Notes under the pieces: model-generated
What the model saw: the letters and a program-made list of their open reading frames with translations, nothing else
What the model was told of the DNA's origin: nothing
Databases searched by the model: none
Position numbers and translations under genes: made by a program
Part shown: positions 1 to 64,000 of the stretch, in pieces
Layout: each line of letters starts with the position of its first letter
Numbering within the stretch: position 1 is the first letter of the stretch
Source of the DNA: Streptococcus pluranimalium
GTDB taxonomy: Bacteria > Bacillota > Bacilli > Lactobacillales > Streptococcaceae
Assembly (NCBI RefSeq): GCF_002953735.1
Contig: NZ_CP025536.1
Coordinates: 1,742,001 to 1,806,000, forward strand
Direction: 5' to 3'
Length of the DNA stretch: 64,000 nt

Positions 1-51
1 TTTACCAATAGACGATACCACACCACCAGTAACAAAAATATACTTTGTCAT
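1..51 (-). CDS. pyrG: CTP synthase, N-terminal 17 codons (partial)
   Basis: The first 17 codons on the minus strand read MTKYIFVTGGVVSSIGK, the invariant N-terminus and P-loop start of CTP synthase, which makes CTP from UTP and glutamine. The rest lies outside the window. It follows rpoE on the same strand, the usual rpoE-pyrG order in streptococci. Confidence 0.93.
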   Translation of the reverse strand, partial: MTKYIFVTGGVVSSIGK

Positions 52-200
52 TAACGAGAAACTCCTTCGTTCTAAAAATAAATAATGACGACAACTAATC
101 TCCTAAGCGAAATCAATTGCGCCAAGCTCACTATATAATAGGGTAGGTTGATGAGAAAAAATAATAGTAAGTCATAGCTAAACTACATCTTTTCTCAATC

Positions 201-237
201 AAAAAAATAAAAATACTCCCTAGTCATAACTAGGGAG
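201..237 (-). terminator. rho-independent terminator after rpoE
   Basis: An 8-bp perfect stem (CTCCCTAG/CTAGGGAG, 216-237) with a 6-nt loop is followed on the minus strand by a T-rich run (201-214). It separates rpoE from pyrG. A second short hairpin (ACCTCT/AGAGGT, 247-260) lies between it and the rpoE stop. Confidence 0.8.
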
Positions 238-313
238 CTTTGTCTGACCTCTAAAGAGGTGCCCATAAACTAATATAAATAAATTTTAGAGATTTGTCAA
301 CAGAATGTGACCC

Positions 314-895
314 TTATTCTTCCGTTTCATCATCGTCTGAAAACTCGTCATCTTCTTCATTCAAATCAACATCTTCTTCAACAACGTCGTCATCAGCGAT
401 GATTTCATTTAGCTCAGAATCATATGACTCAACCTCTGATTTTTCATCATCTGGATTGTCATCGTCATATTCGATTGTTTCTGACTCAACAATGTAATCT
501 TCATCTTCTGGATCATCATCGTTGTAGTCGATAGCGTCTTCGTCGCCATCCATGAAGGCATTAACACGTTTTTTCTTACGTTTTGGTGCATCGTCGCCTT
601 CTTCTTCAAAGGTAAGGATTTCTTCATCAATTTCATCAATCGCATACCATGAACGAAGACCCCAACGGTTATCACCCAATGGAATAAAACTTCCATCGAT
701 ATTCAAATCTGAGTAGAAATACGGGAGTGACTCACGGATTTCAGCATCCGTTTTTCCAAGGTAGACTTGGATCTCATTCACCATGTCGCTGAAATACATT
801 TCGTTATCGCGACCACGTTCTTCTAAAATTGCACGAGCAACTTCAATCATTGAAAGTTCGCTCTTTTCTTGACCAGCAAATACTTCTAATTCCAA
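314..895 (-). CDS. rpoE: DNA-directed RNA polymerase delta subunit
   Basis: A 193-residue delta subunit, the Firmicute RNA polymerase accessory factor that speeds enzyme recycling and affects open-complex stability. The N-terminal ~90 residues are the folded HARE-HTH domain ([32 protein letters not shown]). From about residue 110 the chain is almost entirely Asp/Glu, the disordered acidic tail. The start is a TTG codon (893-895): an AAGGAG ribosome site lies 8-10 nt upstream and no better start is in frame. It has its own promoter and a terminator before pyrG. Confidence 0.97.
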
Positions 896-927
896 GGTCT
901 ATTCTCCTTATGTTATCATTCCTTTCT

Positions 928-956
928 ATTTTACGCTAAAAATAGTCTTTCGTCAA
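928..956 (-). promoter_or_regulatory. rpoE promoter
   Basis: On the minus strand, -35 TTGACG (951-956) and -10 TAAAAT (928-933) are separated by 17 bp and lie about 35 bp upstream of the TTG start. Confidence 0.7.
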
Positions 957-1067
957 AACTTTTATTATGAAATTCTTTACAAATAAATCAATTGTCTCTT
1001 TTGATATTATCTATCGCCATTTAACCAAATCCACTTTATTATGGTGTGGAAGTTCTGAGAGTCTCTT

Positions 1068-2165
1068 TTAGACTGATAGTAAGGTTTGTCCTACCTGATT
1101 GGCCTTGAGAATAGCTGCTGTAAAGCGATCTGTTTCAAATGGTGTATGCTTATATTCATTGGTCTCTAGAGCTAGATTAAGCACAGCTGCAATATCACTC
1201 TCAGCTAACCCAATCTCAGCTAATGTTACTGGTAATCCAAGCGATTTATTGAAATGAGCCACCTTGCTTAATTCTTCTGTCTCACCAAAGTAGGCATGAA
1301 GAACCATGACACCAAAGGAAACCACTGCTCCATGAAGATGCTCACCTTCACGCTTGACGGCTGTCGTTCCGTTATAAAAGGCATGGGCATGGCAAGAGTT
1401 GAAATAAAAGTCTGGTTGATTGACCAAGTTTGAGGCATAACCTGTAGAGACAAGGATAGCGAGGGCAATTTCCTCAACTGCTTTTGATGGCTTATGATTT
1501 TCAACGTCTTTTAAACCTTCTTGACCATACTCATAAAAAGCATCCTTAGAAGAAAGAGCTACAGCGCGTCCTAGGACACCTGTATGTGATAGAACACCAC
1601 CTCTTTGTTCATATTCGTAAGCAGCACGCTCAACTTCAGGAGCCTTGGAAATCCCATCACCAATGCCTGCCCAGAAATATTTAACTGGTGCTTCTGCAAT
1701 TACCTTGGTATTGATAAAAATATGCACTGGCGTTTCAGGGTAGCCATATTTGAGTAGACTGTGGTCATCCTTATAAATAACAGTAATAGCTGTTCCTGCT
1801 GAGCAGTTGGAACAAATAGTTGGGAAGGTCATAATATCTTTTCCCAACTCATGAGCTACCATTTTAGCAGTATCCAACGCACGCCCACCACCAAATCCAA
1901 AGATAATATCGGCACGAGCTACATCGGGATTTGCAACCAGTTTATCAATATTAGATTGCGTCGAATCCGTCCCATAAATAAACTGACCCGTCACTTCGTA
2001 GCCATTTACTTTTAGGATTTCTACCACTTGGTCTGCAGAACTTGCCAGAGCCTTTTCTCCGCCAATGAGCGCTACACTCCTGACGTGATAAGATTTCAGA
2101 ACTTGCGGAATTTCCTGAAAACAATCTACTCCGTAACTGTAATTAGACATATTATTGGTTGTCAT
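1068..2165 (-). CDS. iron-containing alcohol dehydrogenase family (glycerol dehydrogenase-like)
   Basis: A 365-residue member of the Fe-ADH/GldA superfamily. The NAD-binding GFGGGRALDTAKMVAHELG segment lies near residues 90-110. Candidate metal ligands are the Asp of GIGDGISK and the His residues of NSCHAHAFYNG and GEHLHGAVVSFG. Family members oxidise glycerol, related polyols or alcohols with NAD; the substrate cannot be read from sequence. GGGGAG lies 4 nt before the first ATG (2165); a second in-frame ATG at 2150 is 19 nt from it, so the first was chosen. The gene is monocistronic and divergent from the ThrE-type exporter. Confidence 0.82.
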   Translation of the reverse strand: MTTNNMSNYSYGVDCFQEIPQVLKSYHVRSVALIGGEKALASSADQVVEILKVNGYEVTGQFIYGTDSTQSNIDKLVANPDVARADIIFGFGGGRALDTAKMVAHELGKDIMTFPTICSNCSAGTAITVIYKDDHSLLKYGYPETPVHIFINTKVIAEAPVKYFWAGIGDGISKAPEVERAAYEYEQRGGVLSHTGVLGRAVALSSKDAFYEYGQEGLKDVENHKPSKAVEEIALAILVSTGYASNLVNQPDFYFNSCHAHAFYNGTTAVKREGEHLHGAVVSFGVMVLHAYFGETEELSKVAHFNKSLGLPVTLAEIGLAESDIAAVLNLALETNEYKHTPFETDRFTAAILKANQVGQTLLSV

Positions 2166-2289
2166 AACACTCCCCTCGAAAGTTATTTTTTGAATTATCT
2201 AAAAATTCAAAATGTTAGTCTCTATCTTACCACTTATCCTTATAAAATCAAGGGCTTTTTAAATTTTTTAAGGAATTTCCTTTCAAGCA

Positions 2290-2331
2290 TTGTCAAAAAA
2301 CTAGCGAGCTTTTATAATGGTAGGTACCATT
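2290..2331 (+). promoter_or_regulatory. promoter with overlapping dyad operator upstream of the ThrE-type gene
   Basis: TTGTCA (2290-2295), 17 bp, TATAAT (2313-2318). A perfect 7-2-7 inverted repeat AATGGTA-GG-TACCATT (2316-2331) overlaps the -10 and the expected start point, a position suited to a repressor. I do not recognise the regulator. Confidence 0.6.
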
Positions 2332-2428
2332 TATCTAAAACAAAATAAAACAGCAAAAGCAAAGATGACTTCTAAGCGTGATTGCGCCTACCGATAACAC
2401 ATTTCAAGAAAGAGGAGCCTAAGCATAA

Positions 2429-3691
2429 ATGAAACGACGTCCAGTTGCCACCCTAAAAAATGAAATAGATGCCGTCCTCTTTGCCGGGCGCATCCTCATG
2501 GAATCCGGAGCCGAAGTTTTCCGTATTGAAACCACCATGAATCACATTGCTGATTCTTTGGATATTGAGCAGTTCGAAGTTTACGTGGTCAACCAAGGGA
2601 TTATCGCTTCAGGTACCAACCAACTTGGCTATCAAGAATCAAAAGTCATGAACGTCAATGAGACTGCTATTGACTTAGGAAAATTGGAGGCTGTCAACGC
2701 CCTTTCCAGAAGCTTATCAAAGAAGAATAAAGTTACGCCCTCATACGTCTTTCAGCGTTTAACAGAAATCAATGATAGTTCACTATATTCTATCTGGACT
2801 ATTTTAGCCGCCTATTTCTTTGGTGCCGGCGGTTTCTCCCTAGCTCTGGGGAGTTCTCCTATTGATTCTTTCACCGCTGCTATTGCCGGACTTCTGGCTG
2901 GTTGGTTTATCCAAGTAGGCGCATCCCGTATTCATACGCCGTTTTTAACAACGATATTGGCAAGTGCTATCGTCAGTTTATCCGTCAACTTATTTTATTT
3001 TCTCGGACTTGGTGAAACGCGAAGCATCATCATTCTAGGTGCTTTGATGATTATGGTCCCTGGGGGATTCTTCGTTAATGCCGTTCGTGAGATTTCCCAT
3101 AATAATTTCTCAATCGGTTTTACCCTGCTAATGTCAGCCCTAATGACCTGTATTTCTATCTCAGCTGGGGTGGCTGGTATGACAGAAATCCTCCCTTTTG
3201 CTGATCAGATGACAGGAACTTTTTCAACTGAGACAGTAACAGCTATCGGTTTCTTGATTAGAACACTAGCGGCAGGCATTGGTACGGTTGCTTTTTCAAT
3301 CACCTACAATGTTCCTAAACGTTATTTACTAGATATTGGTATCATCGGCGCTATCTCTTGGTTACTCTACATGATTTTGAAAGAAAATTTTGGCATGGAT
3401 ATCGTTGCCGTATTTATTCCTGGACTCTTTGCCACCCTGGTTTCAAAAATCCTAGCTGCTAGACGGAAAACACCTATGACTATTTTCCTATCAACCAGCA
3501 TGTTCCCTCTGATTCCTGGGTTAAGTTTTTATCGTGGGATTTACTTTATGTTGACGGGATCAAATGAGCTAGCCATGACCCATATGAGGACATCATTTGT
3601 CACAGCTTTTGCTATTACCATTGCCATCAGTATTATTCAGCAATTCCCACTATCACTCTTTAAAAAACGAAAAAAACAAGTTAGCTCCTAA
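2429..3691 (+). CDS. ThrE-family threonine/serine exporter
   Basis: A 420-residue integral membrane protein of the ThrE family (DUF1212 N-terminal half, DUF3815-like C-terminal half). The soluble N-terminal segment has the family pattern ILMESGAEVFRIETTMNHIA (residues ~20-40). About ten hydrophobic segments follow from residue ~120, ending in a basic tail (KKRKKQ). Family members export threonine and serine; substrate here is inferred. An AGGAG site precedes the ATG, and the stop codon lies inside the terminator stem. Confidence 0.83.
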   Translation: MKRRPVATLKNEIDAVLFAGRILMESGAEVFRIETTMNHIADSLDIEQFEVYVVNQGIIASGTNQLGYQESKVMNVNETAIDLGKLEAVNALSRSLSKKNKVTPSYVFQRLTEINDSSLYSIWTILAAYFFGAGGFSLALGSSPIDSFTAAIAGLLAGWFIQVGASRIHTPFLTTILASAIVSLSVNLFYFLGLGETRSIIILGALMIMVPGGFFVNAVREISHNNFSIGFTLLMSALMTCISISAGVAGMTEILPFADQMTGTFSTETVTAIGFLIRTLAAGIGTVAFSITYNVPKRYLLDIGIIGAISWLLYMILKENFGMDIVAVFIPGLFATLVSKILAARRKTPMTIFLSTSMFPLIPGLSFYRGIYFMLTGSNELAMTHMRTSFVTAFAITIAISIIQQFPLSLFKKRKKQVSS

Positions 3692-3710
3692 GGAGTTAGC
3701 TTGTTTTTTG
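3675..3710 (+). terminator. terminator of the ThrE-type gene
   Basis: A roughly 15-bp stem with G-U pairs (3675-3705, AACAAGTTAGCTCC pairing with GGAGTTAGCTTGTT) is followed by a T run. It contains the TAA stop of the exporter and lies between two convergent genes, so it may act both ways. Confidence 0.75.
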
Positions 3711-3718
3711 ATACTTAT

Positions 3719-4846
3719 TTAGCAATCACAACGGACATCACAACAAGATAGGTCATTTAAAGACATCTGATTGTCTTTGTAGAAGTCTAAAACAACTGGG
3801 TCTAAAGTCCATTTTTCACGCTTGGCAATCTCCCTAATCACTGGGATAAAGCGTTGGCGGAATTTATAAATGTAACAGAAAATCACGTCTTTTTGGCGCA
3901 AGCTAGGCCCAATAAGAAAGACATTGTGACACAAAGTTGATTCATCCTTCTCGTTTACCATAGGAATACCATCTTTAGTGAATTGGAACAAATCATCCCC
4001 TAAAATCTTCAAAATACAAGTTCGAAAACCTGTTGCTAGTACAGGCTGGTGCTGAGATTCAGCATACGTCCCATCCTCAAAGTGCACTCGATAGGTGCCC
4101 GACTCTTTTTCGATTGAAGTTACTGTCTTGTCTTCATATATATGGGCATCCCACACCTTGTTTTTATCAACTTCAGCCAACTTTTCCTGAGTGATCGGTG
4201 ACAAACGAATACTAGGATCTGGTGCTACTTGAGATTTCCCAAAGTCCTCAGTATAAAGCGAAACACTGTTACCCATGGCAGCTAGGCTCGTAAAGGCATC
4301 ACAGCCACTCTCGTTACCACCTAAGACGATAAAAGGATCTTCAGACTGAAGGTAAAAACTATCTACCTCACCATAGTGGATAGCCAATTCCCCACCTTCA
4401 ATCTCTCCACGATAAGGGTTTTGAAACTCTCCTGTCGCCATAATCAGATATTTAGCCCGATAGGTGCCACGATTTGTTTCAATCTGATAGCCTTTTTGAG
4501 AGCTTGTTATCAAGGTCACTTCGGTCTGCGTTTCAATCCTTAAGTCATAATGCTTAGCCACAAGGTGGAGATACTCTGCGTATTCTCTGCCTGAAAGGTG
4601 TTCCTTTTGAAACGAAAAGGCTGGTGATGTATCAGGTACGACAGCGTTGATATCTGGAAATCCAAAGCCATTTGTCGTAAAGGATGGCGTGATAAAACGT
4701 GTGGTGCGTGGCCATTTGAGGAAACTATCACCAATACTTCCTTTCTCTAAAATCAGGTAATCCTCAATTCCTAACTGTTGCAAAGCAGTTCCAAAGCCTA
4801 TACCTGCTGCTCCTGCACCTACAATGATAATTTTATAATCTTTCAT
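3719..4846 (-). CDS. CzcO-like FAD/NAD(P)-binding flavoprotein with Cys-rich C-terminus
   Basis: A 375-residue flavoprotein. The N-terminus has the FAD dinucleotide-binding GAGAAGIGFG motif (residues ~10-20). A second Rossmann segment begins near FIVLGGNESGCDAF (~172-186). The ATG(E/F) motif appears as MATGEFQNPYR and LATGFRT. This matches the YhiN/CzcO monooxygenase-like group (COG2072); the reaction is unknown. The last residues are CCDVRCDC, a cluster of four Cys that could bind metal. An AdcR-type operator lies 42 bp upstream of the ATG, so control by zinc is inferred. AAGGAG precedes the start. Confidence 0.72.
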   Translation of the reverse strand: MKDYKIIIVGAGAAGIGFGTALQQLGIEDYLILEKGSIGDSFLKWPRTTRFITPSFTTNGFGFPDINAVVPDTSPAFSFQKEHLSGREYAEYLHLVAKHYDLRIETQTEVTLITSSQKGYQIETNRGTYRAKYLIMATGEFQNPYRGEIEGGELAIHYGEVDSFYLQSEDPFIVLGGNESGCDAFTSLAAMGNSVSLYTEDFGKSQVAPDPSIRLSPITQEKLAEVDKNKVWDAHIYEDKTVTSIEKESGTYRVHFEDGTYAESQHQPVLATGFRTCILKILGDDLFQFTKDGIPMVNEKDESTLCHNVFLIGPSLRQKDVIFCYIYKFRQRFIPVIREIAKREKWTLDPVVLDFYKDNQMSLNDLSCCDVRCDC

Positions 4847-4887
4847 TTCTTACTCCTTGACAAGTTAATGTTTTCATCGTAAAATAC

Positions 4888-4899
4888 TTAACCAGTTAA
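4888..4899. promoter_or_regulatory. AdcR-type zinc operator
   Basis: TTAACCAGTTAA matches the AdcR consensus TTAACYRGTTAA and lies between divergent genes (flavoprotein ATG at 4846, Amt-like ATG at 4940). The identical 12-mer precedes rpsN at 57595. AdcR represses zinc-uptake genes in streptococci when zinc is plentiful. A TATATT -10-like hexamer for the rightward gene follows within 3 bp. Confidence 0.72.
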
Positions 4900-4939
4900 C
4901 TATATTAACAAATCCACTGAAAAATGTAAAGGAGTAAAG

Positions 4940-5959
4940 ATGTTTCTCTTAATATGCAGCCTCATGATGTGGCTAATGATTTTCGGCCTTGGCCTTATGT
5001 ACGTTGGTTATCTTTCACCAAAACTAAGTAATCGTATCCTGTTTCAATACACCATCACTATGCTTTGGACTAGTTTCCTTTGGATAGCTTTTGCTTATTT
5101 TATCAGTTTTCAAGGTCAACTAGATAGTGTTTTTCTCTCGCACCATCTTCCTACAAACCTCATGCTAGAACTCTTTTGCCAGCTCTGCTTTGCCTTATAT
5201 GCTGTTGGCATGATGATTGGTGCCACAATTGATCGCACCAAAACTCACCATCTGATTCTTTTAAGCAGTGCTTGGCTCCTCCTAGTTTACTGTCCATTAG
5301 CTTATTTGATCTGGAATCCTGCTGGTTGGTTGACTCAGCTAGGTGTGGTCGATTTTTCTGGCGGTCTCGTCGTCCATCTCTCAGCAGGGCTTTCTTCCCT
5401 TGTCTTGGCAAAACTTCTAGGAAATACACCTCACGAGCACAACAATAATCAGCATCTCCCTCTTTATCTCGGTATGCTTTTCATCACCTTTGGCTGGTTT
5501 AGTTTCAACATGGCACCTGTTGGTCAGCTCAACGGCAAGAGCGTTCTGATTGCCATTAACACCCTGGTCGCTATCATCAGCGGCGGATTAGCATGGAGCT
5601 TTCTTGCTAAATGGCATAAGGCGACAAATCTTACGGTAGCCACGCTAAACGGTGTCATTGTCGGACTTGTGACGAGTACTTCGGCTGTCGGCATTGCCAA
5701 TCCTCTAGAGATGATGCTAATCTGTGGGGCAGCCAGCAGCCTGACCTACCTGATGATGACTTGGATACAAAAGACTCTGTTGCTTGACGATGTGGTCGAC
5801 TCCTTTGCCATGAACGGACTAGGAGGCCTACTCGGAAGTCTGGGCGTCATCGCCATTGCTCCTGAAACAGTACTTCCCCAAATCATCGGAATCCTTGTGA
5901 CAATTGTCGTCTCAGGTATCGTCACACTTGTGGTAGGGAAAGTGGTTTTGAAGAAATGA
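4940..5959 (+). CDS. Amt/AmtB-family ammonium transporter-like protein
   Basis: A 339-residue protein with about eleven hydrophobic segments, shorter than the usual ~400. Family signatures are DFSGGLVVHLSAG (residues 138-150) and DSFAMNGLGGLLG (~287-299). The first pore histidine is kept as H146. In the second motif, where AmtB has GVHG, this protein has AMNG: the second twin-His is replaced by Asn (about N292). Ammonium transport is therefore uncertain. No glnK/PII gene is adjacent. AAAGGAG precedes the ATG. The shared upstream AdcR box suggests zinc control. Confidence 0.78.
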   Translation: MFLLICSLMMWLMIFGLGLMYVGYLSPKLSNRILFQYTITMLWTSFLWIAFAYFISFQGQLDSVFLSHHLPTNLMLELFCQLCFALYAVGMMIGATIDRTKTHHLILLSSAWLLLVYCPLAYLIWNPAGWLTQLGVVDFSGGLVVHLSAGLSSLVLAKLLGNTPHEHNNNQHLPLYLGMLFITFGWFSFNMAPVGQLNGKSVLIAINTLVAIISGGLAWSFLAKWHKATNLTVATLNGVIVGLVTSTSAVGIANPLEMMLICGAASSLTYLMMTWIQKTLLLDDVVDSFAMNGLGGLLGSLGVIAIAPETVLPQIIGILVTIVVSGIVTLVVGKVVLKK

Positions 5960-5963
5960 AAAA

Positions 5964-5994
5964 TTCTCCCATTCTGACAAAATGGGAGAACTTT
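5964..5994 (+). terminator. terminator of the Amt-like gene
   Basis: A 10-bp stem TTCTCCCATT/AATGGGAGAA with 7-nt loop (5964-5990) starts 5 bp after the stop codon; the T tract is weak. Confidence 0.65.
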
Positions 5995-6007
5995 ATATGT
6001 TTCCTTC

Positions 6008-6041
6008 AAAAAAACACCCCATGGTGTGAACCATGAAGTGT
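6008..6041 (-). terminator. orphaned native rpsI terminator
   Basis: On the minus strand an interrupted stem (ACAC..CATGGT / ACCATG..GTGT, 6014-6041) is followed by seven T. It lies just outside the left 74-bp rpsI repeat, where the terminator of the rplM-rpsI operon would be before the element inserted. It no longer serves rpsI. Confidence 0.6.
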
Positions 6042-6046
6042 CTTGA

Positions 6047-6120
6047 AACGTTGATATATCGCTGATAATTAACGTTTTGAGAATTGTGAAGCTTTACGAG
6101 CTTTCTTAAGACCTGGTTTT
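6047..6120 (-). repeat. left attachment site: 74-bp copy of the rpsI 3' end
   Basis: Identical over 74 bp to 17106-17179. The right copy includes the last 17 codons and stop of rpsI plus 22 bp downstream; this left copy is a displaced fragment with no gene attached. Identity stops sharply at both edges. This is the signature of site-specific integration into the 3' end of rpsI. Confidence 0.9.
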
Positions 6121-6220
6121 GGGTGATAAAAGTCAAATAGCTGTAAAAGGCTATTAAATCAAGCTTTTAAAGCCCATTTTCATTACAAATAGATGCTTTT
6201 AACCCAATCTTACAAATAAG

Positions 6221-6240
6221 AGATTACCATTAGATTACCA
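6221..6240 (+). repeat. candidate integrase arm-type sites, left end
   Basis: AGATTACCA occurs twice (6221-6229 and 6232-6240), spaced 11 bp, 101 bp inside the left attachment site. The same 9-mer occurs twice in the same orientation near the right end. Arm-type repeats on both att arms are typical of tyrosine integrases. Confidence 0.55.
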
Positions 6241-6341
6241 AAAATCTGTTTTCGGAGCTTATGTAGTTAAGAAACAATGTGTATTCACTTTACTTTTTTG
6301 TAAGTTCATTTTATAATGTATATACAAACGGAGGTAGAACC

Positions 6342-6563
6342 ATGAATGTTATCTTGAGAAAAACAGGAAATAGTACTGTCATTACAATTCCCAATAAAAT
6401 TAAAGAAACTCTTGGAGCAGAAATTGGAGAAGAAATTGAATTTGTCACTTCAGGAAATAACGTCATCATTCGTAAAGCTGAGCCAAAATTTGATTTTGAT
6501 AAGGAACTAGAAAAAGCCATGAACCAATACGATGAGCTTTTGAAAGAATTGGTGGATAGATGA
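6342..6563 (+). CDS. SpoVT/AbrB-type antitoxin
   Basis: A 73-residue protein with a swapped-hairpin AbrB/MazE-type DNA-binding domain (ILRKTGNSTVITIPNKI, residues ~4-20). The C-terminal half (KFDFDKELEKAMNQYDELLK) is acidic and helical, as in antitoxin tails that wrap a toxin. The start at 6342 follows a GGAGG site; a longer frame from 6279 lacks one. Its TGA overlaps the ATG of the toxin gene, so the pair is translationally coupled. Antitoxin and autorepressor roles are inferred. Confidence 0.78.
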   Translation: MNVILRKTGNSTVITIPNKIKETLGAEIGEEIEFVTSGNNVIIRKAEPKFDFDKELEKAMNQYDELLKELVDR

Positions 6564-6967
6564 GATATCTAACTGCTGAAGATATTATCAAAATCAATGT
6601 CATGGTTATTGGCAAATATTCTCCTAATGAACCTGTTGGCATTGCTGATCCAAACAGTCTTCGAATGATTGTTGAACAGCCTAAACAAGAGATTTTCGGC
6701 AAAGTTCTCTATCCAGATATCTACAGTAAAGCTGCTATTATCTGGATAAATTTGATTAAAAAACATCCTTTTTATAATGCCAATAAACGAACTGCTGTTC
6801 TTGCCTTGCATATGTTTCTAGCAATGAATGGTTACCAATCCAATCTTTCCTTACAGGATGGGCTTGAAAAGACAGTTGAAATTGCTACCTTTCAAAGAGA
6901 TTTTGAAGATTTAAAGAAAACAATTATTCAATTCCTCAAGCAAGATGGAAACATAACAAAATTATAA
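6560..6967 (+). CDS. Doc-family (Fic fold) toxin, death-on-curing type
   Basis: A 135-residue protein with the Fic/Doc motif HPFYNANKRTA (residues ~73-83), matching Doc HxFx(D/N)xNKR. Doc of phage P1 phosphorylates EF-Tu; Fic relatives AMPylate targets. Which applies here is not visible. The length suits Doc (about 126 residues). The partner is an AbrB-fold antitoxin rather than Phd, so this is a mixed-type module. Such pairs often stabilise islands, which fits the position next to the left att site. Confidence 0.8.
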   Translation: MRYLTAEDIIKINVMVIGKYSPNEPVGIADPNSLRMIVEQPKQEIFGKVLYPDIYSKAAIIWINLIKKHPFYNANKRTAVLALHMFLAMNGYQSNLSLQDGLEKTVEIATFQRDFEDLKKTIIQFLKQDGNITKL

Positions 6968-7010
6968 TTAAAAAGTGATTATCAGCCTTTCGTTGAAGAC
7001 CACTTTTATG

Positions 7011-7184
7011 TTCTATTGTATTCTACTGTATTCTACTGTATTCTACTGTATTCTACTGTATTCTACTGTATTCTACTGTATTCTACTGTATTCTACTGTA
7101 TTCTACTGTATTCTACTGTATTCTACTGTATTCTACTGTATTCTACTGTATTCTACTGTATTCTACTGTATTCTACTGTATTCT
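7011..7184 (+). repeat. 10-bp tandem array, 16 perfect units
   Basis: TTCTACTGTA is repeated 16 times without error (7021-7180), preceded by one variant unit (TTCTATTGTA, 7011-7020) and followed by a partial TTCT. The array lies between the toxin gene and the convergent ATPase pseudogene. The unit contains TACTGTA, a half-site palindrome around one base, repeated once per helical turn. The array is open in two frames (YSTVFYCILL repeats), but there is no ribosome site. Confidence 0.95.
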
Positions 7185-7211
7185 TTATTACTAATAGTAT
7201 CCTGACTGCAA

Positions 7212-8646
7212 TCATTTATCAACTAAAAGATAATATTGATTGCGGTCATTTTTACTTGATCCAAACCAAGTAATGATTTCTAAATCACGAAGATGATGTA
7301 ACATTTTAACAACAAATGCTCGACTTCTTCCTGTTAATTCAATCGCCTTTGCTGTTGTCATTTTATCACCAGAATTATACATGTAGTGAACGATAGCTTG
7401 TTCATCAGCATTTAGAGTTCCAAAATCAAAAAACTGTTTTTCCAAACTGTCTCGTGTTCGTAGATGTCGACTAACAATGCTATTTTCAAGGATTAGAACT
7501 ACCTTATTACCTGGCTCTGAATATTTAGGTTCATGAAGAAAAGCTGATTCCATTTCAGAATAGATACGCTTAACACCCTCGTTCATTTCACGAACCCAAC
7601 CAAATTCAGTCAGGGTTCTCGCAATCCAAGGATTTCTTGAAAAACGTTCATGCTTGATATTGTCAACGGTGACGATATTGGGTAATTTCCCTGGGCTGTG
7701 AATCTCTAAGCGATCATCGAACATGAGTACACGAATGTGATCTCCATAGACAGAGTAATCACGGTGAGTTACTGCATTGACAACACCTTCAAACCAAGCA
7801 AACTCAGGATATTCAGGCAATATTTGAAATTGACCATTATCGTCTAAGTACTGAAATTCCCGCAACTGAGTACGGATAAAATCTCGAACTTTTATAATCA
7901 GTACTGGCAAAGCATCATCAAAAGTCACTTCTTTGATGACATTAAAGCTACTGCCTGTCCCCATATCCGTGCCATCAAACCTCTGGAAGCGAACACGAGC
8001 TTGCGGGAAGAATGCTGACGGATACTTTCCAAAAAGCAAAATAGCGGCTTTAGTCAATTTTCCATTAACCAAAAAAACGTCTAGCTTTGAGAATTTCCTC
8101 TGTGGAGCGCTCTGATAAATCAAAGTGACTTTTGAAATCCTGTACGATAGATTCATCAATATCTTCCAGACTGGCGTCTGGCACCACTTCATCTTCAAAG
8201 AAACGTTGTCCCTTGTCATAGCTGAGCTGAGTGCGTTGCTCGTAGCTCAACTTGACTGTTTCATTACCCTGACGAAGATAAACATCATCATTTGGTGCTG
8301 CAATCACACGATTTGATGACAATTCCACAGAGATAACTAAAACGAAATCTTCTTCACCCTTATGATTGATTACAGGGATTTCCTCAAAGGATAAATCTAA
8401 AGGAGTCTCACGCATCTCACGGTCAATCTTTTTGAAATCGTCTATGGGATAAGCCCTGCCGTCCTTGAAACCAGTGATAATATTTTCCTGTTTCTCGTCC
8501 TCAATACCAATAACCAGTTGACCGCCATCCGCATTGGCAAAAGCAATCAAGTGCTGAAGCAATTCCTGAGGCTTTTTGCGCGCTGATTTTCTATCCAAAT
8601 ATTGACTCTCTGGTGAGAATTGGTAGTGGAAGAGGGTTTGATTCAT
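7212..8646 (-). pseudogene. AlbA_2/Schlafen-type ATP-binding protein, frameshifted at an A7 tract
   Basis: The N-terminal half (start ATG 8646, AAGGAG upstream) carries an AlbA_2/Schlafen-type domain (ARKKPQELLQHLIAFANADG, VIGIEDEK). The C-terminal half has a GHKL-like ATP-binding segment (EGVVNAVTHRDYSVYG, LEIHSPGKLP) and a winged-helix end. The halves lie in different frames. The switch falls at seven A on the plus strand (8071-8077); removing one restores ..KARRFLVNGKLTKAAILL.. and gives about 478 residues. It is a homopolymer mutation, sequencing error or slippage site. The gene is last in a minus-strand operon, 45 bp after the ImmA/IrrE gene. Confidence 0.82.
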
Positions 8647-8691
8647 GTATTGCTCCTTAAACAAATAAAAGAGTTAATTAAAATCTAGGGC

Positions 8692-9849
8692 TTATAAAGT
8701 CCCACCTTTTAACTGAACAATATTATTTCTATCTTGAAATAATCTCTCCCTTGGAATATCCATGAGCTCTGAGAGGATTTCTATAGGAAGAGGATAACCG
8801 TATTTTAGATTAAATCGCTGTACGATCGATTGCTTCTCAAATAAGCCAGCATCCGTTAATAATTTATATGCTTGTTTAGCAAGGATTGGTCGTGGCACCG
8901 GAACGCTTGCATCCTCAGGTTCTTCTCTTCGCCAGCCTCTGGCACTCATTCTTTTTTGTAAGCGAGTATATTGTTCCGATGTCAGTAAATTTAAATCCTT
9001 GGCACGGTAGACCATACTAGCTATAGACACATTCCATTTTGACTTCAATTTTAAATAATGTCCAAGATCTTCTTCATGACCTTTTATATCTTTAGAAAAG
9101 GCAGAGGCAGGTAACAGAAAACTGGAAGCAAATCTATTAGCTTCTTGCTCCATTTTTCTATATTCAGTATTGGATAATTCTTGTGGATGTACTATTTGAG
9201 CATGCAAAGCCCAATGCCCTAACTCATGAGCTAAGCTAAACTGTTGTCTAAAAAAATTATTATTATCTTGATCAATTAAAATACAGTAGTACCGTTCAGA
9301 ATTTGCTCCTGTTTTCAATTCAACAAAACTTCCAAAAGCATCTACTTTTTCAGACCTTGAATTAATTATTGCAATATGAAAACCGTGTGTTTCTAGTAAC
9401 CTTAGAACACTGAAAATTGGTTTGTCACCTAATCCCCAATTCTCTCTTATCTGACTAGCCACCTCCTCAGGCGAGGCATTTTCTCGGCTTTCAAATTCTG
9501 CTAATTTGGGGAAATCAACATAATCTTCAAAAAAATTTGCCAAGAGTGCCAATGCTTTTTTTAACATCTCACTGGACTTCTTCTCTGCTTGTGAGGAGGT
9601 TAATTTACTCCTATAAAAAGTCCCAAAGTCACTAGTCAAAAATTTATCTTTTGTTTGATAATATGACAATGGAAATCCTAATTCAAAAATTATTTTTTGC
9701 AATACTTCTGAGCTCGGCTTCGATAAATTTTTTTCGTATTTAGAAATCATTTGCTTAGAAACTCCAATATTATCTGCCAATTGGCTAATTGAATACTGTC
9801 TAAAATATCTTGATTCTCGTAGTCTATCCCCATTAAATTCTTGAACCAT
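8692..9849 (-). CDS. XRE-ImmA/IrrE metallopeptidase regulator
   Basis: A 385-residue protein. Residues ~8-60 form an XRE helix-turn-helix (SISQLADNIGVSKQMISKYE). Residues ~150-290 form an ImmA/IrrE (DUF955) zinc-peptidase domain with the HELGH motif in SLAHELGHWALH (~210-221) and a downstream EQEANRFASSFLLP helix. ImmA-type enzymes cleave repressors to derepress mobile elements or stress genes; the target is unknown. Its ATG overlaps the upstream stop codon (TAATG), so it is coupled to the 77-aa gene. It is central to a four-gene operon. Confidence 0.85.
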   Translation of the reverse strand: MVQEFNGDRLRESRYFRQYSISQLADNIGVSKQMISKYEKNLSKPSSEVLQKIIFELGFPLSYYQTKDKFLTSDFGTFYRSKLTSSQAEKKSSEMLKKALALLANFFEDYVDFPKLAEFESRENASPEEVASQIRENWGLGDKPIFSVLRLLETHGFHIAIINSRSEKVDAFGSFVELKTGANSERYYCILIDQDNNNFFRQQFSLAHELGHWALHAQIVHPQELSNTEYRKMEQEANRFASSFLLPASAFSKDIKGHEEDLGHYLKLKSKWNVSIASMVYRAKDLNLLTSEQYTRLQKRMSARGWRREEPEDASVPVPRPILAKQAYKLLTDAGLFEKQSIVQRFNLKYGYPLPIEILSELMDIPRERLFQDRNNIVQLKGGTL

Positions 9850-10082
9850 TATAAAATTCCTTTTAATTTGGATTTCAATGTGACAAGCTGAGGCTCATCA
9901 ACTGAATTATTAACCTGCTCATCATGTATAACTTCAGTTGTAATTGTACCAACCGAACTTGGAAGTAATTGCGAAACATCTGCAGAACTAACCAATAAAA
10001 ATTGTGGGGTGTAGTCTGCTAGTGAAGCACTTACAGCCTCCTGACCTACATAATCAACAACCAAAAATCTAATCTTAGTCAC
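9849..10082 (-). CDS. hypothetical 77-aa protein of the ImmA/IrrE operon
   Basis: Not recognised. A longer frame reaches 10115, but it would overlap the previous gene by 29 nt. A GTG at 10082 has a GGAGAGG ribosome site about 10 nt upstream and begins 5 bp after the previous stop, so it was preferred (VTKIRFLVVDYVG...). The N-terminal third is hydrophobic and beta-rich; the rest is polar. Tight spacing on both sides (5 bp, then a 1-nt overlap) suggests a stoichiometric complex with its neighbours. Confidence 0.6.
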   Translation of the reverse strand: MTKIRFLVVDYVGQEAVSASLADYTPQFLLVSSADVSQLLPSSVGTITTEVIHDEQVNNSVDEPQLVTLKSKLKGIL

Positions 10083-10086
10083 TATA

Positions 10087-10554
10087 TCACAGTCCTCTCC
10101 AAGCATCCTCGTCAAATCTGCTTCTTTTCAATTCAGAATTATCAGTATCAAAAAGAGATAACTGTTTCACTTCCTGTTCAGGGTAAAGCCCCTCATTTTT
10201 TAAGAGCAAACTTAAAGAATAATGGGTAGAAATTCCTTTTTTAAAATATTGATTACGAATTGTCCTAAAATTATTTTTTGAGAAGAATGCTATTAATTCA
10301 CCCGTCTCAATATTTAGTATCGGATCAAATTGCCAAATCCCCCTCTTGATATGCAAAACTTTCCAAATACTACTATTTTTAAATAAGTCTCGTAGCATAT
10401 CTGATCTTCGTCCCCAAACATTCTGAAAAATTCCATTTTGACTTGTTTCTGAGATAGCAGCTTTAAAATCCTGCTCAAGATTTCTAGTAGTAAAGCTCAT
10501 TACATCTAAACACTTAGCAATAACTTCCTTGTCAAAATCATTAGTCTGATTCAT
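10087..10554 (-). CDS. hypothetical 155-aa protein, first gene of the ImmA/IrrE operon (possibly DUF5986)
   Basis: A soluble protein with no signal or membrane segment. The middle (NVWGRRSDMLRDLF, residues ~46-59, then IWKVLHIKRGIWQFDPI) looks like a small nucleic-acid or regulator-associated domain. I recall similar proteins (DUF5986) next to ImmA/IrrE genes but cannot confirm it. It starts at an ATG behind GGGGTG and heads the operon 155 aa - 77 aa - XRE/ImmA - AlbA ATPase. Function unknown. Confidence 0.6.
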   Translation of the reverse strand: MNQTNDFDKEVIAKCLDVMSFTTRNLEQDFKAAISETSQNGIFQNVWGRRSDMLRDLFKNSSIWKVLHIKRGIWQFDPILNIETGELIAFFSKNNFRTIRNQYFKKGISTHYSLSLLLKNEGLYPEQEVKQLSLFDTDNSELKRSRFDEDAWRGL

Positions 10555-10616
10555 CTATTCACCCCAATTCATTTGTTATTTTAAAGTCATTATAGCAGAT
10601 AAAAGGGACAAAAAAC

Positions 10617-10658
10617 AAGAAAAACCACCACAAAAGTCAACCGTTTTTGTGGTGGTTT
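10617..10658 (-). terminator. terminator downstream of the R-M operon
   Basis: A perfect 14-bp stem (10622-10635 with 10645-10658, AAACCACCACAAAA) with 9-nt loop is followed on the minus strand by a T-rich tract. It lies after the fossil C-terminus at 10664. Confidence 0.85.
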
Positions 10659-10663
10659 AAAAA

Positions 10664-10800
10664 CTACCCCATCTCCTTCACTTTACTTTCAATAAAGGCA
10701 ATTTCATCATCTGAAAGTCCTTATTTTCGATAGAGTTACCCGTCTAACTCAGCGATTGATTGTGACCAATCAATGTCCGAATTCGACGTTTCCTCTATTT
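10664..10800 (-). pseudogene. fossil C-terminus of a second Eco57I-type methylase
   Basis: Directly after the stop of the 1454-aa gene, another minus-strand frame reads EETSNSDIDWSQSIAELDG, stop, LYRK, stop, GLSDDEIAFIESKVKEMG, stop. The two internal TAA codons sit where CAA (Q) and TAT (Y) would be expected. It aligns with the live C-terminus (IDWSKSVEEIERQLYYYF..), so it is a decayed paralogous end. It suggests an earlier exchange of the 3' part of the gene. Confidence 0.7.
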
Positions 10801-13800
10801 CTAGTCCATTCTTCTAACATTCGCTTTCAGTTCAGCAATAATATTGTCTGGAACATTAAAATAATAATAAAGCTGTCTTTCAATCTCTTCAACCGACTTC
10901 GACCAATCTATTTGAGAATAATCATTAAAATCAAACCAAGGAACATTGCTCCAAACCTCTTTCGATTGATTGTGTTGAGTTACCTTGAGTGTTCCTAGCA
11001 TCGCACGAGCTATATCTGTTTTGATGTACTTCCAACAGTTTTCAGCTTCCACTTCAGTATCAAATGCACCAAAAGAAATAAAGGTTTGTGTATGACCCAC
11101 GAGTGGGGTACCCACGAGTGGGGTCGATAGAACTTCGCCTATCGCCCCACTTCCGTTGGAAGCGGGTAAAAACACTTTGTATTTATTCAGATTAGGATGT
11201 TCTTCAATTAAATCGCTATCAAGCCAATTTGTAACACGCTCATTATTGATACGTCCGTATATCCCAATTTGATTATCTGATTGTTTTTTATCCGAGAATA
11301 TCTCTGGTAGTTTCTCGAAAATATTTGATCCAATCGATTTTTCTTCTGCTAAAGAAACTCTTCCCTTCAATTCTGGATAACGATTGTAAAGGCTACTACT
11401 AAATTTATAACTACTCTTACCATAAAGATATTCATTAAACGATTTCTTAACTTTATTGCGTACTAAATGCAACAAGTCATTTAGCCATTCAATCGGTGTG
11501 AAGGTCTCAATAGCACCAAAGTTTTGATTAACATCCCGATAAGTAACGGCTACCCCACCCTTGATATCTGTATTTGGAAAGACTTCTTCTGATTTTTGAG
11601 CGAAGTAAACCACTTTAAGATGTTCGTCTTCTAACATTTTCTGATTCCATACCTTTGGAGTCTGACCAGCATTAAAGAGAAAACGAGCTGGTGTAATCAG
11701 AACTGCCTTATCTGCGACTTCATAAGCTAAATCCATAAATTTATGATAGATTGGCTCGTCACGGGCTACCTCTCCAACTCCTTCATTTTGATACGGAGGA
11801 TTTCCAATTACTACATCAAATTTCACGTTTCTAAATGCCTCCTCCACTTGAGTTTTTCCTTTGTCTAGGTCTGTTTTTAGGGTATCCGTTAGGTTTTCAA
11901 TATAGGTTACATTGGTTTTGTAATTCCGATAACCGGTCAATGTGCGTTCGGTGATGGTTTTTGCCATTGGTGTTTTCGCAATAGCATAGATATTATTTGC
12001 TAAAATCTCTTGATAGACCTGGTCAGCTTCAAAATGATTGTCATCATTTGCCGCCACTCTTTGATAATACAGGCTAATAGCACTGTGAAGAGGATAAAGA
12101 CCAGTCTTCGAGTTAATATCTAAGATCTTTGTTTCTTTTTGATAGATGGATGATGTGACATCATTTTCTACCCAGTGTAGGTTTGAAGTCGCTCCATCTG
12201 TTACCGACTCAAAATTATCATCATAGAAATTCAAGCCACCTACTGATTTTATCACTTGAAGATTGACTACACGCCACGGTGTCAGCACCGTTTCCTTATC
12301 AGGATTTTTGAAGGTGCCAAATAGCTCTGCGATATGCTCTGCACGTTCGATAAAGTCCATGTCATCAAAGGACTTGGCACGTTGGCGGATGATGCGCCCA
12401 GCCTCAATGAAGACCTCCGCATCATAATACTTGGAAATTTCACTAAACATTCCCTTAGTGAAACCTTTTGGCATGAACTCTTTCCACGATTCATCATCCA
12501 CCTGCTTGATAAAGTCTTGAATGGTAATATCTTTTGATAAATCGACCGCCATGCCGTAAATCATCATTGGAATACGGATAGAAACCCCGCGTAAAATAGA
12601 AATCATATTCTTACGTTGTTTCTTAGCTTCGTTTTGCTTTTCGATGGCTTCTAGCTCTTCTGGTGTCCGTTTGGCTTTTGGTTTCTTCTTGGCTCGCTCA
12701 GCTTGCTCATGCTCTTCAGTTGTCAATCCATTTTCATTGATTACAACTTTTTTAGGTGTTTTTTGACTCTGTGTCTTACCAACGATAGCATTTAGTTTGG
12801 TAAACATGCTTGCATCATCAGCGGTTAAAGTTAAAAGATTGTCATTATATAGACTGTCATCTTCGAAACCTGACCGCACTGCCTTTTCAGCATAAACTTT
12901 CTTGAGCTGTGTCAGCATTCTATCCACATCGTAGGTCTTCATTCCATTGTCTGAAGCCCCTAAGATTGGCATAAAGTTTAGAAGACGAGCCATAGCTTGC
13001 TTTTGTGCTTGCGTATTTTTCTTCCCTACACCTGAGTTAATCTGAGCACTCTCCGCCATGACAGTCAGGGCTCTATCAGGAGCAAAATCAAAGACATAAC
13101 AATTTGTCTTCATTCCCAATTTCTCATGAGAAAAAGGCGTCTGAGCACGAAAGGCAGCTTGTAGGTAATTCATGGCACTATTGGTATTTGACAAAAACAA
13201 GACCGCTGTCCACTCTGGGATATTAATACCTGTAGTTAGTTTACGAACCGTCAGGGTAATCGTTTTTGTCTGCGAAGGGTCTTTACCAATAGCAGAACGA
13301 ACTTTCTCTATGTCCGCATCGTTAGCAATTCCATCATCGCTACTTGCTCCTCGAACAACATTAACAATTTTATATTCTTTCCCGAAAATAGGGTGTTCTT
13401 TAAGCAAGCCCTCAAAAGCATTAGCTTCCTTAACACCTGGCATGAGCCAAAGCGTATGACGCAACTCTTCACGATAAGACTTCGTTGAAAAAGGGTAGTT
13501 CGTACGACTATCTGAATGTGTGATATTATCTAAGAATTGGCGAACCTCTTGCTTATAAACAAGTTGGCCATCCTCAGCCACACGGAAAAATTCCCTAAAG
13601 TTGAACGATTTACTCTCATCAGAAAAACGTTCCTTATGCTTCATTTCAAAAGTGTACATCGATACTTTTGGCAAAGTTTCATAAGGATTTGGCTCACTTG
13701 GACGTTCTAATTCCCACTTCTTCTTGGCCTGTTGTTCCATGACATAGTCCCAAGTATAAACTTGCTCCTCGTCAAATTGATCCAAAAGATTGAAAGGTGT

Positions 13801-15165
13801 CCCAGATAGTTCAAGTATCTTAGTATGTTCCTTGACGAGTTCTTTCATTACCGAATCACTAAGCTCTGTCTGGGTTCCCTCGTGCGCCTCATCAATGATA
13901 ATCAAATCCCAATCCATATCTGCAAAATCTTTCAGATTGGTTTGTCCGCCATTGTACCGAAGCAATTGGATTGAAGCGAAATACACAAAAGGTTTCTCAC
14001 CTCGCTTCAGATTTTCAAGCGTTTCTCCTTGATTGACTGAACCATAATCATACCCATCGGCGCTCATCTTCATTTTCTTGAAATCATCAAACCAAGAATC
14101 CGCCACAACAGGACGATGAGTCATGATGAGCACTCTTTGAAAGGCTTCATTCTTGACTAATTGCAAGGATGTCAGGGTTTTACCAAAACGCATTTTAGCA
14201 TTCCAGAGCATCCTATCTTTTTTCTTAAAGACTTTTTGCGTCTGCTCGACCGCTGCCTCTTGTTCTGGACGAAGGGTGATAGCTGGTTCTTCAACAAATG
14301 ATTCTTTGGCAGTAATATTTAGATAATTTCTACCTTCTTTAACAGCTTTAATAGCATCCTTAGCTGTCTCTAAATCCGTCTTGAACCACTCTGTTCCTTC
14401 CAGTTGTTCAGCCTGTTTAATCCCTGAACGCTTCAAGACATTATGCACATCATAATCATGGAACCAAGATTTTGTCGACTTTTTATAAGCAAGTTCTACC
14501 CACCCAAGTGTATAGGGCAATCCTGAAGTTTTCATATATTGATTGATACGTTTCGGTGCAACTGCTCTTAAGAAATCACTATTAGGAGACCAGTCCGTCT
14601 CAATATCATCCGAAGAAACGCTACCTTCACCAATTTTTTGTGTACCTTCAAAAGCATTGAACAACACACTTTGATTATCAACCGTCTGAATATAAATAAA
14701 TTTTCTTTCAGCAGTTCGGTACATTTCTTGTGCCCTTGGTTCTAAGAATCGACCAATAGCACTTGCTTTAATATCTGGATTGATATAAGTCAACATGACC
14801 CAAGCAAGAATATCAAACACCTGTTCTAATGATTTTAAAGCATTCTCTTTGGTTGCATCTGCTGGATTTAAAATATGAGCAGAATTATTCCCTTTTCCCT
14901 TGATATCATAAAAGTGATCGACGATTGTTTTATTGGGAATAAAGTCTCTTATCTCTCTTAGTACGTCATTAAAGGTGGCACGTTCACGAATATCTAAATA
15001 TTCTCTATCGGCAACCAACCTCGCTGTATTCTCAGCAACTTTTCTTACCTTAATTAGCGTGCCTTCATAGTCTCCGTGTGTATAATTTTCTTCAGCCATA
15101 TTTATGGTTCTAAAAAGCTCAGCTGTATCCATATCAATTGCCAAAAATTCAAAATTTGAAATCAT
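10801..15165 (-). CDS. single-chain restriction-modification enzyme: DUF4145 / GIY-YIG-like / SF2 helicase / Eco57I-type methylase
   Basis: A 1454-residue protein. Residues 1-130 resemble DUF4145, common in Type I restriction subunits. Residues ~155-270 fit a T5orf172/MUG113 GIY-YIG nuclease pattern (KFIYIQTV, QKIGEG, RINQYMKTSGLPYTLGWVEL, LEGTEWFK). An SF2 helicase follows: motif I NAKMRFGKT (322-330), DEAH (425-428), LSGTP (453-457), motif V TTGINIP (644-650), motif VI region LQAAFRAQ (668-675). Residues ~810-855 are charged. The N6-adenine methylase has a degenerate motif I (ILDINSKTGLYPL, 1014-1026) and NPPY (1122-1125). The C-terminal ~220 residues are the presumed target-recognition domain, with a TPLVG duplication at 1348-1357. 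It starts 3 bp after the partner gene. Confidence 0.85.
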   Translation of the reverse strand: MISNFEFLAIDMDTAELFRTINMAEENYTHGDYEGTLIKVRKVAENTARLVADREYLDIRERATFNDVLREIRDFIPNKTIVDHFYDIKGKGNNSAHILNPADATKENALKSLEQVFDILAWVMLTYINPDIKASAIGRFLEPRAQEMYRTAERKFIYIQTVDNQSVLFNAFEGTQKIGEGSVSSDDIETDWSPNSDFLRAVAPKRINQYMKTSGLPYTLGWVELAYKKSTKSWFHDYDVHNVLKRSGIKQAEQLEGTEWFKTDLETAKDAIKAVKEGRNYLNITAKESFVEEPAITLRPEQEAAVEQTQKVFKKKDRMLWNAKMRFGKTLTSLQLVKNEAFQRVLIMTHRPVVADSWFDDFKKMKMSADGYDYGSVNQGETLENLKRGEKPFVYFASIQLLRYNGGQTNLKDFADMDWDLIIIDEAHEGTQTELSDSVMKELVKEHTKILELSGTPFNLLDQFDEEQVYTWDYVMEQQAKKKWELERPSEPNPYETLPKVSMYTFEMKHKERFSDESKSFNFREFFRVAEDGQLVYKQEVRQFLDNITHSDSRTNYPFSTKSYREELRHTLWLMPGVKEANAFEGLLKEHPIFGKEYKIVNVVRGASSDDGIANDADIEKVRSAIGKDPSQTKTITLTVRKLTTGINIPEWTAVLFLSNTNSAMNYLQAAFRAQTPFSHEKLGMKTNCYVFDFAPDRALTVMAESAQINSGVGKKNTQAQKQAMARLLNFMPILGASDNGMKTYDVDRMLTQLKKVYAEKAVRSGFEDDSLYNDNLLTLTADDASMFTKLNAIVGKTQSQKTPKKVVINENGLTTEEHEQAERAKKKPKAKRTPEELEAIEKQNEAKKQRKNMISILRGVSIRIPMMIYGMAVDLSKDITIQDFIKQVDDESWKEFMPKGFTKGMFSEISKYYDAEVFIEAGRIIRQRAKSFDDMDFIERAEHIAELFGTFKNPDKETVLTPWRVVNLQVIKSVGGLNFYDDNFESVTDGATSNLHWVENDVTSSIYQKETKILDINSKTGLYPLHSAISLYYQRVAANDDNHFEADQVYQEILANNIYAIAKTPMAKTITERTLTGYRNYKTNVTYIENLTDTLKTDLDKGKTQVEEAFRNVKFDVVIGNPPYQNEGVGEVARDEPIYHKFMDLAYEVADKAVLITPARFLFNAGQTPKVWNQKMLEDEHLKVVYFAQKSEEVFPNTDIKGGVAVTYRDVNQNFGAIETFTPIEWLNDLLHLVRNKVKKSFNEYLYGKSSYKFSSSLYNRYPELKGRVSLAEEKSIGSNIFEKLPEIFSDKKQSDNQIGIYGRINNERVTNWLDSDLIEEHPNLNKYKVFLPASNGSGAIGEVLSTPLVGTPLVGHTQTFISFGAFDTEVEAENCWKYIKTDIARAMLGTLKVTQHNQSKEVWSNVPWFDFNDYSQIDWSKSVEEIERQLYYYFNVPDNIIAELKANVRRMD
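11095..11124 (-). repeat. 15-bp tandem duplication inside the target-recognition domain
   Basis: ACCCACGAGTGGGGT occurs twice back to back (11095-11109, 11110-11124). It is in frame and encodes TPLVG TPLVG at about residues 1348-1357. Copy-number change would lengthen or shorten the domain by five residues without breaking the frame. Confidence 0.9.
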
Positions 15166-15168
15166 AGC

Positions 15169-15864
15169 CTAATCTCCTAGTAAATACACTTTTTGAATGT
15201 TTATTTCTTCTACAACTACCGCATTTCCAACAATATCATCCTCTAATTTAAATTCATCATCTATATCAAAAAAACTCAATTGTCCTTCCACAATAGTCCG
15301 ATCATCTTCAACATCTTTACCTAAAAGCTCTGATAATGCAAAAGGAATTTTCCTTACCAAACTAGGATGACCTTTGACAAGCTGCCATTCATTAAACCAA
15401 ATAGGTTCTCCTGTAACAGGATGTTGCTGAGTCAAGGTATTTCCTCTAACAATATTTTTATGGATAAGATAGTGAGCAGATTTATAAATATCACTCTTAC
15501 TAGTCAGTTTGACACCAAAAGTTCGCTCATACCAATCTAAATAATACAGAAACATTCGTGAGCGTGCGACTTCTAAATTATCTTCTAGAAATTCAATACC
15601 GTAAATGGAAGAAAGAGCTATTAAAGATTTCGTCTTCCAGTTGCGTTCGTCATACTGTTCCACCACAGTGGCTAACTTTCTCTCTAAAATAGCTTGTAAA
15701 AAATTCCCATCTCCAGCAGAAGGTTCTAAAAATGTTGCGGATATATTTTCGCAAGCCTCTTTAACACCTGGCGTGTCTAGCATTTTTTGAACCATCCAAG
15801 ATGGCGTAAAGACTTCACCATGCTTTTGCACACGTTGTTTTGATTTGATTAAGTTCTCTTCCAA
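15169..15864 (-). CDS. DNA methylase-like partner protein with SAM-binding motif only
   Basis: A 231-residue protein with the N-terminal features of N6-adenine methylases: GEVFTPSWMVQKML (motif X-like, residues ~16-29), FLEPSAGDGNFL (motif I, ~45-56) and YGIEFLEDN (motif II-like). No catalytic (D/N)PP(Y/F) is present, so alone it should not methylate. Motif IV lies in the next gene's product. It may be a regulatory or DNA-binding partner, or half of a split methylase. The start is TTG (15864) behind AAGGAG; a TATAAT promoter lies 36 bp upstream. Confidence 0.75.
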   Translation of the reverse strand: MEENLIKSKQRVQKHGEVFTPSWMVQKMLDTPGVKEACENISATFLEPSAGDGNFLQAILERKLATVVEQYDERNWKTKSLIALSSIYGIEFLEDNLEVARSRMFLYYLDWYERTFGVKLTSKSDIYKSAHYLIHKNIVRGNTLTQQHPVTGEPIWFNEWQLVKGHPSLVRKIPFALSELLGKDVEDDRTIVEGQLSFFDIDDEFKLEDDIVGNAVVVEEINIQKVYLLGD

Positions 15865-15899
15865 AACCTACTCCTTGAAACCGTTTATCTTCTTTTCTT

Positions 15900-15928
15900 A
15901 TTATACCATTTTCTAACTTTATCTCGAA
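15900..15928 (-). promoter_or_regulatory. promoter of the R-M operon
   Basis: On the minus strand, extended -10 TGGTATAAT (core 15900-15905), 17-bp spacer, -35-like TTCGAG (15923-15928). It fires toward the TTG start at 15864. Confidence 0.6.
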
Positions 15929-15939
15929 CTATTTCTCAA

Positions 15940-16130
15940 AGGGTCTGGGGATTCTCCCCAGATATTAAAAATATCAGGAAAAGTGTCAGTTCGACCGTTC
16001 CTGATGTTTTATTTATTGCGATAGTGTGTATACACTATCTGAGCTCGCAAAGACCTAAAATTATGTTTTTGTATCAATTCTAAATTCCCCGTGCCAGACA
16101 CGGTAGCTGACATTGTCAGACAATCATTTT
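15940..16130. other. intergenic cluster of inverted repeats (possible oriT or regulatory region)
   Basis: Within 190 bp between the R-M promoter and the MobC-like gene there are at least five dyads: TCTGGGGA/TCCCCAGA near 15945-15963, ATCAGGAA/TTCCTGAT (15971-15978 with 15995-16002), GATAGTGT/ACACTATC near 16020-16040, CCGTG/CACGG near 16090-16104 and CTGACA/TGTCAG near 16107-16120. No ORF with coding character is present. Proximity to a MobC-like gene makes a nicking origin possible. Confidence 0.45.
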
Positions 16131-16144
16131 TTAGAAGGACATAA

Positions 16145-16172
16145 GAAAACCGCAGATAAATTCCTGCGGTTT
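16145..16172 (-). terminator. terminator of the MobC-like gene
   Basis: A 9-bp stem AAACCGCAG/CTGCGGTTT (16147-16155 with 16164-16172), followed on the minus strand by a short T tract, 11 bp after the stop codon. Confidence 0.7.
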
Positions 16173-16183
16173 CATTTACTTAT

Positions 16184-16465
16184 TTAATGTTTAGTAGACT
16201 TCTTTTTCAGGTTAACTGAGAGTCCCTTTTCCAATTCATCCAATAATTGAGTTATCAACTGACCAAGTTCTATAAAATTCTGTTGTGAAATATATCCAAC
16301 CTGAGTTGACAACTTGGCAATCCCATTAATTGATCTGCCAATCTGAATGAATCGCTCTGTCAGTTGCTCATACTCTGGAAAATTAATCGTCCATGATTCA
16401 ATCTCTTGGTTAAATAATTTCTTTCTGGCAAAAGCGGAAAAGTTTGACTCTTTTTCATTAGCCAT
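16184..16465 (-). CDS. MobC-like mobilisation accessory protein
   Basis: A protein of about 93 residues. The C-terminal two thirds (ERFIQIGRSINGIAKLSTQ, then GQLITQLLDELEKGL) follow the MobC pattern of a conserved 'IG.(I/N)N.IAK' helix and a long amphipathic helix. MobC proteins assist a relaxase at oriT, but no relaxase is visible, so it may be a leftover of an IME. An upstream TTG (16477) overlapping the previous stop codon would add four residues and couple it to that fragment; ATG 16465 is the conservative choice. Confidence 0.5.
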   Translation of the reverse strand: MANEKESNFSAFARKKLFNQEIESWTINFPEYEQLTERFIQIGRSINGIAKLSTQVGYISQQNFIELGQLITQLLDELEKGLSVNLKKKSTKH

Positions 16466-16470
16466 TAATG

Positions 16471-16600
16471 CTAACAATCGTTATATCTATCCGCAATCAC
16501 TTGCAAAAGGGAATAATACTCTGGTTTGAGATAAGTTGTTGACTGATCTTCTGTCTCTCTAGAACAATTATCTAGCATACGCTCTATATACCTTGATGAT
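16471..16600 (-). pseudogene. truncated upstream partner of the MobC-like gene
   Basis: The minus-strand frame ending at 16471 reads SSSRYIERMLDNCSRETEDQ and onward to ..QVIADRYNDC, and its stop overlaps the next gene's possible TTG start. Upstream of about 16600 the same DNA encodes integrase on the other strand, so only the C-terminal ~43 codons can be original. Probably a remnant cut when the integrase fragment was joined. Family unknown. Confidence 0.35.
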
Positions 16601-16987
16601 GAAACCTGTTCTATCCTCAACAAATGGAAACAGGAAACTAGCAGAGAAAAGTGGCAATTATCAGTACAGCCTCTTTCTCTCGACAAAGAATTTATGTTGA
16701 CATACTGCAACCGAGATGGTGAGATAGAACCCTTACACGCTGACTACATCAACAACATTCTCAAGCGAACCATTCGTCAACAAAATCTCAAGAAAATCAG
16801 CCCACATGGGTTTAGACACACTCACGCAACCTTGATGATTGAAATGGGAATTGACCCAGTCAATACTGCTAAACGCTTAGGCCATGCAATCAGCCAGATG
16901 ACTTTAGAAACTTATAGCCATGCCACAAAAGCTGGTGAAAAACAATCCATTACAAAATTCGCAGAATACCTCGATAAAGCTAAATAA
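16547..16987 (+). pseudogene. tyrosine integrase, C-terminal fragment
   Basis: An open frame from 16547 (no start codon near its beginning) reads SIRSIYLDDETCSILNKW and continues into a catalytic domain. It has the HGFRHTHATLMIE box (His-x-x-Arg), LGHAISQMTLETYSHAT (second His and nucleophilic Tyr) and a typical basic end. About 140 codons remain of an expected ~380-400. The arm-binding and core-binding domains and the first catalytic Arg are missing, so it is inactive. It sits 118 bp from the right att site, the usual place for an integrase. Confidence 0.88.
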
Positions 16988-17029
16988 CCTTAGCTTTCTT
17001 TTTCCACTAAAATTTAACCAGGTCTTAAG

Positions 17030-17050
17030 AGATTACCAAAAAGATTACCA
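17030..17050 (+). repeat. candidate integrase arm-type sites, right end
   Basis: AGATTACCA at 17030-17038 and 17042-17050, spaced 12 bp, 56 bp inside the right att site; same 9-mer and orientation as the left pair at 6221-6240. Confidence 0.55.
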
Positions 17051-17071
17051 AGCCCACTTTTCCATAAAAAA

Positions 17072-17102
17072 AAGCACTTTGCAAGAGACTTGCAAAATGC
17101 TT
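17072..17102 (-). terminator. element-supplied terminator for rpsI
   Basis: A 14-bp stem with one mismatch pair (17072-17085 with 17089-17102, AAGCACTTTGCAAG), 3-nt loop and a run of T on the minus strand. It lies immediately outside the 74-bp repeat, on element DNA, and replaces the displaced native terminator at 6008-6041. Confidence 0.75.
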
Positions 17103-17105
17103 GTG

Positions 17106-17179
17106 AACGTTGATATATCGCTGATAATTAACGTTTTGAGAATTGTGAAGCTTTACGAGCTTTCTTAAGACCTGGTTTT
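17106..17179 (-). repeat. right attachment site: 74-bp repeat containing the rpsI 3' end
   Basis: Identical to 6047-6120. It covers the last 17 codons and stop of the intact rpsI (52 bp) plus 22 bp beyond. The recombination core lies somewhere inside; integration rebuilt a complete rpsI. Confidence 0.9.
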
Positions 17180-17520
17180 TTACGTTCAACCATACGTGCG
17201 TCACGTGTAAGAAGTCCAGCGCGTTTCAATGAATCGCGGAAGTCTGGGTCTACTTGAAGAAGCGCACGTGCAATACCGTGACGGATCGCACCTGATTGAC
17301 CACCGTATCCACCACCGTTAACGTTAACGAAAACGTCGTATGAACCTTCAGTTGAAGTCACTGCAAATGGTTGGTTGATAACAAGACGTAGGTCTGCGTG
17401 TGGGATGTATTCTTCTACATCTTTTTGATTAACTGTGATTTTACCAGTACCTGGTACCAAACGAACGCGTGCAACCGCATTTTTACGACGACCAGTACCT
17501 GCATATTGTGCTTGTGCCAT
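17128..17520 (-). CDS. rpsI: 30S ribosomal protein S9
   Basis: A 130-residue S9 with the family core ([36 protein letters not shown]) and the basic C-terminal tail ending KASQFSKR that reaches the ribosomal P site. Full length. Its last 17 codons are supplied by the att repeat of the inserted element, so the protein is unchanged. It follows rplM by 26 bp in the standard L13-S9 operon. Confidence 0.97.
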
Positions 17521-17546
17521 GTTTATGTTGCTCCTTTCCTCTTAGA

Positions 17547-17993
17547 TTAGATAAGTCCTGAGATATCAAGTACTTCTGGTTGTTGAGCAGCGTGTGTGTG
17601 CTCAGCACCTGTGAAGACTTTCAATTTCATACCTTGTGCGCGTCCAAGAGTGTTATGTGGAAGCATACCTTTAACTGATTTTTCGATCAAACGCACAGCG
17701 TTTTTAGAACGAAGTTCACCAGCAGAGATTTGTTTCAAACCACCTGGATACATTGAGTGAGTGTAGTAGATTTTATCAGTTGCTTTTTTACCAGTTAATT
17801 TAACTTTTTCAGCATTGATAACAATCACAAAATCACCTGTATCAGTGTGTGGTGTGAAAGTTGGTTTGTTTTTTCCGCGAAGTACGCTAGCAACTACTGC
17901 AGAAAGACGTCCAAGTGGCACATCAGTTGCGTCAACAACGTACCATTTGCGTTCAACTTGGCCTGGCTTAGCCATGAAAGTTGTTTTGTTCAT
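17547..17993 (-). CDS. rplM: 50S ribosomal protein L13
   Basis: A 148-residue L13 ([20 protein letters not shown] at the start, [33 protein letters not shown]). ATG 17993 follows GGAGA and matches streptococcal homologues; upstream in-frame sequence belongs to the structured leader. First gene of the rplM-rpsI operon, probably autoregulated through that leader. Confidence 0.97.
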
Positions 17994-18106
17994 GATTTCT
18001 CCTATACGAATTCGTAATATTTGTTTACAAGTGTTGGTGGGTGTTCCGTCCCACGCAAAGGTATTTGGAAGGTTCCGGGGCCTTTCAAATGGGGTAAACA
18101 ATACCG
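17994..18106 (-). ncRNA. L13 leader (autoregulatory r-protein leader)
   Basis: The ~113-nt 5' UTR of rplM contains GC-rich helices absent from neighbouring intergenic DNA (e.g. GAAAGGCCCCGGAACCTTCC and GTGGGACGGAACACCCAC on the minus strand). Position and motifs fit the Firmicute L13 leader family in Rfam, which binds L13 to limit its own synthesis. Confidence 0.7.
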
Positions 18107-18112
18107 TTTAAT

Positions 18113-18142
18113 ATCATATCAAAAAACACTGACTTAAGTCAA
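18113..18142 (-). promoter_or_regulatory. rplM-rpsI promoter
   Basis: -35 TTGACT (18137-18142), 18-bp spacer, -10 TATGAT (18113-18118) on the minus strand. The -35 lies inside the degV terminator hairpin. Confidence 0.72.
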
Positions 18143-18153
18143 GTGTTTTTTCT
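18121..18153 (-). terminator. degV terminator
   Basis: An inverted repeat of about 15 bp with one bulge (AAAAAACACTGACTT / AAGTCAAGTGTTTTTT) flanked by T tracts on both strands. It shares DNA with the rplM promoter. Confidence 0.7.
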
Positions 18154-18166
18154 TTTTATTTCAAGT

Positions 18167-19027
18167 TCATCGCTCTCTCTTTCCTACTGAAAATAGAGCC
18201 AGGGTCCCAGGTCCAACATGGGCTGCTATAACAGGTCCCAAAGGGAGTTGGAGAACGCGCTCCACGTCGTCTTTCTCCAATAGCTTATCCTCAATTTCTT
18301 GAGCGGCTTCTGGGTCATTGGCATGGGCAACTACAACTGTCCCCAAATCCAAATCTTGAACCGATCTGTCAATCATTTCTCGAATACCTTTTTTACGACC
18401 CCTAAGCTTGACTAAAGGAGCTAATTTTCCTGCTTCATCAATCCACAAAAGAGGCTTAATATTAACCAAGCTACCAACAATCGCAGAACTTTTAGAAAGG
18501 CGACCACCTCGCATCAAATGATAGAGATCATCCACTAGAAAGTGACTATACAGACGTGGAGCAATAGACTTCATTTCAGAAACAACTTGTTCTAAAGATA
18601 ATCCTTGATCACGTTTTTCAGCTGCTAACATGACTAAAAAGCCTTCACCACCTGCCGCTGCCAAGGTATCGACAATTTCGATACGAGCTTCGGGATATTC
18701 TTCTAAAATCATATCACGCGCCATGACAGCAGATTGATAAGTCCCCGATAAAACAGATGAAAAAGCCATGTACAAGATGTCATTACCTGCTTCAACTTCT
18801 TGTTTAAAACAAGCTTCGAAAGTACCGACGTTAATCTGACTAGTTGTCGGCTTCCCGCCATCTTTCATAGCATTCAGCAAAACTTCTGAAGTTATGCGAT
18901 TTTCTCCAACCGTTTCATAAGTTTTTTCATCAAGGGTAATGGTCAATCCTAAAACTGTTACGTCCTTGTTTTTAGCCCAAATATCATCAATATCCGCTGT
19001 AGAATCAGTTATAAGTTTAAAAGTCAT
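18167..19027 (-). CDS. DegV family fatty-acid-binding protein
   Basis: A 286-residue DegV-family protein (KLITDSTADID at the start, PTTSQINVGTFEACF, SSVLSGTYQSA, LLWIDEAGKLAPLVKLRGRK). DegV/FakB proteins hold a fatty acid for phosphorylation by FakA in host fatty-acid use. Whether this paralogue acts as FakB is unknown. No fakA is nearby. Confidence 0.88.
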   Translation of the reverse strand: MTFKLITDSTADIDDIWAKNKDVTVLGLTITLDEKTYETVGENRITSEVLLNAMKDGGKPTTSQINVGTFEACFKQEVEAGNDILYMAFSSVLSGTYQSAVMARDMILEEYPEARIEIVDTLAAAGGEGFLVMLAAEKRDQGLSLEQVVSEMKSIAPRLYSHFLVDDLYHLMRGGRLSKSSAIVGSLVNIKPLLWIDEAGKLAPLVKLRGRKKGIREMIDRSVQDLDLGTVVVAHANDPEAAQEIEDKLLEKDDVERVLQLPLGPVIAAHVGPGTLALFSVGKRER

Positions 19028-19140
19028 TGCATTCTCGCTTCAAATAGTTTTATTTTCAAAGTTTTTTAGTATTATAACAAAAAAACCACTCAATGAGTGA
19101 TTTCTTCAAAAATTTTCTTAACACATTACGATATATCTGC

Positions 19141-19656
19141 TTATAATTCGTCCAAGAGATGCTGCAATTGAGATAATTGCTGTTCATCCCATGGTCTCAA
19201 CTTTGGGGTCTTCATATCAATGTTTTGCGACATCTTGTCCAAATCGGATTTTACCGTATTAACCCTCTCTTCTAACTCACGCGCCGGCACACGAAGTGCC
19301 CCTTGAGAAAAGACAGTCCATTGCTCATTAAGGTCGCTAGTTGCAACTTCCACCAGATTGATGGGGTTGTTAAGCTCAGCTGCTAACCGCTCAATATAGC
19401 TATCAGCCGTCTCATCTTCTTCCGTAAAAATAACCTCAACCCGATACTGATCATAACGCTGACGGCTACCCGGCACAAACTGCGCATCAAAGACACAAGT
19501 AATATCTAAATTTTCAAAGTTAGCGTAATTATTAAGTTTGCGCAATAGCACATTACGAGCATCGTCTAACTGATTTTTCTTAAAGAGCTGTCGTGTCTCC
19601 TGCCAAAAGGCAATCATATTATAGCCATCGACCAGGAGAATACGTTTTTTAACCAT
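19141..19656 (-). CDS. NYN-domain ribosome-associated endoribonuclease (Rae1/YacP family)
   Basis: A 171-residue YacP/Rae1-family protein with a PIN-like NYN fold: RILLVDGYNMIAFW at the start, ITCVFDAQFVPGS, IFTEEDETADSYIERL and VATSDLNEQ with conserved acidic residues. B. subtilis Rae1 cleaves mRNA in the ribosomal A site. ATG 19656 follows AGGAGA; upstream in-frame codons overlap rlmB and lack a ribosome site. It lies 19 bp after rlmB, the conserved rlmB-yacP order. Confidence 0.88.
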   Translation of the reverse strand: MVKKRILLVDGYNMIAFWQETRQLFKKNQLDDARNVLLRKLNNYANFENLDITCVFDAQFVPGSRQRYDQYRVEVIFTEEDETADSYIERLAAELNNPINLVEVATSDLNEQWTVFSQGALRVPARELEERVNTVKSDLDKMSQNIDMKTPKLRPWDEQQLSQLQHLLDEL

Positions 19657-19675
19657 CTCTTTCTCCTTTTCTCGC

Positions 19676-20425
19676 TTAAATCTTGTTTCGGAAAACCTCG
19701 TACATGAGCACTGCTGCCGCCACACTAGCATTCAGACTTTGCACATGCCCATCCATGGGGATGGTGACCATTTCGTCCACTTGTTTTTTGATGTTTTGGG
19801 AAATCCCTTTACCTTCATTTCCGATAATCAAGGCAAGTTTACCACTGGTATTCCATTTGTGGGATGGGGTACCATTCATATCCGTTCCAAAAGTCCAGAA
19901 ACCAGCTTCCTTAAGCTTATCGAGGGTTTGACTAAGATTGGTCACACGAGCAATCGGTACATGTTGAACCGCTCCAGTAGAGGTTTTAGAAACGACTGGC
20001 GTGACACCGACAGCCCTGTGTTTAGGAATAATAACCCCTGCCACCTTGGTCGCGTCAGCTGTTCGCAAAATGGAACCAAAGTTATGAGGATCCGTCAAGC
20101 CATCCAAAATCAAAATCAAAGGATTCTCTTCGCTTTCTGCTTTTTTGAGAATATCATCCAGCTCAGCATAAGCAAACTCTGATACCCGAAGGACAAATCC
20201 TTGATGAACCGCACCATCTGTCATCTCAGACAAGCTTTTCTTTGGTGTCCAAGAGATAGAAACCTTTTTCTCTGCTGCAAGAGCCTTGATTTTATCGACA
20301 TTTTTCCCTTTGAGGTCATCTTGGATATAAAGTTTATTCCCAGTATTAGCTTCTAGGCTTTCAGTGACCGTATGGACACCGTAAACCATATCATTTTGTA
20401 CTTGTTCTCTATGTTTTTCTTTCAT
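19676..20425 (-). CDS. rlmB: 23S rRNA (guanosine-2'-O)-methyltransferase RlmB
   Basis: A 249-residue TrmH/SpoU-family enzyme: an N-terminal substrate-binding domain (MVYGVHTVTESLEANTGNKL) and a knotted SAM-binding domain (LDGLTDPHNFGSILRTADA, IIGNEGKGI, SLNASVAAAVLMYEVF). RlmB methylates G2251 of 23S rRNA. Start is uncertain: ATG 20425 lies only 7 nt after a TATAAT (20432-20437), which would make a near-leaderless mRNA; a second ATG at 20389 begins the conserved MVYGVH. First gene of the rlmB-yacP pair. Confidence 0.9.
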   Translation of the reverse strand: MKEKHREQVQNDMVYGVHTVTESLEANTGNKLYIQDDLKGKNVDKIKALAAEKKVSISWTPKKSLSEMTDGAVHQGFVLRVSEFAYAELDDILKKAESEENPLILILDGLTDPHNFGSILRTADATKVAGVIIPKHRAVGVTPVVSKTSTGAVQHVPIARVTNLSQTLDKLKEAGFWTFGTDMNGTPSHKWNTSGKLALIIGNEGKGISQNIKKQVDEMVTIPMDGHVQSLNASVAAAVLMYEVFRNKI

Positions 20426-20489
20426 AAAACCATTATAGCATGGATAGAAGGAAAAGAGCATTTTCCAAAAACCAAACTTTTTTATACTA

Positions 20490-20545
20490 TTTTATCCAAA
20501 ACACTTGACTACAACGTTACGTCATAGTTTATCATTGCAATAGTG
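20490..20545 (+). promoter_or_regulatory. MerR-type promoter with 19-bp spacer
   Basis: TTGACT, a 19-bp spacer containing AACGTTACGTCA, then TATCAT, upstream of the MerR gene at 20561. Over-long 19-bp spacers are the hallmark of promoters that MerR regulators untwist. The spacer resembles that upstream of 52539. Confidence 0.62.
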
Positions 20546-20560
20546 AGAGGAGGAAAAGAT

Positions 20561-21286
20561 ATGAAAACCATAAAAGAAGTTAGTAAAATGGCAGGTATTA
20601 GTGTTAGAACGTTGCAATATTATGATAAAATTAGTCTCCTAAATCCAACGAGTTACTCCAGTGCTGGATATAGATTGTATAGCGATAAGGACTTAGAAAA
20701 GTTACAACACATTTTATTATTCAGAGCTTTGGAATTTCCCTTAAAAAGTATCAAGGAAATCCTCAATAATCAGCAATTTGATAAACAGAAAGCCTTGGAA
20801 CAACAAATTAAGTTGTTAACCTTGAAGAAAGAGCACCTAGAAACACTAATTACCTTCGCTGAAAGTATTAAAGAAATGGAGATAAACATTATGGACTTTA
20901 CAGCATTCGATACAAAAAAAATAGATGAATACACCCAAAAAGCTAAGGCATTTTGGGGTCAGACAGACGAATTCAATGAATTTACCGAGAAGCAAGAGAA
21001 TCGAAGTATCAACGACACCAATATTGTCAATCAACAGTTCATGATGATTTTTGTAGAGTTTGGAAAAATCAAAACAAATAATTACGACTCAAAAGAAGCG
21101 CAAACTTTAGTCAAAAAACTACAAGACTTTATTACAAATCATTTTTATCATTGTTCAAACAACATCTTGCTCAGTCTTGGTAAAATGTATATAAATGACG
21201 GTGATTTCACGCAAAATATCGATGCGTTCGCAGGAAAAGGGACTGCGCTGTTTGTAAACAAAGCTATTGAATGTTACTGCCAATAA
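20561..21286 (+). CDS. MerR-family regulator with TipAS-like effector domain
   Basis: A 241-residue regulator. Residues 1-70 are a MerR winged helix (GISVRTLQYYDKISLLNP, AGYRLYSDKDLEKLQ). A coiled-coil dimer helix follows (~75-110), then a TipAS-type antibiotic-recognition domain (FWGQTDEFNEF, then FITNHFYHCSNNILLSLGKMY). Such proteins sense bound drugs or peptides. Start ATG 20561 follows AGAGGAGG. No target gene is adjacent, so it may control itself or distant genes. A paralogue is encoded at 51707-52447. Confidence 0.85.
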   Translation: MKTIKEVSKMAGISVRTLQYYDKISLLNPTSYSSAGYRLYSDKDLEKLQHILLFRALEFPLKSIKEILNNQQFDKQKALEQQIKLLTLKKEHLETLITFAESIKEMEINIMDFTAFDTKKIDEYTQKAKAFWGQTDEFNEFTEKQENRSINDTNIVNQQFMMIFVEFGKIKTNNYDSKEAQTLVKKLQDFITNHFYHCSNNILLSLGKMYINDGDFTQNIDAFAGKGTALFVNKAIECYCQ

Positions 21287-21346
21287 TATTTTATAATCTG
21301 AAAAGCACCTACTAAATATAAGCAGGTGCTTTTTTAGTAGATACTC

Positions 21347-22711
21347 TTAAGCAAACACTTTTTTCAGAACTTCTCCGACGGTTGAGACACCGATAACTTG
21401 GATATTATTCGGGATATCAATGCCCTGGAGGGAATTTTTAGGGGCGTAGATTTTGGTGAAGCCCAACTTGGCAGCTTCATTGATACGTTGTTCGATGCGG
21501 GTTACGCGACGAATTTCACCTGTTAAGCCAATTTCGCCGATAAAGGATTCTTGTGGGTTGGTTGGTTTTTCTTTGTAACTTGAAGCAATGGCTACCGCGA
21601 CAGCAAGGTCTATTGCTGGCTCATCCAGTTTTACGCCACCCGCTGACTTGAGGTAGGCATCCTGATTCTGCAGCAGCAAACCGCATCGTTTTTCAAGAAC
21701 CGCCATAATCAAGCTGACCCGATTAAAGTCTAGCCCTGTGGTCGTACGTTTGGCATTTCCAAAAACAGTTGGTGTCACAAGAGCTTGAACCTCCGCCAAA
21801 ATAGGACGAGAACCCTCCATGGTAACGACAATAGCTGATCCTGTCGCTCCATCTAAACGCTCTTCTAAAAAGACTTGGCTAGGATTTAAAACTTGAACCA
21901 AACCACCCGACTGCATCTCGAAAATCCCAATTTCATTGGTTGAACCAAAACGGTTTTTGACGGCACGAAGGATACGGAAGGTATGATGGCGTTCCCCTTC
22001 AAAATAAAGCACCGTATCTACCATGTGTTCCAGCATACGAGGTCCGGCTAGAGTTCCTTCCTTGGTTACATGACCAACGATAAAGGTAGCAATATTATTG
22101 GTCTTAGCTAAATTCATCAGCTCTGCAGTAACCTCTCGAACTTGAGAAACAGAACCTTGCACACTTGAAACTTCAGGGCTCATGATGGTTTGAATAGAGT
22201 CAATAATGAGAAAATCTGGCTTGATTTTTTCAATCTCCGCTCGGATATTCTGCATATTGGTCTCGGCATAAAGGTAAAACTCATTATCAATATCACCTAG
22301 ACGTTCACTGCGTAGCTTTATCTGCTCTGCTGACTCTTCCCCAGAAACATAGAGCACTGTTCCACGATTGGCAAGTTGTGTTGATACTTGGAGGAGTAGC
22401 GTTGACTTCCCAATACCGGGATCACCACCGATTAAGACAAGACTGCCTGGAACAACACCCCCACCTAACACTCGGTTAAATTCGTCCATGTCCGTTTTAG
22501 TACGGGCATAGTTGATAGAATCCACATCTTTTAACTTGGTTGGACGTGTTTTTTCACCTATTAGACTGACGCGAGCATTTTTGACCTCTTGTACCTCTAC
22601 TTCTTCGACAAAGGAAGACCAAGCCGAACAGTTGGGACAACGTCCTAAGTATTTTGGTGAATTATAACCGCACTCTTGACAGACAAAACTCGATTTTTTC
22701 TTAGCGATAAT
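21347..22711 (-). CDS. radA: DNA repair protein RadA, initiated at a non-standard AUU codon
   Basis: RadA/Sms, a RecA-like ATPase that drives branch migration in recombination and transformation. Domains: C4 zinc finger [18 protein letters not shown] (residues ~9-26), Walker [13 protein letters not shown] (~100), the RadA-specific KNRFG motif, and a C-terminal Lon-like domain. No ATG, GTG or TTG exists between the in-frame TAG of dut (22724) and the zinc finger. AAGGAGG (22714-22720) is followed by CTT-ATT-ATC-GCT, so translation must begin at ATT (22711) or ATC. This gives 454 residues, the usual size. It follows dut by 12 bp. Confidence 0.93.
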
Positions 22712-22723
22712 AAGCCTCCTTGC

Positions 22724-23173
22724 CTATTTTCCTGTACTTCCGAAACCACCTGTACGCACACCTTCTGCATCGTCGCCATCAGCTACTAAGAATGGTGCAA
22801 AAACGCCTTGAACAATGCGGTCTCCCTTGTCTAAATGTACCATTTGATCTGAAATATTTTGCATTTGGGCAAAAATATGTCCCTCATTGTTGGGATTATT
22901 ATAGTAGTCTCCATCAATCACACCAACAGAATTAATTAAAATAAGCCCTTTTTTTCGAGGATTAGACGAGCGATCATACAAATAAAGCACTTCACCATCT
23001 TGCATATAGGCTTTAACACCTGTTGGTACCAACGTCATCTCACCTGGTGCAATATCAATTGCTTCTGCAACTTTCAAATCATAACCTGCTGCATGAGCTG
23101 TCTCACGCTGTGGGAGTAGGTCTTCTTGCCCCTCAAAGGCTGTAATCAATTCAAATCCACGTACTTTAGTCAT
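22724..23173 (-). CDS. dut: dUTP diphosphatase
   Basis: A 149-residue trimeric dUTPase, converting dUTP to dUMP and pyrophosphate. Motifs: AGYDLKV, YDRSSNPRKKG, NSVGVIDGDYYNN with catalytic Asp, GDRIVQGVF and the C-terminal GGFGSTGK P-loop-like arm. Full length. It is upstream of radA in one transcript. Confidence 0.93.
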   Translation of the reverse strand: MTKVRGFELITAFEGQEDLLPQRETAHAAGYDLKVAEAIDIAPGEMTLVPTGVKAYMQDGEVLYLYDRSSNPRKKGLILINSVGVIDGDYYNNPNNEGHIFAQMQNISDQMVHLDKGDRIVQGVFAPFLVADGDDAEGVRTGGFGSTGK

Positions 23174-23243
23174 TTTCTCTTCCTTATCTTTAAAAATTCA
23201 TTCTTCATTATAAAATATTCGAAAAACAAAAGCAAAGACTCTG

Positions 23244-23648
23244 TTAATCATTAGCATCATCTTCTGTATCTTGCCCAAGGTAGGCGAGAGCAGTTTTGAT
23301 ATCTACATCTTCTACCAAGTGCTGTCTGGTCCATGGAATGACAACATGTGGTTCGACACCCACGTCCGTCATCCCTTTGCCAGAATCAATCGCTAAGGAG
23401 CGTGACGTCGGGTAGAGCATTTGATAATCTTCAAAATCAAGCATACAACAGTTAGAGTAATCCAAAATTCCCATAGTTGGACGCCCCATAACTCTTACTT
23501 TGGGCATCGCCTTCATCATGAGAACAAAATTATCGCCTGACGATCCACAAGTAACATCTGATAATATAATGACTTTTTCAGGGGCATTCATCTTACCCTT
23601 ATAATGGCTAAGAAAATCATCGCCATCTTCTTTATAGATACTGAACAT
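23244..23648 (-). pseudogene. S41-family peptidase, C-terminal fragment
   Basis: 134 codons match the C-terminal catalytic region of S41 (tail-specific) peptidases: VIILSDVTCGSSGDNFVLMM with the nucleophilic Ser region, GRPTMGILDYSN, and VEPHVVIPW. The N-terminal ~250+ residues are missing. The fragment abuts an RpiR N-terminal fragment with a 17-bp frame overlap, so one deletion joined two unrelated genes. Confidence 0.75.
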
Positions 23649-23967
23649 ATAAACTCAGATCTTGTTTTTCAAAAATTTGGTCAATGTAATGGTGGTAATT
23701 GTTTACAAGGACTGAAAAATCTGACCGAGCCAATTTTGGTTGCGTGATTTCCTCTCGCAACAAGAATTTCAAAGCCGCAAAATTGGTAATTTCCAATTTT
23801 TTAAGTAAGCGTGAAATGGATGAGTGCGAGACAAAACAAGCATCTGCCAACTCTTGACTAGTCATTTGTTGAATCTTATCCAAATTCTGATCAAGATAGG
23901 CTACAATTTCCCTATCTTGAATCGTTAAACGATTATCATACGTATCTTTACGCTCCAACCAATTCAT
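23632..23967 (-). pseudogene. RpiR/MurR-family regulator, N-terminal fragment
   Basis: 111 codons containing the RpiR HTH_6 domain (QQMTSQELADACFVSHSSIS, KKLEITNFAALKFLL). The SIS sugar-phosphate domain (~150 residues) is absent and the frame runs into S41 peptidase DNA. It may still make a DNA-binding stub but lacks its effector domain. Confidence 0.75.
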
Positions 23968-24068
23968 AAAACCTCCCTAACGATTTAAAAATCATGACAA
24001 GGTAAAAATAACTTTTTGACATCATAATCATAGCCAAAATAGTTCAGCATCACTACAACTCACACCTC

Positions 24069-24428
24069 TTACTTATCTGGAATAACCTTAAACAAATAGT
24101 AAGTGATAAAGATCGTTAAAGCAAAAAGGAGTAACTTCACTGGTAGTAACGGCGCTAAATAAATCGATATCCCCATAAGCAGATAGATTTGCCAGATGAT
24201 TTTCTTCTTACGTTCTTTGGCAATCGTCTTTGTCTCAGCATAATCAGCAACATAAAATTGATAAAGTTTACTCCGACGCAGTTTCTCCTCAAACCTTTTG
24301 GAACTTCTAGCAAAACAATACCCAGCCAATAAAAGCAGAGGCGTTGTCGGTACAATCGGCAGTACAATTCCAAGGAAACCTACTAGAAGACTGATAAAAC
24401 CTAATATTAAATAAATGATCTTTGTCAT
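24069..24428 (-). CDS. YbaN/DUF454 family small membrane protein
   Basis: 119 residues with an N-terminal hairpin of two membrane segments around the family signature GFLGIVLPIVPTTPLLLLAG, a polar loop with RSSKRFEEKLRRSKLY, and two C-terminal segments. Function unknown; some family members lie near cation or respiratory genes. Monocistronic, divergent from the FMN-reductase cluster. Confidence 0.82.
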   Translation of the reverse strand: MTKIIYLILGFISLLVGFLGIVLPIVPTTPLLLLAGYCFARSSKRFEEKLRRSKLYQFYVADYAETKTIAKERKKKIIWQIYLLMGISIYLAPLLPVKLLLFALTIFITYYLFKVIPDK

Positions 24429-24545
24429 AAGAACCTCACTTACTCCCTATTGTAGCAAATCCTAAGACATGAAACCAGCCACTTCTTTTTGTTATAAAAA
24501 ACACAAGCGTTTTTGTTGACTAAATAACAAAAATACTATCTCAAC

Positions 24546-24574
24546 TTGACATTTTTTGCAGAAAGCGATACCAT
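24546..24574 (+). promoter_or_regulatory. promoter of the FMN-reductase cluster
   Basis: TTGACA (24546-24551), 17-bp spacer, TACCAT (24569-24574). The spacer contains GAAAGCGATACCA, a partial match to a CcpA cre, so carbon control is possible. Confidence 0.55.
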
Positions 24575-24622
24575 TAATTTGTGAAAACTTTTGTTTTTTC
24601 TAGATAAACTAAGGAGATGTCA

Positions 24623-25228
24623 ATGAAACTTATCGGACTGGTAGGAACTAATTCCTCACAATCAACCAATCGTAAGCTTTTACAATACATGGAAAAGCAC
24701 TATGCCAACAAAGCTCAGATTGAACTCATAGAAGTAAAAGATTTACCAATCTTCAACAAACCCGCTAATAAAAAATTACCCGAAGATGTTTTAGCAATAG
24801 CAGACAAGATTGAGGAAGCTGATGGCGTCATCATCGGTACACCCGAATATGATCACTCAATCCCAGCTGTACTTATGAATGCCTTAGCATGGCTTTCTTA
24901 CGGTATTTTCCCACTTCTAAACAAACCAGTCATGATTACTGGCGCTTCCTATGGTACGTTAGGGTCATCTCGTGCTCAATTACAACTACGCCAAATCCTC
25001 AATGCTCCAGAACTCAAAGCTCATGTGCTCCCTGATGAATTTCTCTTATCACATTCTTTACAAGCTTTTGATGCCGAAGGAAACCTATTCGATCTTGAAA
25101 CCATTCAAAAACTTGATGCTATTTTTGATGATTTTAGATTATTTGTCAAAATAGCCGGTAAGCTATCTAATGCACAAGCTTTATTACATCAGGAAGCTGA
25201 AAACTTCGATTGGGAAAGCTTAAGTTAA
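24623..25228 (+). CDS. NADPH-dependent FMN reductase family protein
   Basis: About 201 residues with a flavodoxin-like fold: GLVGTNSSQSTNRKLLQYM (phosphate loop), GVIIGTPEYDHSIPAVLMNA (flavin contact) and ASYGTLGSSRAQLQLRQIL. Family members reduce flavins, quinones, azo dyes or metals with NADPH. ATG 24623 is chosen because AAGGAG sits 6 nt upstream and directly abuts the earlier ATG (24617). Probably one operon with the next gene, a longer paralogue starting 20 bp downstream. Confidence 0.87.
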   Translation: MKLIGLVGTNSSQSTNRKLLQYMEKHYANKAQIELIEVKDLPIFNKPANKKLPEDVLAIADKIEEADGVIIGTPEYDHSIPAVLMNALAWLSYGIFPLLNKPVMITGASYGTLGSSRAQLQLRQILNAPELKAHVLPDEFLLSHSLQAFDAEGNLFDLETIQKLDAIFDDFRLFVKIAGKLSNAQALLHQEAENFDWESLS

Positions 25229-25248
25229 TCAGAGAGGAAATAGGAACT

Positions 25249-26490
25249 ATGAAATTTGTTGGAATCGTCGGTTCAAATGCCGATCAATCATACAACCGCA
25301 TGCTCTTACAGTTCATGCAACGTCATTACAAGATCAAATGCGAAATCGAAGTTTTAGAGATCAAAGATGTCCCAATGTTCAACCAAGACGAGGACCAATC
25401 AGATAACTTTGCTTTGCGTTATCTTTACAATAAAATCACACGTGCCGACGGGGTTATTATCGCCACACCTGAGCACAACCACACTATTACACCAGCTCTG
25501 AAAAGTACCTTAGAATGGCTATCTTTTGGCGATTTACATCCTTTCGAAAACAAACCTATCATGATTGTCGGTGCTTCTTACTACGATCAAGGAACATCGC
25601 GCGCCCAAGTGCATTTGCGAAAAATCCTTGAAGCACCTGGAGTCAACGCTTATGCTATGCCTGGAAATGAATTTCTGCTAGGTAAAGCTAAAGAAGCTTT
25701 TGACGACAAAGGAGACATTATCAACCCAAGTACCGTCGATTTTTTAGGCTCTTGTTTAGATAATTTCATTAAGTATGTCGGCGTCGTTAAACAATTACAA
25801 AAACCAAAACCCATCGAACCAGAAGATTTATATTGTACAGGAACAATTGATACAACCATTACAGGGATCGATCCTGATGATCCCGATTGGCTAGATAAGG
25901 CCGCTGAAAAAGTTCAAGCCGTTGAAGGAGATACCTACGTCAAGCTAGATAATGGTCTATTAACCGTCAACCAGCTCAACATGTTCCTTAATGCAATGCC
26001 CTTTGAGTTAACCTATGCGGATGATAACAATCAGTTCTTATACTATAACAACCAACACCAAGAAGCTTCTACAATGCTTGGCAAGCGTGTTAAGGAACAA
26101 GTCGGTAATCGCCTTGCCACCGTCCACGGAACACTACCTCCCGCACGCATGAAAAACGTGGAATGGGTAGTCGGAAGCCTTCGTAACGGTAACGAAGAAT
26201 ATGTTCGTACAATCGTCCCTGGAACACCACCAGAAATCATTAATACCCACAATTATCAAGCCATGTACTATCCAGATGGTTCCTATGCTGGTATTAATGA
26301 AATCATCTTTAACTTTAAGCCTTGGTTAGATTGGTATCTTGAAGCAACTGGACAACACCTAGCTGGAGGAAAAGCTCCTGCTGGTCATCCAGCCCCTGCT
26401 ACTGACGCTACTTCTGGAGCTTCTGATGCAGGTAGCCATGATAGTGGCGCCGGTGAAGCAGACGCTGTCTCTGGAGCTTCTGAACATTAA
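25249..26490 (+). CDS. FMN reductase fused to a PAS/DUF438-like domain, with low-complexity tail
   Basis: A 413-residue protein. Residues 1-190 are an FMN-reductase domain (GIVGSNADQSYNRMLLQFMQ, GVIIATPEHNHTITPALKST) paralogous to the upstream gene. Residues ~240-375 form a PAS-like domain (MPFELTYADDNNQFLYYNN, GNRLATVHGTLPPARMKNVE, then YAGINEIIFNFKPW) resembling the C-terminal PAS of DUF438 proteins, which can bind haem or flavin. The last ~35 residues are Ala/Gly/Ser/Pro/Asp-rich. The fusion suggests electron flow from NADPH through FMN to a second cofactor; that is inference. ATG 25249 follows AGAGGAA. Confidence 0.78.
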   Translation: MKFVGIVGSNADQSYNRMLLQFMQRHYKIKCEIEVLEIKDVPMFNQDEDQSDNFALRYLYNKITRADGVIIATPEHNHTITPALKSTLEWLSFGDLHPFENKPIMIVGASYYDQGTSRAQVHLRKILEAPGVNAYAMPGNEFLLGKAKEAFDDKGDIINPSTVDFLGSCLDNFIKYVGVVKQLQKPKPIEPEDLYCTGTIDTTITGIDPDDPDWLDKAAEKVQAVEGDTYVKLDNGLLTVNQLNMFLNAMPFELTYADDNNQFLYYNNQHQEASTMLGKRVKEQVGNRLATVHGTLPPARMKNVEWVVGSLRNGNEEYVRTIVPGTPPEIINTHNYQAMYYPDGSYAGINEIIFNFKPWLDWYLEATGQHLAGGKAPAGHPAPATDATSGASDAGSHDSGAGEADAVSGASEH

Positions 26491-26501
26491 GTCATTTAAG
26501 A

Positions 26502-26527
26502 ACGGGAGGTTTTCCCTCCTGTTTTTT
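26502..26527 (+). terminator. terminator of the FMN-reductase operon
   Basis: ACGGGAGG/CCTCCTGT-type stem (26502-26522) followed by six T. Confidence 0.8.
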
Positions 26528-26570
26528 CGCTTTAAAAGTATGATCACTTTATCACAAAGGGAGATTTTAT

Positions 26571-27359
26571 ATGTCATTATTTCAAGAAAAAGTTTTAGCA
26601 GCTTGCGCCAAAAAGCAAGCACTTTTCGATGAAAGTTTGGGACGCTATGCCTTACGATCACTGTTTGCAGGAGCTTTTTTAACCATGTCAACAGCTGTCG
26701 GTATCATTGGAGCGGACGTTATTTCAAGTCAGTTCCCAGCTCTAGCTCGTTTTGTTTTTACCTTTATCTTTGCTATTGGTCTAGTCTATGTTTTAATTTT
26801 TAATGGCGAACTAGCTACTTCCAATATGATGTATCTAACAACTGGATCTTACTACAAGGCTATTTCCTGGAAGAAGACGACGATCATTTTACTCTATTGC
26901 ACCTTTTTCAATCTGATTGGCGCTATCTTTCTGGCTTGGCTGTTCAATCAATCCTTCTCCTATAGCCTGCTAACGGATAAATCTTTCGTTATCAACGCTG
27001 TCCAAATTAAACTAGCCAAAACCGACTGGATGAACTTTATCGAAGGTATTACTGCTAATATGTTTGTTAATATCGCTATCCTAGGCTATATGCTATTAAA
27101 AGAAGAATCTGCCAAGTTTTTTATAGCCATATCAGCTATCTTTATGTTTGTCTTTTTGATAAACGAACACCTAATCGCAAATTTCGCCTCTTTTATGTTA
27201 GCTGGCTTTAGTCCAGTTAAACACATCGAAGGATTTACCCTCCTAAATATTTTGCGTCAATGGACTGCCGTCTTTTTTGGTAATTGGATAGGCGGAGGAC
27301 TGTTCATCGGCATTGCTTATGGTTGGTTAAATAAAAGCCAAACAAATCATGTAGACTAA
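26571..27359 (+). CDS. formate/nitrite transporter (FNT) family channel
   Basis: A 262-residue membrane protein with six segments. The pore His region is NEHLIANFASF (FNT consensus EHSIAN). GELATSNMMYLTT and EGITANMFVNIAIL are the other repeat-derived motifs, and NWIGGGLFIGIAYGW closes the protein. FNT channels pass formate, nitrite, hydrosulfide or lactate as weak acids. Formate is plausible because the genome has pflB, but the substrate is not determined. Between two terminators, so monocistronic. Confidence 0.88.
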   Translation: MSLFQEKVLAACAKKQALFDESLGRYALRSLFAGAFLTMSTAVGIIGADVISSQFPALARFVFTFIFAIGLVYVLIFNGELATSNMMYLTTGSYYKAISWKKTTIILLYCTFFNLIGAIFLAWLFNQSFSYSLLTDKSFVINAVQIKLAKTDWMNFIEGITANMFVNIAILGYMLLKEESAKFFIAISAIFMFVFLINEHLIANFASFMLAGFSPVKHIEGFTLLNILRQWTAVFFGNWIGGGLFIGIAYGWLNKSQTNHVD

Positions 27360-27372
27360 AGTCATTTCTCTT

Positions 27373-27401
27373 AAGAAGATTGAAAAATCTTCTTTTCTTT
27401 T
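27373..27401 (+). terminator. terminator of the FNT gene
   Basis: AAGAAGATT/AATCTTCTT, 4-nt loop (27373-27394), followed by a T-rich tract. Confidence 0.75.
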
Positions 27402-27437
27402 GCCCTTTTTTATAGGGGATATGGTAAAATGATTGCT

Positions 27438-28352
27438 ATGAATACTTTGGTTTTCCAATTATCCAAAACACTTATCCAAGATCTCACTCAACGCTTAAGC
27501 CCCTACCAAACTAGCAATAACAATCCTTATGTCACTTTTTCTGCAAAATATATGGATGCTACTTTTCTTGCCTATACTTCAGGCAAACTAGTGATACAAG
27601 GTAAAGGCGCCAATTCTCTAGCAAAATATCTTGAATTAAATACAGATTCTTCTAAAGACAGCTCATCTAGTACCTCCCTCAAATCCGGACAAGACTTTCC
27701 TATGATTGGAACTGATGAGGTAGGAAACGGCTCTTATTTTGGTGGTATCGCTGTTGTTGCAAGCTTCGTAACACCTGATGATCATGCTTTTTTAAAATCA
27801 CTTGGTGTTAATGATTCCAAACAAATGACCGACCAAAAAATCCAAGCCATCGCTCCTCTTCTAGAAAAAAAAATCCCTCATCAAGCCTTACTATTGACGC
27901 CACAAAAGTACAATCAGGTTGTTGGAAAAGGCTTAAAACACAACGCCGTTTCGGTTAAGGTAGCCTTACACAATCAGGCGATTTATCTACTTCTTCAAAA
28001 AGGAGTCCAAGCAGATAAAATCGTTATAGATGCTTTTACATCGCCTAACAATTATCAAAAATACGTTACCAAAGAAGCCAATCAAGTCAGACAAGCTATT
28101 ACTCTAGAAGAAAAAGCAGAAGGAAAATACCTAGCTGTTGCTGTCTCATCCATCATTGCTAGAGCCATGTTCTTGGAAAATCTCAAAACCTTAGGTGAAG
28201 AGGTTGGCTTTCAATTACCAAGTGGGGCGTCTGCCAAATCTGATAAAGTGGCTAGTCAATTATTAGCTGCTTACGGAATGGAAAGCCTAGCCTACACTGC
28301 TAAGTTGCACTTCGCTAATACCCAAAAAGCACAAGCATTACTAAACAAATAA
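27438..28352 (+). CDS. rnhC: ribonuclease HIII
   Basis: A type 2 RNase H of about 304 residues. An N-terminal TBP-like substrate-binding domain ([27 protein letters not shown]) precedes the catalytic domain [19 protein letters not shown], with further acidic residues in NDSKQMTD and IDAF. It removes RNA from RNA-DNA hybrids. Start is ambiguous: ATG 27438 matches homologues (MNTLVFQL) but lies close to an extended -10 (TGGTAAAAT, 27423-27431 region); ATG 27429 lies inside that -10. Followed 10 bp later by lepB. Confidence 0.92.
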
Positions 28353-28362
28353 AGGATTTATC

Positions 28363-28956
28363 ATGAAACGTTTTCTTAAAGAATGGGGATTCTTCCTCCT
28401 CTTTCTTACAGTATTTTTACTCAGTCGTTGGTTCATCTGGTTTCCTGTAACCGTCGAGGGGCATTCTATGGATCCAACTCTAGCAAACAAGGAAAAATTA
28501 ATTGTTATTAAAACAGCTGACATCAATCGTTTTGATATGGTAGTTGCTAACGAAGTTGAAAATGGAGCTAAAAAACAAATCGTTAAGCGTGTCATTGGAT
28601 TACCAGGGGATACCATCACCTATAAAAACGATAAGCTCTTCGTTAACGGTAAGGAAACAAAAGAAGCTTATCTTGCGGACTACCAACAACGTTACCAAAA
28701 AGATAAACTTCAAAAAACATATGCTTATAATTCTTACTTTCAATCCTTAGCACAAGCCAGCAATGCTTTCACACAAGATACTTCTGGAAATACAAATTTC
28801 ACTGTTAAGGTCCCTCAAGGTCACTATTACCTCTTAGGAGACGATCGCATCGTTTCTAAAGATAGCAGATCTGTTGGAACCTTCAAGAAAGAGACGATTG
28901 TCGGCGAAGTTAAATTTCGCTATTGGCCATTTACCGAAATTGGCCTATTGAAATAA
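28363..28956 (+). CDS. lepB: signal peptidase I
   Basis: A 197-residue type I signal peptidase: one N-terminal membrane anchor (residues ~8-28), catalytic Ser in GHSMDPT (S35), catalytic Lys in KQIVKRVIGLPGD (K75) and box E GDDRIVSKDSRSVGTF. It cleaves signal peptides of secreted proteins; the bacteriocin at 47462 and other Sec substrates would need such an enzyme. Co-directional with rnhC. Confidence 0.94.
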   Translation: MKRFLKEWGFFLLFLTVFLLSRWFIWFPVTVEGHSMDPTLANKEKLIVIKTADINRFDMVVANEVENGAKKQIVKRVIGLPGDTITYKNDKLFVNGKETKEAYLADYQQRYQKDKLQKTYAYNSYFQSLAQASNAFTQDTSGNTNFTVKVPQGHYYLLGDDRIVSKDSRSVGTFKKETIVGEVKFRYWPFTEIGLLK

Positions 28957-28961
28957 ACCAT

Positions 28962-28997
28962 AGAGAGGCAGGACTTTGATCCCAGCCTCTTTTCCTA
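28962..28997 (+). terminator. lepB terminator
   Basis: GAGGC/GCCTC stem with partly paired interior (GG/CC), then a T tract. Confidence 0.65.
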
Positions 28998-29018
28998 CTA
29001 CTGACAAAGGAAATAAAT

Positions 29019-31520
29019 ATGACAAGCTATTTTTCTGGTACCATTGATCGCATCATCTTCGAAAATGCCAGCAACTTTTTTAAGATTTTACTACTGGAAA
29101 TCGACGATACTGATAGTGACTACGATGATTTTGAAATCATCATCACGGGAACCATTGGTGATATTATCGAAGGAGAATCCTACACCTTTTGGGGCGAACT
29201 GGTCCAACACCCTAAATATGGTCAACAGCTCAAAGCTGAGCGTTATGAAAGAGCTAAGCCAACAGCCTCAGGACTGATCAAATACTTTTCCAGCGACCAT
29301 TTCAAAGGAATTGGTCGTAAAACTGCCGAAAAAATCGTCGAGATATACGGTCAAGAACCTATCGATAAAATCCTTGAAGACCCCAGTCAGTTGAATAGCA
29401 TTACTGGTTTATCCAAGGTCAATCGAGAAAATTTCCTTGCTAAGCTCAAGCTCAATTACGGCACCGAACAAATCCTAACCAAGCTTGCCAAATACGGCTT
29501 GTCGTCTAAACTCGCCCTTCAAGTTTTCAACCAGTATCAAGATCAAAGCATCTCTACTGTCGAGGAAAATCCTTATCAGCTAGTGGAAGATATTCAAGGT
29601 ATCGGCTTCAAAATAGCCGATCAACTGGCTGAGCAGTTAGGAATTGCAGCTGACGCACCTGAGCGTTACCGCGCAGGACTTGTCCATACCTTGACCGAAA
29701 CAGCTATCCAAACAGGAAATACCTACACCGAAGCACGGGAGCTTCTTGAAATGACTCTTTATCTGCTAGAATCCAGCCGTCAGATTGAGTTAGATCCAAG
29801 TCTAGTCGCTGCTGAATTAACCCATCTCATTGAAGAAGATAAGATTCAAACCATTGGAACCAAAATCTTCGATAATACGCTTTACTATGCTGAAGAAGGT
29901 ATCCACAAAAACCTGACACGCCTATTAAACAATGAGGAAAAACTTGACTTTCCACAGGAAATCATCGCCCAAGAAATCGAACGCGTCCAAGAAAACTTGA
30001 AGCTCACTTACGATGATATTCAAAAAGAAGCTATTGAAAAAGCCCTGACAAATCGTATTTTCATCCTAACAGGTGGACCTGGAACAGGGAAAACAACCGT
30101 TATCAATGGGATTATTGAAGCTTATAGTAAGCTCCATAAGATTGATATCCATAAAAACGAGCCCCCTATTCTACTAGCGGCTCCTACCGGTCGAGCTGCT
30201 CGTCGCATGAATGAATTAACTGGACTCCCTTCTGCCACTATCCACAGACATCTTGGTTTGACTGGGGATGGAGACGATTATCAAGCTTTAGATGATTATT
30301 TGGATGCTGATTTAATCATCGTGGATGAATTTTCGATGGTGGATACCTGGTTAGCTAATCAGCTCTTAAGTGCCATCTCCGCACGCAGTCAGCTCATTAT
30401 CGTCGGAGATAGTGACCAATTACCATCTGTTGGCCCAGGTCAAGTCCTAGCTGATTTATTAAATGTTAAGGCATTACCCCAAGTGCGTTTAGAAAAGATT
30501 TTCCGTCAATCGGATGATTCTACTATTGTTACCTTAGCCAGTCAGATACGCCAGGGACAACTACCAAACGATTTTACCGAAAAAAAAGCCGATCGCTCCT
30601 ACTTCGAAGCACAGGCTTTTCACATTCCACAAATGGTGACTAAAATTGTTGCCTCAGCTGTTAAAAGCGGGATTGACCCACAAGAAATCCAGATTCTAGC
30701 TCCCATGTATAAGGGAGATGCCGGGATCAATAACCTCAATAACCTCTTACAAAATCTACTCAATCCCCTTGATGATGGTTTGGAATTTAGCTTCAACGAT
30801 CAAACATTTAGGCAAGATGATAAAGTTTTGCATCTTGTTAATGATGCTGAAAACAACGTCTTCAATGGTGACATCGGCTACATTACCGATCTACTTCCCG
30901 CCAAATACACCGATAGTAAACAAGATGAAATCACCATCCAATTTGATGGCAATGAAGTCGTCTATCCTCGTAATGAATGGGGAAAGATCACCCTCGCGTA
31001 TGCTATGTCTATCCATAAGTCACAAGGGAGTGAATTTCAGGTCGTCATCCTTCCAATCACACGTCAGAGCGGACGAATGCTCCAACGTAACTTAGTTTAC
31101 ACAGCCATCACCCGCTCCAAGAGCAAGCTCATCTTGCTAGGCGAAGTCGCCGCTTTTGATAAGGCTATCCACACAGAAGGAGCCGTTCGCCAAACCTGGT
31201 TGATCCAACGCTTTGAACAAGAAGAACAACCCAATCAAACTGTGCACAACTTATCCACAGATCTAGTAGAAACAACTACTACTACTGGGGATAAGAGCTC
31301 CTCAATCCCCCTTAATAAAACCAATAAACCCCTTGATAATACTGACTTTGTTGAAAAATCCACAACTTATCAACAAGCTGTGGATAAAAATGTTCATAAC
31401 CCTATGGATAAGGTGGAAAACTATCGCCTAACAGTCGATAATATCCTAAGTATCGATCCCATGATTGGGATTACAGAAGAAGACCTCAATCAATTTTTTA
31501 AAGCAAATATAGCCAAATGA
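29019..31520 (+). CDS. recD2: ATP-dependent DNA helicase RecD2
   Basis: An 833-residue SF1B helicase. N-terminal domain with helix-hairpin-helix motifs (FKGIGRKTAEKIVEIYG, DIQGIGFKIADQLAEQLG), Walker A GGPGTGKTTVI (~residue 355), IVDEFSMVD, GDSDQLPSVGPG and a C-terminal UvrD-like ..AYAMSIHKSQGSEF..YTAITRSK. RecD2 unwinds 5'-3' and limits recombination damage. The last ~100 residues are low-complexity (VETTTTTGDKSSS..) and contain the DnaA-box-like cluster described separately; a conserved-looking end (ITEEDLNQFFKANIAK) follows. Confidence 0.94.
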   Translation: MTSYFSGTIDRIIFENASNFFKILLLEIDDTDSDYDDFEIIITGTIGDIIEGESYTFWGELVQHPKYGQQLKAERYERAKPTASGLIKYFSSDHFKGIGRKTAEKIVEIYGQEPIDKILEDPSQLNSITGLSKVNRENFLAKLKLNYGTEQILTKLAKYGLSSKLALQVFNQYQDQSISTVEENPYQLVEDIQGIGFKIADQLAEQLGIAADAPERYRAGLVHTLTETAIQTGNTYTEARELLEMTLYLLESSRQIELDPSLVAAELTHLIEEDKIQTIGTKIFDNTLYYAEEGIHKNLTRLLNNEEKLDFPQEIIAQEIERVQENLKLTYDDIQKEAIEKALTNRIFILTGGPGTGKTTVINGIIEAYSKLHKIDIHKNEPPILLAAPTGRAARRMNELTGLPSATIHRHLGLTGDGDDYQALDDYLDADLIIVDEFSMVDTWLANQLLSAISARSQLIIVGDSDQLPSVGPGQVLADLLNVKALPQVRLEKIFRQSDDSTIVTLASQIRQGQLPNDFTEKKADRSYFEAQAFHIPQMVTKIVASAVKSGIDPQEIQILAPMYKGDAGINNLNNLLQNLLNPLDDGLEFSFNDQTFRQDDKVLHLVNDAENNVFNGDIGYITDLLPAKYTDSKQDEITIQFDGNEVVYPRNEWGKITLAYAMSIHKSQGSEFQVVILPITRQSGRMLQRNLVYTAITRSKSKLILLGEVAAFDKAIHTEGAVRQTWLIQRFEQEEQPNQTVHNLSTDLVETTTTTGDKSSSIPLNKTNKPLDNTDFVEKSTTYQQAVDKNVHNPMDKVENYRLTVDNILSIDPMIGITEEDLNQFFKANIAK
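31241..31411. promoter_or_regulatory. cluster of seven DnaA-box-like 9-mers inside the recD2 3' tail
   Basis: Compared with TTATNCACA: exact at 31251-31259 (+) and 31379-31387 (-); one mismatch at 31241-31249 (-), 31286-31294 (-), 31367-31375 (+), 31391-31399 (-) and 31403-31411 (-). The last four start exactly 12 bp apart. They sit in a low-complexity part of the recD2 tail. DnaA clusters away from oriC act in titration or transcription control in other bacteria. Confidence 0.6.
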
Positions 31521-31886
31521 ATGAACTTTCAGACAAACTCAAATCCTGTGAGATTTTACTAGAGCTCACACTAAATTAGCGTTTTGCCAATCTCATTGTC
31601 GAAATTAAGATACAGACACCTTGAACAGTAAGAAGGGGGACTGTGTGAGATTGGGAATTGGGGAAACAAGGTTTCCCTCATTCGTTAGAGCTCTAAGACA
31701 CTGCGCATCGCTTAACTGCCTGAATAACCTAAAAAAGCAAGAACTTTCGTCTAGCCTCTTGTCTATCACAAGCAAGACTTGTCACATAGATTAGGGCAAG
31801 TCGAACACCTAAAGTCTCCTGAGCTACCTAAGTCCAGAAATCAGAAAACCAAGAGTAACAAGATTAATTTCAAAGACTATACTAAC
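31521..31886. other. 366-bp intergenic region between convergent recD2 and dinB, with several dyads
   Basis: No coding frame of note; a 20-codon frame starts at 31521 but has no family look. Dyads: CCAATCTCA/TGAGATTGG (31587-31595 with 31646-31654), GGGAAAC/GTTTCCC (31661-31677), TTAGAGCTCTAA (31685-31696), and repeated CTTGTC..CAAGAC..GACTTGTCAC segments near 31770-31800. Base composition is more balanced than usual here. Could be a structured RNA or gene debris. Confidence 0.4.
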
Positions 31887-31920
31887 AAGGGCTAACCATC
31901 TACTGATGATTAGCCCTTTT
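31887..31920 (-). terminator. dinB terminator
   Basis: AAGGGCTAA/TTAGCCCTT stem (31887-31895 with 31910-31918) beside the dinB stop; T-rich on the plus side too, so probably bidirectional. Confidence 0.75.
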
Positions 31921-31922
31921 AT

Positions 31923-33017
31923 TTAAAACAAACTCTCTTCAATACTCATCCCATCTAAGAGACCTGTCACAGTAACGCCCAAGAGTCGAATCCCAGTTGA
32001 TAAACTCTCAAGCTCATCATAAATACGATGGGCTTCCTGCTCAATAACATCAAAAGATTGACTAGCTTCAGGTAAAGTATGCCGTTTGGTTAAGGTTGTA
32101 AAATCAGCATAACGAACCTTGATAACAACAGTCTTCCCTAACTTTTCATGTTTAACCAAAGTGTCCGCCACTCGCCTAGCATTTTTAGAAAGTTCAGCTT
32201 TGATATCTTCGTCATTGTAAAGGAGTTTACCGTAGGTTCGCTCACTCCCAATGGACTTACGGATACGATTAGGCTTCACTGGAGAATCCGATATGCCACG
32301 CGCCTTTCGATACAAATCATAGCCAAAACGTCCAAAATGATCAATCAAGGTCATCTCCGACAATTTAAGTAAGTCTTTACCCTTTTCAACGCCTAAAGCA
32401 TGCAGCTTTTCCACAGTTTTTTTGCCGACACCGTGAAATTTTTCGATAGGTAATGCTTCTAAGAAACGTTGCGCATCCTCTGGTAAAATCAAGGTTAAGC
32501 CAGCCGGTTTCTGAAAATCAGATGCCAGTTTAGCTAAAAATTTATTATAGGACACACCTGCGGAACAGGTTAAGTGTAGCTCATTCCAAATATCATGTTG
32601 GATAAGCTTGGCAACCTTCACAGCAGATTTAAGATCAAGCTTATTAACAGTGACATCTAAATAAGCCTCATCAATAGACATAGGCTCGACTAAGTCAGTA
32701 TAGCGTTTAAAGATCTGTCTAACCTGCATACCAACCTCGCGATATTTGGCATAATTCCCAGATATAAAAACAGCCTGTGGACAACGTTCATAGGCTTCTT
32801 TAGAACTCATCGCCGAATGAATCCCAAACTGCCTAGCCTCATATGAACAAGTCGACACTACACCACGCCCCCCAGTTTCCCTAGGATCTTTAGCAATGAC
32901 AACAGGTTTTCCTCTTAAATCAGGATTATCTCGCACTTCCACCGCAGCAAAAAAGGCATCCATATCAATATGGATAATTTTTCGACTGGTATCATTGACA
33001 AGCGGAAAAATCAGCAT
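31923..33017 (-). CDS. dinB: DNA polymerase IV
   Basis: A 364-residue Y-family translesion polymerase: [19 protein letters not shown] (first catalytic Asp), [25 protein letters not shown] (catalytic D-E), HhH segment [17 protein letters not shown], and a little-finger domain. It lacks an obvious beta-clamp pentapeptide beyond the C-terminal ..IEESLF (QxSLF-like), which may be it. The recD2-dinB-pflB neighbourhood is common in streptococci. Confidence 0.94.
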
Positions 33018-33171
33018 CAGACAACCTTTCTATAATAAACTTGACACATTCTTATCCTAAATTATACCTTTTTCTGATAATTTCTGCTAAATTTACAAAT
33101 TTATAATACAGTTAAAGGGATACTTCACAATCTGTACTAGAAAAGAAAAACATCCGTGTCAAGAAATATGC

Positions 33172-33200
33172 TTGTGAAATCGTTTTCTGGTTGATATAAT
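33172..33200 (+). promoter_or_regulatory. pflB promoter with overlapping CcpA cre
   Basis: -35 TTGTGA (33172-33177), 17 bp, -10 TATAAT (33195-33200). TGAAATCGTTTTCT (33175-33188), one base from a cre consensus, overlaps the -35 and spacer. This predicts direct CcpA control of formate fermentation. Confidence 0.68.
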
Positions 33201-33256
33201 AATATGTGTAAGGTGTAACAGCTTATTTTGTTACTAGAATTAAAGGAGAAATTCAA

Positions 33257-35569
33257 ATGGCAACTGTCAAAACGAATACAGATGTTTTCGAAAAAGCTTG
33301 GGAAGGCTTTAAAGGAACTGATTGGAAAGAAAAAGCAAGCGTTGCTCGTTTCGTACAAGCAAACTATACTCCTTATGATGGAGACGAAAGTTTCTTAGCT
33401 GGAGTTACTGAACGCTCACTTCATATCAAAAAAATCATCGAAGATACGAAAGCAGGGTACGAAGCAACTCGTTTCCCAATGGACACACGTCCAACTTCAA
33501 TTGCTGATATCCCAGCTGGATTCATCGATAAAGAGAATGAAGTCATTTTTGGTATTCAAAATGATGAGCTCTTCAAGCTTAACTTCATGCCAAAAGGTGG
33601 TATCCGTATGGCGGAAACTACTCTTAAAGAGAATGGTTATGAACCAGATCCAGCCGTGCATGAAATCTTCACAAAATACGTAACAACCGTTAACGATGGT
33701 ATCTTCCGTGCTTACACATCAAACATCCGTCGTGCACGTCATGCACACACAGTTACTGGTCTTCCAGATGCTTACTCACGTGGACGTATTATTGGGGTTT
33801 ACGCACGTCTTGCTGTTTACGGTGCTGACTTCTTGATGCAAGAAAAAGTTAACGACTGGAATGCTATCACAGAAATCGATGAAGAATCAATCCGTCTTCG
33901 TGAAGAAATAAATCTTCAATACCAAGCTCTTGGTGAAGTAGTTAAACTTGGTGATCTTTACGGAGTTGATGTTCGACGTCCTGCTGAAAACGTTAAAGAA
34001 GCTATCCAATGGGTTAACATCGCCTTCATGGCTGTCTGCCGTGTGATCAACGGTGCTGCTACATCTCTTGGACGTGTGCCAATCGTTCTTGACATCTTTG
34101 CAGAACGCGACCTTGCTCGTGGAACATTTACAGAATCAGAAATCCAAGAATTCGTTGATGACTTCGTGCTCAAACTACGTACTGTAAAATTTGGTCGTAC
34201 AAAAGCTTACGATGCCCTTTATTCAGGTGACCCAACATTCATTACAACATCAATGGCTGGTATGGGTAACGACGGTCGTCACCGTGTGACAAAAATGGAC
34301 TACCGTTTCTTGAACACACTTGATAACATCGGTAACTCACCAGAACCAAACTTGACTGTTCTTTGGACTGACAAGTTGCCATACGCATTCCGTAAATACT
34401 GTATGGCAATGAGCCATAAACACTCTTCTATCCAATACGAAGGTGTCACAACCATGGAAAAAGATGGTTACGGTGAAATGTCATGTATCTCATGTTGTGT
34501 ATCACCGCTTGATCCAGAAAATGAAGAACAACGCCACAACATCCAATACTTCGGTGCTCGCGTTAATGTTCTTAAAGCGCTTCTTACAGGTCTTAACGGT
34601 GGATACGATGATGTTCACAAAGACTATAAAGTATTTGAAATTGACCCAGTAACAGATGATGTTCTTGATTTTGACACTGTTAAAGCTAACTTTGAAAAAT
34701 CACTTGACTGGTTGACAGATACATATGTAGATGCTCTTAACATCATTCACTACATGACTGATAAATACAACTACGAAGCTGTTCAGATGGCCTTCTTACC
34801 AAGTCACCAACGTGCTAACATGGGATTCGGTATCTGTGGATTTGCCAACACAGTTGATACATTATCAGCTATCAAATACGCTACTGTTAAACCTATCCGT
34901 GACGAAGATGGCTACATCTACGACTACGAAACTATTGGGGAATTCCCACGCTGGGGTGAAGATGATCCTCGCTCAAACGAATTGGCCGAATGGTTGATTG
35001 AAGCATACACAACTCGTCTACGTAGCCACAAACTCTACAAAGACGCTGAAGCAACTGTATCACTTCTTACCATCACTTCAAACGTTGCCTACTCTAAACA
35101 AACAGGTAACTCACCAGTTCACCGTGGTGTCTACCTCAACGAAGATGGTACTGTAAACACCTCTAAAGTTGAATTCTTCTCACCAGGTGCTAACCCATCT
35201 AACAAAGCTAACGGTGGTTGGTTGCAAAACCTTAACTCACTTGCAAGCCTTGACTTCTCATACGCTGCTGATGGTATCTCATTAACAACTCAAGTATCAC
35301 CACGTGCTCTTGGTAAATCATTCGACGAACAAGTCACAAACTTGGTAACCGTTCTCGATGGTTACTTCGAAAACGGTGGTCAACACGTTAACTTGAACGT
35401 TATGGATCTCAACGACGTTTATGAAAAAATCATGGCTGGTGAAGATGTTATCGTTCGTATCTCTGGATACTGTGTAAACACTAAATACCTCACACCAGAA
35501 CAAAAAACAGAATTGACACAACGTGTCTTCCACGAAGTTCTTTCAATGGATGATGCTATCCAAGCTTAA
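33257..35569 (+). CDS. pflB: formate C-acetyltransferase (pyruvate formate-lyase)
   Basis: A 770-residue glycyl-radical enzyme converting pyruvate and CoA to acetyl-CoA and formate under anaerobiosis. Catalytic Cys pair in [16 protein letters not shown] and the radical Gly in [16 protein letters not shown] near the C-terminus are intact. Strong AAGGAG site. Its codons are strongly biased (CGT, GGT, AAC), as in highly expressed genes. The activating enzyme PflA is not in the window. Confidence 0.97.
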
Positions 35570-35573
35570 TATC

Positions 35574-35604
35574 AAAAAACCTTGCCTTAGGGTAAGGTTT
35601 TTTT
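35574..35604 (+). terminator. pflB terminator
   Basis: AAAAAACCTTGCC/GGTAAGGTTTTTT with 4-nt loop and T run, 5 bp after the stop codon. Confidence 0.88.
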
Positions 35605-35664
35605 GTGCCTTTAAAATCCCTATAATAGCCGCAAAGAATTTACCCATTACAGTCTTATAGAACC

Positions 35665-35696
35665 AAAAAAGTCAGTTCACTCAGAACTGACTTTTA
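35665..35696 (-). terminator. terminator of the serine hydrolase-cppA operon
   Basis: AAAAGTCAGTTC/GAACTGACTTTT with 5-nt loop, flanked by A/T tracts on both sides. Confidence 0.8.
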
Positions 35697-35713
35697 TGAT
35701 AGTCTTAAAATCC

Positions 35714-36649
35714 TTAATCAAGACGAGCTAATGTCTCTTTCATGACAGCCATTAACTCTTTTCGTTTGGCAATCCATTCTGGACGATCATCCTTTTCATA
35801 AGTTCGATTAGTTAGGAAAATGACCGCTTGTTGTTTTTGACGATTAGCCATAATAAAGGGACCTGTATAACCCGTATGGTCAATCCACTCGCCTTCTAAA
35901 TTCCAACCTAAAGCGCGTGTTTTTCTATCCGAATGGCTGAGATTTTTCCATAAATTTTTGGCGAAATCATCTTTTAAATAATGTTCCAAAAACTTCTCTA
36001 AGTCCTTAACAGTTGAAAAGAGACCTGCAGACCCAGCATGCTCCTCTAAAACTTTAGCTTTAGGGTCATGAACCAGACCGTCAGTCACACCTTTTACAGT
36101 AGGAACAGCACCTAATCTTGGACCAAAACTAGTCTGTTTCAATCCCCATGGTGCAAAAATTTCCTGATCAAAAAGCTGAGCAAGCGTTAAGCCAGTCATC
36201 TCTTCTAGCATAAACCCTAATAAAAGAAAGTTGATATCAGTGTAAAGAAAATCTTTCTTATCCGTCACTGTAATCTGATTGATTGCCTCTTTCAGTGCTA
36301 CAGCATTTAACTGATCACGATTTGGAATAAAAGGATCAATCCCTGATGTATGTGTTAAAAGTTGACGAATAGTGAGTTCATCTTGTTGAAAAGCTGGATA
36401 ATAATAAGACAAAGCCTTATCAATCATTAGCTTATCTTGATTCACTAAGAAAGCGATCATGGTAGCAACACCTACAACTTTAGAGACACTCGCCAAATCA
36501 TAAACCAAATCAGGTTCGACTGGATGGTCCCCATCAATCGTCCCTATATAAAACTCCTGCCACTGTCCACTATCAAAAATAGCCAGACTAGCACCATGAT
36601 AGAGATCTTGAGTCATTTGTTGATTGATTTTTTCGAGGATTTTTTTCAT
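35714..36649 (-). CDS. beta-lactamase-fold serine hydrolase
   Basis: A 311-residue class C beta-lactamase/DD-peptidase-like protein. SxxK nucleophile motif in DLASVSKVVG (~residues 51-60), a YTD motif in FLYTDINFLLLG in place of Y-x-N, and HTGYTG for the KTG-like motif. No signal peptide or membrane anchor, so a cytoplasmic hydrolase rather than a penicillin-binding protein is likely. It starts 6 bp after cppA. Confidence 0.85.
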   Translation of the reverse strand: MKKILEKINQQMTQDLYHGASLAIFDSGQWQEFYIGTIDGDHPVEPDLVYDLASVSKVVGVATMIAFLVNQDKLMIDKALSYYYPAFQQDELTIRQLLTHTSGIDPFIPNRDQLNAVALKEAINQITVTDKKDFLYTDINFLLLGFMLEEMTGLTLAQLFDQEIFAPWGLKQTSFGPRLGAVPTVKGVTDGLVHDPKAKVLEEHAGSAGLFSTVKDLEKFLEHYLKDDFAKNLWKNLSHSDRKTRALGWNLEGEWIDHTGYTGPFIMANRQKQQAVIFLTNRTYEKDDRPEWIAKRKELMAVMKETLARLD

Positions 36650-36655
36650 AGACCT

Positions 36656-37405
36656 TTATTTAGTAAACCAAATTTCAATATTACTTGGATCTGAAACAAC
36701 GACTACGCGAGCCTTCTTATCAATGTAAGGAGACAAACCTTTGTCAACCAAATAATCATATAAAGCAACCAAATCATACTCTTCTGATACTTGGAATTCA
36801 AAGAATTCAATATCCCAAGTAATTTGAGGTTCAATAGTCAAATCTGGACCTTCTGCTGTCTCAAAAGTCAATTTAAAAGGAAGGTTTCCTTCAAAGACGT
36901 CTTGGTAGAATGCTTGACTAGCACTTGAATTGGGAACGTTTAAAACAACTTCTTCCACATGGAAATCCGATAAACCTTTAAATTCCGGATCAAGGTCAAC
37001 TTCAACAGAAGTCACTTGTTCCAAATCTTCAATAGCATTCTCAGCATGAATTAAGATGGCATCTCCTTGAGGAGATACCGTTTCAAAAGCATATCCTTCT
37101 TCACCCTTAAATAGATGGCGAGCTTCAGCACCTCGTGCCAGTAACTGCGCTATCTCAGAAGCCTGAGCTTTGATAACAATACAATTTAACTTCTTAGTAC
37201 CTTCAACCGCCCTTGTCCGATAAGTTGGAGATTCTTCTATGGTAAAGCGAATTTCTTTAGATGCATGACCAGATAAAAAAGCCAAGGCATTTTCTTCACT
37301 AACTAGCTTCATGCCAAGATTTTTTTGTAAGAATTCTAAATTTAAATCTTTTTCTTTTACCCTTATTACTGGTGTCTTAAAGGTAATACCTGTAAATAAT
37401 GACAT
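36656..37405 (-). CDS. cppA: CppA family protein (C3-degrading proteinase family)
   Basis: A 249-residue protein with two VOC-like halves matching CppA_N (TGITFKTPVIRVKEKDLNLE, ENALAFLSGH) and CppA_C (HVEEVVLNVPNSSASQAFYQ). Pneumococcal CppA was named for complement C3 degradation, but the fold is glyoxalase-like and there is no secretion signal, so the role is uncertain. ATG 37405 has a GAGGAGG site; an upstream in-frame start adds 17 unconserved residues. Confidence 0.85.
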   Translation of the reverse strand: MSLFTGITFKTPVIRVKEKDLNLEFLQKNLGMKLVSEENALAFLSGHASKEIRFTIEESPTYRTRAVEGTKKLNCIVIKAQASEIAQLLARGAEARHLFKGEEGYAFETVSPQGDAILIHAENAIEDLEQVTSVEVDLDPEFKGLSDFHVEEVVLNVPNSSASQAFYQDVFEGNLPFKLTFETAEGPDLTIEPQITWDIEFFEFQVSEEYDLVALYDYLVDKGLSPYIDKKARVVVVSDPSNIEIWFTK

Positions 37406-37528
37406 AATGTCCTCCTCACTCCTAATTATTGTATGCGAAAATATCTTTTTTGACAAGAAATTATATGTAAGTTAGAGATTTTGATGAGGGTTATTTACAT
37501 TTCAAGATTTTTTCAGTAAACTGGTAGA

Positions 37529-38434
37529 ATGGCTGAAAATATTATCTTACATCTCATACAAATTTTCTTGGTAGTAGCCATTATTACCATCACAAGTTAC
37601 CTCATTTTTCATATTAAAAAACATCGTATTAATCCATTTAAACGTTTTTGGATGGGCTTTGGGATTGGTTTAATCACCGATCTTCTCGATACACTGGGAA
37701 TTGGGTCATTTGCTACGACAACAACTTTATTCAAAGCGACTAAGATGATTGACGATGATAGTCAACTACCAGGAACCATGAATGCCGTTCATGTTATCCC
37801 TGTTCTCATTCAATCACTTTGCTTTATCCTAGTCGTTAATGTCGAGCCTCTAACACTCGTTAGTATGGCTGCCGCTTCCTTTGTCGGTGCTCTCTTTGGA
37901 ACAAAACTCACTAAAAACTGGCACACACCAACCGTCCAAGCTATACTAGGTACACTTCTTATCATTGCTGCATTTATCAGTATCTACCGCATGTGGACTA
38001 ATCCTGGCGCCGATATTGTTGACAGCGCCCACGGTCTAGAAGGCATTTGGTTAGTCGTCGGTATCGTTTTCAATCTCATCATCGGTGTCTTAATGACTAT
38101 GGGGCTTGGTAATTATGCTCCTGAGTTGATTTTTTTCTCACTGATGGGATTAAGCCCTGCTGTCGCAATGCCAGTCATGATGCTTGATGCTGCTATGATT
38201 ATGACTGCCTCCACAACCCAGTTTGTAAAAAATAATCGTGTTAGTTGGAATGGCTATGCCGGTATGGTTTTTGGAGGGATTGTTGGTGTTTTAATCGCTG
38301 TTGCTTTCCTGTCAAATCTCAACCTCAATAGTTTGAAAGTGCTTGTCATCGTCATTGTACTCTTTACAGGAAGCATGTTAATTCGCTCATCCTTAAAACC
38401 TCAACTCAAGGATAAACAAAGCAGATACCATTAA
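37529..38434 (+). CDS. TauE/SafE family anion transporter
   Basis: A 301-residue membrane protein with about eight segments. The family core is GFGIGLITDLLDTLGIGSFA (residues ~45-65) and its repeat MGLGNYAPELIFFSLMGLSP. TauE/SafE proteins export or import sulfite, sulfoacetate or related anions; the substrate here is unknown. The ATG is embedded in a TAGAAT hexamer and has no clear ribosome site, so the exact start is uncertain. Confidence 0.82.
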   Translation: MAENIILHLIQIFLVVAIITITSYLIFHIKKHRINPFKRFWMGFGIGLITDLLDTLGIGSFATTTTLFKATKMIDDDSQLPGTMNAVHVIPVLIQSLCFILVVNVEPLTLVSMAAASFVGALFGTKLTKNWHTPTVQAILGTLLIIAAFISIYRMWTNPGADIVDSAHGLEGIWLVVGIVFNLIIGVLMTMGLGNYAPELIFFSLMGLSPAVAMPVMMLDAAMIMTASTTQFVKNNRVSWNGYAGMVFGGIVGVLIAVAFLSNLNLNSLKVLVIVIVLFTGSMLIRSSLKPQLKDKQSRYH

Positions 38435-38504
38435 ACGATATAAAGGACGACCAACTTTGATAGATTTTCCTAAAAAGTAGTTGTCCTTTTCATCAGCTAA
38501 ACAA

Positions 38505-38537
38505 AAAAATCCCTGAAACAGTTTCAAGGATTTTTTA
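38505..38537 (-). terminator. glpF terminator
   Basis: AAAAAATCCCTGAAAC/GTTTCAAGGATTTTTT stem with one mismatch, T run on the minus strand. A weaker GGAC..GTCC dyad for the plus-strand transporter lies at about 38440-38490. Confidence 0.75.
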
Positions 38538-38543
38538 TTTAGC

Positions 38544-39395
38544 TTATGCGTAAAGTAATTTGTAAAGCGCTACTGCTGCGATACTTGCAAGGATTGGAGC
38601 CAAAACTGGAACCCATGCATACCACCATCTTGAGCCACCTTTGTGGTCTCCAAGAACTGATTTTGGTAGGAGATGGTGCAACAAACGTGGACCGAAGTCA
38701 CGCGCTGGGTTAAGACCAGGACCAGTAGGACCACCAAGACTAGCAACAAGTGCCATAACAAGGAAACCAAGAGCCATATGAGAAACAGCTTGTCCAGCGT
38801 TAAGGTGTGCACCGATTTGTACTTTAGCTGTAATATCTGATGTATTCAAACCTTGTGTTGTAGCAAATTGAGCAACTTCTGCACCAAAGAAATTTTTGGT
38901 CATTGCCATAGCACCCAAAAATAGAACGAATGATCCGAAAAATTCATTAATGAAGCCGTTAATTTGCGCACCTTTACGAGTGTCGACAACATCAGTATCA
39001 AGAGCTGAAATCGTTGAGAAAGAACCCAAGATATGACCTGAATTTTCAGTAGCTAAATAGTAAGGACGGTAAGCTGCCACAACAACTGCTTGACCTGCCA
39101 TAGCACCAAGAATTTGAGCAATGATATAAGGAGCTACTTGTGCCCATGGGAAGTAACCAGAAACCGCTAAACCAAGTGTGAAAGCTGGATTGATGTGGTT
39201 ACCAGAAACATTACCAAACATAAGAGCAGGGATCATAACACCCATACCGTAACCAACTGCAATGGTTAACCAGCCACTCGCATGACCTTTTGTGCCTTTA
39301 AGTTCCACATTGGCAACAGCTCCATTTCCTAAAATAATAAGAAAAGCTGTTCCAAGAAATTCTGTAATATATTTTACAGTCCATGTAACATCCAT
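38544..39395 (-). CDS. glpF: glycerol uptake facilitator / aquaporin (MIP family)
   Basis: A 283-residue MIP channel with six membrane segments and both pore half-helices: HINPAFTLG (first NPA) and LNPARDFGPR (second NPA, with selectivity-filter Arg; the Asp after it favours glycerol channels). It carries glycerol and perhaps water or dihydroxyacetone. It sits back to back with pepX, the usual streptococcal arrangement. It may serve the glycerol dehydrogenase-like enzyme at 1068. Confidence 0.92.
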   Translation of the reverse strand: MDVTWTVKYITEFLGTAFLIILGNGAVANVELKGTKGHASGWLTIAVGYGMGVMIPALMFGNVSGNHINPAFTLGLAVSGYFPWAQVAPYIIAQILGAMAGQAVVVAAYRPYYLATENSGHILGSFSTISALDTDVVDTRKGAQINGFINEFFGSFVLFLGAMAMTKNFFGAEVAQFATTQGLNTSDITAKVQIGAHLNAGQAVSHMALGFLVMALVASLGGPTGPGLNPARDFGPRLLHHLLPKSVLGDHKGGSRWWYAWVPVLAPILASIAAVALYKLLYA

Positions 39396-39517
39396 GATTT
39401 TAAATATCCTTTCGAATTAGTGAATTTTTTATTTTTCGACATTCACCATTTTATCAAGTATAATGGATAAAGTAAAGCTAATCTCAAAATTAAAACGTTT
39501 ACTTAAGGAGATTGTCT

Positions 39518-41797
39518 ATGAAATACAACCAATATAGCTATATTCCAACCCCATCAAATCAAGTCTACCAAGAAATGAATGAGTTGGGCTTTTCCATCTC
39601 TCCAGAAAAGTCTTTAAAAGCCAATCTGGAAGCCTTCACACGTAAAATCCTATCCTTACAATTCCAAGATACCGACTATGCCTTATCGACTATGATTGCA
39701 GACTTTGACTGTGACCTCCTATCATTTTTTCATAGTCAGCAAGACTTGACTGAGAAGCATTTCAATACTATCGCTCTTCAATTGCTTGGATTTGTCCCAA
39801 ACGTTGACTTTACAGACGTAGCTAAGTTTGTTGAGGAAATTGCTTTTCCAGTGTCATTCACCGAAGGTGACCGAGCCCTATACCACCTCTTAGCCACTCG
39901 CACTCAGTCTGGTAATACGTTGATTGATAGCCTAGTTGCTAAAAACTTGATTCCTATTACCAATGACTATCACTATTTTAACGGAAAAAGTCTGGCAACC
40001 TTCGATACACATGATGTCATTCAGGAAATTGTCTACGTAGAATCAGGGGTTGATACCGATAACGATGGTCAAATCGATCTCGTTAAAGTTTCTATTATCC
40101 GACCTAAAACTAGTAGGAAACTACCTGCTATGATGACAGCTAGTCCCTATCATCAAGGTGTGAATGAACCAGCTAGTGATCGTTTAACACACAAAATGGA
40201 AGGGGAGCTTCTCAAAAAAGAGAAGGGGAACATTTCTGTCGAAAAACAAGACATCACCCTTCTAACATCAGACAGCGATGCCAAAGAAGTACAAGAAACC
40301 GAAGAAACCTTCTTGTATCCAAATAGTTACACTCTCAATGACTATATGTTAGCACGTGGTTTTGCCAATGTTTATGTATCAGGAATCGGTACCATCCAGT
40401 CTGATGGCTTTATGACGACTGGCGATTACTATCAAGTGCAGGCCTACAAAGCCGTTATAGACTGGTTAAATGGACGAGCACGTGCCTTTACCAGTCGTGA
40501 CCGAAAACGCAGCATCAAAGCCGCTTGGACAACTGGTAAGGTAGCAACAACAGGACTTTCTTACTTAGGAACCATGTCAAATGCTTTAGCAACAACAGGA
40601 GTCCAAGGGCTCGAAGTAGTCATTGCCGAAGCAGGTATTTCTTCATGGTATAACTACTATCGTGAAAATGGTTTGGTTACAAGCCCAGGAGGCTATCCAG
40701 GAGAGGATCTAGATACACTAACAGAGTTTACCTACTCACGTAACCTGGCTGCTGGAGACTACCTTCGTCAAAATGATAAGTATCAAGAGTTTCTTAAAGA
40801 ACAAAGCGCAGTCATTTCCCGTGAAACTGGCGACTACAGCCAATTCTGGCATGATCGTAACTACGTCATTCACGCTGACAATGTAAAAGCCCGTGTCGTC
40901 TTTACCCATGGAACACAAGATTGGAATGTTAAACCGATCAATGTTTACAATATGTTTAACGCTCTACCAGACCATGTTTCTAAACATCTCTTTCTACATC
41001 ATGGCGCCCATATTTATATGAATGCTTGGCAATCCATTGATTTTAGAGAATCGATGAACGCTCTTTTAAGTCAACTTATTTTGAAACAAGATAGCCAATT
41101 CGATTTACCAAAAGTTATCTGGCAAGATAATACGGTAGAGCAAACATGGCAAACTCTTGATACATTTGGTAGTAGCCAAAATGAAAGTTTAGCGCTTGGT
41201 TCTGGTCAACAGATTATTGAAAACTGCTATGATGAAGAAGAGTTTACTCGTTACGGCAAAGATTTTAATGCTTTTAAAGCTGATTTATTCGATGGTAAAG
41301 CTAATGCCATAACACTTGATTTAGAAATTCCTAAACACTTCCGTATCAATGGCCGCATCAAGCTTAACCTTACAGTCAAATCAAGCACTGATAAAGGGCT
41401 TCTTTCCTCTCAAATCTTAGAACTTGGTAGTCAGAAATACCTACAAGCGATCCCTACACCTAAAGGAAATAGTGTTGATAATGGTCGTTTCTTCCAAATG
41501 GAAGCTTTGCGAGAGTTACCTTTCAAAGAAACTAGCTCGCGCGTTATTACCAAGGGGCATCTTAACCTTCAAAATCGCTATGATTTACTAAGTATTGAAG
41601 AAATCAGTCCTAATCAGTGGATGACCTTCTCACTGGAGCTACAACCAACCATCTATGACATCAAAGATGGGGCAAAACTGCGTGTCATTTTATACACCAC
41701 AGACTTTGAACACACTATTCGAGATAATTCAGATTATCAACTGACCCTAGATTTAGACCAGTCTTCTATTCAGATACCAATTGATTTAATCAGTTAA
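39518..41797 (+). CDS. pepX: Xaa-Pro dipeptidyl-peptidase
   Basis: A 759-residue intracellular X-prolyl dipeptidyl aminopeptidase (S15), releasing Xaa-Pro pairs from peptides. Catalytic Ser in GLSYLGTMSNALA, Asp in THGTQDWNVKP and His in HHGAHIYMN are all present, within an alpha/beta-hydrolase core plus N-terminal helical and C-terminal jelly-roll domains. ATG 39518 follows AAGGAG by 7 nt. An AAACGTTTA dyad (~39490) upstream resembles a cre. It pairs with the peptide-uptake lipoprotein gene downstream. Confidence 0.96.
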   Translation: MKYNQYSYIPTPSNQVYQEMNELGFSISPEKSLKANLEAFTRKILSLQFQDTDYALSTMIADFDCDLLSFFHSQQDLTEKHFNTIALQLLGFVPNVDFTDVAKFVEEIAFPVSFTEGDRALYHLLATRTQSGNTLIDSLVAKNLIPITNDYHYFNGKSLATFDTHDVIQEIVYVESGVDTDNDGQIDLVKVSIIRPKTSRKLPAMMTASPYHQGVNEPASDRLTHKMEGELLKKEKGNISVEKQDITLLTSDSDAKEVQETEETFLYPNSYTLNDYMLARGFANVYVSGIGTIQSDGFMTTGDYYQVQAYKAVIDWLNGRARAFTSRDRKRSIKAAWTTGKVATTGLSYLGTMSNALATTGVQGLEVVIAEAGISSWYNYYRENGLVTSPGGYPGEDLDTLTEFTYSRNLAAGDYLRQNDKYQEFLKEQSAVISRETGDYSQFWHDRNYVIHADNVKARVVFTHGTQDWNVKPINVYNMFNALPDHVSKHLFLHHGAHIYMNAWQSIDFRESMNALLSQLILKQDSQFDLPKVIWQDNTVEQTWQTLDTFGSSQNESLALGSGQQIIENCYDEEEFTRYGKDFNAFKADLFDGKANAITLDLEIPKHFRINGRIKLNLTVKSSTDKGLLSSQILELGSQKYLQAIPTPKGNSVDNGRFFQMEALRELPFKETSSRVITKGHLNLQNRYDLLSIEEISPNQWMTFSLELQPTIYDIKDGAKLRVILYTTDFEHTIRDNSDYQLTLDLDQSSIQIPIDLIS

Positions 41798-41966
41798 TTT
41801 AGCCTAAGTAGCTACAAGCAACTCATCAAAATCAAGAAGACCTGACTGACTTCTTTTAAATTCAAAAGGCATAGATTCAATGTTTTTAACAACATCATTC
41901 TATGTCTTTTTCTATGTTCTAAAATGTCTATCCACCTTCTGTGCATTGCCACATCACACTTGATGC

Positions 41967-42000
41967 CCTCAAAAAATCACCCCTTGAATCTTCAAGGGAT
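41967..42000 (-). terminator. terminator of the peptide-binding protein gene
   Basis: CCCTTGAA/TTCAAGGG stem (41981-41998) with a TTTTTT tract on the minus strand. Confidence 0.8.
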
Positions 42001-42011
42001 GAAATCTAACT

Positions 42012-43673
42012 TTATTTATGCGCGTGAACGAAATCTACTGTTAAACCAGTTGAATTACGTACCAATTCTTTCACATCTGGATTTTGAAGTCCTTGTGAAT
42101 TGAGGTAGTAAATTGGGTTATAAAGTGCATTGTCATACAAAGCTTTTTCAGCTGCTTTGTAGTTCTCAGCTGCTTTTTGTGGATCCATAGCATTTTCAGT
42201 AATAGCTGATTTATAAGCCTTGTCATAATCAGCATTTGATGATTTACCATAGTTATAAGCAGCATCTGATGTGAAGAGCCCGTAGAAAGTTGATCCTTCT
42301 GGATAGTCACCACCCCATGAAACAAGAGCAACTTCAAAGTTTTGATTCTTAGTATCTTCTAAACGTTGTTTAAAGGTTACAAATTTTTCTTCAACAGTCA
42401 ATCCAGGTAGAGCTTCTTCCCATGTACTCTTGAGATAATCAACTGCATTCTTGGCTGCTGGTGAATCTGAATCTGCTGTAACTATCAATGTTAAGGAATC
42501 TTGTCCCAACTCTTTTAACCCTTCTTCAAAGAGTTTAGTTGCTTCTTTAGCATCGTATTGATAACCAGGTGCTACAAATTCCGTTAAATCGTCACCATTT
42601 TCTAAAGTTTGAAGACCAGTTGGAACAAGTGCAGTCGCTGGAATTGACCCCGTATCCACTGCTGCTTCTACAATTCCCTCACGGTCTGTCGCTAAGTTAA
42701 GAGCTTGACGAACCTTATCATTCATCAATGCTTTAACGTTACCTGTTTGATTGTAAACCATGTAAGTCGTACGGGCTGCTGGTACATCAACCACATCTTT
42801 GTTTTTCTTGTTGGCGTTATAGATAGCTGATGTTCCTGAAATATCAGCAAAGTCCAAATCACCCTGTTTATACATTTGAACAGCTGTATCAGGTTTTTTA
42901 ATCACCTCAACGTTGACCGTTTCAGTTTCTACATTTTTGGCATCCCAATATTCTTTATTCTTAACGAGTTTAAAACCACCATTTGAACCATTCCAGCCCT
43001 CAACCTTATAAGGTCCAGAATATAGCATATCCTCTGATGTTGTTGCATAATCCTCACCAGCTTTTTCCACAAATTCTTTTTTCTGTGGCAAGAAGTTAGA
43101 GAAGGCAAGGTAGTTCATAAATTGCGGTGCAGGATTGGTCAAGGTAAAGATAACCTTGTTACCTTCAGCTTTGACACCAAGTTTGTTGAGATCTTTTTCC
43201 TCACCACTGTTAATCTTATCAGCATTTTCCAAGTGAGCCTCAACTGCTAAATAAGCATACTCTGATGCCGTCTTAGGATCAACAATACGTTGCCATGAAT
43301 AAACGAAATCTTCCGCAGTCAAGTCACTACCATCTGACCACTTAAGACCATCACGAAGGGTTGCTGTATAGGTCAAGCCATCTTCAGAAACATCCACTTT
43401 TTTAGCCAAGTCAGGACGTGTCCCATTTTTACCATCCAAACGCAACAAGTTACCACCAGAGTTACCAATAGCGACGTTTGAATATTGGTCTGTATTTTTA
43501 GAAATATCCAAAGTTGAAATATCCGTTGGAACATACCAATTAATCGTATCCTTGTCACCTTCAGCTGACTTTGAAGAACCACCATTACCACATGCTGCTA
43601 AAACAGCAACAGAGGCAAAAGCAATAGCTCCATATCCTAAACGCTTCCAAGTAGCTTGCTTAACTAATACCAT
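42012..43673 (-). CDS. oligopeptide ABC transporter substrate-binding lipoprotein (OppA/AmiA type)
   Basis: A 553-residue SBP_bac_5 protein. Lipoprotein signal: KRLGYGAIAFASVAVLAACG with Cys ~31 as the lipid site. Family core: PTDISTLDISKNTDQYS, LRDGLKWSDGSDLTAEDFVY and MVYNQTGNVKALMNDKVRQA. It binds oligopeptides for an Opp/Ami permease encoded elsewhere. AGGAG precedes ATG 43673 by 8 nt; two upstream ATGs lack correct spacing. Two CodY-like boxes lie upstream, consistent with nutritional control. Confidence 0.9.
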   Translation of the reverse strand: MVLVKQATWKRLGYGAIAFASVAVLAACGNGGSSKSAEGDKDTINWYVPTDISTLDISKNTDQYSNVAIGNSGGNLLRLDGKNGTRPDLAKKVDVSEDGLTYTATLRDGLKWSDGSDLTAEDFVYSWQRIVDPKTASEYAYLAVEAHLENADKINSGEEKDLNKLGVKAEGNKVIFTLTNPAPQFMNYLAFSNFLPQKKEFVEKAGEDYATTSEDMLYSGPYKVEGWNGSNGGFKLVKNKEYWDAKNVETETVNVEVIKKPDTAVQMYKQGDLDFADISGTSAIYNANKKNKDVVDVPAARTTYMVYNQTGNVKALMNDKVRQALNLATDREGIVEAAVDTGSIPATALVPTGLQTLENGDDLTEFVAPGYQYDAKEATKLFEEGLKELGQDSLTLIVTADSDSPAAKNAVDYLKSTWEEALPGLTVEEKFVTFKQRLEDTKNQNFEVALVSWGGDYPEGSTFYGLFTSDAAYNYGKSSNADYDKAYKSAITENAMDPQKAAENYKAAEKALYDNALYNPIYYLNSQGLQNPDVKELVRNSTGLTVDFVHAHK

Positions 43674-43718
43674 ACTCATAACTCCTATCATTCATCTATC
43701 TCACTATAAAACAGACGA

Positions 43719-43801
43719 AATTTTCTAAAAATTGTTATGTTAGCTAGTTTAACACAAGTTTTTTAAAAAAGGAATACTTTTTTGACAATTTTCTGAATTT
43801 T
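43719..43801 (-). promoter_or_regulatory. two CodY-type boxes upstream of the peptide-binding protein
   Basis: AATTTTCTAAAAATT (43719-43733) has one mismatch and AATTTTCTGAATTTT (43787-43801) two mismatches to the CodY consensus AATTTTCWGAAAATT. They lie 46 and 114 bp upstream of the start codon. Confidence 0.6.
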
Positions 43802-43908
43802 ATTTCGATTTTATATTTAAACAATAAATAGTCGTATAAATGCACATATCATACTGACATGACTTCTTAGTTGTATAAGAAAACATTTTCCAAGATATTT
43901 CAGTCATT

Positions 43909-43936
43909 TTGTCCTGAAGCTCAAACATGATATAAT
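43909..43936 (+). promoter_or_regulatory. promoter for the transcript containing the left 157-bp repeat
   Basis: TTGTCC (43909-43914), 16 bp, TATAAT (43931-43936). Downstream the leader holds hairpins GATCC/GGATC (~43977-43991) and CAAGGG/CCCTTG (~43999-44015), an AAAGGA site and a 28-codon frame from 44038. Confidence 0.5.
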
Positions 43937-44037
43937 ACTAGATGATCAGTCATTACATGACATTCTGATCCAGTTTGGATCACTATGATAATTAAACAAG
44001 GGAAAAACCCTTGATACGAAAGGAATATAGAAAATAC

Positions 44038-44128
44038 TATGATGAACATGCAAGACTTGTTCCACGATTTTTTAAATATTGCAATCGTTAGAAATGTTAA
44101 TTTAAAGCCTTTCTTGATTTACTAAATT
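44038..44128 (+). CDS. candidate 28-codon peptide ORF in the left repeat
   Basis: ATG at about 44038 opens a frame reading MMNMQDLFHDFLNIAIVRNV and ending ..KPFLIY. The right repeat has the aligned frame MNTQDLFHDFLCLVIIRNVD ending ..KPCKFC, same length, no indel, both ending in TAA. However, DNA after the stop is better conserved than the frame itself, which argues against protein selection. Reported because it has a promoter, a ribosome-like site and a terminator. Confidence 0.3.
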
Positions 44129-44197
44129 AAACTAAAATCACTTAAAGTTTTATCAATAAGACAAAAAATAGACAATAGCAGTATCTTCCTTGTAATC
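44041..44197 (+). repeat. left copy of a ~157-bp diverged direct repeat
   Basis: Aligns with 48505-48663 from GATGAA to CTTGTAATC, about 80% identical in the first half and above 90% in the last ~73 bp. On the minus strand the last part reads DYKEDTAIVYFLSY then stop in both copies, with only synonymous changes there; this could be the end of an old gene such as a transposase. Both copies are followed by a hairpin terminator. Confidence 0.8.
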
Positions 44198-44204
44198 AAA
44201 ATGA

Positions 44205-44236
44205 CACTATCATACATATGTGATAGTGCTATTTTT
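44205..44236 (+). terminator. terminator after the left repeat
   Basis: CACTATCA/TGATAGTG stem (44205-44212 with 44221-44228) followed by CTATTTTT. Confidence 0.7.
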
Positions 44237-44567
44237 GATAATAGTGGCTTGTCTAGGATACTCTGTAAGTGCTCCGTAGTAAAATATCTAACAATCCTCT
44301 TACTCCTACAGTATACTAGTAGAAATAGAATTGAAGGCTATTGTAATGACACAACCAACCTATTGTTCCTTTGAAAATCCAATGAGAGTGGCGATTCCTT
44401 TCCTTGGTTATGGGGTGTAAGAACTGGATTTTTCTCAAAGCTTTGATGGCGCTAAGCGCCATGATCTTAACACATGACTTATCTTCCTAACGAGGAAATC
44501 CTCGTAAATACGGACGTTCTAGAGGCTTGTTTACCGTGGATAGAAAGTATTCAAAACAAGTGTAAGT
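44237..44567. other. ~330-bp stretch with decayed coding traces
   Basis: Between two terminators there are short frames with protein-like character: MTQPTYCSFENPMRVAIPFL from 44346 and MTYLPNEEILVNTDVLEACL from 44474, in different frames. They look like pieces of one broken gene, family not recognised. Nothing else is visible. Confidence 0.3.
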
Positions 44568-44611
44568 AGAAAAGCATTCCAGAGTCAATCCTGACTTTGG
44601 AATGCTTTTCT
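44568..44611. terminator. terminator downstream of the bacteriocin locus
   Basis: A 13-bp stem AGAAAAGCATTCC/GGAATGCTTTTCT, interior partly paired (AGTC/GACT), 74 bp beyond the stop of the ABC ATPase gene; flanking T/A allow use on either strand. Confidence 0.75.
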
Positions 44612-44684
44612 ATTACCTCGTTATTGGTCGCTTACCTTCTTTTTATCATTACCAAAACATTATTTCTAAATTCTCCTCTTAACT

Positions 44685-45320
44685 TTAAATTTTGATATTA
44701 ATAATACGATCACATTCATTCGCGACCTCCAAATCATGTGTTACTATAACTATAGTTTTTCCATTTTGATTCATTTTCTTTAATAATTGTATGATACTGT
44801 CTCTATTTGTTTTATCAAGCGAACCGGTTGGTTCATCTGCGAGTACCAAAGAAGACGGTTTCAAAAAGACCCGTGCTACAGCTATTCGTTGTTGTTCGCC
44901 ACCTGATAACTCCGAAACTTTCGAATCTAACTTTTCTTCTAGACCAAGCTTAGCTAATACAGCTTTGATTTTATATATTTTTTCTTTCTTACTGCAATTA
45001 ACATATTTTAAAGCTAACAATAAATTATATCTTACTGTTTCGTTATCAATTAAAGCAAAATTTTGAAACAGGTAACTAATCTCTTCTCTTATTATCTTTT
45101 GTGACATTCTAGAATTTATTTTTATATTTTCATTTCCCCCAAAGGAATAGGTTCCAGAAAATTCATCATCAATTAGCCCTATAATATTAAGCAATGTCGT
45201 TTTTCCACTACCACTTGGTCCAACAAGTGCTACAAACTCACCTTTCGATATATTTAAAGAAAAATTATTAAATACTTCCTTATTTCCTATTTTTTTATAT
45301 AAATTAATAATTGATATCAT
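44685..45320 (-). CDS. ABC transporter ATPase of the lactococcin 972-type locus
   Basis: A 211-residue LolD/MacB-type ATPase: Walker A GPSGSGKTTLL (~34-44), signature LSGGEQQRIAVARVF, Walker B LVLADEPTGSLD and the switch His in IVTHD. Its ATG overlaps the end of the DUF1430 membrane-protein gene by 4 nt. In lactococcin 972-group loci this pair is linked to bacteriocin secretion or producer immunity. The bacteriocin has its own Sec signal, so immunity or maturation is as likely as export. Confidence 0.9.
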   Translation of the reverse strand: MISIINLYKKIGNKEVFNNFSLNISKGEFVALVGPSGSGKTTLLNIIGLIDDEFSGTYSFGGNENIKINSRMSQKIIREEISYLFQNFALIDNETVRYNLLLALKYVNCSKKEKIYKIKAVLAKLGLEEKLDSKVSELSGGEQQRIAVARVFLKPSSLVLADEPTGSLDKTNRDSIIQLLKKMNQNGKTIVIVTHDLEVANECDRIINIKI

Positions 45321-47404
45321 ATTTCCCCTCTCTTCAATTGTTCAGATAGTTTTCTTTGTTCATAATGATAAGCTAGAGATAACACTAATAACACATCTAA
45401 AATCACATAGAGAATATAGCTCACAAAGACAGTAAAGGTTACTTTACTAAAAATAAGTATAAGTAATGAAATCATATGCATCGTTCCAATAATCACTAAG
45501 AATGAAGCATATCGATCAACTAATTTCCATCCTAAAAATTTCATCGTATTTTGATACTGATGACGGCAAATAAAACCAATTAAAATCATAAAATAGGAAA
45601 TCGCAATATTTATTAAGATTAGAATAAATAGCATGAATAAAAAATTATTTCTACCTGCTCTTAAAGAATCAACCATATTTTGCCGAATATCATGCAATGT
45701 CGAAAATTTTATTTTGGTATTCTCATCATAAGTAGTAACAATTCTGTTTGCAGTTTGAAAATTCTTTTTTGATTTTGGAATCTTCAATGGATTACTAATT
45801 CCAGTATTCGTAAGGTAAGCTGCTTCCTCAAATAATAAATTGTCACCCACTACAGATATAATTGGCTCTTTAAAATTCTGAGGTATATTTTCATTATACG
45901 GAAATAAATCAACATGCTTTTTATAATAAATAATGTCAACTGGAAGTTTATTAACATCTGTATTTTTCTGCTCGTCATAACTTAATTGCGACCGATAAAT
46001 ATGTCTCACAAGTTTTGTGAGATTCGTTTTTTGATAACTTTCTGGAACTAAAAAGAGTTTCTTATTGTCAGTTATTTTAGAAGAAAAGCCATGAGCTTTT
46101 AAATAGTTATGATTAACATATAATATTTCTACCTTATTAAACCCTTTAATACGATAAGTTTCATAAGCATTTATATAGTCACTTTTGATATATTGTGCAC
46201 CTGTTTCTCTTTCCAATCTATGATATATGGTCGTAAAATAGTCATTAGCTTTAGACTGGTTAGATTGCATAGCTTGCCACAATTCATCGCTTGGAGAATA
46301 ATTTTCTATGGTTATAAAATGACTCCCATTTCTATCCCATCGTTCCTGATAGGTCATTTGTTTATTCATATCCATTAGTGTTTTAGAAATCGTTACAAAC
46401 CCAACCAACACAGATAACGTTATTAAGCCTTTAAAAAAGTAATTCAAAAACATTCCAATTTTAAATCCAGAAAAACCCTTTAACATTTTTGGTATGGTAA
46501 CTCTCTCAATGACAGTATAAACAAGTAAGCTGGATATTAAATAAGTAAATAATAGAAAAAGCTGCCCCCAGATTAAGCTCATAAATAAATATTGCGGATA
46601 GGTATTCAAAAAAAGAAGACAACTCACATCAAATAAGATCGCAGAAAATAAAATAATAAGAACATTCGGAATAGTATACTCAAGAAAAATGTTCATACTA
46701 GTAAAACCAATTAATTTCTTCACTCCAATTTTCTTTAATTGTGTTAGCGGTTGATAGGTAGCACTAAGAAGCAACATTAGTATTGAAATCATAAATATTA
46801 CTACTGTAATAAGAAATACTTGATTAACGTAATCAACTTTCGAACCAAAGTTCTCATCCAAAAGATTCTTTTTACTAATACCAAAATGAGAACTTAAATC
46901 TGAAATGAGCTGATCTTTGTCAAACTCATAGGTTGATACAACAGCATATTTCCCATTTATGGAATGAGTTTGATCGGAAAAATAGTGTGATAACAATTGA
47001 AGTGATATTGGTTTTGCATTTAAAAAAGTCTCTATATCACCGAGTTTGTTTTCGACATCCATGTTGGAATATTTTCCAGAAGGATTAGAAGAAAAATCTA
47101 TTTTGTTAATGCCAAAATTTTTTGATGGAAAAGTTGATTTATAAATCAAAGCAGACTTTATAACTTCTGATCCATTGTTATCTGTTTTAACAATAGATAC
47201 CTTATATTTCTTTGTTAACTGATAAAAATAGTCCATCACCTCAGCAGGACTTTGCTTTTGATTTGTTAAATAAAATTTAACAGTATAAAGTCCATCTTCT
47301 ATATTATTGATACGATTTATTTCATTTGTTCGAAAAACATTGACAATGATTAAACTAAAACAAATTGTGAGTAACACGCAACAAGTCTTTACTATTTTAC
47401 CCAT
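45317..47404 (-). CDS. bacteriocin-associated integral membrane protein (DUF1430)
   Basis: A 695-residue protein with one N-terminal membrane segment (~8-24), an extracytoplasmic domain, membrane segments around 195-330, a second external domain (~350-575) and three C-terminal segments (FMLFILILINIAISYFMILI and after). The layout resembles FtsX/MacB permeases with two external domains, and matches the DUF1430 family found beside lactococcin 972-type bacteriocins. It should pair with the overlapping ATPase. It lies 57 bp after the bacteriocin gene. Confidence 0.88.
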   Translation of the reverse strand: MGKIVKTCCVLLTICFSLIIVNVFRTNEINRINNIEDGLYTVKFYLTNQKQSPAEVMDYFYQLTKKYKVSIVKTDNNGSEVIKSALIYKSTFPSKNFGINKIDFSSNPSGKYSNMDVENKLGDIETFLNAKPISLQLLSHYFSDQTHSINGKYAVVSTYEFDKDQLISDLSSHFGISKKNLLDENFGSKVDYVNQVFLITVVIFMISILMLLLSATYQPLTQLKKIGVKKLIGFTSMNIFLEYTIPNVLIILFSAILFDVSCLLFLNTYPQYLFMSLIWGQLFLLFTYLISSLLVYTVIERVTIPKMLKGFSGFKIGMFLNYFFKGLITLSVLVGFVTISKTLMDMNKQMTYQERWDRNGSHFITIENYSPSDELWQAMQSNQSKANDYFTTIYHRLERETGAQYIKSDYINAYETYRIKGFNKVEILYVNHNYLKAHGFSSKITDNKKLFLVPESYQKTNLTKLVRHIYRSQLSYDEQKNTDVNKLPVDIIYYKKHVDLFPYNENIPQNFKEPIISVVGDNLLFEEAAYLTNTGISNPLKIPKSKKNFQTANRIVTTYDENTKIKFSTLHDIRQNMVDSLRAGRNNFLFMLFILILINIAISYFMILIGFICRHQYQNTMKFLGWKLVDRYASFLVIIGTMHMISLLILIFSKVTFTVFVSYILYVILDVLLVLSLAYHYEQRKLSEQLKRGEI

Positions 47405-47461
47405 ATACCACTCCTTCTAAGAGAAAAAGTCTTCTAGTACTTAGACTAGAAGACTCTCTGC

Positions 47462-47749
47462 TTAAAAACCATAAAAGTATTCTAAACCAGTAGGTGGGAT
47501 TTTAGTAATGGATGCCTTCGCCCATAAACCAGCACCTTGACGTTGAGAATTTACTAGTTTTCCATTTTTAACGCTAGCAGTATGACTACGACTCGGATGA
47601 TGGTAATTAGAATAACCATAGGTTCCGGTATAACCAACACCGTAGTTCCAAGTACCGCCGTCAACAGATGCAGCAAAAGCTGTTCCCGAAACTAAGAATC
47701 CACCCACTAATAACGAAACAACAAATAATTTTTTAATTTTTCCAATCAT
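47462..47749 (-). CDS. lactococcin 972-family bacteriocin precursor
   Basis: A 95-residue precursor. Sec signal KIKKLFVVSLLVGGFLVSG then TAFA-A, predicting cleavage near residue 26-27. The mature part (~69 residues) has the family pattern: GGTWNYGVG, YSNYHHPSRSHTASV, GLWAKASI and an aromatic end EYFYGF. Lactococcin 972 binds lipid II and blocks septum formation; the same target is inferred. GGGGAG-type site precedes the ATG. The promoter carries a cre site. Confidence 0.92.
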   Translation of the reverse strand: MIGKIKKLFVVSLLVGGFLVSGTAFAASVDGGTWNYGVGYTGTYGYSNYHHPSRSHTASVKNGKLVNSQRQGAGLWAKASITKIPPTGLEYFYGF

Positions 47750-47846
47750 ATTGCACTCCCCTTAAATAAAAATTACTTTAATGGAATATCTTTATTTAAA
47801 ACATCGGAATCACTCCTCTCCTCTCATTTTGAAAAAACCACATATT

Positions 47847-47898
47847 TGAAAACGTTTTCTATATAATGTATTCTATTATTTTTTTTGCTTTATGTCAA
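47847..47898 (-). promoter_or_regulatory. bacteriocin promoter with cre
   Basis: -35 TTGACA (47893-47898), 17 bp, -10 TAGAAT (47870-47875) on the minus strand. The near-perfect cre TGAAAACGTTTTCT (47847-47860) lies just downstream of the -10, a road-block position for CcpA. Confidence 0.75.
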
Positions 47899-48109
47899 TA
47901 TTTTATGTAACTGTATATGCAATAAATGAATTTTCTAAAAGATGATAAAGAAAAAATCAATACATGCCTCCAAAATATAAAATAAAAGCTTGGGGCAAAA
48001 AGATTCCTAGAAAATCCCTAAACTATCAAAGAGCGCATCAAGCTTTTCTGAGTAAAATCAGTTATATAGCTTAATTTTTTATTTTGATTTTCAAAAAATA
48101 TGCTATACT

Positions 48110-48133
48110 TTTGTTAGATTATAACCTAACAAA
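48110..48133 (+). promoter_or_regulatory. operator of the XRE regulator
   Basis: TTTGTTAG-N8-CTAACAAA, a perfect 8-bp dyad, follows TATACT (-10) by one base and precedes the AGGAGG of the regulator gene. An autorepressor site is likely. Confidence 0.62.
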
Positions 48134-48148
48134 AAACTAGGAGGTGCT

Positions 48149-48532
48149 ATGTTTTCAGAAAAACGTCTAAAAGAACGGCGAACTGCTTTAGGCTATTCAC
48201 AAAGTCAGATTGCTAACTACTTGGGAATTAACCGAGCTTCTTACAATCAATGGGAGTCTGGAAAAACAAAACCTAATCAAAAAAATCTAGAATTAGTCTC
48301 TGACTACTTAGGAGTTGAAAAAGCGTATTTTGAATCAGAATACCCCATTGTTTCATCTTACTTACAACTCACCCCAGTGAACCAAAAAAAATTAGAAGAT
48401 TATGCTAATGTATTACTAGATGTTCAAAATAGAGTTATTGAGCGATTTCCTATACAAGTTATTAATGATATTAGACTATCAGCTGGTTCTGGGGAAATGG
48501 TTGGAGATGAATACGCAAGACTTGTTCCATGA
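48149..48532 (+). CDS. truncated HdiR-like XRE repressor
   Basis: 127 residues. N-terminal XRE helix-turn-helix (LGYSQSQIANYLGINRASYN, WESGKTKPNQKNLELVSDYLG), a linker, then IRLSAGSGEMVGDEY, the start of the LexA/HdiR S24 peptidase domain. Instead of the Ser-Lys peptidase, the frame enters the right 157-bp repeat (ARLVP, stop). DNA binding should survive, but self-cleavage on DNA damage should be lost. Confidence 0.8.
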   Translation: MFSEKRLKERRTALGYSQSQIANYLGINRASYNQWESGKTKPNQKNLELVSDYLGVEKAYFESEYPIVSSYLQLTPVNQKKLEDYANVLLDVQNRVIERFPIQVINDIRLSAGSGEMVGDEYARLVP

Positions 48533-48663
48533 TTTTTTATGTCTTGTAATCATCAGAAATGTTGATTTTAAGCCTTGTAAATTTTGCTAAATTAAACTAA
48601 AAACACTTAAATTTATATCAATAAGACAAAAAATAGACAATGGCAGTATCTTCTTTGTAATCT
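48505..48663 (+). repeat. right copy of the ~157-bp diverged direct repeat
   Basis: Partner of 44041-44197. It begins inside the 3' end of the XRE gene and includes the frame MNTQDLFHDFLCLVIIRNVD.. from 48506. A terminator follows at 48665-48700, as with the left copy. Confidence 0.8.
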
Positions 48664-48664
48664 A

Positions 48665-48704
48665 AAAACCGCTTTACTTGATGAAGTAAAACGGTTTTTG
48701 TTTT
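48665..48704. terminator. terminator after the right repeat
   Basis: AAAAACCGCTTTACTT/AAGTAAAACGGTTTTT (48665-48680 with 48685-48700), 4-nt loop, then TTTTG; usable on both strands. Confidence 0.8.
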
Positions 48705-48761
48705 GTTAAATTATTTTCCAATTATAACTGATATTTCTTGAAGGGCAACCTTTTATCACTA

Positions 48762-50165
48762 TTAGATAAAAACAGTTCTAATAAATTTCCTAGCTTCATC
48801 ATAAACATCTGCACTAATATCTTCATATTTCGTAAATGTTTTTTCAACCCAGTTATTTCCATGACCACTTATATCTGGAACAAATCTTTCTATTTCACCA
48901 CACTCTAGAACATAAATATTATTCTCTTTTAAGAAGTCAACGATTTGTTTAAATAATCTTACACAATCGCCTTGCGGAATTACGGCTTTTCCCCCAGTTT
49001 TTAAAAGTTTCAAATTATTAACATCTCTCAATAAAGATTTCATTTGTTCTGCCGTTTTTGATGAGATATACTTATCTTCATTGAATAGTGAATTAATTTC
49101 AGCTCTTATTACTTCTTGTGTTTTGACTTGGGAATTCGTTTCTTTTTGAAAATTCTCTAAAAATTTCTTATGTTGTACTGCTATTTCATTGTAACACTCA
49201 GGGATAGCAGAATTTAACAATTGCTTTAAGCTATCTATATTATTTATTAAATCAATATCAGCTATAATCCGATAATCAATGTTAAGCTCTTTCAATAACG
49301 GTACTATTTTTTTTAACTGCTCTTTTCCACCAACTGCACAAAATAAAGTATTTTGGTAAATTGTCAACTCCTCATGTTCTAGTATTGCAGAATAAAATTT
49401 ACAATCACTCTCGTTCTCACATAGTACAACTTGATTATAAAATAATCCATTAAGAATGTTGGTATATTTCAGATTTTTATCACTAGAAATCCTATTAATA
49501 CTATCATTATCAACTAAGTTAAATGTATTATAATTGTCAAGCCTATCTATTTTTATTATTTTTACTCTTGAAGAATCCTCTTCTAGGACACCTCTAATAA
49601 AATCAATATTATGCGTTGAAATAAACAATTGTTTACCAGTAGACAACTTAACCATGTTTTTCCCTAATATTTTTGCTTGAGGTGGATGCAAAAAAGTCTC
49701 AGGTTCATCAATTAGAAATAATGAGTGCTCACTCACAATTACAGACGATAGAATGGCGACAGCAGTTCTTATCCCATCTCCTTGATTGTGTAAATCTTCA
49801 AATGACCTCAACTTATTTACTTTTTCTCGACTATTTGAGTCAATTGCATCTGCAATGGCTTGACTTTCACCGATTTTATATTTCTTAATCAAATGACCGT
49901 CTACATAATCTTCATAAACTTCAACTGAGCTTTGAAAACCTAAATCCAGAGCTTGGTTTAGGTCAGTGATTAAATCAAAATCTTTTTCTAGTTTTTGAAC
50001 AATATTCAAACTTTGATTATCAACCACTAAATTAAAATTTATTGGTCTAGTGAGACTTAAGCGATTCTCAGTGGATAAAAATGAAAACATTGCTTTATAA
50101 TAATCTTTTTCATCTGAAATATTAGTAAAAGAGTGCTCGTCAAAAGTATGAGAATTGCTATCTCG
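48762..50165 (-). pseudogene. AAA/OLD-like ATPase-TOPRIM protein lacking its N-terminus
   Basis: The frame has Walker B/D-loop LFLIDEPETFLHPPQAK, a switch-His FISTHNIDFI, and a TOPRIM-like segment VVLCENESDCKFYSAIL with IIADID further on, the layout of OLD-family ATP-dependent nucleases. The Walker A GxxGxGKS of the first ~100 residues is absent. Codons continue upstream of the first ATG (50090) to about 50165 (KYRDSNSHTFDEHSF) before a stop, and no ribosome site is present. It is a 5'-truncated relic of a likely defence gene. Confidence 0.75.
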
Positions 50166-50260
50166 GTACTTTGTCCTCTACTTCCTTGACATAAATAACA
50201 ATTGTGTTTATATTGGAGATACAACAATACAATACAGTATATGAAAGGAATGCCATATCT

Positions 50261-50920
50261 ATGACAATTATCAAAAAAATGACTTATCTGGCTGCCTGTC
50301 TCCCATTATTTGCTCTCTTTATTTTACCTGACATAGTTATGTCTAAATCATGGACAAATCAGCACACATATCCCTTATATCAAACAATGCTAGGTTGTAG
50401 CTTGGTTATACTAATTGTTTATCTTGCATATCGTCTCGCTAATTATTGGAATCTGATTCAGTTTAATCGTCGTTTTTTTAATTGGAAAACCCTTATTCTG
50501 CTAGGAATTACTTATGCTATAGCTACCCTGATCAATCAAATAGGTACTGCTTGGTTAGATGCATTGGGTTCTTCAGCTTCTTCGAAGCATCAGGAAATGC
50601 TGGAGACTTTGAAAAGAATGCCACTCATCTTTAACTTTTTATCCATGGCTGTTTTACCATCTATGTTCGAGGAACTCATTTCTCGAGGTATCCTCATGAA
50701 AAAAATATTTGGTTTTGGACGCCTCAAATGGATTGGACTCGTAGTCTCTAGTTTGATTTTTGCAGCTCTTCATGGACCAGCAAATCTACCAAGCTGGTTG
50801 ATGTACACTGGCCCAGGTTTTTTGATGGGCTATCTCTATCTAAAAACAGATAATTTAGCTTATCCTATTGCTCTACATTTTATTAATAATGTAACTACTA
50901 TTATAACAATCTATCTCTAA
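50261..50920 (+). CDS. CPBP-family intramembrane metalloprotease (CAAX/Abi)
   Basis: A 219-residue membrane protein. CPBP motifs: FEELISRGIL (EExxxR), FAALHGPANLPS (FxxxH) and HFINN. In lactic acid bacteria such proteins often confer bacteriocin self-immunity or process peptides, so the location near a bacteriocin locus is of interest. ATG 50261 follows AAAGGAA; the upstream frame is unlikely to be translated. Confidence 0.86.
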   Translation: MTIIKKMTYLAACLPLFALFILPDIVMSKSWTNQHTYPLYQTMLGCSLVILIVYLAYRLANYWNLIQFNRRFFNWKTLILLGITYAIATLINQIGTAWLDALGSSASSKHQEMLETLKRMPLIFNFLSMAVLPSMFEELISRGILMKKIFGFGRLKWIGLVVSSLIFAALHGPANLPSWLMYTGPGFLMGYLYLKTDNLAYPIALHFINNVTTIITIYL

Positions 50921-50955
50921 ATCCTACCGCCAACTCAACCCTTACTTCTTCAATT

Positions 50956-51000
50956 AAAAACAAACAGACCATTTAAAAAAATCGTCTGTTTGTTTTTTTT
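50956..51000 (+). terminator. CPBP gene terminator
   Basis: AAAAACAAACAGAC/GTCTGTTTGTTTTT (50956-50969 with 50984-50997) and T run. Confidence 0.85.
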
Positions 51001-51203
51001 ATGACCTATTGTGATAATTCCATTATAATGTTGTTTCAATAATGCAACCATAATATGTTCTTTTCATTCCAAATCACTTTTCTTCTCAGCCCAGTCTTTT
51101 TAAATTATCATTAAAAAACCAACTTGGATGTATACTATAAAAGTAGACAAAACTTTGTGTGTTACAATCTGTTTTAAAAGACACAAAAACAAAAGGACAA
51201 CCT

Positions 51204-51600
51204 ATGTCAACATTTAAACGCTACGATGAAGAATTCAAACAATCTCTTGTCAACCTTTATCAAAATGGAAAAACTCAGTCTGAACTCTGTAAAGACTATG
51301 GGGTATCCGCTTCTGCGCTTGCAAAATGGATCAAACAATATTCTCAAGTCAAACTCGAAGATAATTCTGTACTTACCTCCAAGCAAATAAAAGAGCTACA
51401 AAAACGTAATGCGCAGCTTGAAGAGGAGAAACTTATCCTAAAAAAAGCAAGTGCCATATTCATGCAAGACTTAAAGTAAGACTCCTCGCTGTCTATCGGT
51501 TACGCTTTGAACACGCCACAACAACCTTGTGTCGTGTTTTACGTGTCAATCGCTCCACTTACTATAAATTTCTAAAACATAAGCCCTCAATTTCCAACCT
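51204..51600 (+). mobile_element. IS3-family insertion sequence remnant (orfA intact, orfB truncated)
   Basis: orfA (51204-51479, 91 aa) has the IS3 HTH (KDYGVSASALAKWIKQY) and leucine-zipper (LQKRNAQLEEEKLILKKA). An A-rich slippery tract (AAAAAAAG) precedes a -1 frame starting HIHARLKVRLLAVYRLRFEH, the start of orfB, which is lost after ~45 codons (..RSTYYKFLKHKPSIS). The DDE catalytic domain and right end are missing, so it cannot transpose. Confidence 0.85.
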
Positions 51601-51706
51601 TTTTCTTTTAATTATATCAAAATTGATTTCAATATTTTAAAATTCAGAAAATAAGAAAATCAATTTTATATTTAATAAGGTAGGCATAAATTCTTTTATA
51701 AAATAA

Positions 51707-52447
51707 TCACTTAATATTATTTGTAACAAACTTAGCAATCGATTTCGAAATATACTCCGCTAATCCATCACCAAATTTATCAATGTTTTTTCTAAATTCT
51801 AGATTATTATAATAGGTGTTACCAATTATGCCAAAAACCTCTAAAGTGCAATCAAAAGCATATTTATTTAATGTATCATAGAGTTCTAAACAAGTATTTT
51901 GCACTTCCTTCTCTTTTGGTCGTATCTCTCTATCCATTGCTTGTGCAAACTTTATAAAAATATCGTTAAAGTATTCATTAACTTCTAATTCTATACCTTT
52001 TTGTCTCTTTGAAGTTTCAATCATAACTTCTTTACCAAATTGTTCTAACGCTTTACTTTGATATTCAATATTATCTAACAACGTGAAACCATCAAATTTA
52101 TTGGATGCTCGATTCTCAAGTCTTAATTTCTTTGCATCAATTGTTCTTTGTATATTCTCCATAAGAACTAAAATTTTATTTTTCTCATCGGCTAGCATTT
52201 CTAATTGAGATTGTAATACTTTGATACTATCAAAATCTTTTTCATTCATTATTTTTCTTATTTTTTCAAGAGAAAATCCAAGAAATCTATAGTATCTAAT
52301 TATTTTTATCTTTTCAATATCTTCATTTGTGTAATATCGATATCCATTTTCAGATTTATCTGCCTTTAATAGTCCAATTTGGTCATAATGATGAAGGGTT
52401 CTAATGGTGACTCCTGAAATTTGTGCTGCTTCCTTTATTAAATACAT
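51707..52447 (-). CDS. MerR-family regulator with TipAS-like domain (paralogue of 20561-21286)
   Basis: 246 residues: MerR winged helix (SGVTIRTLHHYDQIGLLKAD, NGYRYYTNEDIEKI), dimer helix (~75-115), and a TipAS-type sensor (KGIELEVNEYFNDIFIKFAQ, then TLEVFGIIGNTYYNN). It is divergent from the DUF2268 gene; their shared intergenic region has a MerR-type promoter that points at the DUF2268 gene, so that gene is the likely target. Confidence 0.86.
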   Translation of the reverse strand: MYLIKEAAQISGVTIRTLHHYDQIGLLKADKSENGYRYYTNEDIEKIKIIRYYRFLGFSLEKIRKIMNEKDFDSIKVLQSQLEMLADEKNKILVLMENIQRTIDAKKLRLENRASNKFDGFTLLDNIEYQSKALEQFGKEVMIETSKRQKGIELEVNEYFNDIFIKFAQAMDREIRPKEKEVQNTCLELYDTLNKYAFDCTLEVFGIIGNTYYNNLEFRKNIDKFGDGLAEYISKSIAKFVTNNIK

Positions 52448-52479
52448 ATCTTCTCCTCACATTATTCTATCATAAACAC

Positions 52480-52512
52480 TTGACTTTAACGTAGCGTCAA
52501 GGTATATAATTT
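52480..52512 (+). promoter_or_regulatory. MerR-type promoter with 19-bp spacer before the DUF2268 gene
   Basis: TTGACT, 19 bp, TATAAT. The spacer contains AACGTAGC, and CTTGAC/GTCAAG forms a perfect dyad centred between the hexamers. Compare the promoter at 20490-20545. Confidence 0.72.
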
Positions 52513-52538
52513 TTTTACTAACAAAAGGAGAAAATACT

Positions 52539-53432
52539 ATGCAGCTACATTTAATCGAGTCTGATAAAATTTATAAAAAAATTTTAGAGACAACAATTGA
52601 AAAAAGAGATGAGGTTTTTAAACAAAACCTACTAGTTCCTTTTAGAAAGAAATTTGAAAAGCAACATATTTCATTTGATGAGAATGTGCCTTTTAATGTT
52701 ATGACCTTAATGAGTTTTATGCATAAGATGCCGAAGGATCTTGTAGAAGAAGATATTTCATTCATCAACCGTTTTGATGAAAACTTCTGGGAAAATATAA
52801 CAACTGCCTTTCATCGTTCAATAGAAGCTTTCACATCTCAAGATGTAAAATTACCTGTAGAAGACTATTATCTAACAGCGTTATTAGGGAATCCTAGTAG
52901 TCCAATGATAGCTATTAATGAAAACTATAGCGGTGATGGTGGAATTCCAGGTTATATTTTTCTTTCCCTTGTTCCAAATGATTATACAATAAATAGAATA
53001 CCATCTGCAGTTGCTCATGAATGTAATCATAATATTAGATATCAATTTATTGAATGGGGTAAAGGTCCACTTAAAGAAATGATTGTGTCTGAAGGTCTCG
53101 CCGAAAACTTTGCTGAAAAAATGTATGGAAAAGAAAATATTGGACCATGGGTTACAAAGAATGATATAGATACCTTAAATAAAGTTATTAAACCAATACT
53201 AAAAGAAAATCTTCATATAGATAATATGCAAGAAGCAATGCCTTATCTATATGGGGATGAAATAACTAAAATGCAGGGCGGTAAAACTGTTGGACTTCCT
53301 TATGCATCTGGTTATACATGTGGCTATTATCTCATTAAATATTATTTACAAAAAACTGGATTATCTATTGAAAAAGTAACATTAAAAACTGCGGATGAAA
53401 TTCTAAGTGAAGTAGATGAATTTTGGACTTAA
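52539..53432 (+). CDS. DUF2268 putative zinc-dependent protease
   Basis: A 297-residue soluble protein. HECNH (residues 160-164) is an HExxH zinc site, and SEGLAENFAEKM about 20 residues later offers the third ligand, as in the gluzincin-like DUF2268 family. No signal peptide, so cytoplasmic. AAAGGAG precedes the ATG. Expression is predicted to respond to the divergent TipAS-type MerR regulator. Confidence 0.84.
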   Translation: MQLHLIESDKIYKKILETTIEKRDEVFKQNLLVPFRKKFEKQHISFDENVPFNVMTLMSFMHKMPKDLVEEDISFINRFDENFWENITTAFHRSIEAFTSQDVKLPVEDYYLTALLGNPSSPMIAINENYSGDGGIPGYIFLSLVPNDYTINRIPSAVAHECNHNIRYQFIEWGKGPLKEMIVSEGLAENFAEKMYGKENIGPWVTKNDIDTLNKVIKPILKENLHIDNMQEAMPYLYGDEITKMQGGKTVGLPYASGYTCGYYLIKYYLQKTGLSIEKVTLKTADEILSEVDEFWT

Positions 53433-53618
53433 ATTTCATAATTGTATTGTAATTTCAATTACGATAGATTCAACATCCATATTAAAAATGACTATCTGAA
53501 TACAAACAAGCTTGTTAATTCAACCACTTCTTCCAATCTTATCTCAAGCCTATGACACTTTTCCTTTCCTATGCTATAATGTTACGGTAATCACTTTTAC
53601 TAAGGAGAATAAAACCTC

Positions 53619-53918
53619 ATGATGAATATGCAAAACATGATGAAGCAAGCACAGAAACTCCAAAAGCAAATGGAGAAGAAACAAGAGGAGCTTGCTGCTA
53701 CTACTTTCACTGGCAAATCAGCTCAAGATTTGGTTGTTGTTGAGTTTTCAGGCGATAAAAAATTAACCAACATCAATTTCGCTGAAGCTGTCGTTGATCC
53801 TGAAGATGTCGAAACACTTCAAGATATGACAACACAAGCTATCAACGATGCCCTTAGCCAAATTGATGCAGCGACTCAAAAAACAATGGGTGCCTTCACT
53901 AACAAATTACCATTCTAA
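53619..53918 (+). CDS. ebfC: nucleoid-associated protein, YbaB/EbfC family
   Basis: 99 residues: an N-terminal helix rich in Met/Gln/Lys ([20 protein letters not shown]), then the conserved beta-core ([17 protein letters not shown]) and [11 protein letters not shown]. These dimeric proteins bind DNA like tweezers. A TATGAC-18 bp-TATAAT promoter lies at 53551-53580. It stands alone, without dnaX or recR. Confidence 0.9.
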
Positions 53919-53925
53919 ACCTCAT

Positions 53926-53958
53926 AAAAAGCCCTTTCCACTGTGGAAAAGGCTTTTT
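53926..53958. terminator. shared terminator of ebfC and the convergent MerR pseudogene
   Basis: AAAAGCCCTTTCCA pairs with TGGAAAAGGCTTTT around a 3-nt loop, with A/T tracts on both sides. Confidence 0.82.
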
Positions 53959-53960
53959 TA

Positions 53961-54734
53961 CTATCTTTTTAACGACGCCTCTTTGGCTAATTCTAGACAA
54001 GAAGACTTCGTATGACAATGAGGAACAAGTGAGTTTACGTGTTTTTGGCGTGTGACCTGCCTTGGAAAAGTCCCAATAGGACGGTTGAAAAGTTTTATGA
54101 CAGACAGGACAAAGATAAATGACTTGTCTTGAAAAATAATAGCTCGACCATAATAATCCTACAATATAGACTACTCCAATAAACCAGGCAAAAGGTTTCA
54201 GCCAAGTGATTTTTGGGAATTGTTGGGCTAGGAAGATGCTGATAATCAGTAAGAAAACGAAAGCAAACGTTGTTGCTAATATTTTTAACTGTAGACGACG
54301 GTGTGCTTTTTGATTTGACATGATGAGTGACATGTCTTGTAAACTATCAACAGCAACATCTTCTTGCTTTTCTAGCTTGTCAAGCAGATTGACAGCCGTG
54401 TCAAGTTTAAGAGTTTTTTGGTCAATCTCTTGCTTGAGGTCTGAAACGTGACCTTCCAAAAGTAACTGTAACACTTGATCCGAGTGCTCTTCAACTAGCA
54501 TTTCTTGGATATCCTTAATCGAAAAATCAAGGTCTCTGAGAAAACAAATCCATCTCAGTCGCTCCAAATCTGACTCAGAATACCGCCTGCGACCACCTTC
54601 TGTGAGGTCACCCTGCGACCACCTTCTGTGAGGTCACTAGGTATCAGGATACCACGTTGATCGTAATACTGAACCGTACGAATCGAAACACCAGCTAGTT
54701 TAGCCATTTCTCCTGTTGTATAGGTTACAGACAT
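53961..54734 (-). pseudogene. MerR-family membrane-linked regulator, broken by a 26-bp tandem duplication and a 1-bp insertion
   Basis: Start ATG 54734: MSVTYTTGEMAKLAGVSIRT, ..QYYDQRGILIPSDLTEGGRR, then the frame shifts at a 26-bp direct duplication (54587-54612 and 54613-54638). Deleting one copy restores GRRRYSESDLERLRWICFL. A coiled coil, two membrane segments (~100-150) and a zinc-ribbon-like CPVC follow. Near 54025 one extra T breaks the end; removing it restores KLTCPHCHTKSSCLELAK to a stop at 53961. Function of the intact form is unknown. Confidence 0.85.
54587..54638. repeat. 26-bp perfect tandem duplication (one terminal base differs)
   Basis: Unit starts CTGCGACCACCTTCTGTGAG; copies at 54587-54612 and 54613-54638. 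26 is not a multiple of three, so loss of one copy by slippage would restore the first half of the MerR frame. Confidence 0.95.
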
Positions 54735-54739
54735 CTCTT

Positions 54740-55053
54740 CACCTCCTTTAATAGTGATACAGAAAATGACTAGCTATAAGATTTTCCTAGCAGGCGAACT
54801 CTGTCCTGTTAATTTATCCTATAAAAAATAATCACCTATTTCTCTGTTCACCCATATACTAGCACATGACCCAAGGTCACGAGCAAGGGGTAACCTAAGG
54901 TGATTTTTTATTTTTTAGAAAAAGAAAAAATAGACTAGGCGACGAAGCCATCGTTAGAACTAACTTGTTTCTTTCTTACGTTCAAGCAACAACCTGAAAC
55001 AAGTCAACGATGCATCGTTTTAATTTTTAAAGTGTATAAGGTTGACATCTCTG
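54740..55053. other. 314-bp intergenic region with a MerR-type promoter
   Basis: On the minus strand, TTGCTC (54881-54886), a 19-bp spacer holding TGACCTTGGGTCA, and TAGTAT (54856-54861) form a MerR-type autoregulated promoter for the gene above. AATCACCT/AGGTGATT and TTAGAACTAA-like dyads are also present. No further gene is seen. Confidence 0.55.
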
Positions 55054-55641
55054 TCAATCAAACCATCCACCCAAAGCAGCAAAAGGATTATCACCATGAC
55101 TTTCTTCCTGCTCTTCTAAGTAAGACTTGTTACTATCAAACTCTAGAAATCTTTCATAAACAAGAGCTGTCATACGTGCATCTTCCAAGCTGTCATGACC
55201 TTTTCCTTTAATCCCTAAAAAGTCTGCTACCGTCTGTAATTTGAGATTAGCAATACCGTTCAAATCACTACTTCTACGCTCAAACGCCTCATCATACAAA
55301 TCAACAACATAGCTTGATGCCACATCCAGACCATTCTCAGCTAAAATCGGCAAATCAGATTTATGAGCATTATAACCAATAAGAGCAGCTCCACGGATGA
55401 AGTCTGCAAAATCTGACAATACTTGTTCTAGCTTGGGGGCATGTGCAATTTTTTCAGACGTAATACCTGTCAAACCATTGATAAAACTTTGTAAGGGAAC
55501 CTCACTATAGACGTAGCTGTCAAAATGTGCCACTTCCTCATGATTAACAAACTTAACTGCCGATAACTGAATGATATGACTAACGTCATTAACCGTGTTG
55601 AATTCTAAATCAAAAGCTACATATTGATCTAAGTTTTCCAT
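55054..55641 (-). CDS. DnaQ-like 3'-5' exonuclease (DEDDh)
   Basis: 195 residues. Exo I YVAFDLEFNT (D-x-E, where the Glu is in LEF), Exo II LIGYNAHKSDLPIL, Exo III GHDSLEDARMTALV with the catalytic His. A small stand-alone proofreading-type or RNA-processing exonuclease (RNase T/DnaQ superfamily); substrate unknown. It is transcribed after the DUF536-type gene but behind a terminator. Confidence 0.88.
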   Translation of the reverse strand: MENLDQYVAFDLEFNTVNDVSHIIQLSAVKFVNHEEVAHFDSYVYSEVPLQSFINGLTGITSEKIAHAPKLEQVLSDFADFIRGAALIGYNAHKSDLPILAENGLDVASSYVVDLYDEAFERRSSDLNGIANLKLQTVADFLGIKGKGHDSLEDARMTALVYERFLEFDSNKSYLEEQEESHGDNPFAALGGWFD

Positions 55642-55667
55642 CGTTTTCTTTCCTCTATTCTAAAAAA

Positions 55668-55681
55668 GACCCTTTCGGGTC
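55668..55681 (-). terminator. terminator of the DUF536-type gene
   Basis: GACCC-TTTC-GGGTC with a TTTTTT tract on the minus strand. Confidence 0.78.
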
Positions 55682-55687
55682 GTTCAT

Positions 55688-56230
55688 TTATTTATTCTTT
55701 TTAAACACGCGCGCAAAGAGCCCTCTTTTAACAGCTTCTTCGTGTTTCTCTTGGATTTCTTGGGCTTCATTTCGAGCTTGATTTGCTTCTTCTTTAGCTT
55801 CTTCAAGTTCCAACTTCAAGGTTTCCTTGTCCTGCATAGCTGTCAAGGTCAATTGCTGTTGTTGATCAATTTGTTTGTCTTTCTCAGCAATCTGAACATC
55901 CTTAACCCTCATCTGCTCATCTTTAGCAGCTATCTGAGCATCTTTGGCTTTCAACTGCTCATAAAGACGCGTAATTTCAGAATTCTTTTCATCAATCAAG
56001 AGCTCTAAAACTTCACGCTGTTTCGTCTCCTCATCAATAGGGTCATCTTCAAAAATCGTCTTTTTGTAAATTTCCTCCAGCTTAATAAGCCCACTACGAT
56101 TGACGACTGTCACGCCCTTATCATTTTTTTCCACATCCTCTTCTGGAAGTGTCTTGATTCGATTGTTAACCGCTTGACGACTAACACCTAAAATTTCAGC
56201 TAGTTCACTGACTGTCTTTTCAATAGCCAT
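55688..56230 (-). CDS. HTH-coiled coil protein (DUF536-like)
   Basis: 180 residues. Residues 1-45: helix-turn-helix (TVSELAEILGVSRQAVNNRI). Residues ~68-165: a long coiled coil with heptad repeats AAKDEQMRVKDVQIAEKDKQ and QQQQ. The end is basic (LFARVFKKNK). The design resembles plasmid-partition and replication-associated proteins with DUF536; a chromosomal role is not known to me. Confidence 0.75.
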   Translation of the reverse strand: MAIEKTVSELAEILGVSRQAVNNRIKTLPEEDVEKNDKGVTVVNRSGLIKLEEIYKKTIFEDDPIDEETKQREVLELLIDEKNSEITRLYEQLKAKDAQIAAKDEQMRVKDVQIAEKDKQIDQQQQLTLTAMQDKETLKLELEEAKEEANQARNEAQEIQEKHEEAVKRGLFARVFKKNK

Positions 56231-56352
56231 CTGATCCTCTTTTACTCTTTACTTATAAAAATAGTATCACAAAGGCTTTTTGATGTCAATTTAGGTCCTA
56301 CATCAAGTCTAAAAAGATCTTATCCTGCATTTCTCACGTCAACTTATGCTAA

Positions 56353-57534
<1,182 letters not shown>

Positions 57535-57540
57535 TCCTTA

Positions 57541-57575
57541 AAAAGTAACAAGTTTTTCTTGCTACTTTTTTTCTT
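57541..57575 (+). terminator. terminator of the flavoprotein gene
   Basis: AAAAGTAACAAG/CTTGCTACTTTT with 5-nt T loop and a long T run. Confidence 0.78.
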
Positions 57576-57594
57576 TTTTGATAAACTTTAATAG

Positions 57595-57606
57595 TTAACC
57601 AGTTAA
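57595..57606. promoter_or_regulatory. AdcR operator upstream of rpsN
   Basis: TTAACCAGTTAA, inside the longer palindrome TAGTTAACCAGTTAACTA, 21 bp before the ATG of the zinc-free S14 gene. AdcR control of such rpsN paralogues is established in streptococci. Confidence 0.85.
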
Positions 57607-57627
57607 CTAATATTAGAGGAGGATAAT

Positions 57628-57897
57628 ATGGCAAAAAAATCTAAAATTGCTCGTTATGAAAAACAATTACAATTAATTGAACAATACGCTGACTTACGTC
57701 GGGAACTAAAAGAAAAGGGAGACTATGAAGCCCTTCGTAAACTACCACGCGATTCAAATCCAAATCGTTTGAAAAACCGTGATAAAATCGATGGCCGTCC
57801 ACACGCTTACATGCGTAAATTTGGAGTTAGCCGGATTAACTTCCGTCAATTAGCCCATAAGGGGCAACTCCCTGGCGTCAAAAAAGCCAGCTGGTAA
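57628..57897 (+). CDS. rpsN: 30S ribosomal protein S14, zinc-independent form
   Basis: 89 residues, the long (C-minus) S14 with no CxxC zinc ribbon (..[20 protein letters not shown]..). It replaces the zinc-binding S14 encoded in the main ribosomal operon when zinc is scarce, releasing zinc for other uses. The AdcR box directly upstream supports this. Confidence 0.93.
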
Positions 57898-57993
57898 CTT
57901 CGATCGATGATAAGCTTAGGTTCATAGAGATTCCAACTTTCTTTACTAAAAACCATAGCTTTGTCATCCTTGCATACAAAAGTTTTTATCACA

Positions 57994-58027
57994 AAAAGGT
58001 GTTGAGTATGTGCTCAACACCTTTTTG
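57994..58027 (-). terminator. threonine aldolase terminator
   Basis: Perfect 14-bp stem AAAAAGGTGTTGAG/CTCAACACCTTTTT with 6-nt loop. Confidence 0.85.
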
Positions 58028-58033
58028 GTTGGT

Positions 58034-59059
58034 TTATAGAATTGCCGTTAAGGCATCAATATCTTCCTGAGTGGTTGACCAGCTAGTTGCAAAGCGAACA
58101 ACAGTGTGTTGGTCATCGTATTTTTCCCAAATGCTGACCACTACTTTTTCTTGAAGCTCTTTCAATTTATTATTTTCCACAATCACAAATTGTTGGTTGG
58201 TTGGACTTTCTAGGTAAAAACGATAGCCCTTCTCTTTAAGAATTGTTTTCAATTGCTCCGCAAAGTTTAAAGCCTGCTCACCAATCTTCAGATACAAATC
58301 ATCTGTAAAGAATTTGTCAAACTGAAGACCAATGAAACGCCCTTTAGCTAATAGTGCACCGTGTTGTTTCACAATGGCTGAAAAGTGCTTAGGCATATTG
58401 TTTTTGGTATAAATCAAGGCTTCTCCCATGAGAGCTCCTAGCTTGGTACCACCGATATAAAAGACATCACAAAGTTCTGCTATATCCTTGAGGGTCACAT
58501 CTGTCCCCTTTGCCGGTAGAGCGTAGCCAAGGCGTGCCCCATCAAGGAAAAGCGGTATCTCATACTGGCGACAAACGGCTGATAGATCTACCAACTCTTC
58601 CTTGCTATAGAGAGTACCGTATTCTGTCGGATGGGTAATATAAACCATCCCTGGGAAAACCATGTGTTCAAAGGTTTCATCGTTGTAAAAATCCACCAAG
58701 TATTCTTCTACGGCTTTTGCAGTGATTTTTCCGTCTTGCTGTGGCAGTGTGATAACCTTATGACCAACAAATTCGATAGCTCCAGCTTCGTGTGTCGCAA
58801 TATGACCTGTCTCAGCTGAGATGACACCTTCATAAGATTTTAATAAACTGTCAATAGCAACTTGATTGGTTTGAGTTCCACCAGCTAAAAACTGTACTTG
58901 AGCCTCAGGACAAGCAATCGCTTGACGGATTTTCTCTGTGGCTTGAGCAGTATAATCATCAAAACCATATCCCGCTTGGTTAACATCATTTGTTTCCACA
59001 ATCGCTTTTAAGAGTTCTGGATGAACACCTTCATTATAGTCATTTTCAAAATGTAACAT
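58034..59059 (-). CDS. ltaE: low-specificity L-threonine aldolase
   Basis: A 341-residue PLP enzyme of the threonine aldolase/beta-eliminating lyase family, splitting L-threonine into glycine and acetaldehyde. Motifs: LAGGTQTNQVAIDSLL, HEAGAIEF, FLDGARLGYALPA (PLP-contacting Asp) and VFYIGGTKLGAL with the Schiff-base Lys. ATG 59059 follows AAAGAGGTAG; the longer upstream frame runs into azlD. Confidence 0.9.
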   Translation of the reverse strand: MLHFENDYNEGVHPELLKAIVETNDVNQAGYGFDDYTAQATEKIRQAIACPEAQVQFLAGGTQTNQVAIDSLLKSYEGVISAETGHIATHEAGAIEFVGHKVITLPQQDGKITAKAVEEYLVDFYNDETFEHMVFPGMVYITHPTEYGTLYSKEELVDLSAVCRQYEIPLFLDGARLGYALPAKGTDVTLKDIAELCDVFYIGGTKLGALMGEALIYTKNNMPKHFSAIVKQHGALLAKGRFIGLQFDKFFTDDLYLKIGEQALNFAEQLKTILKEKGYRFYLESPTNQQFVIVENNKLKELQEKVVVSIWEKYDDQHTVVRFATSWSTTQEDIDALTAIL

Positions 59060-59099
59060 AGCTACCTCTTTTCTTACCAAAATTGTACTAAAAATTCTC

Positions 59100-59426
59100 T
59101 TAAAATACCAAGCGTAGGACAGCCATGATGACAATTCCTGTCACAACAGATAACAAAATATTTTTACTTTTAATAGCCACCCAAAAAGTTGGAATCACCA
59201 CTAACATCTCCAACCAGTGAAAATGAGGAAGATGGCCCTTTTGCTCATTAACTAAACTGGATAAGGTTAAGGCAAAAATAATACTAATCGGCAAGTAATT
59301 AAGAAAGCGAATCAGTGGTTCAGGAAGTCCCTTATACTTTGTCAAAATAAAGGGTATAATACGCGGAATCCAAGTAACAATGGCACCCAGTAAAATACCT
59401 AATAAAATCATCTTAGTTGTCATCAA
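59100..59426 (-). CDS. azlD: AzlD-family branched-chain amino acid exporter subunit
   Basis: 108 residues, four membrane segments (AIVTWIPRIIPFIL, PLIRFLNYLPISIIFALTLS). AzlD pairs with AzlC; its start overlaps the azlC end by 14 nt, so the two are translationally coupled. Confidence 0.9.
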   Translation of the reverse strand: MMTTKMILLGILLGAIVTWIPRIIPFILTKYKGLPEPLIRFLNYLPISIIFALTLSSLVNEQKGHLPHFHWLEMLVVIPTFWVAIKSKNILLSVVTGIVIMAVLRLVF

Positions 59427-60111
59427 TCATCACCCCCACTGTGCATCCGATTAGTGTTGCTACTAACACAGCCATTGATTCAGAAAGGACAACCGTTAAA
59501 AATAAATAAGAGATCGTTACGGAACCTAGAATCATCGCTATCTTTTGGCCAGCTAGCCAACGCAACATCCCAGTTAACTGACTCTCAAAAATAGAGACAA
59601 ACATGGCTACCAAAGCAAAATCTAAGCCTAGTGACGTTGGATCCGGGATGTAGGAACCAATAAGTGTCCCTAGGACAACAGCCAGAATCCAAGTGACATA
59701 CGCAATGATATTATTTCCATGCATCCAAGATGTTGAAATATCTTTTCGATGAACTTGCTCACTTAACAATACGCCATAACTTTCATCCGTCAAGAGACTT
59801 CCAATGCCGATCCCTTGTTTCAAGGAGATTCCCTTAAAAATAGTTGTCACGTGTAAACTCATTAATAGATGGCGTAAATTAATGAGGAAAATCGTAATGG
59901 TTAGTGACACTAAGCTAGCATTAGCCAAAGCTAACGCTGCAAAGGCAAACTGTGCCGATCCTGCATAGATAAAAATACTCATCAAACCCATTTCCCAAGC
60001 CGTTAAACCACTACTAGCACCAACGACACCACAAGCAAGACCGATAGAAACATAACCTACTGCTGTGGGCAAGGATGCTCTTGCTCCTCTAAAAAATTCT
60101 TGTCTATCCAT
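59413..60111 (-). CDS. azlC: AzlC-family branched-chain amino acid exporter subunit
   Basis: 232 residues with the AzlC core (PTAVGYVSIGLACGVVGASS, GSAQFAFAAL, NLRHLLMSLHVT). AzlC with AzlD exports branched-chain amino acids or their analogues. ATG 60111 has AAGGAGG 5 nt upstream; the upstream frame lacks a site. Confidence 0.91.
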   Translation of the reverse strand: MDRQEFFRGARASLPTAVGYVSIGLACGVVGASSGLTAWEMGLMSIFIYAGSAQFAFAALALANASLVSLTITIFLINLRHLLMSLHVTTIFKGISLKQGIGIGSLLTDESYGVLLSEQVHRKDISTSWMHGNNIIAYVTWILAVVLGTLIGSYIPDPTSLGLDFALVAMFVSIFESQLTGMLRWLAGQKIAMILGSVTISYLFLTVVLSESMAVLVATLIGCTVGVMIDDN

Positions 60112-60192
60112 AAGCCTCCTTTTTTGAATTTTCAGAATGTTTGTCAATTATAACAAAAACACAACTTGAACTCAAGCTGTGTTTCTAGATTC

Positions 60193-61206
60193 TTAGGATT
60201 CAAAAGTAGGAAATGCTAGACTAGGTTTGGCATTCAAATCAAGACCTGCTGTATGCTTCAATTCATATTCAACAGCTGCCGCAAAAGCTATCATACCAGC
60301 ATTATCTCCACAAAGTCGAAGTGGTGGAATGATAACATCAACATCTGTCATTTCCTCAGCAAGACGCTCCCTAAGACCTGCATTAGCGGCAACACCACCA
60401 GCAACAACCAAGGTTTCAACTGGATACATGTCCAAAGCTTTTTTGGTTTTTGCCAATAGAACATCCATAACAGAAGCTTGGAAAGAGGCACATAAATCCT
60501 CTAAGACCAGTTCTTCTCCTTTTTGAGCAGCATTATGATGAAGGTTAATAAAAGCTGACTTGAGACCAGAAAATGAAAACTCAAGATTATCTTCCTTAAT
60601 CATGGCTCTTGGAAAATCATAAACATCATTTCCTTGATGCGCCAACTGGTCAATCTCACGACCCGCAGGATAAGTCAACCCCATCACACGACCAACCTTG
60701 TCGTAAGCTTCACCAACGGCGTCATCTCGAGTTTCCCCTACAATATGATACTGACCAGGAGCTGACACATATACCAACTCGGTATGCCCACCCGAAACTA
60801 AAAGTGCCAGGAGTGGATAGGTCAACTCTTTTTGTTCACGCGCTGCCATCAAATGTCCTGCCATATGATTGACTGGGATTAAAGGCAAGCCATGAGCCCA
60901 GGCAAAAGCTTTAGCGGCCGATAAACCAACTAAGAGGGCACCAACTAAACCAGGACCATAAGTCACAGCCACTGCGGATAAATCTTGAGCAGTGATACCA
61001 GCCTCCACTAAGGCATCTTCGATACAAATCGTTATCACTTCCACATGGTGGCGACTAGCTACTTCAGGCACCACACCACCAAAACGCTTGTGACTTTCCA
61101 CTTGACTGGCAATAATATTACTCAATAACTCTGCTTCGTTTTTTAAAACAGCCACGCTAGTCTCATCACAAGAACTCTCGATGGCTAAAATATAGCGATC
61201 AGACAT
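60193..61206 (-). CDS. tsaD: tRNA N6-threonylcarbamoyladenosine transferase TsaD
   Basis: 337 residues of the Kae1/TsaD ASKHA fold. Metal-binding [38 protein letters not shown]. With TsaB and TsaE it attaches threonylcarbamoyl to A37 of ANN-decoding tRNAs. Last gene of tsaB-rimI-tsaD, 19 bp after rimI. Confidence 0.95.
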
Positions 61207-61225
61207 GCCAACTCCTTTTCTAACA

Positions 61226-61663
61226 TTATCTTGCTTCTCGTTTCATTAATACTGCATCTTCGATTGGATTATGATAATAGTTTTTTCGACAACCGACCTT
61301 CGCAAAACCAAATCGCTGATAAAGACCTTGTGCTTTTCGATTGGATTCTCTCACTTCCAAGAAAATAGGTCCATCCATCTCATCTAGATTGGTCAGCAAT
61401 TGTTTAGATAAGCCTCTTCCTTGATAAGCTGGTAAGATAGCAATATTGGTGACTTCTATCTCACCAAATAAATCCTGAGTAGATAGAAATCCTAGCACTT
61501 GCTCATCCTCTGACAGAAAAAAATAATCCGTATTATCCTGCTCAAAGTCAGCTCTTATTTGATTTTTTGACCAAGGTGACTGACCATAAGCCTCTTTAAG
61601 AACAGTGAAGACACCATCGACTAACTGTTGTTTAGACAGATTAGACCCGTTTGATATAGTCAT
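61226..61663 (-). CDS. rimI: ribosomal protein S18-alanine N-acetyltransferase RimI
   Basis: 145 residues of the GNAT fold: [20 protein letters not shown] (acetyl-CoA P-loop QGRGLS) and [20 protein letters not shown]. Acetylates S18 or related substrates. ATG 61663 lies inside tsaB (23-nt overlap); a GTG 9 nt further up is an alternative start. Confidence 0.9.
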
Positions 61664-62330
61664 CCCTGTCACCTGCTTGATTGGCTTGGAGCCAATTTTC
61701 TTCTGCCTCTACCTTCTTCAAGTAATTGGGTAAGAAAGCATCAACATCTGCACTAGGCAGGCTCAAGGCTAATTTTCCCACCTCATAAGCTGATGGTAAA
61801 CTGGCTTGATAAGTGGCTTCTGGAAAATCCGTCGCAATCTTTTCAGAAAAGGCGGCAACTTCTCCAACGAAGCAGACCTGGTCATGAGTCTTTGCTTGCT
61901 CGATAATCTCATCAATACTAGCATAATGATCTTCTGCAATAGCTTTCCCATTCTGATAAAAACCAACATAGGCATGCTGGCGCCTAGCATCAATCAAAGG
62001 CACCAAAACGGCTGTTGACGTCACAGGTAAAGCCAAAGCTTGCAAACTAGACACACCAACCAAGTCGATTTTGAGACTGTAAGCCAAGGTTTTAGCTGTC
62101 GCTACTGCTACACGAAGACCTGTATAAGAACCAGGTCCTTGCGCCACGGCGATACGCTCCAAGTCAGACGGCTGCCAGCCAACTTGCTGCATCAGAAAAT
62201 CAATTATTGGCATCAAGCTGATACTGTGATTTTTCTTAACCGTCAGACAAGTCTCCGCCTGTAAGTGTTCATCTTCCAAAAGGGCTACCGACAAGGTCTG
62301 GTTTGAGGTATCAAATGCTAAAACTTTCAT
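61641..62330 (-). CDS. tsaB: tRNA threonylcarbamoyladenosine biosynthesis protein TsaB
   Basis: 229 residues: LAFDTSNQTLSVAL at the start, AVAQGPGSYTGLRVAVATAK, VPLIDARRQHAYVGFY. TsaB is the inactive ASKHA partner that stabilises TsaD. First gene of the operon; a TATAAT lies about 37 bp upstream on the minus strand. Confidence 0.93.
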   Translation of the reverse strand: MKVLAFDTSNQTLSVALLEDEHLQAETCLTVKKNHSISLMPIIDFLMQQVGWQPSDLERIAVAQGPGSYTGLRVAVATAKTLAYSLKIDLVGVSSLQALALPVTSTAVLVPLIDARRQHAYVGFYQNGKAIAEDHYASIDEIIEQAKTHDQVCFVGEVAAFSEKIATDFPEATYQASLPSAYEVGKLALSLPSADVDAFLPNYLKKVEAEENWLQANQAGDRDDYIKRV

Positions 62331-62414
62331 GAGAACTTCCTTCTTGTTTCACTATTTCAATATTATATCATATTTGCAAATAGCCTAGTCTAACAAAGTT
62401 TTCTCGTCAATGTT

Positions 62415-62443
62415 TTTACTATACCCTGTCTTTATGGTATAAT
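62415..62443 (+). promoter_or_regulatory. rpoY-rnjA promoter
   Basis: TTTACT (62415-62420), 17 bp, extended -10 TGGTATAAT (core 62438-62443). The ~120-nt leader contains a CAACCT/AGGTTG hairpin followed by T-rich DNA (62512-62531), which could act as an attenuator. Confidence 0.65.
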
Positions 62444-62566
62444 TTAAGATAATTGTAACGATATCACGGTTAACGCATGATGCAGAAATGATCACATTGA
62501 GTCAACCTAACCAAACAGGTTGTCTTCTTTTATTGTCAGCGATTAACCAAACCAGAAAGGAATTTT

Positions 62567-62797
62567 ATGATCTACAAAGTTTTCTATCAAGAAACAAAAG
62601 AACGTAACCCACGTCGTGAAACAACACAAGCTCTTTATGTTGACATCGATGCTACAGAAGAGTTGGAAGGACGTATCAAGGCTCGTAAACTCATTGAAGA
62701 AAATACAGCTTTCAACATTGAGCATATCGAACTCCTATCAGACAAACACCTTGACTACGAAAAAGAAAAAGGCGTTTTCGAACTCACCACATTTTAA
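62567..62797 (+). CDS. rpoY: RNA polymerase epsilon subunit
   Basis: 76 residues ([20 protein letters not shown], ..[13 protein letters not shown]), the small Firmicute RNA polymerase epsilon subunit. It binds near the DNA channel and may protect against phage proteins. Upstream of rnjA as in other Firmicutes. AAAGGA precedes the ATG. Confidence 0.94.
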
Positions 62798-62814
62798 TCC
62801 AAACTAGAATAGAA

Positions 62815-62838
62815 AGGACTGGCGCTAAAAGACGCCAA
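62815..62838 (+). promoter_or_regulatory. hairpin between the rnjA ribosome site and start codon
   Basis: AAAGGA (~62813-62818) is ~27 nt from the ATG at 62845, too far for normal initiation. Between them TGGCG-N8-CGCCA forms a stem that would bring the two within usual range. Confidence 0.5.
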
Positions 62839-62844
62839 GAAACT

Positions 62845-64000
62845 ATGTCAAATATCAATCTAAAACCCGAAGAAGTTGGGGTCTACGCGATTGGTGGTTT
62901 GGGAGAAATCGGAAAAAATACCTACGGGATTGAGTACCAAGATGAGATTATCATCGTTGATGCTGGTATTAAATTCCCAGAAGACGATTTGTTAGGGATT
63001 GACTATGTTATCCCTGACTATTCCTATATCGTTGAAAACATTGACCGTGTCAAAGCATTGGTCATCACCCATGGTCATGAGGACCATATCGGTGGTATTC
63101 CCTTCCTCCTTAAACAAGCCAATATCCCTATTTACGCTGGACCTCTTGCTCTTGCCCTCATCCGTGGCAAACTTGAAGAACATGGTCTTTTAAGAGATGC
63201 TAAACTTTTTGAAATCAATCATAACACTGAATTGACGTTTAAAAACCTTAGCGTTACCTTCTTCCGTACTACCCACTCTATTCCAGAGCCTTTAGGGATT
63301 GTTATCCACACTCCTCAAGGGAAAATTGTTTGTACCGGGGACTTTAAGTTCGACTTTACGCCAGTTGGTGAACCAGCTGACCTCCACCGTATGGCAGCTC
63401 TTGGAGAAGAGGGGGTTCTTTGCCTTCTCTCTGACTCTACCAACGCAGAAGTCCCTACTTTCACCAACTCAGAAAAAGTAGTCGGACAGTCCATCATGAA
63501 ACTCATTGAAGGTATTGAAGGACGTATCATTTTTGCTTCCTTTGCCTCAAACATCTTCCGTTTACAACAAGCTGCGGAAGCGGCTGTTAAAACAGGACGT
63601 AAAATTGTCGTTTTTGGGCGCTCAATGGAGAAAGCTATTGTCAATGGGGTTGAGCTTGGTTATATCAAGGTGCCAAAAGGGACTATTATTGAACCAAGCG
63701 AGATGAAAAATTACCACGCTAGCGAAATCCTCATTATGTGTACTGGTTCTCAAGGAGAGCCAATGGCAGCCTTAGCACGTATCGCTAATGGTATGCACCG
63801 TCAAGTAACCTTGCAACCTGGCGATACTGTTATCTTCTCATCAAGCCCAATCCCTGGTAACACCACAAGTGTTAATAAATTAATCAATACTATCCAAGAA
63901 GCTGGTGTTGAAGTTGTCCATGGTAAAATTAACAACATCCATACATCTGGACACGGTGGTCAACAAGAGCAGAAACTCATGCTTCGCTTGATAAAACCAA
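62845..64000 (+). CDS. rnjA: ribonuclease J1, N-terminal 385 codons (partial)
   Basis: Starts [20 protein letters not shown]. Metallo-beta-lactamase core [13 protein letters not shown] (zinc ligands), [15 protein letters not shown] and the beta-CASP part [19 protein letters not shown]. RNase J1 is a 5'-3' exonuclease and endonuclease central to Firmicute mRNA decay. The C-terminal third lies beyond the window. Same transcript as rpoY. Confidence 0.95.

Follow-up and report, generated by a model that had tools for sequence, protein, structure and literature searches.

The island of about 11 kb at the 3' end of rpsI in Streptococcus pluranimalium raises the question of which kind of element brought its defence genes there and whether it can still move. 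The window, i.e. the whole stretch of 64,000 nucleotides that was analysed, was read in the first-pass annotation as holding an integrated island with exact limits and mostly defence or toxin-antitoxin cargo; the integration, the limits and the cargo are borne out, while the decay of the element, whose integrase has lost its N-terminal part, the frame breaks in two cargo genes and the paired AGATTACCA sites at both ends had been overlooked. The flanking repeats (Table 1) are 100% identical over 74 nt, with exactly two matches in a search of the whole 2.07-Mb genome, and are not due to chance, since they form the sole exact repeat of at least 30 bp with copies more than 1 kb apart in the 64-kb window. 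The right copy, as had been proposed, completes rpsI, comprising its final 49 coding nt, the stop codon and 22 nt beyond, and the left one is a displaced gene end adjoining a strong terminator, the same sequence as that found 3' of rpsI or of a displaced rpsI end in many Streptococcus genomes. The rpsI 3' end is thus duplicated at both island ends, as expected of a site-specifically integrated element, and the limits hold to within 74 bp, the crossover point inside the repeat being impossible to place. Streptococcal IMEs and CIMEs are known to integrate at this site and to have long repeats there (PMC5090054, PMC5357655, PMC7563491); therefore, the boundaries alone are ordinary.

In a cross-species comparison with one genome per species, 35 of 60 genomes showed an alignment of the predicted empty junction that ran on into the terminator with no break, which is weak evidence for an empty site because many such genomes hold other rpsI elements with their own terminator copy; the continuity of the terminator was dropped as a proof for this reason. 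A second copy was absent in 17 of these 35 by hand count, and only six of the 60 (L143, L149, L151, L156, L185, L192) were also free of a related integrase within 13 kb, the stretch compared reaching no further than 4.5 kb in L143. The ammonium-transporter-like gene of the left flank was matched in 26 of 118 genomes, including that of the window, and no other genome of the 118 had it within 60 kb of rpsI on the same contig (coordinates compared by eye; cases on different contigs cannot be judged). Among the matches listed, those to the left flank lie over the terminator or are weak in the transporter gene, and they revealed no close relative lacking the island.

Table 1. Features of the island and its borders, with positions and strands of the window.
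Feature	Position	Strand	Basis
Native rpsI terminator, displaced with left copy	6007..6043 (about)	-	strong; same sequence in many genomes of the genus
Displaced rpsI 3' end, distal att-side repeat	6047..6120	-	repeat comparison, genome search
Two arm-like AGATTACCA sites at the distal end, 11 nt from start to start	6221..6240	+	similar pairs at relatives' ends
MazE-like antitoxin	6342..6563	+	homology searches
Doc/Fic toxin paired with MazE-like antitoxin	6560..6967	+	homology searches
Frame-broken AlbA_2/RecG-like gene, second part	7212..8219	-	single ORF in L080
Frame-broken AlbA_2/RecG-like gene, first part (Schlafen AlbA_2 domain)	8065..8664	-	single ORF in L080
RmrA-like HTH-peptidase protein (RosmerTA)	8692..9849	-	E 1.2e-118
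Frame-broken RmrT-like gene, second piece	9849..10115	-	weak, E 6e-4; single ORF in L080
Frame-broken RmrT-like gene, first piece (DUF5986)	10087..10554	-	homology; single ORF in L080
1454-aa restriction protein	10801..15165	-	homology and motif comparison
SAM-binding half (motif I) of the split methyltransferase, 231 aa	15169..15864	-	motif comparison
oriT-like core: nick box TTTGCGAGCTCA and 8-bp dyad	16020..16051	-	matches Tn5252/ICESa2603-type ICE oriT
NikA/MobC-like gene, first 21 codons missing relative to L152	16184..16477	-	L152 comparison
Scrap of phage-type replisome-organiser gene (residues 171-204)	16477..16578	-	comparison with relatives
rpsI-type tyrosine integrase, C-terminal fragment (residues 244-384)	16562..16987	+	comparison with relatives
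Two arm-like AGATTACCA sites at the rpsI end, 12 nt from start to start	17030..17050	+	similar pairs in relatives
Terminator-like hairpin and T-run, island-supplied, behind rpsI	17064..17102	-	z -2.7
rpsI-side att repeat completing rpsI	17106..17179	-	repeat comparison, genome search
rpsI (30S ribosomal protein S9), intact	17128..17520	-	NF001099

About 9 of the 11 kb are taken up by restriction genes, a RosmerTA-like pair, MazE/Doc and an AlbA_2/RecG-like gene. As judged from its motifs, the main cargo is a restriction system with the methyltransferase split over two genes and one half fused to a helicase: the larger protein has an HsdR-like N-terminal part (Abi_C is listed for some of its homologues), a putative GIY-YIG-like region, the helicase and the catalytic (NPPY) half of an N6A methyltransferase, motif I being in the smaller one. 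The GIY-YIG-like region is no more than suggested by sub-threshold T5orf172 matches in two relatives (E 0.0016 and 0.0061) and by conserved residues, and sequence searches against solved structures gave no useful match. In type ISP enzymes, such as LlaGI and LlaBIII, a helicase and a gamma-type methyltransferase are parts of one restriction enzyme, whose single-polypeptide nature is also named in reference titles of PMC3874165. The window system has both parts in common with them, but its SAM-binding half is a separate gene, so that a single polypeptide with a complete methyltransferase is lacking. Three arrangements of the methyltransferase were found: a single gene, a pair of genes next to a helicase gene, and a form in which one half is fused to the helicase. 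An ISP-type enzyme, seen as two ORFs, occupies the slot of L211; nothing was found in the literature under the phrase 'split methyltransferase'. Two cargo genes, AlbA_2/RecG-like and RmrT-like, are frame-broken; the window shares the adjacency of both genes with RosmerTA (RmrA/RmrT of PADLOC, named so in a passage of PMC11883136), with only the RmrA-like gene open.

In G012, an open frame of 389 codons (384 aa from the first start codon) is matched at 89%, over residues 249-389, by the integrase fragment of 145 codons. Since the integrase is reduced in this way, the window island cannot move by itself, and excision circles would be expected only with an rpsI-type integrase supplied to it. Two relatives, L152 and L062, are longer by 3.3 kb between window positions 16499 and 16578/16580, where the window has the replication-gene scrap; about 3.3 kb with the integrase start, repressor, Xis-like gene, replication gene and MobC-like genes has been lost down to three scraps, and this loss took at least two deletions. 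The NikA/MobC-like protein of L152 used for comparison matches Pfam below the family cut-off. Compared with the G012 island, identity reaches 94% over the left 1.03 kb of the window island, which corresponds to the distal end in G012, and 86% over the right 0.6 kb, and the arm-like pairs, with the spacings of 11 nt at the distal and 12 nt at the rpsI end, occur at both ends in L199, L208, L209, L212, L213 and the window. These ends matching those in other species, the site pairs and the integrase fragment make it very improbable that the repeats stem from segmental duplication or gene conversion, with the genes between them assembled by homologous recombination without an integrase, even though the same restriction genes lie directly behind rpsI in S. 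suis 2187 (L080), G014 and G109, where there is no room for an integrase. The window copy keeps att repeats and putative arm sites and has no functional integrase or conjugation/mobilization genes, as the CIMEs described in part of PMC7563491, which retain att repeats and cargo; it differs from them by an ICE-type oriT core. The CIME detection of that work, as given there, covered only those in tandem with ICEs or IMEs.

Its relatives, islands too, have a backbone in common, while their slot is swappable and mostly given to defence. Intact members have the 384-aa tyrosine integrase, a repressor, a Xis-like gene, a phage-type replication gene and two MobC/NikA-like proteins, with DUF5962 in most of them. 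The slot is not always a defence one, since L140 and L204 carry ORFs resembling a MerR regulator and a cation transporter (read by eye) and have no match to the defence queries used. The S. suis variable defence locus, considered as the same site, was rejected, as it lies between rpiA and trmE according to a passage of PMC5398294. A degenerate PICI-like phage satellite transferred by capsids would account for the integrase, repressor, Xis-like gene and replisome organiser, which resemble satellite modules; the replication proteins match replisome-organiser/DnaD-like PHROGs and the Xis-like protein a small-terminase HTH PHROG (E 6e-6). This origin is improbable, however, as no packaging, capsid or terminase gene was assigned among the ORFs tested (PHROGs on backbone genes only), and the MobC-like proteins and the ICE-type oriT point to conjugation.

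The oriT-like core has the same nick box as the Tn5252/ICESa2603-type oriT and a dyad altered on both sides; for ICESa2603, a passage of PMC4735348 gives the inverted repeat GATATTGTG and the predicted nick CTCG/CAAA. Across six variants, the dyad arms are paired at 8/8 positions in two and at 7/8 in four, with changes on both sides, and part of the near-constancy seen in the nick box is built in, because the sequences were found using its motif. The island-type core is present in 24 of 26 island loci compared, plus the window, being absent from L137 and L144 (rpsI loci with related integrases); in another comparison, of 13 loci, L062 alone has it, several of the other 12 carrying the same restriction genes at rpsI, and it is found also away from rpsI, e.g. 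in G115. With at most one mismatch, the island type occurs genus-wide in 27 and the ICE type in 64 of 284 genomes (reversed-pattern control, 0/284 for both). The core in 19 of 20 non-island places is a matter of choice, since these were picked for matching the island's intergenic DNA; in all 13 with a recognised relaxase ORF, this ORF starts 805-818 nt from the core on the other strand. The first island MobC-like protein matches all 20 ICE regions (29-38%). Islands and Tn5252/ICESa2603-family ICEs, as far as described in PMC4735348, thus have nick box, dyad and MobC homology in common, but no relaxase or transfer-pore gene was found in the islands, and the gene orientation around oriT differs. 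As the dyads differ, an ICE relaxase may not accept the island core. No published report of this oriT mimic was found.

In genome-wide searches, PF03432 had no match inside the islands of the 25 genomes covered (G119 not among them) and PF02486 none above the cut-off inside those of 21, and the MobV Pfam family had none among the island ORFs tested; nor was a relaxase found by Pfam among most ORFs of L173 and parts of L152, L172, L199, L208 and L211. The replication protein or the DUF5962 protein could be a relaxase of unknown type. The window genome has no PF03432 match and therefore no resident helper, its sole PF02486 match being about 197 kb from the island; the island-bearing G074, G129, G175 and G078 likewise have no PF03432 match, and G258 only one, below the cut-off.

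Streptococcal rpsI IMEs use Tyr_4, Tyr_5 and Tyr_7 integrases, with long direct repeats for Tyr_4 and Tyr_5, and IMEs are defined by their own mobilization genes, such as the MobV relaxase of IMESag-rpsI, as stated in parts of PMC5090054 and PMC5357655. The island family shares with IMESag-rpsI and other rpsI IMEs a tyrosine integrase, the rpsI 3' end, long direct repeats and tandem accretion, whereas none of these mobilization genes was found in it; the window copy has no whole integrase, and no relaxase of its own was found. That the window island is simply what is left of an ordinary rpsI IME or ICE of this kind with a relaxase, its oriT-like core being unused, is unlikely: the lost integrase function and the frequency of CIMEs in rpsI composites of S. 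salivarius (16 composite islands at rpsI, in a passage of PMC7563491) would suit it, but the tests made revealed no relaxase in relatives that share these ends and the backbone, and the core matches an ICE oriT which itself stands at a near-constant distance from ICE relaxases. Similar, by description alone, is the S. salivarius island MGI_SsaL22_rplL, located at rplL, which has a tyrosine integrase of its own and, according to PMC7563491, lacks genes for a relaxase, a coupling protein and virB4; an oriT is not mentioned in that passage. Relaxase-less islands with a helper-like oriT are known in Proteobacteria (MGIVflInd1, MGIVchHai6; PMC5704250, section 3.2); these have a helper-like oriT or relaxosome accessory protein, and the island core appears to be such an oriT, but they belong to Gammaproteobacteria with MobH helpers, in contrast to Streptococcus with a presumed PF03432-type helper, two MobC-like proteins beside an oriT mimic, and a defence slot.

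Accordingly, the window island is best read, with a probability of about 0.7, as a decayed, CIME-like member of a family of relaxase-less, oriT-mimicking, rpsI-integrating mobilizable defence islands, its anatomy, decay, shared backbone and oriT match being features of the sequence itself; the function of the arm sites, the nicking, the transfer and the identity of the helper are what we infer. The family probably spreads by hitching on conjugative elements, because it seems to have no transfer enzyme of its own and carries a look-alike of their transfer start site. The 384-aa integrase would recombine the att site at the rpsI end, flanked by the paired arm sites; the two MobC/NikA-like proteins would act beside an oriT imitating that of Tn5252/ICESa2603-type ICEs; the excised island would be nicked in trans by the ICE relaxase and leave through the ICE conjugation pore, the swappable defence slot travelling along. 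The window copy, keeping att repeats, arm sites, oriT core and cargo and having lost about 3.3 kb of backbone, would be fixed unless integrase and relaxase were supplied or a functional element integrated beside it.

Whether such defence shuttles are genus-wide in streptococci, with ICEs as the carriers of relaxase-less rpsI islands equipped with the oriT imitation and MobC-like adaptors, is an evenly balanced proposal. The slot would swap type I, type ISP and split-methyltransferase restriction, with Thoeris, CBASS, PrrC or RosmerTA as partners beside the restriction systems, and the co-changed dyad would be a specificity switch, by which the island recruits its own MobC together with the ICE relaxase. 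The arrangements of the methyltransferase offer a natural series in which to follow the linking of restriction to modification, and the oriT mimic provides a 32-bp pattern by which such islands can be searched for, among them some decayed ones that no longer have their mobility genes. If the proposal is true, a shared ICE-parasitic vehicle would explain the repeated presence of defence genes at a single site across many streptococci, and Tn5252-type ICEs would also move phage defence without encoding it.

Both perfect 74-bp repeats proposed by the first-pass annotation to bound the island were found and are identical; the block occurs twice and no more in the whole genome of the strain, and the pair is the sole exact repeat of ≥30 bp with a spacing >1 kb in the 64-kb window. 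The right block, as had also been claimed, completes rpsI, supplying its final 49 coding bases, the stop codon and 22 bases beyond. Each copy is followed by a hairpin, of which the one on the rpsI side belongs to the island, so that rpsI stays whole and acquires a new terminator. The boundaries are those of an ordinary rpsI integration: mobilizable (IME) and conjugative (ICE) elements with long repeats are described as using this site (PMC5357655), IMESag-rpsI is reported to integrate there (PMC5090054), and composites containing the decayed, cis-mobilizable CIMEs are reported at the same gene (PMC7563491). At seven other fetched loci (L150, L157, L161, L177, L181, L184, L187), a native-like terminator follows the rpsI end and the displaced copy alike, and some elements thus imitate the rpsI terminator together with its 3' end. 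Outside the island, an exact repeat of ≥22 bp lies at 44155 and 48620, with a spacing of 4.5 kb.

Coordinates of features in and beside the island in the window
Feature	Position	Strand	Remark
Native rpsI terminator hairpin	6007-6043		adjoins the left 74-bp copy
AGATTACCA, distal island end	starts 6221, 6232		two inside this end
1454-aa restriction gene	10801..15165	-	
231-aa restriction gene	15169..15864	-	
oriT-like core	16020..16051	-	
AGATTACCA, rpsI end	starts 17030, 17042		two inside this end
Island-derived terminator-like hairpin	17064-17102		behind rpsI, unlike the native one

The window integrase is a C-terminal remnant of 145 open codons, matching residues 244-384 of a 384-aa protein of genome G012. 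In a survey of 60 rpsI regions of other species, chosen non-randomly from 117 matching genomes by similarity and contig size, a related integrase was located ≤700 nt from the rpsI stop in 35 regions (counted by hand) and anywhere in the stretch in 38, while a displaced copy of the own rpsI end was detected within the stretch in 15 at the threshold used. A second putative integrated element of the window genome, at G000:C1:1954012-1956380 (L266) outside the window, contains a tyrosine integrase frame of 379 codons, with a Rep_trans match nearby; this integrase is only 23% like the rpsI type.

The island family was compared in 17 DUF5962-linked loci and nine of the 60 survey loci, most of which share the order int-HTH-Xis-replication-DUF5962-MobC-MobC, then a cargo slot, beyond which AlbA_2/RecG is found in many loci and MazE/Doc in some. 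The DUF5962 match is absent from the off-pattern loci L137, L144, L148, L164 and L176, and the MobC match also from L137 and L144. The islands with both ends visible measure ~7 to 18 kb. Nine of the 17 DUF5962-linked loci are directly at rpsI, and the other eight, adjoining a displaced rpsI end, are probably tandem arrays. The slot carries type I restriction, accompanied by Thoeris in L173 and L200 and by a PrrC or PrrC-like gene in L152, L205 and L215, type ISP with CBASS-like genes (L211), or a split-methyltransferase system with either a YobI/Tmn-like ATPase (L172) or RosmerTA (the window and the decayed L080 of S. suis 2187); the slots of L140 and L204 look non-defence.

The motif AGATTACCA occurs exactly 4 times in 64 kb vs 0.64 expected, a count reached in 1 of 100 shuffles. 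Similar pairs are present at both ends of L199, L208, L209, L212 and L213, spaced 11 nt at the distal and 12 nt at the rpsI end; L205 and L211 have the complete distal pair and a single site opposite; in L152 and L173 the pair is on the rpsI side, with a single exact site at the far end. Among the 17 DUF5962-linked loci, further ones show these sites at one end only or, like L203 and L206, at neither, in some cases because the sequence stretch ends there. The paired sites look like candidate integrase arm sites.

In the restriction system of the window, the 1454-aa protein combines helicase and Eco57I-type methyltransferase domains and has NPPY, with motif I absent by the expression used; motif I, FLEPSAGDGNFL, sits in the 231-aa neighbour. 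The latter gives a 49% alignment to the first half of the protein of L095, and the split therefore falls between the SAM-binding and the catalytic motifs. In L095, L099 and L102 one gene of 599-714 aa contains both halves and the helicase has a gene of its own, the two halves and the helicase are three genes in L096, L098, L101, L103 and L104, and the helicase is fused to the catalytic half in the streptococcal form; in L083 (10001-15148) the order is reversed, with the SAM-binding half after the helicase-methyltransferase gene. The system is widespread, being found at 45 loci of genome contigs and matched by 89 plasmid records (48 across ≥80% of the query), with at least 8000 scored homologues; the nearest named proteins come from streptococci. 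Two annotated plasmid regions that were examined bear only the labels N-6 DNA methylase and Eco57I-domain protein.

The window copy is decayed. Its alignment with L152 (genome G090) and L062 (S. alactolyticus FGM) stops at 16499 and resumes at 16578/16580, between which points each relative carries 3.3 kb extra. This additional DNA encodes most of the integrase and two HTH proteins, one a repressor and the other of 94 aa, together with a phage replisome organiser, MobC-like proteins and a protein of the DUF5962 type; the integrase frame of L152 is broken too. In the window, 34 codons of the replisome organiser are left, and the second MobC-like gene persists but lacks its start, which indicates at least two deletions. 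The RmrT-like and AlbA_2/RecG-like cargo genes are frame-broken in the window and form one open frame each in L080. Between the Doc and AlbA_2/RecG-like genes, a 10-bp unit (TTCTACTGTA) is repeated in tandem ~17 times at 7011-7184, and the array may vary among strains. At L080, L146 and L147 (S. suis 2187, G014 and G109), the same restriction genes lie ~150-210 nt behind rpsI, with no oriT core and no room for an integrase between them, which is a separate, more complete decay.

The intergenic DNA 15917-16183, used as a query, matched islands and, across ~48 bp, sites elsewhere. Of 20 non-island places fetched, all selected for matching this query, 19 contain the core TTTGCGAGCTCAGATATTGTGTCCACAATATC, and the place L265 (genome G205) differs by a single nick-box mismatch. 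In 13/13 places with a relaxase ORF recognised via its N-terminal motif (seven of the 20 gave none), the core is on the opposite strand, 805-818 nt upstream of the relaxase start. It contains the oriT features published for ICESa2603, reported as the inverted repeat GATATTGTG and a predicted nick CTCG/CAAA (PMC4735348). The island version is TTTGCGAGCTCAGATAGTGTATACACACTATC or close variants, with the 12-nt box identical in 43/44 sequences, a figure owed in part to the search motif, which includes the box; the dyad differs between islands and ICEs, yet its arms pair at 7-8 of 8 positions in all six variants. Genus-wide, with ≤1 mismatch, the island-type core was found in 27/284 genomes and the ICE type in 64/284, the reversed-pattern control giving zero matches in the same 284. 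The first island MobC-like protein matches all 20 ICE regions with 29-38% identity, the match in L246, L250, L251 and L254 being the small gene immediately before the relaxase.

Inside the islands, positions being compared by eye, no above-cut-off match was obtained for the relaxase families PF03432 (25 genomes) and PF02486 (21 genomes); one PF02486 match below the cut-off occurs in the G127 stretch. As relaxase-less IMEs of Firmicutes, a review names only MTnSag1 and tISCpe8, the oriT resemblance being thought fortuitous (PMC5704250 section 3.2), and a relaxase-less island at rplL of S. salivarius was reported later (PMC7563491). Among the matches listed in a mainly open-access literature search, no account of such rpsI islands or of the oriT mimic appeared. 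The main reading is given a probability of about 0.68, slightly reduced because two relaxase families, together with ORF scans of part of the islands, are the basis for the absence of a relaxase, and because selection contributes to the core counts. At that level, the window island is probably a decayed member of an apparently new streptococcal variant of the relaxase-less, helper-oriT-mimicking islands, a variant whose transfer is inferred from its sequences.
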